From Planctomycetales bacterium (GTDB lineage Bacteria; Planctomycetota; Planctomycetia; Isosphaerales; Isosphaeraceae), in assembly GCA_027449865.1 (NCBI GenBank), contig DAIDKV010000181.1, positions 1 to 43,799 on the forward strand: a stretch of 43,799 nt of DNA, read 5' to 3'. The position numbers were made by a program, and so were the translations under genes. The notes below the pieces were generated by a model, which did not search any database, was not told the DNA's origin, and saw only the letters and a program-made list of their open reading frames with translations. Shown in pieces: positions 1-43,799 of the stretch; position 1 is the first letter of the stretch; the number at the start of each line of letters is the position of its first letter.

Positions 1-130
1 CAGGGGGGGCTTCGAGCCAGGAATCTGCGAGTCCGCGTGAAACTCTTCCTCCCCACCAGGGGGGGCTTCGAGCCAGGAATCTGCGAGTCCGCGTGAAACT
101 CTTCCTCCCCACCAGGGGGCGCTTCGAGGC
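1..130. repeat. 56-bp direct tandem repeat
   Basis: Two identical 56-bp units lie at 1-56 and 57-112, each beginning CAGGGGGGGCTTCGAGCC. A third, decayed partial copy starts at 113 and fades by about 130. The array stops 15 bp before the zinc-ribbon gene and runs off the left edge, so the copy number is unknown. Confidence 0.9.
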
Positions 131-145
131 AGAAACTGAAACCCA

Positions 146-715
146 ATGTCCCAGGTCACCTGCCGCTGCGGCGAGACGATCGTTGTGGATTCGAGTGAGG
201 GGCCCGATCGGGTGGATTGCCCGAAGTGTGGGGCACGGATCCGGCTGCGCCGGAAGGTGGATGCCGGAGCGGTGGAAAGCACGGGGGATGGCTACGTCCG
301 GTTTCCCTGTCCATGCGGGCGTCGGTTGAAGGTGCGGGCATCGGGCGGTCAGAAGGCGGGGAAGTGTCCGGATTGCGGACGGCTGGTGCCGGTCCCCGGG
401 ATTTCGGCGGGCGGGGGTGGTCGGATGGATCCGGACGCGAGGACCGCCGAGCTGGATCCGTCGGAGATCGAGGCGCTCCGGGAGTGGACCGAGCGGCACA
501 CCGGTCGGTCGCCCCAGGCCGCGGACGGGCCGGACGCGACACCAACAGGCGTCCCCCATATCCGGGTGGGTCCGACGGGCCTGGGCGAGAGCGCGGCCAG
601 GCCGTCGATGGTCTCGTTCGAGACGGGGCTACGCGTTTGCCCCCGATGCGGCAAGCCGGTCCACATCAACGCGACCGCCTGCCGCGAGTGCGGAACCGCC
701 GTCCCGCGGCGATGA
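146..715 (+). CDS. Multi-zinc-ribbon protein, function unknown
   Basis: This 189-residue protein is built from paired zinc knuckles. CRCG (Cys6/Cys8) with CPKCG (Cys25/Cys28) and CPCG (Cys55/Cys57) with CPDCG (Cys74/Cys77) form two N-terminal ribbons. A final pair, CPRCG and CRECG, lies in the last 30 residues. A linker rich in Gly, Asp and Pro separates the halves. Such proteins are common in planctomycetes, often as cytoplasmic zinc-binding adaptors or as the N-termini of larger proteins; no catalytic domain is visible. The start at 146 is chosen because the first ribbon begins at once, but no good ribosome binding site precedes it. It converges on the TetR gene. The role cannot be inferred. 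Confidence 0.82.
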   Translation: MSQVTCRCGETIVVDSSEGPDRVDCPKCGARIRLRRKVDAGAVESTGDGYVRFPCPCGRRLKVRASGGQKAGKCPDCGRLVPVPGISAGGGGRMDPDARTAELDPSEIEALREWTERHTGRSPQAADGPDATPTGVPHIRVGPTGLGESAARPSMVSFETGLRVCPRCGKPVHINATACRECGTAVPRR

Positions 716-751
716 ATCCCGGCCGCGCGCCCGGCGAGGGCCCGGCCGGAT
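716..751. terminator. Possible bidirectional terminator
   Basis: ATCCCGGCCG (716-725) pairs with CGGCCGGAT (743-751), giving a 9-bp GC-rich stem with one bulged C. It lies between two convergent genes. There is no T-run, so the call rests on position and pairing only. Confidence 0.35.
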
Positions 752-787
752 CGGCATCGGCCCAGCCCGCTGGCCTCGTCCCTCTCC

Positions 788-1420
788 TCAGCCCGTGCCC
801 CGGAGCCGGCTCGCCAGGTAGACGCGCGTCATCTCCCTAAGCTCCGCCACGGCGCCTCCGGCCTCGCCGTACTCGGCCACCATCGCCTTCATGGCCTTCA
901 TGTTGTGCAGCAGGACGACCGCCATGTGCCGGGCCGTCTCGGCCCCCAGGGCCGGCGAATTCAGCGAGAGCGTCCTCGCGATATGCTGCAGGGCCGCGTC
1001 CCGGAATTCCATCCGCCTCGCCGACCATTCCGCCCGCGACTCCAGCAGCGCGACCATCGCCCGCGACTCGGGCTGGATCCCGGCCAACAGGTCAATCAGC
1101 GCATCGGTCAGCTCGCCGACCGAGAGCGTCGGCGCCCGCTCGTCGACCCGCGCGAACGCCTCGTCGACGATCCCCTCATAGCGGCGGATCAGCGCCTCGG
1201 CCAGCGCCTCCTTGCTCGGGAAGAAGTGGTAGAGCGACCCGACCAGCGCCCCCGCCCTCGCGGCGATCTCCGCCATCGTCGCCGCCTCGAACCCCCTCTC
1301 CGCGATCACGGCCGACGCCGCCTCCATCAGCGCCGCGACACGTTCCTTCCCCGGCCGTCGCCGCGGCTCCACAGCACCACGCCGAGGCCCACCCCTTGAC
1401 TTATTTGAGGCCATCGTCAA
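788..1420 (-). CDS. TetR/AcrR-family transcriptional regulator
   Basis: A 210-residue one-component regulator. Residues about 25-72 form the TetR DNA-binding domain: a first helix containing AASAVIAERGFEAATM, the helix-turn-helix around EIAARAGALVGSLYHFF, and the PSKEALAEAL helix. The remainder is the helical ligand-binding and dimer domain, whose ligand cannot be predicted. The N-terminal 24 residues are Arg/Lys-rich. A second Met at residue 3 is an equally possible start. The gene diverges from a small membrane protein gene at 1540, and a dyad in the gap suits an autoregulatory operator. Repression of the membrane gene is inferred from this arrangement. Confidence 0.93.
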   Translation of the reverse strand: MTMASNKSRGGPRRGAVEPRRRPGKERVAALMEAASAVIAERGFEAATMAEIAARAGALVGSLYHFFPSKEALAEALIRRYEGIVDEAFARVDERAPTLSVGELTDALIDLLAGIQPESRAMVALLESRAEWSARRMEFRDAALQHIARTLSLNSPALGAETARHMAVVLLHNMKAMKAMVAEYGEAGGAVAELREMTRVYLASRLRGTG

Positions 1421-1432
1421 TTATCCCGTTAC

Positions 1433-1448
1433 TTGAGTCGCCACTCAA
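1433..1448. promoter_or_regulatory. Candidate TetR operator dyad
   Basis: TTGAGT-CGCC-ACTCAA is a perfect 6-bp inverted repeat with a 4-bp spacer, 12 bp upstream of the TetR start and 91 bp upstream of the divergent gene. Its size and place are typical of TetR-family operators. Binding is inferred. Confidence 0.6.
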
Positions 1449-1539
1449 TGATCGTAACGCGCGGGATCTCCGCCGTCATCCCGTCGGTTGATGGCGTGGT
1501 CCCGGGCCGGCCGAAAGCCCCGGAGGGATCGGAGGTAGC

Positions 1540-1869
1540 ATGCAAGAGAAGACGCGTTGGTTCCACGATGTCGCCTATTTTTTTGGCGGGCTATTCCTGA
1601 TCAATGCGGTCCCGCATCTGGTCAGCGGGGTGATGGGGAGTCCGTTCCAGTCGCCGTTCGCGACGCCCCCGGGCGAGGGGCTTTCGTCGTCGACGGTGAA
1701 TGTGCTGTGGGGGATGCTGAACCTGGCGGTGGGGTACCTGCTGGTCGTCCGGGTCGGCCGCTTCGACCTGCGCCGGACGAGGCATGTGGCGGTCCTGGGC
1801 ATCGGGACGCTCCTCATCGCGCTGATGCACGCCCGGCACTTCGGGCAATTCCACGGCGGCAACCTCTAG
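1540..1869 (+). CDS. Small integral membrane protein, function unknown
   Basis: A 109-residue protein with three probable membrane spans: around residues 10-30 (YFFGGLFLINAVPHLVSGVM), 52-70 (VNVLWGMLNLAVGYLLVV) and 81-98 (HVAVLGIGTLLIALMHAR). A GGAGG lies 6-7 bp before the ATG, supporting this start. The His residues in 'VPHLVSG' and 'MHARHFG' could be functional, but I do not recognise a catalytic family with confidence. It is transcribed divergently from the TetR regulator across a dyad operator, the usual arrangement for a regulator and its target. It could therefore answer a small hydrophobic or toxic compound, which is inference from context only. Confidence 0.8.
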   Translation: MQEKTRWFHDVAYFFGGLFLINAVPHLVSGVMGSPFQSPFATPPGEGLSSSTVNVLWGMLNLAVGYLLVVRVGRFDLRRTRHVAVLGIGTLLIALMHARHFGQFHGGNL

Positions 1870-2045
1870 GGGCGAGGCCGGGGGTTCGGACGGAGCCTGG
1901 CCCTCTCGGATCGGGCCTCTGGATTGGGCCCGGATATTGTAAGCTCGGATCGAAGGAGCGGGGCTGGCGCCGAGCGTTCGAGGTGCCCGTCCCCGTCTCT
2001 CCAGTCCAGGACCGATCGTCCTCCGGCCGAGGGGAGGTCCCGCCG

Positions 2046-2414
2046 ATGACCCCGATCGAGAAGGTGGGCCTGGCCGAGAAACCTGGGCAGTTCGCTGAAT
2101 GCTGGAGCCCCCGGATCGTCGGCGAGCGGAACGGCCAGCACGTCAAGCTGGTGAAGCTGCTGGGGGCGTTCGTCTGGCACCATCACGACGACGAGGATGA
2201 ACTGTTCCTCGTGGTGAAGGGACGATTCCGGATGGAGTTCCGCGACCGCTCCATCTGGCTCGAAGAGGGCGAATTCCTGATCGTCCCCCGGGGCGTCGAG
2301 CACCGTCCGGTCGCCGATGAGGAGGCGCACGTCCTGCTCTTCGAGCCGGCCTCCACCCCCAACACCGGGAACGTCCGCGACGATCGGACCGTCGACACAC
2401 CCGCGCGGATCTGA
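2046..2414 (+). CDS. Cupin-domain protein
   Basis: A 122-residue single-domain cupin. The first cupin motif is visible as WHHHDDEDELFLVVKGRF, containing the His-His and Glu metal ligands. The second is the IVPRGVEHRPVADEEAHVLL segment with the later His. Cupins of this size are metal-binding beta-barrels acting as small isomerases, dioxygenases or ligand sensors, and the sequence does not say which. The ATG at 2046 follows GGGGAGG with an 8-bp gap. The reading frame stays open far upstream, but that part has no matching features and starts inside the previous gene. There is a 176-bp gap from the preceding gene, so it is probably a separate unit. Confidence 0.9.
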   Translation: MTPIEKVGLAEKPGQFAECWSPRIVGERNGQHVKLVKLLGAFVWHHHDDEDELFLVVKGRFRMEFRDRSIWLEEGEFLIVPRGVEHRPVADEEAHVLLFEPASTPNTGNVRDDRTVDTPARI

Positions 2415-2591
2415 CCGGGCCCAGTCTTCGGTCCGAGGCTCCCTGTTCAGAGGGAATCGAGAACGGAGCCTTCGACACCGGCCGATAATCGACGGCGTGC
2501 CCCTGGCGTCGTCTGATCCGATCGCGATAATGGAGGTCATCCGGCCGACGGCCGGGGCACGGTGAGTGGCAGGATCGAGCGAGGCGGCACG

Positions 2592-3254
2592 ATGGACATC
2601 CTTGGGCACGGGGTCTACACGCTCCCGGAAGCGGCCAGGCTGACCCGCCTGCGCCCCAGTCGAGTGCGCGAGTGGTTTGCCGGCTCGGCGAAAGCGCGAG
2701 GCGTCGCGCCGGTCTTTCGCGGAGACTATCCGGTCGTCGACGGCGACCAGGCCATCAGCTTCCACGACCTGATCGAGTTGTTCGTTGCCGGTCAGCTCCG
2801 CGATCGGGGCGTCTCGCTTCGGAACCTGCGGAAAGTTCACGAAAATCTGCGCAACGATCTCGGAACGGCCCACCCCTTCTGCCGCCGCGAGATCCTGACC
2901 CGCGATGGACAGGTCTTCACACTCGGACTCGACGAACCCGGGCGAGGGGAGATGATCGACGTCCTCCGCCGACAGCGCGTCTTCCCCGATATCCTGCTTC
3001 CCTTCCTCCATCGGATCGACTACGACCGCGCCACCGAGATGGCCAGGCGCTGGTGCATCGCCGATCGCGTTGTCATCGACCCCGGGATTTGCCTGGGCAA
3101 GCCCATCATCGAAGGGATCGGGATCGCCACGGCCGTCCTCGCGGCCTCGTATGAGGCCAACGGTCGCGACGCGGAACTCGTCGCCGACTGGTTCCGCGTT
3201 CACCCCACCCACGTGCTCGCGGCCGTCGACTTCGAGAGAACTCTCGCCGCATGA
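2592..3254 (+). CDS. DUF433/HTH-type antitoxin
   Basis: About 220 residues. The N-terminal part carries a MerR-like helix-turn-helix (YTLPEAARLTRLRPSRVREW), a plausible operator-binding segment. The C-terminus is a DUF433 domain, recognised by DPGICLGKPIIEGIGIATAV and the WFRVHPTHVLAAVDFE end. DUF433 proteins are typical antitoxins for PIN-like toxins. The stop overlaps the start of the next gene by 4 bp (ATGA), implying translational coupling. The start is set at the ATG at 2592, after a GAGGCGG-like site; a GTG at 2562 would add ten residues. Like most such antitoxins it probably represses its own operon (inferred). Confidence 0.85.
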   Translation: MDILGHGVYTLPEAARLTRLRPSRVREWFAGSAKARGVAPVFRGDYPVVDGDQAISFHDLIELFVAGQLRDRGVSLRNLRKVHENLRNDLGTAHPFCRREILTRDGQVFTLGLDEPGRGEMIDVLRRQRVFPDILLPFLHRIDYDRATEMARRWCIADRVVIDPGICLGKPIIEGIGIATAVLAASYEANGRDAELVADWFRVHPTHVLAAVDFERTLAA

Positions 3255-3655
3255 GATTCTTCTTCGACCGCAACATGTCCCCCCACCTCGCTCGGATGGT
3301 CGACGCCCTGGAGAGGGAGCATTCCGCGCGCTCCTATTACGACGACGATCGATTCACCGACACCACGCCGGACGTGGAATGGATTCGGGTTCTCGCCGCC
3401 GACGATCCACCCTGGATCATCATTAGTGGCGATGGAAGGATTTTGAAGAACAGGGCGGAACTTGCTGCCCTCAAGGAAGCCGGGCTAACCTTCTTTTGCC
3501 TGTCGAGGACCTGGCTGCATATGAGCCTCCACGAACAGGCCTGGAAGTTCATCAAGGCATGGCCGGAGGTCGTCGAAAACGCCCAGGGAACCTCCCCGAG
3601 AATCTTCGAAATCTCGGGCGGCGCGGGTCTGAAGGTGGAGCGAGTACCGCTCTGA
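3251..3655 (+). CDS. PIN-like toxin (VapC45-type)
   Basis: A 134-residue protein. Its N-terminal MRFFFDRNMSPHLARMV resembles the first strand and helix of the PIN-like domain seen in VapC45-type toxins, with the acidic residue Asp6 in the expected metal-binding place. A second acidic cluster lies at TTPDVEWIR. The segment WIIISGDGRILKNRAEL contains the central Asp used by PIN nucleases. The protein would act as an RNase in the cytoplasm unless bound by the DUF433 partner encoded directly upstream. The 4-bp overlap supports one bicistronic toxin-antitoxin unit. RNase activity is inferred from family and context. Confidence 0.8.
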   Translation: MRFFFDRNMSPHLARMVDALEREHSARSYYDDDRFTDTTPDVEWIRVLAADDPPWIIISGDGRILKNRAELAALKEAGLTFFCLSRTWLHMSLHEQAWKFIKAWPEVVENAQGTSPRIFEISGGAGLKVERVPL

Positions 3656-3672
3656 TCCCGCTGAACCTGGCT

Positions 3673-3698
3673 CCGGCAACGTTCGCCGGTTTAAAAAA
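3673..3698 (+). terminator. Weak terminator-like hairpin after toxin gene
   Basis: CCGGC (3673-3677) pairs with GCCGG (3685-3689), followed by TTTAAAAAAAA. It lies 18 bp after the toxin stop. The stem is short and the following tract turns from T to A, so it may instead be part of an AT-rich promoter for the next gene. Confidence 0.35.
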
Positions 3699-3796
3699 AA
3701 TTTTGGCCGACCTGTCCCATTCGGCCCGCTCACGGCAATCTTCCCTGCGAGGCGAGATGACTCCTCCATTCGCGGTGTTACCCCGGAGCCCCTTCG

Positions 3797-4846
3797 ATGT
3801 CCCGCACCCGATCGTCGCGACGACGCTGCCAGCCGACTCTGGATGCCATGGAATCCCGCGCCCTGCTCTCGACGCTGGCCGTCCACGCGCAGCCTGACCA
3901 TCGACATCCCTCAGAGAACGGTCCAAGCGCCACGATCGTCGGTACCGCCACCGCGAGCGGCGCTCAGTTCACCAACTTCGACACCCCAGGCGCCGGCACC
4001 AATGCCAACGCCGGGACCAACGCCAATGGGATCTCCAACTCCGGCTTCACCACCGGCTTCGCCATCGACAACACCGGCGCCTTCCACAACTTCCTGGTCA
4101 ACCCGCTGAAGCCGCACTCGCTCGAATCGCTCAACATCGGCGGCTCCACAACCGCGAACGCCTTCGGTATCAATCGGTCGGGTCTCGTGGTCGGCTCCGA
4201 TGGCAACGGCCACGCCTTCGAACTCGCCCGCAAGCGATTGATGACCTTCGTTCCGACAGGCGCCTCGGCGGCGACTGCCTTCGGCATCAACGACCGAGGG
4301 ATGATCGTCGGTCAGGAGACTGTCGGCAACACCATGCCAGGATTCGTCCAGGTTCGCAGGAAAACGTATGTGACCATCAACGCCCCCTCGGGTCCGAACA
4401 CGGTCAACGCGCAGGGGCTCAGCAACAACGGCCAGGTCGTCGGGTTCTACGTCGGGACCGACGGCCAGGACCACGGGTTCATGGCGAACCTCGGCAAGGT
4501 CGGCCGCAAGGGCGCGACGATCACCGGAACGCCCGTCGCCGACCCGAAGATCCCGAACGTCCCCGGCGAGCCGGGCGCCACCTTCGTCTTCTCGCAGATC
4601 CTGGGGATCAACGACAAGGGGATCGCCGTCGGCTACTACGGCGACTCGACCACCAGCCAGCACGGGTTCCTCTACAATACCCACACCGGCCAGTACACCT
4701 TCCTCGACGACCCGAGCGCCGCCTTCCACAACGGCGTCGAGGTCACGCAGATCACCGGGATCAATAACGCCGGCGAGATCACCGGGTTTTACTCCGACGC
4801 CCAGGGCGTCTTCCACGCCTTCGTTGCAACCACGACGATCGCCTGA
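3797..4846 (+). CDS. HAF-repeat surface protein with LEPR-XLL-like N-terminus
   Basis: A 349-residue protein with an Arg-rich N-terminus followed by LDAMESRALLS (residues 15-25), the planctomycete motif found near the start of large exported proteins. The rest is a series of HAF-family extracellular repeats, each with a GIN-x-x-G-x-x-x-G-x-x core: GINRSGLVVGSD, GINDRGMIVGQE, LSNNGQVVGFY, GINDKGIAVGYY and GINNAGEITGFY. The repeats should fold as beta-propeller-like blades. No classical signal peptide is evident, so export must depend on the basic N-terminal signal. Adhesion or carbohydrate binding at the surface is a guess. A strong terminator follows at 4884. Confidence 0.85.
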   Translation: MSRTRSSRRRCQPTLDAMESRALLSTLAVHAQPDHRHPSENGPSATIVGTATASGAQFTNFDTPGAGTNANAGTNANGISNSGFTTGFAIDNTGAFHNFLVNPLKPHSLESLNIGGSTTANAFGINRSGLVVGSDGNGHAFELARKRLMTFVPTGASAATAFGINDRGMIVGQETVGNTMPGFVQVRRKTYVTINAPSGPNTVNAQGLSNNGQVVGFYVGTDGQDHGFMANLGKVGRKGATITGTPVADPKIPNVPGEPGATFVFSQILGINDKGIAVGYYGDSTTSQHGFLYNTHTGQYTFLDDPSAAFHNGVEVTQITGINNAGEITGFYSDAQGVFHAFVATTTIA

Positions 4847-4883
4847 TCTCCTTCTTCCGAGATCCCGATCGTCGCCCGAACCG

Positions 4884-4946
4884 ACCGCGCCTCGGATCTC
4901 CTGGAGCGAGCCCCCCTCGCTCCGGAGCCGAGGCGCGGTTGCTTTT
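4884..4946 (+). terminator. Nested rho-independent terminator
   Basis: A 12-bp perfect outer stem pairs ACCGCGCCTCGG (4884-4895) with CCGAGGCGCGGT (4928-4939). Inside it is an 8-bp stem, GGAGCGAG (4903-4910) with CTCGCTCC (4916-4923), around a C5 loop. A T-rich stretch (TTGCTTTT) follows. It lies 38 bp after the HAF-repeat gene. Confidence 0.8.
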
Positions 4947-5028
4947 GAACCCGGCGCCGGAGTGACCTACGGTTACATTGCGCGGGATCGTCCGCGCCCG
5001 GAAACCGCTCTCTCGCGTCGAGGTCCCC

Positions 5029-6339
5029 ATGCCGGAACTGGCCCTCCCCGCTTCATCGACCGCCTCCGCGACGCCGACGCCCTTCTCGCGCCTCCTCCAC
5101 GCCGCCTGCCTGGCCCTCGGAGTCCTGGCCTGGTGCCGGCTCGCTCCCGCTTACGGGCAGGTCTTGAAACCCTCGCCCGAGGCCAGCCCCGACTTCTACC
5201 AGGACTGGGCCTCCGCCCGGAACTTCCGGATTGGGATGCCCGTCTACTCCCGGCACGATCTTACGATGCCGATCCACCTCGGCCGCGAACAGCAGGACTG
5301 GGAAAAGGATATCCAGTACAACGCCCATCCGCCGACCTCCGTTCTGCTCGCGATGCCCTTCTCGTACCTGAAGCTGCCCGAGGCCGTCCTTGCCTGGAAC
5401 CTCCTCACGATCGCCGCCCTGCTCGGCGCCCTCGGGATTGTCGCGGCAAATCTTCCCGAACTTCGAACCCTTTTCCTGCCCGTTGCCCTCTTTCTGCCGT
5501 TCTGTCTTCCCATTTACGGGAACTTTCAGCAGGGGCAGTGGACGCTGGTCCTGGTTCTGTTGACGACGGCCGCCTGGGCGCTGGAACGTTCGGATCGGCC
5601 CATCCTGGCGGGGGTTTTGATCGGCGCGGCGGCCTCGATGAAACTCTTCCCGGCGTATCTGCTCGTCTATCTGGCCGCGCGTCGACGATGGCGCGGCGTG
5701 CTCGCGGCGGGGCTCACGATGGCCCTGCTCGCGGCGGTCACGGTGGGCGTGCTGGGGATCTCGACCTATCGCGACTACTGGACGATCGTTTTGCCGAGCC
5801 TGGAACGGTTCCGAAGCTACGCGTTCAACCATTCCTTCGCCGGGTTCTGGCACAAGCTGTTCGATCCGTCGAGCGAGCGGGGTTGGGTCGCGGCGGTCTG
5901 GCCCTCGCCGGCGGTGGCGAGGTGGGGAACGATCGCCTCCGACGCGGTCCTCACGGCGGTCGTCGCGATGTTTGCCTTTCGGGCGCGAAGCCGGGACGAG
6001 ACCGACCTGGCCTTCGCGATCGCGGCCACGGCGATGCTTCTGGTCTCGCCGATCACCTGGGATTACTCGCTTCCGATGCTGATCGTACCGATCGCGGTCG
6101 CGGCCCGATCGGCGATGACCGCACCCTGGCTCGGGGCCGCGTTGCTCCCGATCCTGATCGTCTTCGGACTCCCGCAATCCACCCTTCTGGCCTGGGCCCT
6201 GGCGCATCGGACGCCCGGCCCGGCCACCCCCGGCTTCATCCTGGGCATGCCCTCGCTGGTCTTCTACGCGATGGCCGCCATGCTCGTCGCGCTCGTCGTC
6301 CGGGCCGCGGGCGTAGTCAAGCCGACGCCCTCCGCCTAG
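5029..6339 (+). CDS. GT87-like (DUF2029) membrane glycosyltransferase
   Basis: A 436-residue polytopic membrane protein with about ten hydrophobic segments. After the first span comes the acidic loop SPDFYQDWASARNF (Asp55, Asp59), followed by GMPVY and a large polar loop. This is the layout of DUF2029/GT87 polyprenyl-phosphate-dependent mannosyltransferases, where an early Asp is needed for catalysis. The MKLFPAYLLVYLAARRRWR segment in the middle is also characteristic. It would add a sugar from a lipid donor on the outer face of the membrane. The ATG at 5029 has GAGG six bases upstream; an in-frame upstream start at 4978 has no such site. Acceptor and sugar are unknown. Confidence 0.85.
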   Translation: MPELALPASSTASATPTPFSRLLHAACLALGVLAWCRLAPAYGQVLKPSPEASPDFYQDWASARNFRIGMPVYSRHDLTMPIHLGREQQDWEKDIQYNAHPPTSVLLAMPFSYLKLPEAVLAWNLLTIAALLGALGIVAANLPELRTLFLPVALFLPFCLPIYGNFQQGQWTLVLVLLTTAAWALERSDRPILAGVLIGAAASMKLFPAYLLVYLAARRRWRGVLAAGLTMALLAAVTVGVLGISTYRDYWTIVLPSLERFRSYAFNHSFAGFWHKLFDPSSERGWVAAVWPSPAVARWGTIASDAVLTAVVAMFAFRARSRDETDLAFAIAATAMLLVSPITWDYSLPMLIVPIAVAARSAMTAPWLGAALLPILIVFGLPQSTLLAWALAHRTPGPATPGFILGMPSLVFYAMAAMLVALVVRAAGVVKPTPSA

Positions 6340-6396
6340 AATGGTCCGATGATGCGCGGGCCCCGGGAATGGGGCCCGGCGGCCCGGGGCCTCAGG

Positions 6397-7281
6397 ATGG
6401 GTATCATCGACCGACTCTCGGTCATCTGCTTCGCGGGAACCTACGGCCTGGCCCTCGCGGCCGAACTCGCCCGGTTCGTCGTCCGCGCCCCCGCGCGCTG
6501 GTACGCCGCCACCGGCCTCACAGCCCTCGCCTGGCTTGTGCAGACAGCCTATCTTGCGAATCTTGCGTGGAAGTCGCCGATGGCGCCGGTGGCGAGCGAG
6601 TTTGGCTCGATGATGGTTTTGTCGTGGATGGTGGGGGTGGTGGGGCTGTACTGGATGCTTCGGTCGCCGCGTGGGGTTGCGGTGGGGATATTTGTGTTGC
6701 CGATCGTGCTGGTGCTGGTGATGGGTGCGGGGTGGATTTCGCCTCGGGGTTCTGGATGGATGGAGGCGGGCGGTCGGGTGGCGTTCTGGGGGGCGGTTCA
6801 CGGGATCTTTCTGCTGGGTGGGGCGGTGTTGACCTGCCTGGCGTTTTTCGCGGGGTTGATGTACCTGGCGCAGATGCGTCGGTTGAAGCTCAAGCGGGCC
6901 TCGCGAACGGGACTGGCGTTGCCGAGCCTGGAGCAGTCGGAGCGGATCAACCAGGCGGCGATCACGATGGCCTTTCCGCTGCTGACGTTCGGGCTGCTGA
7001 TTGGCGGGATTTTGAGTCTCTCGGGGGCTGGCGACGCGACGGCGCACGCGATCCGGTGGACCGATCCGAAGGTGATCAGTGCTCTGGGGATGTGGCTGGT
7101 CTTCGCCGGGGCGTTGCACGCGCGGTTTCGGCCCGACTGGAGGGGTCGCCGGATGATGATTCTGACGATCGTGGCCTTCGGTCTGCTGGTCTTCACCTGG
7201 GTTGGCGTGGTGGCGCTTCGGTTGCCGACGGCGCACGGCTCGATGACCTCGGCGGGCTCCGGGAGGGTGGCGACGCCGTGA
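6397..7281 (+). CDS. CcsA/HemX-like cytochrome c assembly protein
   Basis: About 294 residues with eight probable membrane spans, matching the CcsA/HemX size and shape. Conserved-type features include a long hydrophobic stretch with FGSMMVLSWMVGVVGLYW, the HGIFLLGGAVLTCLAFFAGLMYL spans, and the late segment ending WLVFAGALHARFRPDWRGR. CcsA proteins handle haem for cytochrome c maturation; HemX-type members, usually next to hemA, may influence glutamyl-tRNA reductase level. It overlaps hemA by 4 bp, which fits the HemX type. The start at 6397 follows GGGGCCTCAGG; an alternative ATG at 6349 would add 16 residues. The full tryptophan-rich WWD motif of CcsA is not obvious, favouring HemX. Confidence 0.82.
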   Translation: MGIIDRLSVICFAGTYGLALAAELARFVVRAPARWYAATGLTALAWLVQTAYLANLAWKSPMAPVASEFGSMMVLSWMVGVVGLYWMLRSPRGVAVGIFVLPIVLVLVMGAGWISPRGSGWMEAGGRVAFWGAVHGIFLLGGAVLTCLAFFAGLMYLAQMRRLKLKRASRTGLALPSLEQSERINQAAITMAFPLLTFGLLIGGILSLSGAGDATAHAIRWTDPKVISALGMWLVFAGALHARFRPDWRGRRMMILTIVAFGLLVFTWVGVVALRLPTAHGSMTSAGSGRVATP

Positions 7282-8591
7282 GACTGCTCGCGATGGGGGT
7301 GGATCACCGATCGGCGCCGGCCTCGGTTCGCGAGGCCCTGGCCTTCGACGGCCCTCGATGTGCCGAGGGCCTTCAGGCGCTCACCTCGGCGTTTCCGGGG
7401 ATTGAGGCGGTGATCCTGTCGACGTGCAACCGGGTCGAGCTCTACCTGGCTGGCGATCCGATGGCGGTTCCCGAGGCCGAGGCGCTGGCCGCCGAGCTGA
7501 TCCGGTTCCACGGAGTCGATGAAGACCTGATCGGCGGGCACCTGGTCAGCTATCACGACGAGGGGGCGGTCGGACATCTGTTCCGGGTCTCCTCAAGCCT
7601 GGAGAGCCTGGTGCTGGGCGAGGGGCAGATTCTCGGGCAGGTCCGCGACGCCTACCGCGCCGCGATCGACGCCGGAACGGTCGGGCCGATCTTCCACCAG
7701 GTGTTTCAGGCGGCGCTTCGGGTCGGCAAGCTGGTCCGGACCCAGACCGGGATGGACCAGGGGAAGCTCTCGGTGGCGAGCGTCGCGGTGGACGTCGCGC
7801 GCGAGGTCTTCGACTCGTTCACCGACAAGACGGTCCTGGTCATCGGCGCCGGGAAGATGGGCGAGACGACGCTCCAGCATTTGAAGGGGCTCAACCCCGG
7901 AACGATCCTGGTCACCAACCGAAGCGCGGAACGGGCCGAGGCGGCGGCGGCGCGGTGGGGCGGGCAGGCGTACCCGTTCGACCGGCTCGGCCAGGCGCTG
8001 GTCGAGGCCGACCTGGTCATCAGCACGACGGCGGCCAGCGAGCCGATCGTCACGCTGGAGCAATACCATCGGGTGCAGCGGGCTCGCCGAAATCGCCTCG
8101 CGTTGATCCTCGATATCGCCATCCCGCGCGACTTCGACCCGAGGATCGGCGACCTCGACCGGGTGATGCTCTATCACGTCGACGACCTTCGGGCGCAGGC
8201 CGAGCAGAACCGGATGCAGCGCCAAAAAGGGGTCGATCCCGCGCTGGCGATCATCGAGCGGGAAACGGCGACCTGCTACGCGAGGCTTCGCCACCAGCAC
8301 GACGCCGGGCACCTGCTCCGCGAGCTGGGCGACTGGTACGACGCGGCGCGGGGTCGCGAACTGGAGAAACTCTTCGCGTCGCGTCCTCATCTGTGCGCGG
8401 ACGAATCGGACCGCGAGGCGATCGCGCACGCGATGCTCCGGCTTCAAAACCAGTTCTTGCACCACCCGAGAGCGGCGGTGCGTTCGGCGGCGGCCGATCC
8501 TCCAGAAAACCACCCCCACCCGCTGCTCGACTACGCCCGCCACCTCTTCGGACTCGGCGACCGATCGCCGAAGTCGCTGAGGAAAATTTGA
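7278..8591 (+). CDS. hemA: Glutamyl-tRNA reductase
   Basis: A 437-residue glutamyl-tRNA reductase, the first step of C5 tetrapyrrole synthesis: glutamyl-tRNA plus NADPH gives glutamate-1-semialdehyde. The N-terminus RLLAMGVDHRSAP is the family signature. STCNRVELY holds the catalytic Cys50, LVLGEGQILGQV follows, and VLVIGAGKMGETTL is the NADPH Rossmann motif near the middle. The C-terminal helical dimerisation domain is present, so length is normal. The GTG start at 7278 is chosen because it keeps the conserved N-terminal strand; the next ATG would remove it. The GTGA overlap with the preceding CcsA/HemX-like gene implies coupled translation. Confidence 0.97.
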   Translation: MRLLAMGVDHRSAPASVREALAFDGPRCAEGLQALTSAFPGIEAVILSTCNRVELYLAGDPMAVPEAEALAAELIRFHGVDEDLIGGHLVSYHDEGAVGHLFRVSSSLESLVLGEGQILGQVRDAYRAAIDAGTVGPIFHQVFQAALRVGKLVRTQTGMDQGKLSVASVAVDVAREVFDSFTDKTVLVIGAGKMGETTLQHLKGLNPGTILVTNRSAERAEAAAARWGGQAYPFDRLGQALVEADLVISTTAASEPIVTLEQYHRVQRARRNRLALILDIAIPRDFDPRIGDLDRVMLYHVDDLRAQAEQNRMQRQKGVDPALAIIERETATCYARLRHQHDAGHLLRELGDWYDAARGRELEKLFASRPHLCADESDREAIAHAMLRLQNQFLHHPRAAVRSAAADPPENHPHPLLDYARHLFGLGDRSPKSLRKI

Positions 8592-8596
8592 GAGCA

Positions 8597-8638
8597 GTTT
8601 TCGGTTTTCAGTTTTCGGTTTTCAGTTTTCAGTTTTCA
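8597..8638. repeat. Heptanucleotide tandem repeat (GTTTTCR)6
   Basis: Six consecutive 7-bp units of GTTTTCG or GTTTTCA start 5 bp after the hemA stop. The tract is T-rich on the coding strand and could slip during replication. No hairpin is formed by it alone. Confidence 0.85.
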
Positions 8639-8649
8639 GTTATACGGAT

Positions 8650-8832
8650 GTCGCGGGGCGGCAAGGCATTCGTGAAATCTGAAATCTTGGTCGTGTGCCA
8701 GGGGGAGTGGAACAGCCGCACACACTTTACGTACCACAAGGTGTTCCGCCTGACGGGTCGCCGTGGCGAATGGCATTGTCCTGTAACGGTTTACGGACGC
8801 TATTCCATTCGCCCGCGACACCACCGTAATCT
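8650..8832. repeat. Dispersed intergenic element, copy A
   Basis: This stretch shares a run of short blocks in the same order with 13550-13675: GGCGG near the left end, ATCTTGGTCG against ATTCTGGTCG, CAGGGGGAGTGGAACAGCCGCA against CAGGGGAATGGGACAGCCGCA, CCACAAGGTGTTC against CCACAACGTGTTC, and the ATTCGCCC-GACACC end. Copy A has an extra middle part that forms an inverted repeat (GTCGCCGTGGCGAATGG with CCATTCGCCCGCGAC). No credible protein is encoded. It is probably a decaying member of a dispersed family. Confidence 0.6.
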
Positions 8833-8989
8833 GGAATATTGAAAATATACATCTTGACATAATTGGAGTTATAATAACTGCAAATCATTAGATTTATAGA
8901 ATCCGGAATATAGAAATGGAATCTGGAATCTTTCATCCTATTCTTTCGCATAATTCTGAGCGATAAGGTGGGCCTCGGAACAGCAGAAC
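8833..8989. other. AT-rich intergenic stretch without a gene
   Basis: Unlike its surroundings, 8833-8960 is strongly AT-rich and holds several diverged TCTGGAATAT/TCCGGAATAT/TCTGGAATCT motifs. TTGACA (8872-8877 region) and TATAAT-like text occur, but only 10 bp apart, so they do not form a standard promoter. No open reading frame is convincing. Confidence 0.5.
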
Positions 8990-9760
8990 CTACGGCGATG
9001 CCTTTCGCGCGGCCGGGTCGCGGCCGTTCAGCTCGCGAAGCACGTCCTCCGTGATGTCGATCCGTGGATCGACGTACAGAATCTGAAGGCTCGGCTCGCC
9101 CGCCGACCGGTTCATCGACCGGACGACCAGATCGAGCCCCTTCCTCCGGGCAACCTGGCCAATGGCCTGGCGAAGCTCGTCGAGAAAGTTTGCCCCCGGC
9201 CGTGCCATTCCCCGGGAACGCGCCACGATGACGTCGGTATCGACCGACCCGATTCGAACACCACCACCGGAACCCGCACCCTTCAGCGCGGGTTCCGACG
9301 CCTTCGCATCGGCCGCCTTCGCATCGGCCGCCTTCGTCGACGCGCCGGCCGGATCGAGCGCCTTCCGGGCGATCGCGAGGTCGCGGGCCCGGCTCAGGTA
9401 GGTCTCCCGGGCCTTGAGGTATGCGGCCTCGGCGTCCTTCGAGGCCCTGGGATCGGCGGTCGTCGTGCTGGTTCGGTAGGCGAGGATCTCCTTGAGAGAA
9501 GCCGTCACGCCATCGTGCAGAAGCTTCACCTCGTCGTCGAGCAGGCTCAGTTCGAGCTGCCGGATTTCCTTCTCGATCTCGGGGTCCGCCACCGAGGGCG
9601 CCGGGTTGACCACGTAGGCCGCCCCGCGCGAGACCTGGGCCGGCGGCGGGACCGTCGATCGAGCCGAACGACCTCTTCCCGCCTGCTGAGCCGTCGCAAC
9701 CGCCCCGAGAGCCAGCAATCCGCCCGCAATCGCCAGTAACTTCATCCGTGTCCGAAACAT
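8990..9760 (-). CDS. OmpH/Skp-like periplasmic protein
   Basis: About 256 residues. A signal peptide is clear: MFRTRMKLLAIAGGLLALGA, with cleavage after ATAQQ or nearby. The middle is a charged Ala/Lys/Glu helical region likely to form a coiled coil, with AADAKAADAK repeats. The C-terminus has the OmpH-family pattern: IGSVDTDVIVARSRG, then a DELRQAIGQVARRKGLDLVV helix-strand, then YVDPRIDITEDVLRELN, which is the usual OmpH end. Skp/OmpH proteins are periplasmic chaperones for outer-membrane proteins. It is longer than Skp because of the central insert. The ATG at 9760 follows AGGAAGG. It lies 53 bp downstream of the epimerase gene and is probably cotranscribed with it. Confidence 0.78.
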   Translation of the reverse strand: MFRTRMKLLAIAGGLLALGAVATAQQAGRGRSARSTVPPPAQVSRGAAYVVNPAPSVADPEIEKEIRQLELSLLDDEVKLLHDGVTASLKEILAYRTSTTTADPRASKDAEAAYLKARETYLSRARDLAIARKALDPAGASTKAADAKAADAKASEPALKGAGSGGGVRIGSVDTDVIVARSRGMARPGANFLDELRQAIGQVARRKGLDLVVRSMNRSAGEPSLQILYVDPRIDITEDVLRELNGRDPAARKASP

Positions 9761-9813
9761 GAGCGTCGATCCTTCCTGAGGTCCTGCGGAGAGAACGGTC
9801 AACAATGGTCTTT

Positions 9814-10596
9814 TTACGGGTTTTCCAGATAGGTCTTCAGCACGGTTCGGGGCACGCCGATATCGATCACGGCGACCATTCCGGTGTAGTCCGAGGCTCC
9901 GGGCGCGGAGAATCCGCGTTTGGCGGCGGCGAAGGTCGCGGTGGCCTCGGCGCGGACGGCCTGACCCATCGGCGTACCGGTGTCGGCGTCGAGTCCCGAG
10001 GGGAGATCGAGAGCGAAAACCGGACGTCCCGAGTCGTTGATGGCCTCGATCGCCGCCCGGATCGGTCCCTCGACGGGTCGCGAGAGGCCCGTTCCGAGCA
10101 GGGCGTCAACCAGCCATTCCGCGGTGGCGATCCGGTCGCGGAGGGGACCGGAGTCGAAGGGATCGGTTGGATGGATGTCAAGCCAGGCGGATTGCGGGAT
10201 TCCCGACCGGCCCAGAATCTGGAACTGGGTCGCGGGATCGCCCCGAAGCTGATCGGCGTGGGCCATCCAGAGGACCTCGACCGGAAACCCCCAGGCGTCA
10301 AGGTGCCGGGCGACGACCCCGCCGTCGCCTCCGTTGTTTCCCGGTCCACAGAGGATCAGTACCCGGGGCGGCGGCGGTCCATAAGCGTGGCCCGGTTCCG
10401 GGGGTGGCGGCGGCGGTGTGAACGGCCGGCCGCCGGCGTCTGGCGCCAGGACTCCGACCAGCTCCGCCAGCCAACCGGCGGCGCCCCGGCCCGCGTTCTC
10501 CATCAGGAGGAGGGTCGGGATGCCCAGCCCGGCCGAGGCCCGCTCGTCAAGCCCCCGAACCTCCTCGCGCGACATCGGCCTTGGTCGGACGATCAT
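9814..10596 (-). CDS. nnrE: NAD(P)H-hydrate epimerase (YjeF N-terminal domain)
   Basis: About 260 residues. The YjeF_N fold is marked by MSREEVRGLDERA, LMENAGRGAA, GPGNNGGDGGVVARHL (the substrate phosphate loop) and LPSGLDADTG. The enzyme interconverts R- and S-NAD(P)HX, repairing hydrated nicotinamide cofactors. Only the epimerase domain is present; the ADP-dependent dehydratase usually fused to it must be elsewhere. A proline-rich insert with six consecutive prolines interrupts the N-terminal part. The ATG at 10596 is preceded by GGGAGGGGGC. A longer open frame upstream lacks family features. The OmpH-like gene follows on the same strand. Confidence 0.93.
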   Translation of the reverse strand: MIVRPRPMSREEVRGLDERASAGLGIPTLLLMENAGRGAAGWLAELVGVLAPDAGGRPFTPPPPPPEPGHAYGPPPPRVLILCGPGNNGGDGGVVARHLDAWGFPVEVLWMAHADQLRGDPATQFQILGRSGIPQSAWLDIHPTDPFDSGPLRDRIATAEWLVDALLGTGLSRPVEGPIRAAIEAINDSGRPVFALDLPSGLDADTGTPMGQAVRAEATATFAAAKRGFSAPGASDYTGMVAVIDIGVPRTVLKTYLENP

Positions 10597-10717
10597 GCCC
10601 CCTCCCGCTTTTCTCGGCTCAGCCGGATCCCCAGGTGGCCTCGCATTGACAATCCCCCGGACGACTTCCAGAATACGGAAAAACCCGTCGCGAATCGCCC
10701 CCAGGAGCCTCGATTCC

Positions 10718-10963
10718 ATGCCAATCTACGAATACCATTGCGATCCCTGCGATCATACCTTTGAGACGCTGATTCGAAGTGCCAGCGACGCCGCGCGATG
10801 CCCAAGGTGCGGCGGTGTCGAGGTGGCAAAGGTGCTGAGCGTTCCGGCCGCCGCGCAGACCGGCCGGCCACGCGCCGACCTCCCAATCTGCGCCGACCCC
10901 GCCCCCTCCTTCGGCTGCGGACGACCCCAGTGCGCTGGAGGCTCCTGCGCCGGCCTGGATTAG
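10718..10963 (+). CDS. FmdB-family zinc ribbon protein
   Basis: An 81-residue protein beginning MPIYEYHCDPCDHTFETL, the signature of the FmdB-type putative regulatory zinc ribbon. The CDPC and CPRC pairs bind one zinc. The tail has extra Cys residues (FGCGRPQCAGGSCAGLD), also usual for the family. These proteins were named from a suspected role in formamidase and amidase regulation, but the role is generally unknown. The ATG at 10718 follows AGGAG with a 9-bp gap. It is divergent from the epimerase gene, 121 bp away. Confidence 0.93.
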   Translation: MPIYEYHCDPCDHTFETLIRSASDAARCPRCGGVEVAKVLSVPAAAQTGRPRADLPICADPAPSFGCGRPQCAGGSCAGLD

Positions 10964-11193
10964 CCCTCTCCAATCACGTCGAACAAAACGGGATGAGATG
11001 TCGCATGAAGGTCATCATGGCCTGGTAGAGAAGACACTTATAGAATCAAGTCGGTTGACATTCGATAAGACCGACTATAAATTCGTGGGTGATCGAGCCC
11101 TGTTTTCGTGAGGTGAATCTGGTCCGGCATCTCGTTTCTCGCCGCGCCGCGCCACACCGTACGTCCCGAGACTCTCCAGGGAGGAAGAGGATC

Positions 11194-12606
11194 ATGAGCA
11201 CCGCGATTTCCGGATTCCACTCTCTGGCCTCGCTCGATCGCTCGATGGGTATCAACTCCTCGACAGGTCGGGCCTCGGCGGCCGAAAATGGCGAACCGGC
11301 CCCGATCACCGAGCCGTACGCCCTGTTCGTGTACCAGAACCTGGAGATCGACGCGCAAGGACGTCGGTGGACGGTCCCGGCCTGGGCCAAGGACCTGGCG
11401 CTGCACCTGGACTACATCACCGATCTGACGCTGGTGAGCCCGGCGCGCCGGGTCGAGACCCGATCGTCCGAGACGGTCTCGCTCGACGAACCGCCATTCG
11501 ACCGGATCCAGTTCATCGACCTGCCGTTTCCGGTCGGCTGGGGTCAGGCGATCCGCACGATGCCCCTCCAGGTCCGAACCTTCTGGCGGGCGATGAGCGG
11601 GGCGGCCGTCGTGCATTGCGGTTATGCCGGATGGCCATTTGTTCATGCTTCGCTGGCCGTGCCGATGGCGAGGCTGCGCGGGAAGTTCATCCTGGCGAAC
11701 GTGGAGTCGTCGTTCTGGCGGGCGACGGCGGCCAGTCGATGGATTGGCCGCCTGCGTGGTGCGTTCAGTGAGTGGCTGGTCCGCCGGACGATCCCGATGG
11801 CCGACCTGAAGATCCTGACCTCGAAGCGATACCTCGAAGAGTTGCTGCCCCCCGGCGCCCCCGGCGCGCACGTGACGCCGGCCACCTGGCTGAACGAGGA
11901 GTGGCTGATCAGCGACAAGGAGGCCGCCTCGGCCTGGGAGCGCAAGACCGGCCCGATCCGGCTTCTGTTCGTCGGCCGACTGATCCCGGAGAAGGGTGTT
12001 CCGCAGCTTATCGCCGCGACCGAGGCCGCGGTTCGGGCTGGGGCCGACATCCGGCTGACCATCCTCCATCCCCGGCATGAGACGGCCTGGAAGGACGAGT
12101 ATCTCGCCTCGGCGCGGGCGATCGGCTCCGAGGTGGTGACGATCCTCGACGAGATCCCCTACGGCGACGAGTACATGCGGCTGATCCGCGAATTCGACGC
12201 CGTGATGGTTCCCTCGCTCTCCGACGAGCAGCCGAGGATCGTTTACGACGCCTTCTCGCAGGCGGTCCCGATTCTCGGCTCGGCGACCGGCGGAATCCGC
12301 GAGCTGGCCCAGGAGGGGGTCTGCGCCCGGCTGACTCCGCCCGGCGACGTCCCGGCACTGACCGAGCAAATCCTCTGGGCCGCCTCGAACCGCCCGGCCC
12401 TCCGCGAGATGGGCTATCGAGGCCGGGCGAGCGTCCAGAACGCGACCCACAAGGAAATGCACCGGTACCGGCACCGACTCCTCCGCGAGGCCATCGACGC
12501 GCGCCGACCACGCGCCAGCGAACGCCCCGGAATCTCGGCGGAGGACCGTTTCAACGCATCCGGAATGGCTTCGGTCAGCGCCGCCGCTTCAGGTTCAGCC
12601 AGTTGA
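11194..12606 (+). CDS. GT4-family glycosyltransferase
   Basis: A 470-residue GT-B glycosyltransferase. The donor-binding C-terminal half shows LLFVGRLIPEKGVPQLIAA and PSLSDEQPRIVYDAFSQAVP followed by GSATGGIREL, the standard GT4 pattern. The usual EX7E motif reads DX7D here (Asp344, Asp352), a conservative change. The N-terminal acceptor half contains the 'HCGYAGWPF' segment. It is probably soluble or peripheral at the cytoplasmic membrane and would extend a surface polysaccharide from an NDP-sugar; neither sugar nor acceptor is known. The ATG at 11194 follows GGGAGGAAGAGG. About 20 C-terminal residues are low-complexity Ala/Ser. Confidence 0.92.
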   Translation: MSTAISGFHSLASLDRSMGINSSTGRASAAENGEPAPITEPYALFVYQNLEIDAQGRRWTVPAWAKDLALHLDYITDLTLVSPARRVETRSSETVSLDEPPFDRIQFIDLPFPVGWGQAIRTMPLQVRTFWRAMSGAAVVHCGYAGWPFVHASLAVPMARLRGKFILANVESSFWRATAASRWIGRLRGAFSEWLVRRTIPMADLKILTSKRYLEELLPPGAPGAHVTPATWLNEEWLISDKEAASAWERKTGPIRLLFVGRLIPEKGVPQLIAATEAAVRAGADIRLTILHPRHETAWKDEYLASARAIGSEVVTILDEIPYGDEYMRLIREFDAVMVPSLSDEQPRIVYDAFSQAVPILGSATGGIRELAQEGVCARLTPPGDVPALTEQILWAASNRPALREMGYRGRASVQNATHKEMHRYRHRLLREAIDARRPRASERPGISAEDRFNASGMASVSAAASGSAS

Positions 12607-12631
12607 AGAGATCGCCCAATCCGGATATGTT

Positions 12632-12667
12632 GGGTGGGAATTCATCCTGAAATCAGGAGGCCCACCC
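12632..12667 (+). promoter_or_regulatory. Hairpin covering the ribosome binding site
   Basis: GGGTGGG (12632-12638) pairs with CCCACCC (12661-12667). Inside, TCCTGA (12645-12650) pairs with TCAGGA (12653-12658) around a two-base loop. The AGGAGG ribosome site (12655-12660) is buried in this structure, directly before the ATG at 12669. Translation control is inferred from the pairing alone. Confidence 0.5.
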
Positions 12668-12668
12668 G

Positions 12669-13553
12669 ATGCAGGTTCCGATCGGACGTCGGGTGATCCA
12701 TCCGGCTGTTTTACTGTCGGTCGCCGCCTTGCTGGGCATCCTGGCCGTCTCGATCCCAATGACGAAGCCGAAGCCGGTGGTCCAGGGGCCGCCGGATCGG
12801 AACAAACCGGCCCCGAGCGCCACCGAATCCGAGCCGGCCATCCAGCTCTGGGTGCCCGCGTATTTCTACCCGATCGGACCGGGCCTGGGCGAGTGGGAGC
12901 ACCTGATCGCCTCCGCGCGATCGGTCCCGATCGTCGCCATCGTGAACCCGGCGAGCGGACCGGGCCGCCACGCCGACCCAAACCTCGCCGCCGTTCTACC
13001 ACGCGCCCGGGCGGCGGGAATCCGGCTCGTCGGCTACATCAGCACCCAGTACGGCCGAAAGCCGATCGATCAGGTCCGTCGCGAATGCGAGACCTTTTTG
13101 ACCTTCTACCCCGATATCCGAGGCTTCCATTTCGACGAGCAGAGCAGCCGGGCCGAGGATCTCGCCTATTATGCCGAATTGTATCAATACATTCATGATC
13201 GCATTGCACATGGCCTGGTGTTGACGAATCCTGGCACGCTCTGCGACCGCGTTTATGCCGAGCGGCCGGCCTCGGACGTGATCTCGCTATTTGAGAATGA
13301 GGGGGGTTTGGAGAGGTTTCGGCCGCCCGCCTGGATGGGCGCGTTTCCGGGTTCTCGATTCTGCGTGCAGGCCCACGGGGTCGGCGGGGCGGCCGAGATG
13401 AGGCGAGCCCTCGACCGCGCCTCGAAGCTGCGGATCGGATATGTCTTCCTCACGGACGACGTCTTGCCGAACCCCTACGACCGCCTTCCCACGTACTGGG
13501 ACGAGGAGGTCGCCGCGGTCCGTGAAAGGAACCAGGCCGCGGCGAGGCGGTGA
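12669..13553 (+). CDS. Spherulation-specific family 4 (spherulin-4-like) exported protein
   Basis: A 294-residue protein. Residues 10-30 (IHPAVLLSVAALLGILAVSI) form a signal peptide or membrane anchor, followed by a Pro/Ser linker. From residue 58 the sequence follows the spherulin-4 pattern: LWVPAYFYPIGPGLGEWEHLI, then IVAIVNPASGPG, GIRLVGYISTQYG, GFHFDEQS and LVLTNPGT. This TIM-barrel-like family (GH135-related) includes galactosaminogalactan hydrolases. The acidic residues in FHFDEQS are in the expected catalytic area. Cleavage or binding of a surface polysaccharide is inferred. The AGGAGG site before the ATG lies inside a hairpin. It directly follows the GT4 gene on the same strand. Confidence 0.85.
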   Translation: MQVPIGRRVIHPAVLLSVAALLGILAVSIPMTKPKPVVQGPPDRNKPAPSATESEPAIQLWVPAYFYPIGPGLGEWEHLIASARSVPIVAIVNPASGPGRHADPNLAAVLPRARAAGIRLVGYISTQYGRKPIDQVRRECETFLTFYPDIRGFHFDEQSSRAEDLAYYAELYQYIHDRIAHGLVLTNPGTLCDRVYAERPASDVISLFENEGGLERFRPPAWMGAFPGSRFCVQAHGVGGAAEMRRALDRASKLRIGYVFLTDDVLPNPYDRLPTYWDEEVAAVRERNQAAARR

Positions 13554-13675
13554 AGACGTTTGTTCCGGAGAGCGGATTCCGGATTCTGGTCGGGTGGCAG
13601 GGGAATGGGACAGCCGCATTAACTCCAGGCACCACAACGTGTTCGGCTATTCGCCCGGGACACCGCCCAAACTTA
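13554..13675. repeat. Dispersed intergenic element, copy B
   Basis: A shorter relative of copy A at 8650-8832. It carries GATTCTGGTCGGGTGGCAGG, then AATGGGACAGCCGCA, CACCACAACGTGTTCGG and ATTCGCCCGGGACACC, in the same order but without copy A's middle part. It fills the gap between the spherulin-like gene and the convergent membrane protein. Confidence 0.55.
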
Positions 13676-14059
13676 CCGTGGCTGGTGCGCGGTTGGTGCC
13701 CTGGGGAGCAAGGATTGGTCGACGCGTTCGCGGGCCTGGCTGAGGGCGTCGATTTCCTGGTAGAGTTGCTCGACGCGCTGGATCTGCTCGGGATCCTGAT
13801 GCTTGGTCCGTCGGAGTGCGGAGTCGAGTGGGGCCTTGCCGCGGAGCTGGTCGCGGGCGATCTCCGCGGCCGACTGGGCATTCGCCGCGGCCTTTTCGGC
13901 GCGGGCCGCTCGATCGAGCGCCTCGCGGGCCATCTGATCCTGCCGGACCGACCAGCCCACCGCCCCGATGACCGCCAGGACCACCGCCAGAGTGCCGGCT
14001 CGACGCCCCCATCGCCTCGACGAGTGACGCACCAGTTCGCGAATCTCGCCGACTTCCAT
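13673..14059 (-). CDS. Single-span membrane protein with coiled coil
   Basis: A 128-residue protein not recognised as a named family. A short charged N-terminus (EVGEIRELVRHSSRRWGRR) is followed by one membrane span at residues about 21-38 (AGTLAVVLAVIGAVGWSV). From about 42 to 115 there is a charged helical region, rich in Ala, Glu, Gln and Arg, likely to form a coiled coil outside the membrane. The start at 14059 follows GGGAG with a 9-bp gap; an upstream in-frame ATG at 14113 has GAGG directly against it and is less likely. It is convergent with the spherulin-like gene. It might be a small structural or anti-sigma-like membrane protein, but nothing shows this. Confidence 0.6.
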   Translation of the reverse strand: MEVGEIRELVRHSSRRWGRRAGTLAVVLAVIGAVGWSVRQDQMAREALDRAARAEKAAANAQSAAEIARDQLRGKAPLDSALRRTKHQDPEQIQRVEQLYQEIDALSQARERVDQSLLPRAPTAHQPR

Positions 14060-14543
14060 GTCGTGACACTCCCACCCAACCGAAACCGCCGGTACGGTTT
14101 CGGGATCGACCATCCTCGATCGGGTCGCCCCGGCCCACCGGCGACCGGCCCATTCGCGCGACCCCGGCGGATCTTATCGCGCGGGCCCCGGGCGTTCCAT
14201 CTCAAAAAGAGCCTCCGAAAAGGTGAGCGAGCGTCCTCAGGAAAGTCGGTCGGACTTTCCAGACTGCCCAGCTTTCGCCTTCTGGAGATTTTCTCCATGC
14301 AATCCGCGTAACCGTTGCGCGGCGTCGTGTTGCCGATTCTCAACGTCGTCGGAGTGATCCTTGAATCCGGAAGATTTCCCCGGCTATCATGAGACATGGA
14401 TGTCCGCGTCGACACGCCAACCACACACTGAATCCCAACTCGGGGCCGATCCCGCTTCCGGGCGGAACGCCCTGGAGCCCCGCGCGGGAGGCCAGCCCTC
14501 CACGAAAGGCGAGCATCCTCTTTTTCAGAGGGTCCCAACACTA
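14060..14543. other. Intergenic region, nothing recognised
   Basis: About 480 bp between two divergent genes. It must contain both promoters. No convincing coding frame, tRNA or riboswitch was seen. GGAGA-TTT-TCTCC (around 14284-14296) is a small hairpin, and GAGGG before the PEP-CTERM gene is its probable ribosome site. Confidence 0.5.
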
Positions 14544-15155
14544 ATGATGAAATACAAATTCTCCGGTCCGTCCTGGCGAATCACGGCTCTGGCAGCCCTC
14601 GCCCTGATCGGTTTCGCCGCCCACGGTCCCGAGGCCCACGCCGGGCCCATCATCGTGACCGGAGTCTACATACCTCACGGTGATCCAGCTTTTGAATACA
14701 TGTTTAATGTGCAACTGAATCAGGGATATGATCTGACCGCTGGGGAGAGCTTCACGATTCAGGGCCTGCCGGGGTTGACGACCAACTCGCCCAGCTATGT
14801 CTCGTCGCCCTATACGTTTCCGTATCCCAAGATTACCCAGGAATCCTCTCCTTCTTCGAACCTTTACGATGTGACCTGGACCTATTCGGGCGATCAGGGA
14901 ACATTGGCGGGTCCGCTCAATCTGGGATCGTTCTCGATTTACACGATGAACTACCCTTCCGGCACGGTCTCGCCGTTTCCCTCGGGAGAGACGACGGCCA
15001 GCCTGACTTACACCACGACCATTGGTGGGACATCGGGAACGGGTTCTTTCACCATTTCGTCGGTGCCCGAGCCCTCGTCGATGGTTCTGCTTTTGATTGG
15101 CGGTGCGATACCGGCCGGTGTTTCGGTGTGGCGACGCTGGCGGCGCGCCGGCTAG
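14544..15155 (+). CDS. PEP-CTERM surface protein
   Basis: A 203-residue exported protein. The N-terminus (MMKYKFSGPSW then a hydrophobic stretch ALAALALIGFAAH) is a signal peptide with likely cleavage after HAG at about residue 34. The central part is a Ser/Thr/Tyr/Gly-rich beta domain of unknown function. The C-terminus is a PEP-CTERM sorting signal: VPEPSS at 174-179, a hydrophobic span, then RRWRR. Such signals are recognised by an exosortase that cleaves near the PEP motif. Two ATG codons are adjacent (14544, 14547), and GAGGG lies upstream. The exosortase at 22609 belongs to the PEID type and probably serves another substrate. Confidence 0.9.
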   Translation: MMKYKFSGPSWRITALAALALIGFAAHGPEAHAGPIIVTGVYIPHGDPAFEYMFNVQLNQGYDLTAGESFTIQGLPGLTTNSPSYVSSPYTFPYPKITQESSPSSNLYDVTWTYSGDQGTLAGPLNLGSFSIYTMNYPSGTVSPFPSGETTASLTYTTTIGGTSGTGSFTISSVPEPSSMVLLLIGGAIPAGVSVWRRWRRAG

Positions 15156-15198
15156 AGCGCTTAACGGTTGCATGGACGATGCCGGTGGGAGCAGACTC

Positions 15199-15270
15199 CT
15201 CCTACCAACCCGACGCGCCAGCGAGGGTTCCAACACGAAGACCCTCGCTGGCGCGTCGGGTTGGTAGGAG
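15199..15270. repeat. 30-bp perfect inverted repeat (palindromic element)
   Basis: The arms at 15199-15228 and 15241-15270 are perfectly complementary over 30 bp, with a 12-base loop TCCAACACGAAG. Translated, the arms read YQPDAPAR, a phrase I know from spurious planctomycete proteins, so this is likely one copy of a dispersed REP- or MITE-like family. It may also act as a terminator for the upstream PEP-CTERM gene. Confidence 0.85.
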
Positions 15271-15342
15271 ACATCGGCCATCCAACGGTCACGCACTCGA
15301 GGCCGCCTGGAGATGGCTCATCGTCTGTGTAGGAAAGTCTGC

Positions 15343-15388
15343 TCGCCGGGTGCGATGTCCTGCCGGACCTCGTATCCGGCGATTTTTT
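15343..15388 (+). terminator. Terminator with a competing upstream arm
   Basis: GCCGGA (15362-15367) pairs with TCCGGC (15375-15380), followed by GA and six T residues (15383-15388), an intrinsic-terminator shape. An upstream TCGCCGG (15343-15349) can instead pair with CCGGCGA (15376-15382), excluding the first stem. It lies 208 bp before the gene at 15596, so it may be a leader attenuator or just the end of the upstream unit. Confidence 0.5.
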
Positions 15389-15595
15389 GTTCCGATCTTC
15401 GCGAACCAGGGGTCGCGAACCTGGCCAGCTTCTGCCCGAGGGAAGGATTGGGAAGGGATGTTCTCTCGCGGGGCGCTTCGGATTGCCGGATGGGGCGATT
15501 CGGGGTATGGTCGGAGTCTGGCCGAGCCGGGACGCGGACGCCGTCGGGCTGGCCATCCGATCGGAACGGAATGGGTCCACAGCAAGGAGGAAGCC

Positions 15596-16102
15596 ATGAA
15601 AAGGACCGCCCGCCGCACCCCGGCCTTCGACGCGATGGAGGGCCGGCTCTTGCTCTCGGCCGGGATCTCTCAGGCGCGCCGTCATCCCGATCGCGCGGCG
15701 ATGGTCCATCGGGCGGAGGCCCAGATCACCCATATCATGCTCAACGGGGTGGTCTCGGGCATCCCGAACGGGACAGTCGGCCAGGACGGCATCCACGTCT
15801 CGGCGTTTTTGCTCTCGGGGCAGGTCCGGACGCTGAACCACGTCTCGGCCTCGCTGGCGCTGACGGATACCGTGATCGCGCCCGGGCACCCGCCCAACCT
15901 GAGCAACGCGACGCTGACCCTCGCCAACAGCAAGGGGAGCGTGCAACTCAAGACGGCGGCGGGGCCGTCGAACCGGTATATTTTCATCGTGACCGGCGGA
16001 ACGGGTCCGTATGCCTCGGCGTACGGTTCGGGAATCCTCGCGATCCGGTACAACCAGAGCCTGCACGAGTACCAGGTCGGGATCCAATCGGCGAAGCGCT
16101 GA
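15596..16102 (+). CDS. Small exported protein with LEPR-XLL-like N-terminus
   Basis: A 168-residue protein. The basic start MKRTARRTPA leads into FDAMEGRLLLS (residues 11-21), the same kind of motif as in the HAF-repeat protein at 3797 and the large adhesin ending at 17642. The rest is a compact predicted beta domain without Cys and with no family I can name. It ends LHEYQVGIQSAKR. AAGGAGG lies just before the ATG at 15596, so the start is secure. A damaged copy of the last 33 codons is found at 17446-17548. A hairpin terminator follows at 16118. Surface location is inferred from the N-terminal motif. Confidence 0.82.
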   Translation: MKRTARRTPAFDAMEGRLLLSAGISQARRHPDRAAMVHRAEAQITHIMLNGVVSGIPNGTVGQDGIHVSAFLLSGQVRTLNHVSASLALTDTVIAPGHPPNLSNATLTLANSKGSVQLKTAAGPSNRYIFIVTGGTGPYASAYGSGILAIRYNQSLHEYQVGIQSAKR

Positions 16103-16117
16103 GCAACCCGAAAACAA

Positions 16118-16148
16118 CGAAGCCGGCCCCTCATCGAGGCCGGCTTCG
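16118..16148. terminator. Bidirectional hairpin terminator
   Basis: CGAAGCCGGCC (16118-16128) pairs perfectly with GGCCGGCTTCG (16138-16148) around a 9-base loop. It lies between the convergent genes ending at 16102 and 16198. A short A-run (AAAACAA) on the left could serve as the T-tract for the minus-strand gene. Confidence 0.75.
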
Positions 16149-16197
16149 GGATCACTCTCGGGTTTGGGCCGATGCTCGTCAGGCCGCAAATTCGCGA

Positions 16198-16965
16198 TCA
16201 GGCCAGGGGACTGGTCCCACGACCACGACGGCGGATGATCTGGACCAGGCCGATCGGGGCCAGGGCCGTCAGCAGCAGGATCGCCGTGGAGGGCTCGGGC
16301 ACCGCGGTGGGGATTCCGGTGATATGAGAATCCGGTTGCGTCCCGAAGAAAACCGTCGCGCTCGTCACCGTTGTCGTATCGAGGATACCGGTGAGCCCCA
16401 GCGTGAGGGTCAACGTGTGGATCACGCCGGGACTGAAGTTACTCAGATTGTTGATATTGGAGTAGGTCGTATTGTTGGCGAAATTCGGAGTGATCAACTC
16501 GGAGGGCTGGCCGCCGGTCAGGGCCGACACGTTCACCGTATTCCCACCGGTAATATAAGGCACGGTTCCTGTTCCGCCCGAAGCACCCTGGCCCAGCCAT
16601 CGAAGCGGATCGCCCGATTCATAAGTCACCAGGTTGGTGCCGTCGATGGTGGCGAGCTGCCCCGCGACGCTCGAACCCGCGGCATTGTAACTCACGCTGC
16701 CTGATGTGCTGCCCAGCGTGAAATTGATCCCGCTGATCGCCTCGGCCGAGCTCAGGTTCGTGATATTTGTTGGTAGGTTATTGGTGAGCGTGATCACGAC
16801 CTGCCCGGCCGTGACGTTGAAGGTGGCCGTCGCGTCGGTCGCGGTGTTGCCCGACCCACCGTTGCTGACGGTCAAGGTGTAGAGGCCGGCATGGGCCGAG
16901 GCTGGCCCAAAGATCAGAGAAAGCGGGACAAGAGCGAGGCTAAGGATACGAATAGGCCACTTCAT
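16198..16965 (-). CDS. PEP-CTERM surface protein
   Basis: A 255-residue exported protein. MKWPIRILSLALVPLSLIFG with cleavage near AHA-G (residues 26-27) is a signal peptide. The body is rich in Asn, Thr, Ser and Gly and predicted beta-rich, with no recognised enzyme motif. The C-terminal VPEPSTAILLLTALAPIGL followed by RRRGRG (222-247) is a PEP-CTERM sorting signal. The protein is thus expected to be cut by an exosortase and moved to the outer surface or matrix. AAGGAGAG lies upstream of the ATG at 16965. It is not evidently related in sequence to the PEP-CTERM protein at 14544. Confidence 0.9.
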   Translation of the reverse strand: MKWPIRILSLALVPLSLIFGPASAHAGLYTLTVSNGGSGNTATDATATFNVTAGQVVITLTNNLPTNITNLSSAEAISGINFTLGSTSGSVSYNAAGSSVAGQLATIDGTNLVTYESGDPLRWLGQGASGGTGTVPYITGGNTVNVSALTGGQPSELITPNFANNTTYSNINNLSNFSPGVIHTLTLTLGLTGILDTTTVTSATVFFGTQPDSHITGIPTAVPEPSTAILLLTALAPIGLVQIIRRRGRGTSPLA

Positions 16966-17445
16966 CTACATTCTCTCCTTGGTCAGTCCAAGCCGAGCCA
17001 TCACGGCGACGAAAACCGGCCCACGGTTGGCCCAGGCTCGAAGAGTCACCGAGGCTCAAAAAAACTTTGCCGAAGCGTCGTTTCCTCATTCCTCCGCACA
17101 CCGCCGGTGCCAGAACGCCCTGGTCCGATCCGGATCTCATGGGCCGTGTTCGGAGGATTCCGCATCCAAATTCAGGTTATATCGTTAGTTTCCGACGACC
17201 GTCATGGTCGAACTCGCCTCATCGCGACGCCTTCAGATCGAGGTGTCGCGGATCAAGGATCGAGTGGGGCGGAAGGTCCAGAACGCGTGACTCCACGGAA
17301 CCATACGCGCGCTGCTCCTTGCTTGATGATATCCATTTCTCCTCTGAAATTCCATGGAATCCAGAAGAACACACGTGACGTGTCGCTTTTTTGAAACACT
17401 CTGGTCGTACAGTTTTTTTAGACCAATCCATTGCCATCTCAAGAG
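16966..17445. other. Intergenic region upstream of a gene remnant
   Basis: No credible gene. It must hold the promoter of the minus-strand PEP-CTERM gene. Two perfect palindromes stand out: ATTCCATGGAAT (17349-17360) and ACACGT-G-ACGTGT (17371-17383). GC content is lower from about 17330 to 17440, with T-runs. Confidence 0.4.
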
Positions 17446-17548
17446 GACTGGTCCTCAGGCCTTGGCGTATGGCTCGGGAATCCTCGCGATCCGGTACAAG
17501 CAGAGCCTGCACGAGCACCAGGTTGGGAAGCCATCGGCGGAGCGCTGA
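17446..17548 (+). pseudogene. Truncated duplicate of the 3' end of the 15596-16102 gene
   Basis: The last 33 codons read AYGSGILAIRYKQSLHEHQV and so on to the stop at 17548, against AYGSGILAIRYNQSLHEYQV in the gene at 15596. The DNA alignment is gap-free from about 16000-16102 and includes a 26-base identical run. Nothing homologous is visible upstream of 17446. Only the C-terminal end is present and there is no start, so it is a remnant. A hairpin terminator follows it, as it does the parent gene. Confidence 0.85.
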
Positions 17549-17587
17549 TCGATCGTCACCGGATCGAATCCCGCGCAGGAGAAAGGC

Positions 17588-17612
17588 CGCCCCGAACAGG
17601 TTGTTCGGGGCG
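17588..17612. terminator. Hairpin terminator
   Basis: CGCCCCGAAC (17588-17597) pairs perfectly with GTTCGGGGCG (17603-17612) around a 5-base loop. It lies 29 bp past the stop of the large minus-strand adhesin gene, which it probably terminates. Confidence 0.75.
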
Positions 17613-17641
17613 ACCCTTGATGGCACGATCAAGTCAAATCG

Positions 17642-20600
17642 TTAGCCACCGTGGCCATTCGAGCCCGAGTTGTCGGAGCCCTTGCTCCAGCTCCAGCTCC
17701 AGCCCCAACCGCTCGAATCGTTCGAGCCAGAGCCCGAGCCGCACGAGCCCGAGCCCGAGTCGTTCGAGCTAGAGCCCGAGTCGTTCGAGCCCGAGCCGCA
17801 GGAGCCCGAGCCCGAGTCGTTCGAGCCCGAGTCGTTCGAGCTAGAGCCGGAGTCGTTCGAGCCCGAGCCGCACGAGCCCGAGCCGGAGTCGTTCGAGCCG
17901 GAGTCGTTTGAGCCCGAGTCACACGAGCCAGAGCCCGAGTCGTTCGAGCCGGAGCCCGAATCGTTCGAGCCCGAGTCGCACGAGCCGGAGCCCGAGCCGC
18001 CCGGATACACCGAGGCGACCTCCTTCTCGCTGCCGAACGAGCTGGTAACCGTCCCGTTGTGCGCGTCGCCGCTGTAGACGACGACCCACTCATAGGTCCC
18101 GGCCTTGCTCGGAACGAATCCGCCGGGGTTGTCCCCCTGCGCGGTCGTGTAGGTGCCGTCGCCGCTGACAGTAACGACGTCCTTGTAGACGGCGGAGGTC
18201 AGCGGCGTGCTGGCGGTCGAGCCGGGCGCCATCAGGTAGAACGTCAGCGTTCCGCCCGGATTGGTCCCGCCGGAAAGCGTCGCCGAGTCGCTCAGGACGC
18301 CGTTGCCGTTGGGCGTGGCGGTCGGATGCGCCACCGAGGGGCCGCCACTGCTGGACGTCGAGCCGGGGCCGTCGGTCCCGCCGCAATCGCTCGAGATCTC
18401 GCGATCCTGCGCCTTGTAGAGCAGGTCGCCGCTGTCCGGGCCATAGGCGTCGTTGTTCTGGCTCGGCTCGAGCTGCTTGATCGGGTCACCACAGACGAAC
18501 GCGATCTGGTAGTCGCAGTTCGGGATCGTCACCGTCAGGGTGTGGTCCGACTTGGAGGAATAGCTGCCGCTATCCACCGAGCAGATCGTTTCCTGGTAGG
18601 CGTTCGAGTCGCTGAACGAGGAACTCGGCGCCTTGTACACGATCAGGCTATAGGTCTGATCGCTGTTCGAGGGCAACCGAACGGAGACGGTGTCACCCTC
18701 CTGGGTGTTGCCGTCAAGCGACGAGTATTGCTGGGACTGGCTGCCCCAACCACCCCAGCCGCCCCAACCACCCCAGCCGCCGCCCCAACCACCCCAGCCG
18801 TTGTTCTGGCAGGTCACCGTGTAGGTGAACTGGCAATCGTTGTTGCTGGTGGGAACCTGGTAGTCCGCGAAATTATACCCGGAGTAGGTGTAATCGCTGA
18901 CGGCGTTGATGGTGTAGTACGTGTCGCCGGTGGAGCCGTCGGGGCCGCCGCCGGTCTGCACGTAGCCCTTGGGAACCGACTCCCAGACGGTGTAAGTACC
19001 GGGAGTGTTGACGTGGAACGTGTACGAGCCGTTGTCGCCGGTGACGGCCGTGGCGATCGTGGTCCATCCGCCGTTGCCGTTGGACTGCTTCAGGTCGATG
19101 GTGACGCCTGACTGCGGCGTATCCGACGAGGAGAAGCCGTTGCCGTTCGGGTCGAGGTACTTCGTCCCGGTGATCACGATGTTGCCGATCGTCGCCGTGG
19201 CACCCGGGGTGGTGGTCAGCGAGAGGCCATTATTGTTCGAGCCGTTGACGACCTCCGACTCGCTGCCGTACGAGCTGCTGGCCGACAGGTTATTGGTATC
19301 GCCGCTGTAGACGACGACCCACTCGTACGTGCCGGTGGTTGTCGGGATGGCGCTTCCGGTGGTGGTGCCGGAGGCCGTGGTGTAGGTGCCGTCGCCCTTG
19401 ACGGTGACGGTGTCGGTGAAGACGGCGGAGGTCAGCGGCGTGCTGGAGTTCGAGCCGGGCGCCATCAGGTAGAAGGTGATGGTGCCGGCGCCGTTGTAGG
19501 TTCCGGAGAGCTTCGCCGAGTCGCTCAGGATCCCGGTCGCGGTCGCGGTCGGGCTCTGGGTTGCGGTCGGGTGGGTCGGGGTGGCCGGGTTGGGGTTGTT
19601 CGGGTAGGGCGTGGCGATCGAGTAGCCGCCGCTGTCGGAGCTGATGAAGCGATCCTGGGCGTGATAGAGCAGCTCGGCGCTATCGGGCCCGTAGGCGTTG
19701 TTGTTCTGGGTGGGGTCGAGCTGCTTGAGGGCCGACCCGCAGACGAAATCGATCTGGTAATAGTTATCGGGGAGCTTGACGGTCAGGCTATGGGAGCCGG
19801 GGCCGAAGGTTCCGGTGTCCTGCTGATCGATCGTCTGCTTGTAGGGGTCGGAGAAGTTCGACGAGGGGGCGATGTAGCTGACGAGGGTCAGCGTGTCGCT
19901 CTTCCCATCCGGAATGGTGAAGTTCACCGTGACGGTATCGCCGGGCGCGGTGTTGCCGCCGAGGCTGCAATAGGTCTGGCTGCACCCGTTGGGCGTGGTG
20001 ACCGTGTAGCTGACGTTCGTGACCGAGCAGGTGCTCGTCTGGAAGTCGGCGAAGTCGTTACCCGAGTAGGCGTATCCAGACTGGGCGTTGATGGTGTAGT
20101 ACGTGTTCCCGGCGGAGCCGTCGGGACCGCCACCGGTCTGGATGTAGCCCTGCGGGACCGACTCCTGGACGTAGTAGGTGGCCGGGACGAGACCGGTGAA
20201 GCTGTAGGTACCGTCGCTGGCCGTGGTCGTCTTGGCGACGAGCGACCAGCTATTGTTGGTGCCCGGCTTGTACAGGTCGATGGTCACCCCACTCTGACCC
20301 GACTCGGTCGAGGGGGAGTAACCATTGCCGGTAGTGTCGAGGTACTTGGTTCCCTCGATCGTGATCCCGGTGCCGCCACTGCCCCCGAGAGTGACCGGGC
20401 CGCCAGGAGTGGTGGCGATCGACGGGGTGGCCGGGATGGTGGTGACGCCCTCGTTCTTCCCGTTGTCCGAGGCACCGGCGTTGTTCTTGTCGCCGGAGTA
20501 CGTGGCGTGCCAGGTGTATGTCCCGACCTCGGTGGCCAGCACGGGCGTCGGCGTGGTGTAGCTTCCGTCGCCGTTGACGGTCCTGGTTGCGTCGGCTGAC

Positions 20601-22309
20601 GGCAGTGTGACCAGCTTGCCGTCAGGGCCAGTCAGCGTGAAGGAGATTGTCCCGGTCGGGGCATAGCCTCCAGTCAGCGCCGCCGTGTCTGTCAGGGTTG
20701 CCGTACCGACCACGTTGCCGTTCTCGCTCGCCTGCGTGGTGATCGCAGGAGCGGCCTGGTTCACCGTGAACGGCTCGGGCGCCCCGACCGACATGTTGTA
20801 ATGGGAGTCGCCGCTGTAAACCCCGATGAACGCGTAACCGCCCGAGTCCAGCGGCCCGACGGTCGGCGACGGAGGAACCACGCCGCTACTGAGTGACTCC
20901 TGATACGATTGGATCGGCGTTGACGTTCCGTAGACCGGCGTCGAGGTATTGTACAGGTAATAGGTGACCGTGCCGGTCGGGACTGGTCCGCCCGGGATGC
21001 CGGTGACGGTCGCGGTGTCGTACACCGAATCACCCGGCGCGATCGGGGCCGTGATCGCGCTACTGGTGGTCGCGTCATGCAGACTGGTCGACACACTTGC
21101 GGGAGCAAGGTTGTTGAAGTTGAGCGAGCCCGGGGCGATCACGTCCTGGTAGCCCTGGGTGGAGTAGGATGCTTTGAGTAAGATCGCCTGATCAGAGTGA
21201 CCGATCGCATCGTTGATGTAATGAGTTGCGATCGACTGCAAATCCGTGATCCCCGCGGGGTCGTTGGTGATGCCCTGCAGGCCGCCGACCAGGGTGAAGT
21301 TGCTGGCATTGCCGGTATTCCAGTAGTTCTGGAAACCCGGGTCGGTCGGAATTGTGGAAACCGGTGTGGTCGGAGCCGGATCGTACTCGAGCTTCCAGAT
21401 AGCGATCTGAAGCGCCTGCGCCTCGTACGCCTGATTCAAGGTGAAAGGGTCGGTGGCCGCGGACCCGGTGTTCGAGATCGGGGCGCCGAACTGGTCAACC
21501 AGGTAGTTGATGTACTGATTATAAAGATAAGCGATTTCTCCAGCGTTGGCTGAAAGAGCCGGAGAGGTAAGCTGGGAGAGCGGCTGACCGGAGGCACCAA
21601 AGCTATCGGGACTGAAGCCGAGGCCCTCGACGGCGTTGAGACAGAAGGCACTGAACTCCTGCGTCTGTGTCAGGCCGGAGCCAGTGACCGTGATCGGCAG
21701 TTGCCCGAACGAAAACTGCTCGCTCAGGGAACTATTGCCTGTGTTCAGGGTAAACTTCAGATCGCCCGGGTATCGGGCAAATTCGCCCGTCGTGTTGGCG
21801 GTGTTCGTAAAGCTGCCGCTGTCAAAGGCCACAGTGAGCGAGGTCGGGTCGACAACCTGAACGGTGATCGAGTTGGCCGTCGAGGCGCTGACAGGGTTGA
21901 GCGGCGAGACGTAGGAGGTTCCCTGATTGTTGTAGCCCGTCGGCGGGATCTCCACGACGGTGTAGGTGCCGGGCGCCAGCCCGTTGAACGAGTACGAGCC
22001 ATCGGCGGCCGAGGTCGTGGTCAGGAAGGGTGTCGACGATGGGCTCGGAACGGTTGATCCCTGATAGAGATCGATCGTGGCGCCGGCGACGACCGTGCCC
22101 GCGGTGGAGGGGTCGAAGGGATTGGGATAATTGTTGTTGGGGTTGCCGACCTGGTTAGAAGTATTGTTGACGAAGACAGTCCCCTGGATGAAGCCGGCGC
22201 CCGTCGAAAGCACGATCCTGGGCTCGGCGACCTCCAGCATCGGCATGATCCGGCGGACCTTGGCCCGGCGACGCGGTGTCCGGCGTGTCCAGTTCCTGGC
22301 GTTCCACAT
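17642..22309 (-). CDS. Giant SdrD-like surface protein with predicted thioester domain
   Basis: A 1555-residue protein. The basic N-terminus leads to LEVAEPRIVLS (25-35), a LEPR-XLL-like export motif. Residues 38-150 are a first SdrD/Cna-B-like domain. Residues about 175-395 resemble a thioester domain: Cys223 in SAFCLNAVEGLGF and Gln301 in ALQIAIWKLEYD fit the known Cys-Gln crosslink pair. Ig-like repeats follow at about 425-515 and 525-620. Then a module of about 385 residues occurs twice (650-1020 and 1046-1430): a Cna-B-like domain, a beta domain with 'DRxISSD', and an Ig-like repeat ending WVVVYSGD. A Trp-Gly tract lies at 1171-1189. The tail (1437-1555) is low-complexity Ser/Gly/Asn/Asp/Cys. 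GAGGAG precedes the ATG. It is probably a covalent adhesin or stalk. Confidence 0.88.
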   Translation of the reverse strand: MWNARNWTRRTPRRRAKVRRIMPMLEVAEPRIVLSTGAGFIQGTVFVNNTSNQVGNPNNNYPNPFDPSTAGTVVAGATIDLYQGSTVPSPSSTPFLTTTSAADGSYSFNGLAPGTYTVVEIPPTGYNNQGTSYVSPLNPVSASTANSITVQVVDPTSLTVAFDSGSFTNTANTTGEFARYPGDLKFTLNTGNSSLSEQFSFGQLPITVTGSGLTQTQEFSAFCLNAVEGLGFSPDSFGASGQPLSQLTSPALSANAGEIAYLYNQYINYLVDQFGAPISNTGSAATDPFTLNQAYEAQALQIAIWKLEYDPAPTTPVSTIPTDPGFQNYWNTGNASNFTLVGGLQGITNDPAGITDLQSIATHYINDAIGHSDQAILLKASYSTQGYQDVIAPGSLNFNNLAPASVSTSLHDATTSSAITAPIAPGDSVYDTATVTGIPGGPVPTGTVTYYLYNTSTPVYGTSTPIQSYQESLSSGVVPPSPTVGPLDSGGYAFIGVYSGDSHYNMSVGAPEPFTVNQAAPAITTQASENGNVVGTATLTDTAALTGGYAPTGTISFTLTGPDGKLVTLPSADATRTVNGDGSYTTPTPVLATEVGTYTWHATYSGDKNNAGASDNGKNEGVTTIPATPSIATTPGGPVTLGGSGGTGITIEGTKYLDTTGNGYSPSTESGQSGVTIDLYKPGTNNSWSLVAKTTTASDGTYSFTGLVPATYYVQESVPQGYIQTGGGPDGSAGNTYYTINAQSGYAYSGNDFADFQTSTCSVTNVSYTVTTPNGCSQTYCSLGGNTAPGDTVTVNFTIPDGKSDTLTLVSYIAPSSNFSDPYKQTIDQQDTGTFGPGSHSLTVKLPDNYYQIDFVCGSALKQLDPTQNNNAYGPDSAELLYHAQDRFISSDSGGYSIATPYPNNPNPATPTHPTATQSPTATATGILSDSAKLSGTYNGAGTITFYLMAPGSNSSTPLTSAVFTDTVTVKGDGTYTTASGTTTGSAIPTTTGTYEWVVVYSGDTNNLSASSSYGSESEVVNGSNNNGLSLTTTPGATATIGNIVITGTKYLDPNGNGFSSSDTPQSGVTIDLKQSNGNGGWTTIATAVTGDNGSYTFHVNTPGTYTVWESVPKGYVQTGGGPDGSTGDTYYTINAVSDYTYSGYNFADYQVPTSNNDCQFTYTVTCQNNGWGGWGGGWGGWGGWGGWGSQSQQYSSLDGNTQEGDTVSVRLPSNSDQTYSLIVYKAPSSSFSDSNAYQETICSVDSGSYSSKSDHTLTVTIPNCDYQIAFVCGDPIKQLEPSQNNDAYGPDSGDLLYKAQDREISSDCGGTDGPGSTSSSGGPSVAHPTATPNGNGVLSDSATLSGGTNPGGTLTFYLMAPGSTASTPLTSAVYKDVVTVSGDGTYTTAQGDNPGGFVPSKAGTYEWVVVYSGDAHNGTVTSSFGSEKEVASVYPGGSGSGSCDSGSNDSGSGSNDSGSGSCDSGSNDSGSNDSGSGSCGSGSNDSGSSSNDSGSNDSGSGSCGSGSNDSGSSSNDSGSGSCGSGSGSNDSSGWGWSWSWSKGSDNSGSNGHGG
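17645..18001. repeat. Degenerate tandem repeat encoding the Ser-Gly-Asn-Asp-Cys tail
   Basis: The last 119 codons of the large adhesin are made from short repeated blocks such as GAGCCCGAGTCGTTCGAGCC on the plus strand. On the minus strand they encode SGSNDSGSGSC-type repeats. Six SC pairs recur at irregular intervals. The array is likely to vary in length between strains and to give false open frames in other reading frames. Confidence 0.85.
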
Positions 22310-22608
22310 GAGGCGGCTCCTCGGTTGGTAAGACAGATAAGGGGACGAAATTCCCTGTCGTTTCGCGCTCGGCCGCGGGCCTGGCGCGCACCCCGATCGC
22401 GACTGGCCCGGGAGCCGGATGCCGGTCGGGCAACAGTCTCCCTTGCCATGATGGTGATTTCAGGCGTCCGCCCGGTTGGGGCGGGGATTCTCGCCGCGCG
22501 CAACTGGTTGGCGGCGAGACTCGATCATGAGCGTCGATCCGAGAGCGGCCCGCGTTGCGAGCCGCCCTGTTTTCTGGTCGTTCCGGAACGGCGGTTGGGT
22601 CGGCTCCC
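22310..22608. other. Intergenic region upstream of the adhesin
   Basis: About 300 bp between the exosortase gene and the adhesin, both on the minus strand. It holds the adhesin's leader with its GAGGAG ribosome site and one hairpin (22489-22519). No gene is supported. Confidence 0.5.
22489..22519 (-). terminator. Possible terminator after the exosortase gene
   Basis: TCTCGCCGC (22489-22497) pairs with GCGGCGAGA (22511-22519). It lies 90 bp past the exosortase stop and has no T-run, so the role is tentative. Confidence 0.4.
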
Positions 22609-24282
22609 TCAGGAGAAGAGCGACCAGTCTCCCGTCAAAATGGCCTCGGCGCCGAGCAGGGCGTTGGTCGTGGCGTGGGCGGCGACGGCATCGCCGAGCG
22701 AGCCGCGCCGGTGGTACGCATAGGCGTAGAGCATCCCGGCGATTGTTCCCTCGATCCATCGACCGTGCAGGACACCAAAGGCGACCGAGGAGAGGACAAG
22801 GGAAACCCAGGTGAATCGTCCGTGGGGGATCGAGCCGAAGTCGGCGGCGAGGATACGGCGGGCGAGGAAGCCGCGGAAGGCCAGCTCCTCGGCGATCGGG
22901 ACGGTGACAGCCGAGCCGATCGCCCGCGCCGTCAGCCAGGCGGCGGCGCCGGCGGGTCCGAGGGCGTCGAGCACGGTGGACCGGATCGGCGAGGTGCCGA
23001 TCGCGGCGGGCCACCGGGCCATCCAGAGCAGGAAGACCAGTCCGCCGATCGCTGGCGCGGCCCACGAGACCGACCACCGGATCGCCGCATACTCGCGCCG
23101 GTAGGCCCAGAGCGGAACGGCGACAGCCAGAAGCCGGATCGGATACCAGAGGTCCACCCCTCCGGCGGAGAAAGCGGCGCCGATCATCGAGGCGGCGACG
23201 ATCGCGAGCATCGGGGCCAGGTAGACGGCCTCGGGCGACGGGCCGGCATGGACCATGGTTTTTTGGGTGGGCTCGTCTCTCTCGCGGCGGAAGTATCGGG
23301 TGTGGCGGGCCGTCGCCAGGAGGCCCAGCGCCACGGCGTTGAACGCGAGCCATCCGGCCTGCGAGTGGAATCCGCCGAGCGCGACCTCGGGCGAGCCGAA
23401 CGTGCCGAGCAGGATGAGCAAGGTGATCCGCAGAACGTTCGCGGTCCAGATGGCCACCGTGCCGATCGGCAGGAGGAGCCAGGCGCGAGGGAAGCTCAGC
23501 CGGCGGCGGTCGAGCCAGAGATAGGCCGCCAGGAAGGCCAGAACCAGGCCGATCCCCTCGTATCCGGAGCACTCCGGCGCGATCGTCACCGAGAAGGTCT
23601 CGGTTCCGATGAGGGCTTCCGAGGGGACGTAGGTCATCGGCAGCCCGGTCGCGGCGAGCAGGAGATGGACCATCTCGAACGTCCATCGCCCCATCGGCCG
23701 CCAGAGCTCGCGCGCCATCAGTCCGGCGGCGGTCGCCGAGGCACCGACGGCCAGCGCGATCGCCCCGGTTCTCGCCCCCAGCCGGATCGAGGCGCCCCAC
23801 GACCGGGGAGGGATCATCGAGGCGGCCAGCGTCGCCGCCACCAGGAGGCCCACGAGCGCCCAGGCGACGATCCAGGTCACCCCGGTAGCCGCCCCATTCT
23901 CCAGCGCCGAGGTCATTCGCCAGAAGATCGCGAGCGTTCCAAAATGGAGCGCCAGCAGCGGCCAGGCCACGAAACCGCCCAGGCCCGCCTCGCGCGCTGG
24001 GCCTTCACCCAACCCCCGGCGACCGAAAAAGATCGCGGCCGCCGCCCCGGTCATCGCCACCACAATTCCGAGGCTCGAATGCCCCAAAAGCCAGGCCGCC
24101 CAGGCGGTGCTTCGACCATCCCCGCCCGATCCGGCCAGGATCGTCTCCCCGATCGTCCGGGCGTCGAACCGAAACGACAGAGCCATCGCCTCGGCCAGCA
24201 GCAGAATCGCCGACAGAGCAGGCCGCGCCAGAGCCCGCGGCGAGCCCATCAAGCCGGGCCTCTCGATCACTTCGGTGCTCAT
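22609..24282 (-). CDS. xrtE: Exosortase E/protease (XrtE-type fusion)
   Basis: A 557-residue polytopic membrane protein with two catalytic halves. The N-terminal half is an exosortase: Cys238 in APECSGYEGIGLVLAF, Arg285 in TANVLRITLL and His306 in GGFHSQAGW form the expected Cys-Arg-His set. The C-terminal half is a CAAX-prenyl-protease-like (CPBP) domain: EELAFRGFL (Glu465, Glu466, Arg470), FGVLHGRW (His506) and HATTN (His536, Asn540). This fusion is the family known as exosortase E/protease of the VPEID-CTERM system. It should cleave and process proteins with a PEID sorting signal, and one is encoded 76 bp upstream on the same strand. The start is the ATG at 24282; a TTG at 24333 would add 17 residues. 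Confidence 0.93.
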   Translation of the reverse strand: MSTEVIERPGLMGSPRALARPALSAILLLAEAMALSFRFDARTIGETILAGSGGDGRSTAWAAWLLGHSSLGIVVAMTGAAAAIFFGRRGLGEGPAREAGLGGFVAWPLLALHFGTLAIFWRMTSALENGAATGVTWIVAWALVGLLVAATLAASMIPPRSWGASIRLGARTGAIALAVGASATAAGLMARELWRPMGRWTFEMVHLLLAATGLPMTYVPSEALIGTETFSVTIAPECSGYEGIGLVLAFLAAYLWLDRRRLSFPRAWLLLPIGTVAIWTANVLRITLLILLGTFGSPEVALGGFHSQAGWLAFNAVALGLLATARHTRYFRRERDEPTQKTMVHAGPSPEAVYLAPMLAIVAASMIGAAFSAGGVDLWYPIRLLAVAVPLWAYRREYAAIRWSVSWAAPAIGGLVFLLWMARWPAAIGTSPIRSTVLDALGPAGAAAWLTARAIGSAVTVPIAEELAFRGFLARRILAADFGSIPHGRFTWVSLVLSSVAFGVLHGRWIEGTIAGMLYAYAYHRRGSLGDAVAAHATTNALLGAEAILTGDWSLFS

Positions 24283-24358
24283 CGCGTCGTTCAACCCACC
24301 CCCTGGAAGAGACGACGCGACGTCCGGAGCCAAAAAGCCCCGGACGCCGCCCCGGAAA

Positions 24359-24547
24359 TCAAGCCTTGCGGCCCTTGCCCGTCAGCCAGAACGCTCCGCC
24401 AACCAGCAGAGTCAGCGCGCTACCCATCGAGCCCGGATCGATCTCAGGAGTCGGATTCGGCCCGCCAGCGACGGCCGCCGTCGAGATCCCCGCCACGATC
24501 AGAGCCAGACCAAGCACGCGGGCCATTCCACCAAAAGCCTTCTTCAT
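24359..24547 (-). CDS. PEID (VPEID-CTERM-like) sorting-signal protein
   Basis: A 62-residue protein consisting almost only of targeting signals. Residues 1-27 are a signal peptide (MKKAFGGMARVLGLALIVAG then ISTAAVA). PTPEIDPGS (32-40) matches the VPEID-type motif with Thr in place of Val. A hydrophobic span (SALTLLVGGAFWL) and GKGRKA end it. After both cuts only about ten residues would remain free. It is the likely substrate of the exosortase E/protease gene directly downstream, and the two are probably cotranscribed. GGAGAG lies 7 bp before the ATG at 24547. The upstream in-frame extension lacks a signal-like sequence and is rejected. Confidence 0.88.
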   Translation of the reverse strand: MKKAFGGMARVLGLALIVAGISTAAVAGGPNPTPEIDPGSMGSALTLLVGGAFWLTGKGRKA

Positions 24548-25258
24548 CGTAATGCTCTCCAAGAAGTCCGATGAAAAACCATTCTTCAATACCAAACAAC
24601 CAAAGCCCAATCCCATCGCAAGGAGCGCGCAGTCGGGACGGCTCCGTACCGCTCATTACGGGACGGGAAGATCCACAAGTCTTCTTTCCCTTCGGATTCA
24701 CCGGAAACCCACCGCCTCATTGCGGCCGGCCCGCGGGCTTTCCCTCATGGTCGTCGGATCATCCCGGGACCATCTCCATGTCCATCTCCATTTCCCGACC
24801 TTGCATCTCATTGTCAGCGGGATCAGTAACTCACAGTGCTTTGGATGAAGCCATTAGATCGAGCGACAACTTTTCTCGCAACCACCCAGGCCCCACATAA
24901 TAGGATTTTTCATGCAAGCCACACCAAAAAATTCTCCGTCCCGCCAGATCCGACAACGTTTCAAACAAAATCGGCCTGAATCGTGAGGATCTGCGGCAAC
25001 ACGCTTTTTAAATAAGAAACGCCGGCGCCTTCTGGTGTTGCCTTCGATCAACGCCGCCCCGCCCTGAATTCCCAGGGAAGCCAATTCGAATATTCGGGTC
25101 GGATGATCCTCATTTCAGGGGTGGGGGTCGAGGCTGAAATGAAGCGGGCGTTCGGGTAAACTCAGGAGTGAGGGAGGGGGCGCCGATGGGCTGCGGCGCG
25201 GTTGGGTTTGGATGGGATCGGGGGCGCGACGAGACGAGGAAAAAAAGGCGGGCCGACG
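24548..25258. other. Long intergenic region, no gene recognised
   Basis: About 710 bp between divergent genes. Base composition is less GC-rich than the rest, especially at 24880-25030. It must contain the promoter of the exosortase unit. CATTTCAG (25111-25118) and CTGAAATG (25134-25141) form a modest hairpin. Open frames here have poor codon use and no recognisable product. Confidence 0.5.
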
Positions 25259-25825
25259 ATGTTGCAGGGAATCCATCGATACACCCCCCGGCAGTTTCGC
25301 AGGGCGATCGAGGCCAGGGTCTTTGGGGAGGATCGCGTCGAGCTTCTGGGGGGGGTGGCTTTTGTCATGTCGGAGAATCCGCCGCATATTGTCGCGACAT
25401 CCTGCCTGCTGGACCAGTTAAGGGCGGTGGCGCCCCCGCCGCGGTGGTTCGCGAACAAGGAGCACCGCCTGGCGGTCGGGAGCTGGCGGCCGGTCGCCGA
25501 TGGAGTTGTTCTTCGAGGGCCCCGATCGAGCTACAGCACCCGACTGGCACGCGCTATCGATGTCGTTCTCCTGGCTGAGGTCTCGGACACGACCTATGCG
25601 CGCGACGTCGGGCCGAAGCTGCGGAAGTATGCGACCCATGGAATCCCGGTCTACTGGATTGTTGACCTGAATCGTCGGATCGTCGAGGTGCATACTCAGC
25701 CTTACGAGAAGGGAAAGCTGGCGGGATACGCGCTTTGCCGGATCTACCGGGAGGGCGAATCGATTCCGGTCGAGCTGGATGGCGAGGCGGCGGGGCAGGT
25801 CGCGGTGTTGGAGTTGTTGCCGTAA
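25259..25825 (+). CDS. Uma2-family (DUF820) PD-(D/E)XK-like protein
   Basis: A 188-residue protein of the Uma2 family, very abundant in planctomycetes and cyanobacteria. The fold is related to PD-(D/E)XK restriction nucleases. The N-terminus (YTPRQFRRAIEARVFGEDRV then ELLGG) carries the first acidic position. AIDVVLLAEVSDTT holds the Asp and Glu, and RDVGPKLRKYATHGIPVYWI holds the Lys-containing helix typical of the family. Nuclease activity has not generally been shown for Uma2 proteins. The start is the ATG at 25259, after AAGGCGGG. No partner gene lies next to it; the flippase begins about 100 bp downstream. Confidence 0.9.
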   Translation: MLQGIHRYTPRQFRRAIEARVFGEDRVELLGGVAFVMSENPPHIVATSCLLDQLRAVAPPPRWFANKEHRLAVGSWRPVADGVVLRGPRSSYSTRLARAIDVVLLAEVSDTTYARDVGPKLRKYATHGIPVYWIVDLNRRIVEVHTQPYEKGKLAGYALCRIYREGESIPVELDGEAAGQVAVLELLP

Positions 25826-25925
25826 CGGTTTGCGTTTGGGGTTCCGGGCTTTCCGGGGGCCGGCTATGATGTCGGCGCTTCGGTCGAGGAGCGAACGAAG
25901 AGTGACCCCCGCGAGGAAGGATCCC

Positions 25926-27566
25926 GTGAGCCCCGCCAGCACCGCTTCCGCACATGCGCCCCCGGTCTCGATCGCGAATCGCCCGATGCCGCCCGTGCTG
26001 GGCCGACTGCTGAGCGGGACGTTCTGGCTGGCGCTCCGGGTGCCGATGCAGATCGTCTTCACGCTCCTGACGACCCGGCTGGTCTTGCAGGCGATCGGCC
26101 CGATCGAAAATGGGGCCTACAACTTCGCCTGGGGTTTCGGCTTCTTTCAGTTCCTCTTCGAGTTCGGCGCCAGCTCGGCGCTTCAGCGCCAGATCTCCGA
26201 CGCATGGACGCGGGGCGACCGCGAGGCCGTGGATCGGTCGATCGCCTGCGGGATGAACTTCTACGCGGCGACGGCGATCATGCAGTCGCTGGCTCTGATC
26301 GGGGTGGCCTATCTCTCGCTGCCGCACTCGGGCCTTTTGCCCGAGTCGTATCCGCTGGTGATCCGGCTGCTCTGGCTCCAGGCGATCACGTCGCCCTGCT
26401 TCGGGCTCTCGATCGTGATCACCAGCGTCTTGCAGGCGGCCCGGCGCTACGATTTCGTCCCTCGGTTCGAGATCCTGATCGCGATCCTCCGGTTCGCGGT
26501 GCTGGTCGCCGGGCTACACTTCGGCTGCGATGCCGACGGCCGGATGACGACCAGCACCTTCTTCGGGGTCGTCGTCACCCAGACGGCCGTGCAGGTCGCC
26601 CTGGGGATCGGGCCGGCGCTCTGGGTGATGACCCGCGAACTCGGATACGCGCCGCACTTCGGCGGAGCCCGGTGGGCCGATTACCGGGTGCTGATGCACT
26701 TCAGCGCCTTCGTGGCGCTGATCCAGATCAGCGTGGTCCTGGCCGACAAGCTCGATACGACAGTCCTCGGGTTCATGCTCGACAAGGGGTCGGCGGAGCA
26801 GGCGACGTCGGTCTACGGGGTGGTGAGCAAGCCGTTCGCGCAGCTCCGGCAGATGGGCTGGATGCTCGCTCATATGGTAATGCCCGCAGTGGCGAGTCTG
26901 GCGGCGGCGCGAGACGAGCGGGGTCTGGAGCGGGTGAAGTACGACGGGAGCCGGCTGCACATCGGCGTCCTGGCGCCGGTCGGCTTGCTGGCGTTCGTCC
27001 ACGCCGGGCCGTTCCTCTCGCTCTGGATGGGTCAAACGCTCGGCTACGACGCCAGCCAGGAGGCCCCGCTGATGCGGCTCTTCCTGGTCGCGACGCTTCC
27101 GCTGGTTCTCTCGGTCCCGGTGCAGATGTCGATCGGGCTGAACCGGATCAGCGTGATCGCGATCGCGGCGCTGGCGGGCTCCGTGGTGAACCTGCCGCTG
27201 AGCTGCTACCTGACGGCGAAAATGGGGGTCGCGGGGGTGATCTGGGGGACCGTTTTGACGACGCTCTTCTCAAACCTGCTGGTGCCGGGGATCTACGTCT
27301 TCCGCGGGTTGAAGATCGACATCCCCACGTATCTGCGACGGACCCTCGCTCCGCCGATGGCTGGATCCGCGGCGCTGCTGGCGGTGGCCGGGGTGCTGCT
27401 TGCGCTGATGCCGATCCCCGGACCTGGGGCGCCCTCCTCCCTCCGATGGACAATGCTCGTGGTGCACCTCGCCGCTGGGTCGCTCGCCTATCTCGTCGGC
27501 TACGTGCTCGTTCCGACCGGGCGAGGCGACCTGGCTGCGCTCGCGGGTCGATTCCGGCGGAGGTAG
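25926..27566 (+). CDS. MOP-superfamily polysaccharide flippase
   Basis: About 546 residues with twelve to fourteen membrane spans, the layout of Wzx/MOP lipid-linked oligosaccharide flippases. The first span (GTFWLALRVPMQIVFTLL) and the following LVLQAIGPIENGAYNFAWGF fit the family's conserved start. DKLDTTVLGF is the typical mid-protein loop. It would move undecaprenyl-linked sugars across the inner membrane. GTG at 25926 is chosen because GAGGAAGG lies seven bases upstream; GTG at 25902 and ATG at 25866 are alternatives adding 8 or 20 residues. It stands apart from the GT4 and GT87 genes but could serve the same surface glycan. Confidence 0.85.
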   Translation: MSPASTASAHAPPVSIANRPMPPVLGRLLSGTFWLALRVPMQIVFTLLTTRLVLQAIGPIENGAYNFAWGFGFFQFLFEFGASSALQRQISDAWTRGDREAVDRSIACGMNFYAATAIMQSLALIGVAYLSLPHSGLLPESYPLVIRLLWLQAITSPCFGLSIVITSVLQAARRYDFVPRFEILIAILRFAVLVAGLHFGCDADGRMTTSTFFGVVVTQTAVQVALGIGPALWVMTRELGYAPHFGGARWADYRVLMHFSAFVALIQISVVLADKLDTTVLGFMLDKGSAEQATSVYGVVSKPFAQLRQMGWMLAHMVMPAVASLAAARDERGLERVKYDGSRLHIGVLAPVGLLAFVHAGPFLSLWMGQTLGYDASQEAPLMRLFLVATLPLVLSVPVQMSIGLNRISVIAIAALAGSVVNLPLSCYLTAKMGVAGVIWGTVLTTLFSNLLVPGIYVFRGLKIDIPTYLRRTLAPPMAGSAALLAVAGVLLALMPIPGPGAPSSLRWTMLVVHLAAGSLAYLVGYVLVPTGRGDLAALAGRFRRR

Positions 27567-27660
27567 TCGGCGGAGCTGGAATCCCTCGACAGTGAACCTC
27601 GCCCGCCGGAAGATGGAGACGAAAGACCGGCCGTCCCCTGTTCCTCGCGAGGCCCATCCG

Positions 27661-28299
27661 ATGGCACTCGATGAATTCTTCCAGAATGTGAATCTCGCGG
27701 CCTCGCAACTCTGGCCGAACGTCCGGGCCGAACCCCCGCTGGACGAGGACCAGTACTCGACGATGCTCAACCGGGCGTCGCGCTGGCTGACGCCGGCCGT
27801 CGTCGATGGTTTCGACCTCGCCGACTTCGGATGCCTCACCCACTCCGAACGATCGGAACTTGAAGAGAGCGTCGCAGATTATCGATCGATCGCGGGCGCC
27901 GTCCCCGATCGTTCGGGGCCGACCGACGAGCAATTCCGGCGGGGCCTGGAAGCGCTGAGGAGGATCCTGGATATCCTCCGGCCCGATCGGTATCCCGATG
28001 TCGATGCCTTCCGGGCGGCCAAGGTGCTGGAGAACCTTCAACTCCCCGCGGATCTCCGCGAAAAGGTCGATCGGATCATCGAGCGGTTCGAACTCGACGG
28101 AACGGGAGACACCGGCATCTGGATATGGGTTATTCTGAAAGAGGACGTCCTCTGGGATCAGGCGTCGATCCGTGACCGGGATCGGATCAGCCGATCGATC
28201 GAGGCGGCCCTGCGTCGGCATCACATCGTCATGCGGCCCTATATTCATTTTCGTAGCTTCTCCGAACAGCGCGACGTGGAGCTTGGCCTCGTCAGATGA
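27661..28299 (+). CDS. Unknown protein paired with a HEPN gene
   Basis: A 212-residue soluble protein not assigned to a named family. The N-terminal part is mainly helical, ending near residue 150. The C-terminal 70 residues contain strand-like segments TGIWIWVILKEDVLW and MRPYIHFRSFSEQ around a helix RDRISRSIEAALRRH. This is reminiscent of the beta core of small nucleotidyltransferase-type partners but lacks a clear GS-x9-DxD motif. Its stop overlaps the start of the HEPN gene by 4 bp, so the two are almost certainly cotranslated. By analogy with MNT-HEPN pairs it may be an antitoxin or sensor (inference only). The ATG at 27661 follows GCGAGG. Confidence 0.72.
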   Translation: MALDEFFQNVNLAASQLWPNVRAEPPLDEDQYSTMLNRASRWLTPAVVDGFDLADFGCLTHSERSELEESVADYRSIAGAVPDRSGPTDEQFRRGLEALRRILDILRPDRYPDVDAFRAAKVLENLQLPADLREKVDRIIERFELDGTGDTGIWIWVILKEDVLWDQASIRDRDRISRSIEAALRRHHIVMRPYIHFRSFSEQRDVELGLVR

Positions 28300-29147
28300 G
28301 TCTTCACCGCGACCTCCTCGAACAGGCGCGGCACCTGGCCGTCCGGGACCGGAGCCGACCCCGGCAGGCGAATCTGCGCCGGGCGATCTCGACGGCCTTC
28401 TATGCTCTCTTCCACCTGCTGGTGGACGAGGCCACCCGCGCACTGATCGCCGATCCGGCTTTGCGTCCGCTCGTGGGCCGGGCCTTCGACCACGGCGACA
28501 TGAAGAACGCATCCCAGATCTTCTTCGAGGCGACCCGGCTTCCCACGGACGTAGCTGAGCTTGCCGGTTCGGTAATCCCGCCCGACCTTCGGCTTGTCGC
28601 CGGGTGCTTCGTCCGGCTTCAGGGTGAGCGACACGCCGCGGATTACAAGACGGATCGCGTCTTCACACGCGACGAGGCCATCGACCTCGTCCGCCAGGTG
28701 GAGGAGGCTTTCGAAGCGTGGGGCCGGATCCGAAAGCAGCCCATCGCCCGGGTCTACCTGGTCTCGATGATGCTCTGGAGGAGAAGACGCTGCTCCGCGG
28801 CGATGGACGCCCGGCTCCGGGTCGGTCATACTCGTCTCGGCACCGGCCGATCCGCGGCGATTTGGGCGGCCTATCTCTCCGGGCCGCGGCGTCGCGATCA
28901 TCGAAACACACTTCCATCAAGGGGAGTTGAATTCCAACATGAAGCGCATCCGGATGGCGATGCTCGCGGCGGTCGCCGTCGCGCCGGCGATCGCGATGGC
29001 CCGTCCGCACGACGATCCGAAGAAGTCTCCGTCGACGCCCAGTCACGCGACGAGCCCAGCGCCCGGGCCCGGCGGCGAGTCGAAGGCCGTTACGAAGGCG
29101 ATCCTCGACGAGATCGACAGGCACTCGGAATTGATGGCGAACCTTGA
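28296..29147 (+). CDS. HEPN-domain protein with out-of-place C-terminal extension
   Basis: The open frame gives 283 residues, but only about the first 165 look genuine. Residues 28-45 (RRAISTAFYALFHLLVDE) form the HEPN core helix, and RHAADYKTDRVFTRDEA (112-128) matches the second conserved HEPN block. HEPN proteins are often RNases in toxin or defence modules. The natural end is probably near YLVSMMLWRRRR (154-165). After this the frame runs on as Arg/Gly-rich sequence and overlaps the first 209 bp of the M28 peptidase gene in another frame. This suggests a lost stop or a frameshift near 28790. It overlaps its upstream partner by 4 bp. Confidence 0.75.
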   Translation: MSLHRDLLEQARHLAVRDRSRPRQANLRRAISTAFYALFHLLVDEATRALIADPALRPLVGRAFDHGDMKNASQIFFEATRLPTDVAELAGSVIPPDLRLVAGCFVRLQGERHAADYKTDRVFTRDEAIDLVRQVEEAFEAWGRIRKQPIARVYLVSMMLWRRRRCSAAMDARLRVGHTRLGTGRSAAIWAAYLSGPRRRDHRNTLPSRGVEFQHEAHPDGDARGGRRRAGDRDGPSARRSEEVSVDAQSRDEPSARARRRVEGRYEGDPRRDRQALGIDGEP

Positions 29148-30531
29148 GCATCTCTGCGACCTGATCGGCCCCAGGCTGACCGGTTCGCCGGGGCTCCTCA
29201 AGGCGAACCAGTGGACCCGCGATCGGTTCCAGCAATACGGGCTTTCGGACGCGCATCTGGAGCCGTGGTCGATCCACCGGGGCTGGACCCGCGGCCAGGC
29301 CAGGGGTCGGATCGTCACGCCGACCGAGCAGAGGCTCCTCGTCGAGTCGGCCGGGTGGTCGCCCTCGACGAAGGGGGCGGTCCGAGGGCCGGTCGTCCAC
29401 GTCCGGGCCGAGTCGACCGACGAGCTCTCGGCCTACAAGGGACGCCTGAAGGGCGCCTGGGTGATCCTGGCGGAGGTCTCGGTCCAGCCGGCTCCGGGAC
29501 GCCCCGCGCCGAGCCTCGAGGCGCAGATGCAGCGCCGGATGCGCGACTTCCGCAAGATGATGGCCTTCCGCCAGGGGCTCCGAAAATTCCTGACCGACGA
29601 GGGGATCGCGGGCGTCCTTCGCGACTCGAACAAGGAGCACGGCCTGGTCGACATGACGACCGCCGTGGCGAACTACACCGAGTCTCCGTACCCCGAGGCG
29701 TTCCTGACGACCGAATCCTACGGCCTGATCTGGCGCCTGCTGAAGCGAGGGCCGGTCGAGGTGGAGATCGAGCTGAAGAACACCTTCAGCGAGGGACCGG
29801 TCGAGGTGTATAACACGGTCGCCGAGCTGCCGGGAGTCGAGAAGCCCGACGAGGTGGTGATCCTCGGCGGCCACATCGATAGCTGGGACCTCGGCACCGG
29901 TGCCACCGACGACGGCACCGGAATCATGGCCGTTCTGGAGGCCGCACGGGCGCTGAAGGCGGTCGGCGTGAAGCCCAGGCGGACGATCCGGTTCGTCCTC
30001 TTCTCGGGCGAGGAACAGGGCCTGCACGGGTCGAGAGCGTACGCGCGATCGCACGCGAAGGAAATGAACAAAATTTCCGGCGTCCTGGTCCACGACACCG
30101 GAACGGGGCGGGTCAAGTCGATCGGGCTGGAGGGTCGCTACGACCTTCGCGAGGTGATGGACAAGGTGGTCGAGCCGTTCAAGGACGAGGTGAAGCTCGA
30201 GGAATTGAGCCTCCGGAGCCTGATGGGAACGGATCACCAGTCGTTCCTGCCGAGGGGTGTCCCGGCGTTCGCGGTGATCCAGGACATGGCCGAGTACCGC
30301 AAGACGCACCACACCGAGAGCGACACCTTCGACAAGGTGTACTCCGACGAGATCAACCAGGGGGCCAAGGTGATCGCCGCCTGGGCGTACAACGTGGCGA
30401 TGCTCCCCGACCTGCTCCCCCGCGACCCTCGGCCGGGAAAGCCCAGTCCCTTCTCCGCGCCCGAGTTCCTCCAGCCGGGCGAGAAGGAACCCGCCAGCGG
30501 TGATCGCGTCGCGGACGGATCGAAGCGGTGA
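28939..30531 (+). CDS. Secreted M28-family metallopeptidase
   Basis: A 530-residue zinc aminopeptidase-like protein. A signal peptide (MKRIRMAMLAAVAVAPAIAM) is followed by a low-complexity linker. Residues about 120-290 hold the inserted PA-like domain. The catalytic domain has the M28 zinc ligands: His312 and Asp314 in GGHIDSWD, Asp324 in GATDDGTG, Glu358/Glu359 in FSGEEQGLHGS, Asp386 and His457/458 in KTHHTES. It would hydrolyse peptides in the periplasm or outside. The ATG at 28939 is preceded by AAGGGGAG at a rather long 13-bp distance; a TTG at 28927 is the alternative. The upstream HEPN frame runs into this gene, which is unlikely to be natural. Confidence 0.93.
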   Translation: MKRIRMAMLAAVAVAPAIAMARPHDDPKKSPSTPSHATSPAPGPGGESKAVTKAILDEIDRHSELMANLEHLCDLIGPRLTGSPGLLKANQWTRDRFQQYGLSDAHLEPWSIHRGWTRGQARGRIVTPTEQRLLVESAGWSPSTKGAVRGPVVHVRAESTDELSAYKGRLKGAWVILAEVSVQPAPGRPAPSLEAQMQRRMRDFRKMMAFRQGLRKFLTDEGIAGVLRDSNKEHGLVDMTTAVANYTESPYPEAFLTTESYGLIWRLLKRGPVEVEIELKNTFSEGPVEVYNTVAELPGVEKPDEVVILGGHIDSWDLGTGATDDGTGIMAVLEAARALKAVGVKPRRTIRFVLFSGEEQGLHGSRAYARSHAKEMNKISGVLVHDTGTGRVKSIGLEGRYDLREVMDKVVEPFKDEVKLEELSLRSLMGTDHQSFLPRGVPAFAVIQDMAEYRKTHHTESDTFDKVYSDEINQGAKVIAAWAYNVAMLPDLLPRDPRPGKPSPFSAPEFLQPGEKEPASGDRVADGSKR

Positions 30532-30545
30532 ACGATCCGGCGTCC

Positions 30546-30571
30546 GGCGCGGGTGGACTTCCGCCCGCGCC
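30546..30571. terminator. Bidirectional hairpin terminator
   Basis: GGCGCGGG (30546-30553) pairs perfectly with CCCGCGCC (30564-30571). It fills the 55-bp gap between the convergent peptidase and M56 genes. No T-run follows on either side. Confidence 0.55.
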
Positions 30572-30586
30572 AGGACCGACCGGGCC

Positions 30587-32551
30587 TCACCGATTGTCGT
30601 CGTCATCGAGCTTCCGGACCGCCTCGCCGAGCTCCCGGATCTGGGCCTCCATCGCCGCGATCTTCGCCTCGAGCCGACGCTTTGCCGCGGCCTTGCCCTT
30701 CGGATTCTCCGCCTTCGCCTCGGGATCCTTCCGCTCGAAGACGTCGCCCACGATCACGGCCGACGAGTCAGGCACCTGTGTCCTCGACTTTCCCGTGATC
30801 ACGGCCGACGAGTCAGGCAGCCGTGTCCTCGACTTTCCCACGATGAAGGCCGGCGAGTCAGGCACCTGTGACCTCGACTTTCGGGCCCGCTCGGCGCGAT
30901 CCTGGGCCCGCTCCAGGCTCGATTCCGCGTGCTCGGCCCTCGCCTTCGCCTCGTCGTTCGCCTTCAGGGCGCCGGCCTTTGCCTGGGCCGCCTCGATCTT
31001 CTTCAGCACGAGTTCCTCGGCCTTGAGCGTGGCCTCCGAGACATATCCCTTCGCCTTCATCTTCCGGGCCCACTCGGCGCGATCCTGGGCCCGCTCCAGG
31101 TCCATTTTCGCGGCCTCGGCCGCCTTGCGGGCCGCGGCCTCGGCCTTCGCCCGCGCCTCCTCGCCCGCCTTCCTCATCCGCTTCTCGAAGTCGGAGCCCG
31201 GGCCGAGCTGGTCCCGGAGCTTTACCTGGACGTCCTTCATCTTCTTCTCGAAGTCGGAACCGGGCCCGAGCTTGCTATCGAGCTTGATCTCCTGGCCGGT
31301 GTGCCGATAGCGCATGTACTCGAAGCCGGAGCCGGGGCCAAGTTCCTTCTCGATGGCCTCCAGCTTCTTCGTGACGTCGGAATCGTCGCCCTCGATCCGG
31401 ATGTGGATCTGGGCCACCGTGGAGTCCGGCCCGGACTTCGCCGTGCCGCGGGCGCCCGCCTCGGCCTTCGCTCCGGGTTTTCCAGGCTCCTTCGCGTCGG
31501 CCTTCGAGGCCTTCGCCTCGTCGTCCACCGCGACGGCGACCGCCACGCGCTCGTCGTCGCGTGCGGCCATCGACCACGAGGGTGAGGCCACGAGCGAGAG
31601 CAAAACGGCACCCATCGAGGCCAGCGTCGCAAATCGCGAACCGGCATGTTCACGCACGATCATGAGCAATCTCCTTTCGAGCAGATACCCCGCGCCGACG
31701 GCGCCCAGCACGGGCGCCGGGATGCCAGAGCGGGAGGAACGCGAACCGACCAGGAACAGGGCCTCGGCGTAGGCGAGCCGATTTTCGGGGAGGGTCCGGA
31801 CGACCCAGGCATCGCAGGCAAGTTCGGCCTCGGCATCGAGCCGGGCGCGGGCAAGCCGGTAGAGCGGATTCCACCACCAGGCGAGCCCGGCGATCATTTC
31901 CAGCCGGCAGACCCAGTGATCTCGCCGACGAAGGTGAGCCAGTTCGTGGGCGAAAATGCCGCGCCAGCCGTCGTCATCGATCGCGTCGACGAGCGACGGC
32001 GGGATCAAAAGTCGGGGCCGACCCAGGCACCAGAGCATCGGCGAGGCGATTCCGGGAACGACCAGCGCCTCGGGCATCCGGACGCCAAGCACTCCGGCGA
32101 CCCGCCGAGCCTCGTCGATCAGCCTCTCGGGCGCCGGCTCGGCGAGCCGAAGCCTTCGACGAAACCGGATCACACGACGCGCCTGGACGACCGCCATCCC
32201 CGCGCCGGCGGCCAGCCAGGCGAGGATCAGGGCGCGCTCGACCCGCTCCCGGAGGCTCGACGTATCAACGGGCGAGCGATCATCGAGCGATTCGAGAGCA
32301 ATGACCGATTCCAGGGAGACCGATGCGGGGCCTGCTTCACGACCCACCATCACCGAGGCGACCGCCGCCGGCTCGCCCCAACGGACGGCCCAGGGCCAGG
32401 CGGCGACCGGCGGCGTGACCATCCGGATCACCACCGCGAGCCAGAGGAGATGTCGGGCCGTCGGCCCGATCGACCGGGACCGGCCGGCGATCGCCGCGAC
32501 CCCGGCCAGCGCCGCCGCCACGATCGTGGTCTCCGCGAACCAGATCAGCAT
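30587..32551 (-). CDS. BlaR1-like M56 peptidase with coiled-coil sensor region
   Basis: A 654-residue membrane protein. Four N-terminal spans frame a zinc protease domain: HELAH (202-206) and the downstream EAELACDAWV with the third ligand. This is the M56 family of BlaR1/MecR1, which signals by cleaving a BlaI-type repressor. The repressor gene is directly upstream on the same strand. After the last span (about 307-325) there is no penicillin-binding sensor. Instead there is a charged region with three LGPGSxFE repeats, long Ala/Lys/Glu coiled-coil segments with LERAQDRAE twice, and three 15-residue repeats of the form KSRTQVPDSSAVIVG. The ligand is unlikely to be a beta-lactam. The start is the ATG at 32551, after GGGAGGAG. 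Confidence 0.88.
   Translation of the reverse strand: MLIWFAETTIVAAALAGVAAIAGRSRSIGPTARHLLWLAVVIRMVTPPVAAWPWAVRWGEPAAVASVMVGREAGPASVSLESVIALESLDDRSPVDTSSLRERVERALILAWLAAGAGMAVVQARRVIRFRRRLRLAEPAPERLIDEARRVAGVLGVRMPEALVVPGIASPMLWCLGRPRLLIPPSLVDAIDDDGWRGIFAHELAHLRRRDHWVCRLEMIAGLAWWWNPLYRLARARLDAEAELACDAWVVRTLPENRLAYAEALFLVGSRSSRSGIPAPVLGAVGAGYLLERRLLMIVREHAGSRFATLASMGAVLLSLVASPSWSMAARDDERVAVAVAVDDEAKASKADAKEPGKPGAKAEAGARGTAKSGPDSTVAQIHIRIEGDDSDVTKKLEAIEKELGPGSGFEYMRYRHTGQEIKLDSKLGPGSDFEKKMKDVQVKLRDQLGPGSDFEKRMRKAGEEARAKAEAAARKAAEAAKMDLERAQDRAEWARKMKAKGYVSEATLKAEELVLKKIEAAQAKAGALKANDEAKARAEHAESSLERAQDRAERARKSRSQVPDSPAFIVGKSRTRLPDSSAVITGKSRTQVPDSSAVIVGDVFERKDPEAKAENPKGKAAAKRRLEAKIAAMEAQIRELGEAVRKLDDDDNR
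30747..30881. repeat. 45-bp tandem repeat, three copies, within the M56 gene
   Basis: Three consecutive 45-bp units encode the 15-residue repeats KSRSQVPDSPAFIVG, KSRTRLPDSSAVITG and KSRTQVPDSSAVIVG on the minus strand. The repeat is in frame, so copy number could change without breaking the gene. Confidence 0.88.
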
Positions 32552-32604
32552 GTGCTCCTCCCGCCCCGGATGGCCCCTCGATCCCCCGACCTCGATGATC
32601 CGAC

Positions 32605-33024
32605 TCACGAGCGCGGCTTGCGTTTCCCCTTGGTGGGCGGGGGCGCCTCGGCGGCGGCCTCGTCGAGGAGCCGACGGAGCCGCGCCACCTCCTCGGGCGA
32701 GAGCCGCCCGCCCTCGACCAGCGCCAGGACCAGCGGGGCCGATCGCCCGTCGCAGAGCTCGTCGGCGGCGTCCTGCAACCGGCGGCCGAGCAGCTCCTCG
32801 CGCGAGACCGAGGCCGAATAAACATGCGGGACGCTCGACGGGTCCGCCGCCGCGTACCCCTTGGCGACCAGCCGCTGGAGCAGCGTGGCGACCGTCGTGT
32901 ACGCCCAGCTCCGCCCCCGCCCGGCAAGCTCGCCGTTGATGGCGCGCACCGTCCCCGGCCCCAGATCCCAGAGGACCTTCAAAACCTCCCGCTCCGAATC
33001 GCTCAGCCCCGCCAGATTCCCCAT
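32605..33024 (-). CDS. BlaI/MecI-family transcriptional repressor
   Basis: About 139 residues. LSDSEREVLKVLWDLGPGTV followed by SWAYTTVATLLQRLVAKGY is the winged-helix domain of BlaI/MecI/CopY proteins; the C-terminal part is the helical dimerisation domain. The usual M56 cleavage site region is present but the exact bond cannot be told. A Lys/Arg-rich tail ends the protein. GGGGGCGG lies before the ATG at 33024; an ATG at 33036 would add four residues. It stands first in an operon with the M56 peptidase, 53 bp apart, and two dyads upstream suit autoregulation. Confidence 0.93.
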   Translation of the reverse strand: MGNLAGLSDSEREVLKVLWDLGPGTVRAINGELAGRGRSWAYTTVATLLQRLVAKGYAAADPSSVPHVYSASVSREELLGRRLQDAADELCDGRSAPLVLALVEGGRLSPEEVARLRRLLDEAAAEAPPPTKGKRKPRS

Positions 33025-33059
33025 GTCCGCCCCCATCCCCGCCGATCATCGAGCCTTAT

Positions 33060-33096
33060 CTACAACCTGTAGTAGCTAGGTTACTACAGCGTGTAG
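33060..33096. promoter_or_regulatory. Double BlaI-type operator
   Basis: CTACA-ACC-TGTAG (33060-33072) and CTACA-GCG-TGTAG (33084-33096) are two perfect 5-bp dyads, 24 bp centre to centre. Between them TGTAGTA (33068-33074) and TACTACA (33082-33088) form a third, overlapping dyad. TACTACA/TGTAGTA is the core of known BlaI/MecI operators. They lie 36-72 bp upstream of the repressor start and about 120 bp from the divergent ATPase gene. Confidence 0.85.
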
Positions 33097-33216
33097 CAGG
33101 ATGCAAGAGGATTCGTGCGGGCGACGGAGGAATCCGGGACCGGCGTGGGGCCCGCCTCCGGAATCGCGGGGCGAGCCGAGGCACGTTCGGATAGAATCGA
33201 GGTGTAACCCCACTCG

Positions 33217-34452
33217 ATGGAGGCCCCCGGCGCCATGGAACCCGCGATCCGAAGACTGATTGTCCAGGGCTTCCGGAGCATCCGCTCGGAGGTCGTCGAC
33301 TTCGACAATCCCACGTTCTTCGTCGGGCGGAACGGCTCGGGGAAGAGCAACCTCGTGGATGCGCTGGCGTTCCTGGGGGAGTGCATGACGACGCCCCTCC
33401 GCTGGGTGTTCGCGGATTGGGGGCGGCGTCGGGCCCTGACGTACGGCTCCTCGCGTGCTTCGGTCCCCGGGCCTGTCGAAAGGCTAGGAATCAGCACCGT
33501 CCTTGGACCGATCGACGATGTGGTCTCGGGGGCTCGCTATTCGGTGTCGATCGTTCCGAGCGAAGACGACCTCTCGCCTTATCGTGTCGAGCGAGAGCAA
33601 TGTTTCATCGAGTGCCGGGGAGAGCAGGGCCATTGGTTTGATCGAATCGGGTCCGAGCCCTTCCGCACGAATGCCGATGGCCTCCGGCCTCAATTGTCGG
33701 AAGACGCTCTGGCTCTGCCGTTGCTGGGCGGCGATTCCCGATTCGGCCCCCTGTTCGAGACATTGGCCGGGATCCGGACCTATGCGATCGTACCCGATCG
33801 CGTCAGGGAGTTTCAGCTCCCCGACCGCGGATGGAATCTTCATCGCGACGGCGACAATGCGGCGAGCGTCCTTCGACGGATCGAGGAGAACAACCCGGAC
33901 GACCTGCAACGGATCGGCGAGTTCCTGGGCGCCATCGTCCCGGGGATCGAGCGAATCGAGGTGAAGCCATATGGGCCCAAGCTGGGCCTGGAATTCACGC
34001 AGCGTTGGAACGGCTCTCCCGGCTCCCTGGTCCTGGAAGCTTCAAGCATGTCCGATGGGACATTGCGTACCCTGGGCTTGCTTGCAGCGGTTTACCAACG
34101 GCAAACGCCCTCGGTGATGATCATCGAGGAACCCGAGGCGACGATTCACCCTGGAGCCTTGAGTGTGATTCTTGACGTCCTCCACCACGCCAGCGAGCGC
34201 GGCCAGGTGATCGTCACGACGCATAGCCCCGAGGTCCTCGACGCCGAATGGCTGGAAGATCGGCACATCCGGATCGTGGACTGGCAGGACGGCGAGACCC
34301 GCGTCCTGCCGCTGGGCATACGATCGAGGGAAGCCCTGCGGCAGCACCTGATGAGCGCCGGTGAATTGATGCGATCGAACGCACTGACCGGCGTTTCTCG
34401 CCCCTCGGATTCGACGCCGAGAGCGCAGTTGTTCGAGGAAGCCCTGGTATGA
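33217..34452 (+). CDS. AAA/ABC-type ATPase of a putative defence pair
   Basis: A 411-residue ATPase of the RecF/OLD-like AAA15/AAA21 type. Walker A is GRNGSGKS (37-44), the signature-like motif is SSMSDGTLRTL, Walker B is SVMIIEEPEATIHPG and the H-loop is VIVTTHSPEVL. The middle part (about 80-240) is a variable helical insert. Such ATPases, when followed by a small Toprim-like gene, are known from PARIS, AbiL and related anti-phage modules, where the ATPase senses infection and holds or releases the partner. Its stop overlaps the next start by 4 bp. The ATG at 33217 is used; an ATG at 33235 with GGAGG upstream is nearly as good. Confidence 0.88.
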   Translation: MEAPGAMEPAIRRLIVQGFRSIRSEVVDFDNPTFFVGRNGSGKSNLVDALAFLGECMTTPLRWVFADWGRRRALTYGSSRASVPGPVERLGISTVLGPIDDVVSGARYSVSIVPSEDDLSPYRVEREQCFIECRGEQGHWFDRIGSEPFRTNADGLRPQLSEDALALPLLGGDSRFGPLFETLAGIRTYAIVPDRVREFQLPDRGWNLHRDGDNAASVLRRIEENNPDDLQRIGEFLGAIVPGIERIEVKPYGPKLGLEFTQRWNGSPGSLVLEASSMSDGTLRTLGLLAAVYQRQTPSVMIIEEPEATIHPGALSVILDVLHHASERGQVIVTTHSPEVLDAEWLEDRHIRIVDWQDGETRVLPLGIRSREALRQHLMSAGELMRSNALTGVSRPSDSTPRAQLFEEALV

Positions 34453-35066
34453 CCATCCAGCCAATCGTCGAGGGCGATACCGAGGTGGTGACGCTGCCAT
34501 TGTTGTTGCGGCGATTGATCGCGGAGGCCGGCGCCTATACGGTCGACATCGGATACCCCGTCAAGCGGCCCAGGTCCTTGCTGGCCCGCGAGGATGGAAT
34601 TCACGAGGCCGTGCGCCTGGCCCGGCTGGAGCCCGACTGCGACGCCATCCTGATCGTGTTCGACGCCGATGACGACTGCCCGAAGGACCTTGCACCGCGA
34701 GTTCAGGCATGGGCCCAGGCAGCGGCCGCTAGGCTCCCCTGCTACGTGGTCATGCCGAACCGCGAATTCGAGGCGTGGTTCCTCGCGGCGATCGAATCCC
34801 TGCGCGGGACGCGAGGCATCCGGCACGATGCGACCTCGCACCCCGATCCCGAATCGAAGCGAGGCGCCGCCGAGGAACTTCGAAGACGGATGACCCCGAA
34901 CCGGACCTATTCCAAGCGCACGGACGCAGCGGCCCTGATCCAGGCCCTCGACCTGGCCGAAGCCCACCGACGATGCCGATCGTTCCGTCGGATGGTCCGG
35001 GCCTTCGGGCGGCTCGCCAACGAGCTGGGCGTCACCCTCCCGCAGTGGCCGCCGGCGGGATGGTGA
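34449..35066 (+). CDS. DUF4276/Toprim-like partner of the ATPase
   Basis: A 205-residue protein. PIVEGDTEVVTLPLLLRRL at the start carries the Glu of a Toprim-like fold, and AILIVFDADDDCP holds the DxD motif. PNREFEAWFLAAIESL follows as in DUF4276 proteins. The Toprim fold binds magnesium and is used by nucleases in OLD and PARIS-like systems. The remainder is a helical C-terminus. It is translationally coupled to the ATPase gene upstream (ATGA overlap) and ends 12 bp before the convergent YfhO-like gene. Nuclease or effector activity is inferred from the fold and pairing, not shown. Confidence 0.83.
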   Translation: MTIQPIVEGDTEVVTLPLLLRRLIAEAGAYTVDIGYPVKRPRSLLAREDGIHEAVRLARLEPDCDAILIVFDADDDCPKDLAPRVQAWAQAAAARLPCYVVMPNREFEAWFLAAIESLRGTRGIRHDATSHPDPESKRGAAEELRRRMTPNRTYSKRTDAAALIQALDLAEAHRRCRSFRRMVRAFGRLANELGVTLPQWPPAGW

Positions 35067-35078
35067 CGCGAGATTCCT

Positions 35079-37388
35079 TCACAAGCCGGATCGAGCGCGA
35101 CGGACGGTGATCACCCCCGCCGCCAAAACCACGATCGCAGCCATCCCGAGCGCCACGCCAGAGACAACGACCGCGCGGGCAAATCCGGTCGGGTGATAGG
35201 CGACCTCGACCCGGTGCGTCCCCGCGCCGGGGATCGGAATCGCGTGCAGGCCGCCGTCGACCTTCCAGACCGGATGCCAGGCGCCTCCCTCGATCCGGTA
35301 GGTCCAGCCGGGATAATACGTTCGATTGAGGATCAGGACACAGGATCCGTCGTGCTCGACGACCGCGGTCCGTCCGTTGTACGAGGCGACCCTGGCCTGT
35401 TTCGCGAACGGGTCGGGCAGTTCGGGGGCGCCGTCGGCGGCGAGGAACCAGGCCTCGTCGATCCGGTCGGCGATCGAGAGTTCCGAGTGCAACTCGCCCC
35501 AGTGGGCGGCCTTCCGAATTCGATTCGCGACCCGCGCCGGCGGGAAGGCGCCAGGATATCGGACCAGTCGCCAGGGTCCGCGAGCGTTGGGGATTGGGAC
35601 TCGCGCCATCACCCGATCGAGGGCCGGGTCGTCGATCACCGCGATCTCCTCGGCCCCAGGAAAGAAATCCGGGACACCCCAAATTCCGAGAGTCACGCCG
35701 AATCGGCGCTGCCATCGCGAGTCGACGTTTGTGTTCCGCGAGGGTGGCCGCATTGCCGGTTCGAGCAGGTAGTTCGGCGGGGGCGGCGTGATTCCCAGCG
35801 AGGGATAAGCGGCCGTTAGTCCGGCGAGGACCGGGACGTCGAGTAGCCGGCCGGCCACCCGCCCCGGTGTCACCTTCGCGGCCTCGCCCAGCCGCAGGAG
35901 CGCGGGGCTTTCGACCGAGAGCCGGACCGGCCGGGCCCACTCCGAGGGGCCGACGAAGAAGAGGCCGATCAGCTCGACCACCGCGACCGTTGCGGGCGCC
36001 CAGGCCCCCACCCGTCCGACCCGCCAGGCGACGATCGAGGCCAGCCCAAGTGCCCAGGCGACGGCCGACGCGGCCCATCGCGCCCCGATCGTTTCGGGGC
36101 CCATCGCCGCTCGATAGGAGGTCATCGAGGCTGTCTCGATCGACTGCGCCAGCGCCAGCCCTCCAAAAGCGACCGCCGCGGCGATCGCCCCCCAGAACCG
36201 CCATCGCGAGGCCGATCGACCCCGGTCCAGTCCCTGCGCGGCCAGCAGGATCAGGCCCAGACTGGTCAGCAGCGTGTACCGCCCGGGTGCCCGGAACAGC
36301 CCCATGCCGGGAAGCTTCAGCAGGAGCGCGTAACCGTCGGGGAGCCAGCCGGGCATCGTCGCCAGGCCGAACGAGATCGGAATCAGCAGCCGCCAGGGCG
36401 TCATCCGACGATCCCCCGGCACCGCCACCCAGCCCACAAATGCCAGTATCAGCGGGACAATTCCCACATACGCGCACGCCTCGCCGGGCGTTGTCTGGAG
36501 CGGGGCCCAGTAGTCGCCCATCCCCCTCGGCCGGCCCAGGTACACCGCGGGCATCGCCAGTTGGGCCCAGTGCCGGGGCGGCATCAGGTAGTTGCTGAGA
36601 AACTGCGCGGGACGGTCGAAGCCCGAGACCTCCTTCATCTCCCAGGTCAGCCGCAGTTGCACCATCGCGATCGCCGCGCCCCAGGCAATCGCCAGGATCA
36701 GCCCGAGAATTCGTAGCGGACGAGCCTTTTCCCCGCGCGCTCGGCCGACGGTCGCGCGCCAGCCTCCGGCCGCGATCGCGAGGCCGGCGGTCCACATCTG
36801 GATCTGAAAATGTCCGAGAAGGACCTGTGTTCCCCAGGCGATCGCCAGTCCCGCGAGCCAGGCTGGTCGGCCGGTCGCGGCGAATCGGTCGGCCAGGAGC
36901 AGGCAGGCGGGCAGAAAGGGCATCGCGTGATAGAACGGCTCGTGGACCGCGTGCGACGCCTGGAACCCGCAGAGCGCGAACGCCATCGCCGAAAATCCCG
37001 CGGCCGACGGCCCAAGCCCGAGGACTCGAATGTAAGCGTAAGTCGTCGCGACGATCGCCACCGAATGGATCCAGAGCGCCAGCCGATACGCCGCGCCCAG
37101 CTCCAGGAACCGATAGAGCAGCCAGTTCGGCGGGTAGAATGCCGCGGAGTGGCTCTCGGCGACGAGCGGGACGCCCAGCCCCAACCGATCGCTCCAGAAC
37201 GGCAGATGCCCGTCGGCCAGCGCGCGGGCCAGTTCCGACTTGATCGGCAGATACATCAACTCGGGATCGCCGCCCACCGGCGCGATTCCCAGCAGCGCGG
37301 GCGCCATCACCGCCGCCACGACGCCGAGGGCCGTCAACAACCACGGTTGGACCGGCATTCTGAAGGAAATCGGTTTTTCCGGGTTCAT
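35079..37388 (-). CDS. YfhO-like polytopic membrane protein
   Basis: A 769-residue membrane protein with about twelve spans in the first 480 residues, then a large extracytoplasmic domain and a last span near the C-terminus. The layout and motifs (the loop with GGDPELMYLPIKSELARAL, PFWSDRLGLGVPL, FYPPNWLLYRFL, and later LPGMGLFRAPGRYTLL) fit the bacterial YfhO family. The late segment NRTYYPGWTYRIEGG is a hallmark of this family. YfhO members are GT-C-like proteins linked to glycosylation of teichoic acids or other surface glycans. Substrate here is unknown. The ATG at 37388 is chosen by default; it starts MNPEKPISF just before the first span. Confidence 0.88.
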   Translation of the reverse strand: MNPEKPISFRMPVQPWLLTALGVVAAVMAPALLGIAPVGGDPELMYLPIKSELARALADGHLPFWSDRLGLGVPLVAESHSAAFYPPNWLLYRFLELGAAYRLALWIHSVAIVATTYAYIRVLGLGPSAAGFSAMAFALCGFQASHAVHEPFYHAMPFLPACLLLADRFAATGRPAWLAGLAIAWGTQVLLGHFQIQMWTAGLAIAAGGWRATVGRARGEKARPLRILGLILAIAWGAAIAMVQLRLTWEMKEVSGFDRPAQFLSNYLMPPRHWAQLAMPAVYLGRPRGMGDYWAPLQTTPGEACAYVGIVPLILAFVGWVAVPGDRRMTPWRLLIPISFGLATMPGWLPDGYALLLKLPGMGLFRAPGRYTLLTSLGLILLAAQGLDRGRSASRWRFWGAIAAAVAFGGLALAQSIETASMTSYRAAMGPETIGARWAASAVAWALGLASIVAWRVGRVGAWAPATVAVVELIGLFFVGPSEWARPVRLSVESPALLRLGEAAKVTPGRVAGRLLDVPVLAGLTAAYPSLGITPPPPNYLLEPAMRPPSRNTNVDSRWQRRFGVTLGIWGVPDFFPGAEEIAVIDDPALDRVMARVPIPNARGPWRLVRYPGAFPPARVANRIRKAAHWGELHSELSIADRIDEAWFLAADGAPELPDPFAKQARVASYNGRTAVVEHDGSCVLILNRTYYPGWTYRIEGGAWHPVWKVDGGLHAIPIPGAGTHRVEVAYHPTGFARAVVVSGVALGMAAIVVLAAGVITVRRARSGL

Positions 37389-37564
37389 CGTCGTCCGTTG
37401 TCTGTCGCCAATGGTCGGTCGTCCGTCGCCAGTTTAGAAGGCGAACCGGGGCGATGTCCATCGATCGCCCATCCTCGGGACTTTTCGGCGCGATCGGTGG
37501 AAAATCCTTCCGGGCGCGGCGTCATGAAGGAAGAGACAGCAGAGGCGGTTCGGCGGGAGGGCTC

Positions 37565-38089
37565 ATGCGGCGGATCGGTCCAGAGATCCTCGGGCGGTTA
37601 TTCGACGAGCATGCCTCAGCGCTGGTGCTCTTCGCCCGGCCGCTCTGCGAGGCGCCCGAGGACGTCGTCCAGGACGCTTTTGTCGCGCTCGCCCGCCAGG
37701 AACCGGCTCCCGATCGACCGGTCGCCTGGCTGTACCGGGTGGTGAGAAATGGCGCGATCGCGGCGGCTCGGCGGTCGCGGCGTCGGCGAGGCCGCGACCG
37801 CAGGGCCGCCGGCCGCGAGGTCGTCCCGTGGTTCGACGCGGCCGACGACCGGATCGACGCCGAACGCGCCGCTCGACTCCTGGCCGAGCTGGACGACGAC
37901 GAGCGATCCGTCGTGATCGCCCGCGTCTGGGGTGGACTGACCTTCGACGAGGTCGCCCGGTCGCTCGGATGCTCGCTGACCACCGCCCACCGCCGATATC
38001 GATCCGGGCTCGCCCGGCTGCACGAAAGGCTCGAATCGTCATGCTCCCCGACCACCGCGACGCCGAACACAATCTCGGACCCGACCTGA
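37565..38089 (+). CDS. ECF-type RNA polymerase sigma factor
   Basis: A 174-residue sigma-70 family ECF factor. Region 2 is LGRLFDEHASALVLFARPLC followed by APEDVVQDAFVALAR and the helix VAWLYRVVRNGAIAAARR. Region 4 is the LDDDERSVVIARVWGGLTFD helix, then EVARSLGCSLTTAHRRYRSG, the -35 recognition helix-turn-helix. GGGAGG lies just before the ATG at 37565. Its last 49 bp overlap the next gene, a membrane protein with one span, which is the usual position of an anti-sigma factor. The target promoters are unknown. Confidence 0.93.
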   Translation: MRRIGPEILGRLFDEHASALVLFARPLCEAPEDVVQDAFVALARQEPAPDRPVAWLYRVVRNGAIAAARRSRRRRGRDRRAAGREVVPWFDAADDRIDAERAARLLAELDDDERSVVIARVWGGLTFDEVARSLGCSLTTAHRRYRSGLARLHERLESSCSPTTATPNTISDPT

Positions 38090-38517
38090 GCCCCACCGAG
38101 CGCCGGATCGCGGCGTGGCGGCCGTCGGCCGTCGCGATCGACCGCGACCGGATGCTCTACGAGGCCGGTCGTGCCTCGGCCAGGGCTGCGGCGCGACCCT
38201 GGCAGTTCGCGACCGCCGCTGCGCTGCTCCTTGCAGTCGGCCTGGGCGGATGGGCATCCCGCGAGCGATCGCGACGGGTAGACGAGCTGGCCGCGCGCCC
38301 GACGATCAGCTTGCCGCCCTTGATGCCCGAACCGATCGAGCCGCCCGATCCCAACAGCTACCGGGCGCTCTCGGCGCTTCCCGCAGAGCGCTGGGAGATG
38401 GCCTCGGCAATCGAGTTCGGTGATGCCTCGAAATCGCCACATCCCGACCCGGCCGAGCGGCCCACGCACCCGACGCCGCTCCGTCCGCAAGATATCCTGC
38501 GGGTGCTCGACCTGTAG
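38041..38517 (+). CDS. Single-span membrane protein, candidate anti-sigma factor
   Basis: A 158-residue protein. The cytoplasmic N-terminal 53 residues are followed by one span (about 56-72, FATAAALLLAVGLGGW), leaving an extracytoplasmic Pro-rich C-terminus. No zinc-binding anti-sigma motif (HxxxCxxC) is visible, so it is not a classic ZAS-type factor. It overlaps the sigma gene by 49 bp, a coupling usual for sigma and anti-sigma pairs. It may also be an unrelated envelope protein. The start at 38041 has only a weak AAAGG site, consistent with re-initiation. Confidence 0.72.
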   Translation: MLPDHRDAEHNLGPDLSPTERRIAAWRPSAVAIDRDRMLYEAGRASARAAARPWQFATAAALLLAVGLGGWASRERSRRVDELAARPTISLPPLMPEPIEPPDPNSYRALSALPAERWEMASAIEFGDASKSPHPDPAERPTHPTPLRPQDILRVLDL

Positions 38518-38546
38518 ACGCATTCGCTTGCGAACATCCAAAAGGA

Positions 38547-38712
38547 AGAGCAACCACGAAAAACACGAAAAATCACGAAAAGAGGCCATCGAGACTCCGG
38601 GGACCTGGCATCGATCCGGCAGACGATTCCGGGATCGATTCGTCATGAGTCCCGGGACGGCATTCGAACTTCGATCGACGACTCTCTTTTTCGTGATTTT
38701 CGTGGTTGCTCT
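38547..38712. repeat. Palindromic dispersed element, copy 1
   Basis: The left arm (38547-38584), AGAGCAACCACGAAAAACAC and so on, is complementary with one 9-base gap to the right arm (38684-38712). An inner dyad, ATCGATCC with GGATCGAT, lies in the loop. A second copy with the same arm text lies at 42787-42917. Translated it reads 'NHEKHEK', a known artefact of such repeats. It separates the anti-sigma gene from the next gene. Confidence 0.8.
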
Positions 38713-38773
38713 CTTCGTCTCTCCCGGGTCCTCCTCGGCCCTCACGTTTCCCCATCGAGAAAGGCGGATTCTC

Positions 38774-40231
38774 ATGAAACTTCGAACCCGCGGTGCGCTC
38801 ATCGCGTTCCTGTTCGTCGCGACCTGGCCGATCGCGGCGATCGGGCAGGCCCCGAGGCCCACCGAGCCCACTTCAATCGTGGTCGATCCTGCGCCCGAGC
38901 CGGTCCCCTCGCTGAAGTACCGGCTCTATCCGATGGCGACCGAGCTCGCCCCGGGCAATGCAGCGCCGATCTACCTCCGCGCCCGGTATCAAACCCCGGA
39001 CGACCTCTGGTCCCGGATCGAGACGACCTGGTTGAAATGGCGGGAGCTACCGATCGAGAAGTTCCCGACTGCCGAGGCCCGCGACTTCCTGCGTCCGTTC
39101 GCCAGGACGCTCGAACAGGTCGCGTTCGGGGCACACCGCCAATCGTGCGACTGGAACTACACCCTCCCCGAGCAGCGGACCAACCGGATCAACGTCGCCC
39201 TGCCCGACGCCCAGGCAATGCGGCAGGTGATCCGGCTGATCGATTTCCAGGCCCGCGTCGAGATCGCCGATCGGCATTTCGATCGCGCGATCCAGTCGAT
39301 CGAGACCGGCATGGCGCTCTCGCGTCACGTCGCCGAGGGCCCGTTCTACATCAACGGGCTGATCGGACTGGCCGGTGACTACGTGATGCTCGACCGATGC
39401 GAGGAACTGATCGCCCGCCCCGGCTCACCCAACCTCTACTGGGCCCTCACCGCCCTGCCGCGGCCGCTCGTCGATTTTCGACGGATGAACGAGATCGAGG
39501 AAACGCTCTGCGAGGACATGATTCCCGAACTGGTCGAGGCCCGGTCCGACCAGCCGCGAACGCCCTCCGAATGGTCGGCGCTCCTGGCCCGGCTGCACGC
39601 GCGGATGATCGCCTGGTGCCGCACCATGATCCCGATCCAGGCGCGGCCTGGCAAAGCCGACGACCCCTCGGCCTGGCTGAGAGACTTCGTCACCTGGGAC
39701 CTCAACCGCCTCCGCGCCGAGACGCTCCCTGCGGCGCGCGATTACGTGCAGAAGACGATCGGAGCGGACGCCAGCGCGATGTCCGACGACCAGGTGATCG
39801 CCGTCTACCTCGCCGGCCGGCATCGCGACCTCTGGGACGATGTCTTCCGGGAAAGCTATCTCGCGCCGCGGGTGGCAATCGAGCGGCTCGCCGACATCGG
39901 AGAGCGTCTCCGCAAGGCGAGGAAGCCCGGCCCGCTGGCGGTCTTCGTCGAGATGATCCCGTCGGTCCGCGACGTGATCGCCGGCTCCCTCCGCTTCGAG
40001 CGCCGACTCGACGCCCTCCGCGCGATCGAGGCCATCCGGATGCACGCCGCCGCGGGCGGAGGACGACTCCCGAAATCGCTCGGCGAGGTCAAGGTCGTCC
40101 CGGTCCCCGACGATCCCTGGACCGGCCGGCCGTTCCGATACCGAATCGACGGCGACGCCGCGATCCTCGAGGCCGAGCCCATCGCGATCCATCGCGGAAC
40201 CCTCGCATACCGGATCATGATCCGGCGGTGA
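38774..40231 (+). CDS. Secreted protein of unknown function
   Basis: A 485-residue exported protein. The signal peptide is MKLRTRGALIAFLFVATWPI with cleavage near AIGQA (about residue 25). The long central part is helical, with Trp/Arg/Asp-rich blocks and no catalytic motif that I recognise. The C-terminus has PDDPWTGRPFRYRIDGDAAI, a phrase found in many planctomycete exported proteins, probably a small beta-hairpin. GAGAAAGGCGG precedes the ATG at 38774. It follows the sigma/anti-sigma pair on the same strand, though separated from it by the palindromic repeat, so regulation by that sigma factor is possible but not shown. Confidence 0.82.
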   Translation: MKLRTRGALIAFLFVATWPIAAIGQAPRPTEPTSIVVDPAPEPVPSLKYRLYPMATELAPGNAAPIYLRARYQTPDDLWSRIETTWLKWRELPIEKFPTAEARDFLRPFARTLEQVAFGAHRQSCDWNYTLPEQRTNRINVALPDAQAMRQVIRLIDFQARVEIADRHFDRAIQSIETGMALSRHVAEGPFYINGLIGLAGDYVMLDRCEELIARPGSPNLYWALTALPRPLVDFRRMNEIEETLCEDMIPELVEARSDQPRTPSEWSALLARLHARMIAWCRTMIPIQARPGKADDPSAWLRDFVTWDLNRLRAETLPAARDYVQKTIGADASAMSDDQVIAVYLAGRHRDLWDDVFRESYLAPRVAIERLADIGERLRKARKPGPLAVFVEMIPSVRDVIAGSLRFERRLDALRAIEAIRMHAAAGGGRLPKSLGEVKVVPVPDDPWTGRPFRYRIDGDAAILEAEPIAIHRGTLAYRIMIRR

Positions 40232-40296
40232 GGGATTCCCGCCCACCGTCCGGGTACAATCGGGGCCGTGACATCCACAATTCGGAGGAAACCCCG

Positions 40297-41694
40297 ATGT
40301 CTCGACTCATGACTGTCCTCGCCGTCCTGCTCGCCGTTGCCGTCGGCGAGGCCCGCGCCGAACCGCTGAAGGTCGGCGTCTTCGCCGTGGACGCCTCGCC
40401 GCCGGCCGGCAGTCCGCTGATGTACGACCCGAACAAACGGGTCGAATACCCGCTCTCGTGCAAGGGCGTCGTCCTGATCGGCGAGGGAAAGCCGGTCGTC
40501 CTGGTCGCCCTCGACTGGATCGGGGTCGCCAATGACGGCCAGGTCGAATTCAAGAAGGCGATCGCCGAGGCCGCCGCGACCGAGCCAAACCACGTCGCCG
40601 TTCACGCGCTGCACCAGCACGACGCCCCGATCTGCGACTTCACCGCCGACCGCGTCCTCGCCGCGCCCGGGATCAATGGACAGATGTTCGACTCGGCCTT
40701 CGCTCGCGACGTGATCGCCCGCACGGCCGAGGCCGTCCGATCGGCCGCCAAGAACGCCCTGCCGGTCACTCATCTCGGGCTCGGCCAGGGCGAGGTTCAA
40801 CAGGTCGCCTCCAACCGCCGCATCCTCGGGCCGAACGGCCGGGTGAAATACGTTCGATACACCGCCTGCCGCGAGCCCGTGGTTCGCGACGCACCCGTCG
40901 GCACGATCGACCCGATGCTCAAGCTGATCAGCTTCTGGAACGGCGACAAACCCATCGCCGCGCTGACGTATTACGCAACTCATCCCCAGAGCTACTATCG
41001 AACCGGCCTCGCGAATCCCGATTTCCCCGGGATGGCCCGCGAGGATCGCCAGCGCGCCACCGGATGCCCGCACATCCACTTCGACGGAGCCGGCGGGAAC
41101 ATCGGGGCGGGCAAATATAACGACGGCTCCAAGTCGATGAGGCGCGTCCTGGCCGATCGGGTCGCCGAGGGGATGGCGAAGGCCTGGGAATCGACCGTCA
41201 AGACGCCGATCTCGGCCGCGGAACTCGGCTGGGAGACGGTCGCCGTGGCCCTCCCGCCAGCCCGGCACCTGGACGAGTCGAAGCTCTCGGCGACGATGAA
41301 CGACCCGAAGGCGCCGATCCGCGACCGGCTCGAGGCGGGTCGGGCGCTCGTCTGGCTCCGACGGTGCAAGGCGGGCGAGACGATTGATGTCTCGTGCCTT
41401 CGCCTCGGCCGGGCCCGGGTGCTGCACCTGCCGGGCGAGCTGTTTGTGGAATACCAGCTCGCCGCGCAGGCGATGCGGCCCGATCTCTTTGTCGCGATGG
41501 CGGCCTACGGCGAATATGCCCCTGGCTACATCGGGACCGAGGCCGCCTATCCGGAGGGTGGATACGAGACCGGCCCGAAGGCCTCGCTCGTCGCGCCCGA
41601 GGTTGAGGGCGTTCTCATGTCGGCAATCGGCAAGCTACTTGAGGCGCCGGTCAGGGGCCGGACCGTCCCGGGCAGCCGATCGGCTCCAAACTGA
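40297..41694 (+). CDS. Neutral-ceramidase-like secreted hydrolase
   Basis: A 465-residue protein. A signal peptide (MSRLMTVLAVLLAVAVGEAR, cut near ARAE) is followed by a domain of the neutral/alkaline non-lysosomal ceramidase type. VGVFAVDASPPAGSPLMYD opens the domain. VAVHALHQHDAP provides zinc-type His ligands. ALTYYATHPQSYYRTG and HFDGAGGNIGAGKYNDG are later active-site segments. In planctomycetes many such proteins lack the eukaryotic C-terminal domain and their natural substrate is unknown. GGAGG precedes the ATG. The last 44 bp overlap the 3' end of the convergent gene. Confidence 0.88.
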   Translation: MSRLMTVLAVLLAVAVGEARAEPLKVGVFAVDASPPAGSPLMYDPNKRVEYPLSCKGVVLIGEGKPVVLVALDWIGVANDGQVEFKKAIAEAAATEPNHVAVHALHQHDAPICDFTADRVLAAPGINGQMFDSAFARDVIARTAEAVRSAAKNALPVTHLGLGQGEVQQVASNRRILGPNGRVKYVRYTACREPVVRDAPVGTIDPMLKLISFWNGDKPIAALTYYATHPQSYYRTGLANPDFPGMAREDRQRATGCPHIHFDGAGGNIGAGKYNDGSKSMRRVLADRVAEGMAKAWESTVKTPISAAELGWETVAVALPPARHLDESKLSATMNDPKAPIRDRLEAGRALVWLRRCKAGETIDVSCLRLGRARVLHLPGELFVEYQLAAQAMRPDLFVAMAAYGEYAPGYIGTEAAYPEGGYETGPKASLVAPEVEGVLMSAIGKLLEAPVRGRTVPGSRSAPN

Positions 41695-42700
41695 CGTCGT
41701 CAATCCACATCTCACCGACGTCGCTGTCGCCGGAGATCCGGAAGTCGAGGGCGAGCGTGGTGGCCTCGGCGTCGGTGGTGAAGATGTGTTCGACCTCGGT
41801 CCAGCGCCCGACGACCTTCAAACCCTCTTCAAACCCGGCCTCGTTGATCATCCGCCAGGTGGCGGGCGTCTCCTTGTACTGCGCCACCCGGAACCGGCAC
41901 TCGCCCTCGGTTCCGGCGGCGATCAGGTACGAGAACTTCAATCGCATCGGGGTCGCGTAGCGGACCGGGCGGTCGGGGTACCGATAATAGTGGTGCCCCG
42001 GGACATGAGCCTCGAGGTGCAGGCTGTCGGAGCCTGTGAGCGAGTGCCGAGGGTCGCGCCGGGTGTCGGGCGGCTCGGGCCAGGTGTATCGAGGTTGAGC
42101 CAGGTAATGCTCGCGATCGAGCCCGACCCGGTCTCGGATCGGCGTGCCCGCGCCGGCCAGGCTGATCTCGACCTCGCGGACGCCCAGGAGCGGGTCGTAT
42201 TCGCCGAAGATCACGTGATGGTGTTCCAGCCGGAGCTGGACGTTCACGATCCCGTTGGTGGGCACGGTCCATTCTTTCGGCGGCTGGCTCTTTTGTTCTT
42301 TTTCGGCCGGGGGCACTGCGTCGTCCCGAACGGCGGAGAGGCGGCAGACCAGCTTTTCGCGGCAGGTCTGTTCCTCGTCGGGCGAGGCGATCACCTTGCA
42401 CTCGGCGGCGGGCTCCGGCGACCCGGCGACGGTTAGCAGCGAATGGCGGGGAACGGCGTGGCTGGCGATCCTCGAATTCGAGACCCAGCTTTCGACCTTC
42501 ACCGAGAGCCGGTCGGCCGAAATCACGATCGGCGCCGAGCCGACGTTCCGAAGGCGGTAGTCGACCACCCAGGCGCCCTGATCCTGGGCGATGGTTCGAC
42601 TCGCCATCACGAGCCCCGGCGAGGGCTCCGAACCGGACACCCTCGATGAGAGTCCAATCAACAAGAATCCAGCCAGTAAGAATCGATGACGTCGGAACAT
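41651..42700 (-). CDS. Secreted protein with a jelly-roll-like C-terminus
   Basis: A 349-residue exported protein. MFRRHRFLLAGFLLIGLSSR is a signal peptide, cut near VSGSE. Residues about 30-180 look like a beta domain with LRNVGSAPIVISADRLSVKV. The C-terminal part (about 250-345) has the form of a carbohydrate-binding-like beta sandwich, ending LDFRISGDSDVGEMWIDDVS. The gene's stop lies inside the convergent ceramidase-like gene by 44 bp. GGAAGAGG lies before the ATG at 42700; a longer start at 42742 lacks a ribosome site. The role is unknown; glycan or lipid binding at the surface is only a guess. Confidence 0.82.
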   Translation of the reverse strand: MFRRHRFLLAGFLLIGLSSRVSGSEPSPGLVMASRTIAQDQGAWVVDYRLRNVGSAPIVISADRLSVKVESWVSNSRIASHAVPRHSLLTVAGSPEPAAECKVIASPDEEQTCREKLVCRLSAVRDDAVPPAEKEQKSQPPKEWTVPTNGIVNVQLRLEHHHVIFGEYDPLLGVREVEISLAGAGTPIRDRVGLDREHYLAQPRYTWPEPPDTRRDPRHSLTGSDSLHLEAHVPGHHYYRYPDRPVRYATPMRLKFSYLIAAGTEGECRFRVAQYKETPATWRMINEAGFEEGLKVVGRWTEVEHIFTTDAEATTLALDFRISGDSDVGEMWIDDVSLEPIGCPGRSGP

Positions 42701-42786
42701 GGCAATCCTCTTCCTTCCCTGAATAGGAACAAGCCGTGCCATCCTGGAACGAAATGGTCCACCCTGAGAATTGTAGAACAGATCAA

Positions 42787-42917
42787 GGAGGAACCACGAA
42801 AAACACGGAGATCACGAAAAAGAAAAGCAGGCACCGATCAACGACCTCTGAGCGCAGAGGGAGCCCAGGCCGGCCCGTCTCCCCTTTCGTGCCCTTCGTG
42901 TTTTTCGTGATTGCTCC
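42787..42917. repeat. Palindromic dispersed element, copy 2
   Basis: GGAGGAACCACGAAAAACAC (from 42787) is complementary to the stretch ending at 42917, which reads CCTTCGTGTTTTTCGTGATT near its end, with several mismatches. The arms match the copy at 38547-38712, but the loop differs. It lies between two minus-strand genes. Confidence 0.75.
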
Positions 42918-42941
42918 GAGATGCAACTCCGACGAGGACGA

Positions 42942-43457
42942 TCAGTCGTCGTCCTCGTCGTCGAGATCGGCCTCGGCCTCGGGCTCGCTATCGGGAGGGC
43001 TCAAGCGGGCCTCAAGGGCGGCGCATCGGTCGAGGAACGGGGAGAGGAATCGGTCGAGGAAAACGGAGACGGCGATCTGGGTGGTGGCGTTATCCATTCC
43101 CCAGATGCTGGCCCTTGGCTCGCTGAGGTCGGGGTCCATCTGGATGAAGTAGCGCTCGCCGACGGCAAGCGAGACGGGAACCTCTTCGAGCCACCGGTGC
43201 GAGAGAGCGTTGACGCCCGGCCCGCCCAGCGAGATCGTGGGGAGGGTTTGCAGGGGGTCGTCGTGGATCCAGCGGAAGTCGGCCACGATCCGGACGATGT
43301 AATCTTCCAGGCCGTCGCGACCGGCGGCGATCGCGTCGGTGAGGACCTGTTCGATCCGCTGCTTGAGGTAATAGGCGAGCGGACGGTCCATTTCCTCGGC
43401 CCGCAGCGTACTGCCGGTGACGATCAACAGCACGCGATCCGCGGGTCCGTCGGCCAT
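42942..43457 (-). CDS. Unknown protein with acidic tail
   Basis: A 171-residue soluble protein not assigned to a family. A beta-alpha start (DRVLLIVTGSTLRAEEMDRP) is followed by a helix around YYLKQRIEQVLTDAI, a strand region with ISLGGPGVNALSHRWLEEVP, and a helix with FLDRFLSPFLDRC. The last 20 residues are almost all Asp, Glu and Ala (EAEADLDDEDDD). The GPGVNAL phrase could hold a phosphate or nucleotide, but no family match is certain. GGGGCGG precedes the ATG at 43457. It is the last gene of the window. Confidence 0.72.
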   Translation of the reverse strand: MADGPADRVLLIVTGSTLRAEEMDRPLAYYLKQRIEQVLTDAIAAGRDGLEDYIVRIVADFRWIHDDPLQTLPTISLGGPGVNALSHRWLEEVPVSLAVGERYFIQMDPDLSEPRASIWGMDNATTQIAVSVFLDRFLSPFLDRCAALEARLSPPDSEPEAEADLDDEDDD

Positions 43458-43690
43458 GCGCCGCCCCTTCGCTTCGTGAGAGATCGAGTCGATGACCGCG
43501 GGCCCCGCGCCTCCCGGCGTGGAGTGGATCCCGTCCTCTTTATTCTAATGGCCGCGCTCCGGCCGGAGAATCCTCCTTCTCATTCACAGGATCGGAGTTG
43601 GTATCGATTTCCGATGACGAGGCCGATCAAACCGTTTTTTGCGAAGGACCCAAGCGAGCACCCTTCCCCTGTAGGAGGGAGCTCCCGCTC
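43458..43690. other. Intergenic region at the right end
   Basis: No gene is visible. It must contain the promoter of the acidic-tailed protein. TGTAGGAG (43670-43677) has its inverse, CTCCTACA (43741-43748), in the next stretch, framing the repeat that follows. Confidence 0.5.
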
Positions 43691-43799
43691 CCGACTCGCC
43701 CGAAGCCCAGGGTATCGCGCCGATCGCCGGCTGGAGCCGGCTCCTACAACAACATCCGACTCGGCCGAAGCCCAGGGTATCGCGCCGATCGCCGGCTGG
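43691..43799. repeat. Direct repeat, 44-bp unit with 65-bp period
   Basis: A 44-bp unit at 43691-43734, starting CCGACTCGCCCGAAGCCCAG, recurs at 43756-43799 with one base changed. The spacing is 65 bp. The array runs off the right edge, so more copies may follow. GGAGCCGGCTCC lies between the copies. Confidence 0.88.

Follow-up and report, generated by a model that had tools for sequence, protein, structure and literature searches.

What does a planctomycete enzyme with two catalytic sites do beside a substrate that carries almost nothing to be sorted? The question is raised by a trio of genes that lie in order on the minus strand of the window (the whole stretch of DNA analysed, 43,799 nucleotides): a gene for a protein of 62 residues (24547-24359), a gene for an enzyme of 557 residues (24282-22609), and a gene for a repeat adhesin of 1555 residues (22309-17642). 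The reading put forward here, to which we give an even chance, is that of a dedicated pair of one enzyme and one tagged substrate inside a planctomycete adhesion module. Elsewhere in the window, two adjacent ORFs (33217-35066, plus strand) match parts A (E 1e-97) and B (E 1e-58) of HEC-01, a PADLOC candidate defence system.

The exosortase E/protease fusion

The enzyme ORF (ATG at 24282, stop at 22609, minus strand) codes for an exosortase E (residues 1 to about 330) fused to a CPBP/CAAX-type protease (about 348 to 557). It scores 223 bits (E 8e-66) against the NCBIfam profile TIGR04162 (exosortase E/protease), for which the curated cut-off is 150, and exceeds the Pfam cut-offs for PF09721 and PF02517; specifically, the CPBP/Rce1-like second half reaches 56.9 bits against PF02517, with a gathering cut-off of 22.4. 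Judged by these profiles, the enzyme is a genuine fusion of exosortase E and CPBP protease and belongs to TIGR04162, the family in which an earlier note on this DNA had placed it; the profile search, which that note named as a possible source of refutation, did not point elsewhere. The catalytic residues that it had reported as intact in both halves are also found at the positions it gave: the Cys/Arg/His triad of exosortases (C238, R285, H306) and the EExxxR (E465-E466-x3-R470), FxxxH (F502/H506) and HxxxN (H536/N540) motifs of CPBP proteases all lie within one chain. Of these, C238, R285, H306, E465, E466, R470, H506 and H536 are invariant in 42 sequences from many phyla and N540 is kept in 41, and since the wider homologues were searched for with patterns around C238 or E465/E466/R470, the invariance at those positions is partly by construction. 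All nine are invariant in 10 family-level homologues, which were collected without such patterns and are unaffected by that bias.

The AlphaFold2 model of the enzyme has a mean pLDDT of 87. Averaged over the 42 sequences, the loops rich in Arg and Lys are 89-108, 257-266, 327-350, 393-408 and 522-531, and those that are not include the C238 loop and 294-299. Because of these loop charges, the positive-inside rule predicts that the exosortase site around C238 faces the periplasm and that the CPBP residues (E465/R470/H536) lie on the cytoplasmic side of the membrane; a periplasmic active site has been proposed for the EpsH exosortase as well (PMC1569441). Among PDB structures, the full XrtE chain gives no significant match with Foldseek and the exosortase half no convincing one, while the best structural match of the second half is the CPBP-like SpdC (6u0o; Z 6.4, rmsd 6.2 over 178 residues), for which a common helical arrangement could suffice.

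Stand-alone CAAX-type proteases, kin of the second half of exosortase E, occur in the same genome (L002, contig C190) and are widespread in the relatives (L014-L030), with no PEID tags adjoining them. Exosortase E is not the sole exosortase of the genome, since two more are present on contigs C97 and C277 (loci L040 and L041); as read from the ORFs, the gene after the exosortase is EpsI-like in L041 and glycosyltransferase-like in L040.

The small PEID protein

The small gene (24359-24547, minus strand) lies 76 nt upstream of the enzyme gene and carries GGAGAG 7 nt 5' of its ATG. Its product consists of a signal peptide (residues 1-27, MKKAFGGMARVLGLALIVAGISTAAVA, ending in AVA), a linker of six residues (GGPNPT), and the remainder PEIDPGSMGSALTLLVGGAFWLTGKGRKA, with the motif PEIDPGSM, a transmembrane helix and a basic end. 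The general features of an exosortase tag are all present, namely the motif, the transmembrane helix and the C-terminal basic cluster on a protein with a signal peptide. No family in NCBIfam or Pfam matches the protein by hmmscan, and the VPEID-CTERM profile TIGR04161 (31 positions), run against the whole genome, does not retrieve it even at E<=10. Conversely, a tag-protein profile built from 10 relatives returns it as the sole strong and significant match in the 8.48-Mb genome. The small gene is not a chance reading frame, because of this single strong match, its conservation among congeners and the enrichment of tag ORFs by exosortase E described below. On these sequence grounds the 62-residue protein is likely the sole substrate of the enzyme, in agreement with the earlier note, which had proposed a dedicated and nearly cargo-less PEID substrate. 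The same note had put the free part at about ten residues; the scarcity of cargo holds, and the figure comes down to six residues before PEID if signal peptidase cuts after AVA. It had also singled out the Thr in place of Val before PEID, and this position turns out to be variable in the family (A, V, P and S are found there as well as T), which removes the substitution as a candidate change of specificity.

Same-genus relatives retain the small protein, and the changes outside the linker are mainly synonymous. Among three congeneric species, the signal peptide differs by 0-2 and the tag by 1-2 amino acids, whereas the linker shows either five changes in nine codons or an altered length (GGPNPT, GGGLEAA and TPPVLT); three sequences make a small sample, but the trend in them is plain and is matched by the family alignment. 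A short peptide released as an extracellular signal, the further suggestion of the earlier note, would fit the small size, the signal peptide and the dedicated processing enzyme. However, a sequence-specific released peptide is unlikely, because the linker diverges in sequence and length, even within the genus, while the signal peptide and the tag stay fixed: the only part that could be released is the fast-evolving one. Moreover, the genes that recur next to the pair include no receptor or regulator, and a pheromone role is accordingly given very little weight.

Directly 3' of the stop codon of the small gene lies a hairpin with a 15-bp RNA stem (24317-24350, minus strand). It is also present 3' of the stop in two congeneric species (z -3.5, -2.5 and -3.6), with small changes in the stem, and part of it scored as terminator-like in one scan, near the chance level there. 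A role as an attenuator or stabiliser between the substrate and enzyme genes is possible, and the hairpin may set the production of more substrate than enzyme.

Pairing of enzyme and tag across genomes

In a set of 40 relatives that counts the genome itself, the tag protein occurs in 11 of the 12 that encode the enzyme and in none of the 28 that do not. The lone exception (G011) is a genome 74% complete in which the contig runs out a short way upstream of the enzyme. In G010 the enzyme and the tag proteins are on different contigs, so that this genome gives no measure of adjacency. Across the phylum, 8 of 392 genomes encode the enzyme; all six matches of the tag profile fall within those eight, and on inspection the remaining two carry a PEID ORF adjoining the enzyme. 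A wider survey took in Planctomycetota, Acidobacteriota, Myxococcota, gamma-proteobacteria and others, 80 exosortase E loci in all. The enzyme frame was clear in 73 of them, and in 65 of the 73, from several phyla, there is a PE-x tag ORF no more than 2.5 kb from the enzyme, which bears out the expectation of the earlier note that the small gene should accompany the orthologues of the enzyme. The density of tag ORFs is 74 in 134 kb at less than 1 kb from exosortase E and 8 in 330 kb at more than 2.5 kb, an enrichment of about 23-fold, and 61 kb of control loci yielded no hit in the same scan. The dedicated pairing of enzyme and tag protein is thus well supported by gene content and position. 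Near eight exosortase E loci (L062, L063, L067, L090, L091, L092, L114 and L135) the scan found no PE-x tag ORF; these loci, several of them from Myxococcota, may use another tag.

Larger frames also bear the tag (G405, for instance, has one of 461 aa, and L081, L121 and L127 have several, 226-391 aa long), and in other phyla it occurs on proteins of 100-500 aa; because larger proteins bear it elsewhere, PEID is a genuine sorting tag. These cargo-bearing relatives would suit the idea that a formerly larger cargo gene has shrunk to this remnant. Against it, 31 of the 56 tag ORFs with a signal peptide (predicted by a simple heuristic) have at most 12 residues before PE and only 12 of 56 have more than 40, and the short form recurs in several phyla; the constraint on the small protein also speaks against decay, and we regard a remnant as very improbable. 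By these counts, the nearly cargo-less form is a common special case of the tag and the commonest one in the survey.

The same observations bear on a different role, in which the tag protein would be a regulator or pseudo-substrate: by occupying exosortase E it would control how active or how stable the enzyme is, the real targets having no recognisable PEID and possibly including the adhesin. It would account for a conserved part that is the tag rather than the released part, for the lack of any further PEID protein in the genome and for an untagged adhesin as the recurring neighbour, and the hairpin between the two genes could yield an excess of peptide. The presence of the same tag on real cargo proteins beside the same enzyme in other phyla marks it, however, as ordinarily a substrate label, and a regulatory role is held to be possible but unlikely.

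The downstream adhesin

The adhesin (17642-22309, minus strand) comprises an N-terminus like the planctomycete LEPR motif, a thioester-type domain (21125-21931), SpaA/SdrD_B/Big repeats and a C-terminal end rich in Gly, Ser, Asp and Asn. Clustering of neighbour genes identified it as a recurrent neighbour: a repeat adhesin lies directly downstream of the enzyme and on the same strand in L060, L061, L064, L074 (Aquisphaera insulae), L085 and L117 (Gemmataceae). The same holds for G011. Of 14 planctomycete loci with the enzyme, 8 have the adhesin-type domain next to it, against none of 66 other loci, and the earlier note, which had flagged the neighbouring adhesin as of interest, was right to do so. 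Its type is also present in G007, a genome 85% complete in which exosortase E was not detected. L065 (81-2588) and L070 (3954-5253) have the domain in another setting, upstream of exosortase E: there it belongs to small thioester-type proteins whose tails are PEP-CTERM-like, and these proteins alternate with, and are followed by, PEID peptides.

The adhesin domain carries the motifs [FYL]C-[VILT]-[DN] and LQ[IL]A[IV]W and a late Q-x-x-hydrophobic motif, followed by SpaA/SdrD_B repeats. Thioester domains have three corresponding motifs ([YFL]C, a central QxxPhiW and a late PhiQxxPhi; Walden et al., PMC4450167), and the central glutamine is not the one that forms the bond (PMC4450167). In the aligned set of 12 adhesin-domain homologues, all 12 have the Cys and at least 11 have the late Gln, the placement of which is uncertain in one; the domain of L061 lacks the middle glutamine and keeps the outer Cys/Gln pair, as thioester domains may do (Walden et al., PMC4450167). 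The candidate bond-forming pair, on the basis of this alignment, is C223 (in FCLN, codon 21641-21643) and Q388 (in YQDVI, codon 21146-21148), in preference to Q301 of LQIAIW (300-305), which was considered first and set aside on account of the role of the central glutamine.

The domain of this adhesin does not match PF08341 or any PDB sequence. A homologue (L070:7079-7939) exceeds the PF08341 gathering cut-off (26.2 against 22 bits), the other homologues being weak, and the PDB matches of the modelled domain are solely thioester domains (5a0g, Z 7.4; 4c0z, 6.7; 5a0l, 6.3), all with Z below 8, a Foldseek E of 0.29 and a model pLDDT of 66. Each line is modest, and jointly they make it very probable that this is a thioester domain, which occurs once in the genome; by sequence, the adhesin would probably grip other molecules covalently.

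The C-terminus of the adhesin has neither a PEID or PEP tag nor a transmembrane helix, which excludes it as a tagged substrate of the exosortase. Its last stretch (17642-17900, minus strand) consists of Gly/Ser/Asp/Asn repeats with regularly spaced cysteines and has no recognisable anchor. The adhesin is, on the survey of loci, a recurrent planctomycete partner of the enzyme, and gene order is what links the two. The linkage could be incidental, with exosortase E and the peptide having a general function in the processing of the envelope or of exopolysaccharide, and with the adhesin hitch-hiking beside them: the classical association of exosortases is with exopolysaccharide genes (PMC1569441), and the domain is absent from all 66 non-planctomycete loci and from 6 of the 14 planctomycete ones. 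The retention of the same gene order and strand in loci of both Isosphaeraceae and Gemmataceae, and the second architecture of L065 and L070, in which small thioester-type PEP-CTERM-like proteins precede the PEID peptide, argue against it and make an incidental linkage rather improbable.

Proposed mechanism

Sequence establishes the parts, their pairing and their conservation, from which we infer cleavage, transfer, a division of labour between the two sites and a link to adhesion. In the proposed one-substrate pair, the small protein would be exported and then retained in the inner membrane through its tag, which would place PEID at the periplasmic face. The periplasmic exosortase half (C238/R285/H306) would cut at PEID and probably transfer the short peptide to a surface acceptor, hydrolysis being the alternative; sortases and archaeosortases are thought to pass their cleaved product to such an acceptor. 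The CPBP half, with its residues on the cytoplasmic side, may then clip or clear the leftover tag helix, and the co-located untagged thioester adhesin would be the likely beneficiary, in surface attachment. The processing of C-terminal tags by a CPBP enzyme has been demonstrated for a myxosortase (PMC11980579). A more specific version is sorting in trans, in which the cargo-less tag, as the sole substrate of the two-site enzyme, would be needed to display or anchor the untagged thioester adhesin; we put it forward tentatively, as an unlikely but specific reading.

Comparison with known systems

The closest relative is the exosortase E/VPEID-CTERM system (TIGR04162 with TIGR04161), which has the same enzyme fusion and an adjoining small PEID-tagged protein. 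The present system differs in a PEIDPGSM tag that TIGR04161 misses, in a substrate with about six free residues and in the link of the planctomycete loci to a thioester-type adhesin. The PEP-CTERM/EpsH exosortase (PMC1569441) shares the Cys-Arg-His site, the tripartite C-terminal tag and the predicted topology; here, in contrast, there is one substrate rather than many, PEID in place of PEP, and a fused CPBP protease, a type of exosortase-CAAX protease fusion noted already in 2006 (PMC1569441). MrtX/MYXO-CTERM and MrtJ/JDVT-CTERM (PMC11980579) likewise dedicate a CPBP protease to a C-terminal tag, MrtJ as a two-gene pair with a single substrate (PMC11980579), whereas both act without an exosortase half on substrates that bear real cargo, and MYXO-CTERM has an invariant cysteine. 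Lastly, the adhesin resembles SfbI and Cpa of Gram-positive bacteria (PMC4450167) in the [YFL]C, central QxxPhiW helix and late PhiQxxPhi strand motifs, the N-terminal position of the domain and the repeat stalk, and differs from them in its planctomycete LEPR-like export motif, the lack of an LPXTG anchor and its exosortase neighbour.

Significance

The enzyme family is already known, and the cargo-less tag and the link to the adhesin appear to be undescribed: no description of either was found in the open-access literature searched, a scope that leaves most subscription journals outside. We know of no exosortase reaction reconstituted so far. With the system reduced here to one enzyme and one substrate of 62 residues, a size that suits co-expression and mass spectrometry, one can test directly where the substrate is cut, what becomes of the C-terminus and what each of the two active sites contributes. 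Thioester-type adhesins are known mainly from Gram-positive bacteria, and the link described here suggests one in planctomycetes and, for exosortase E, a role in surface adhesion.
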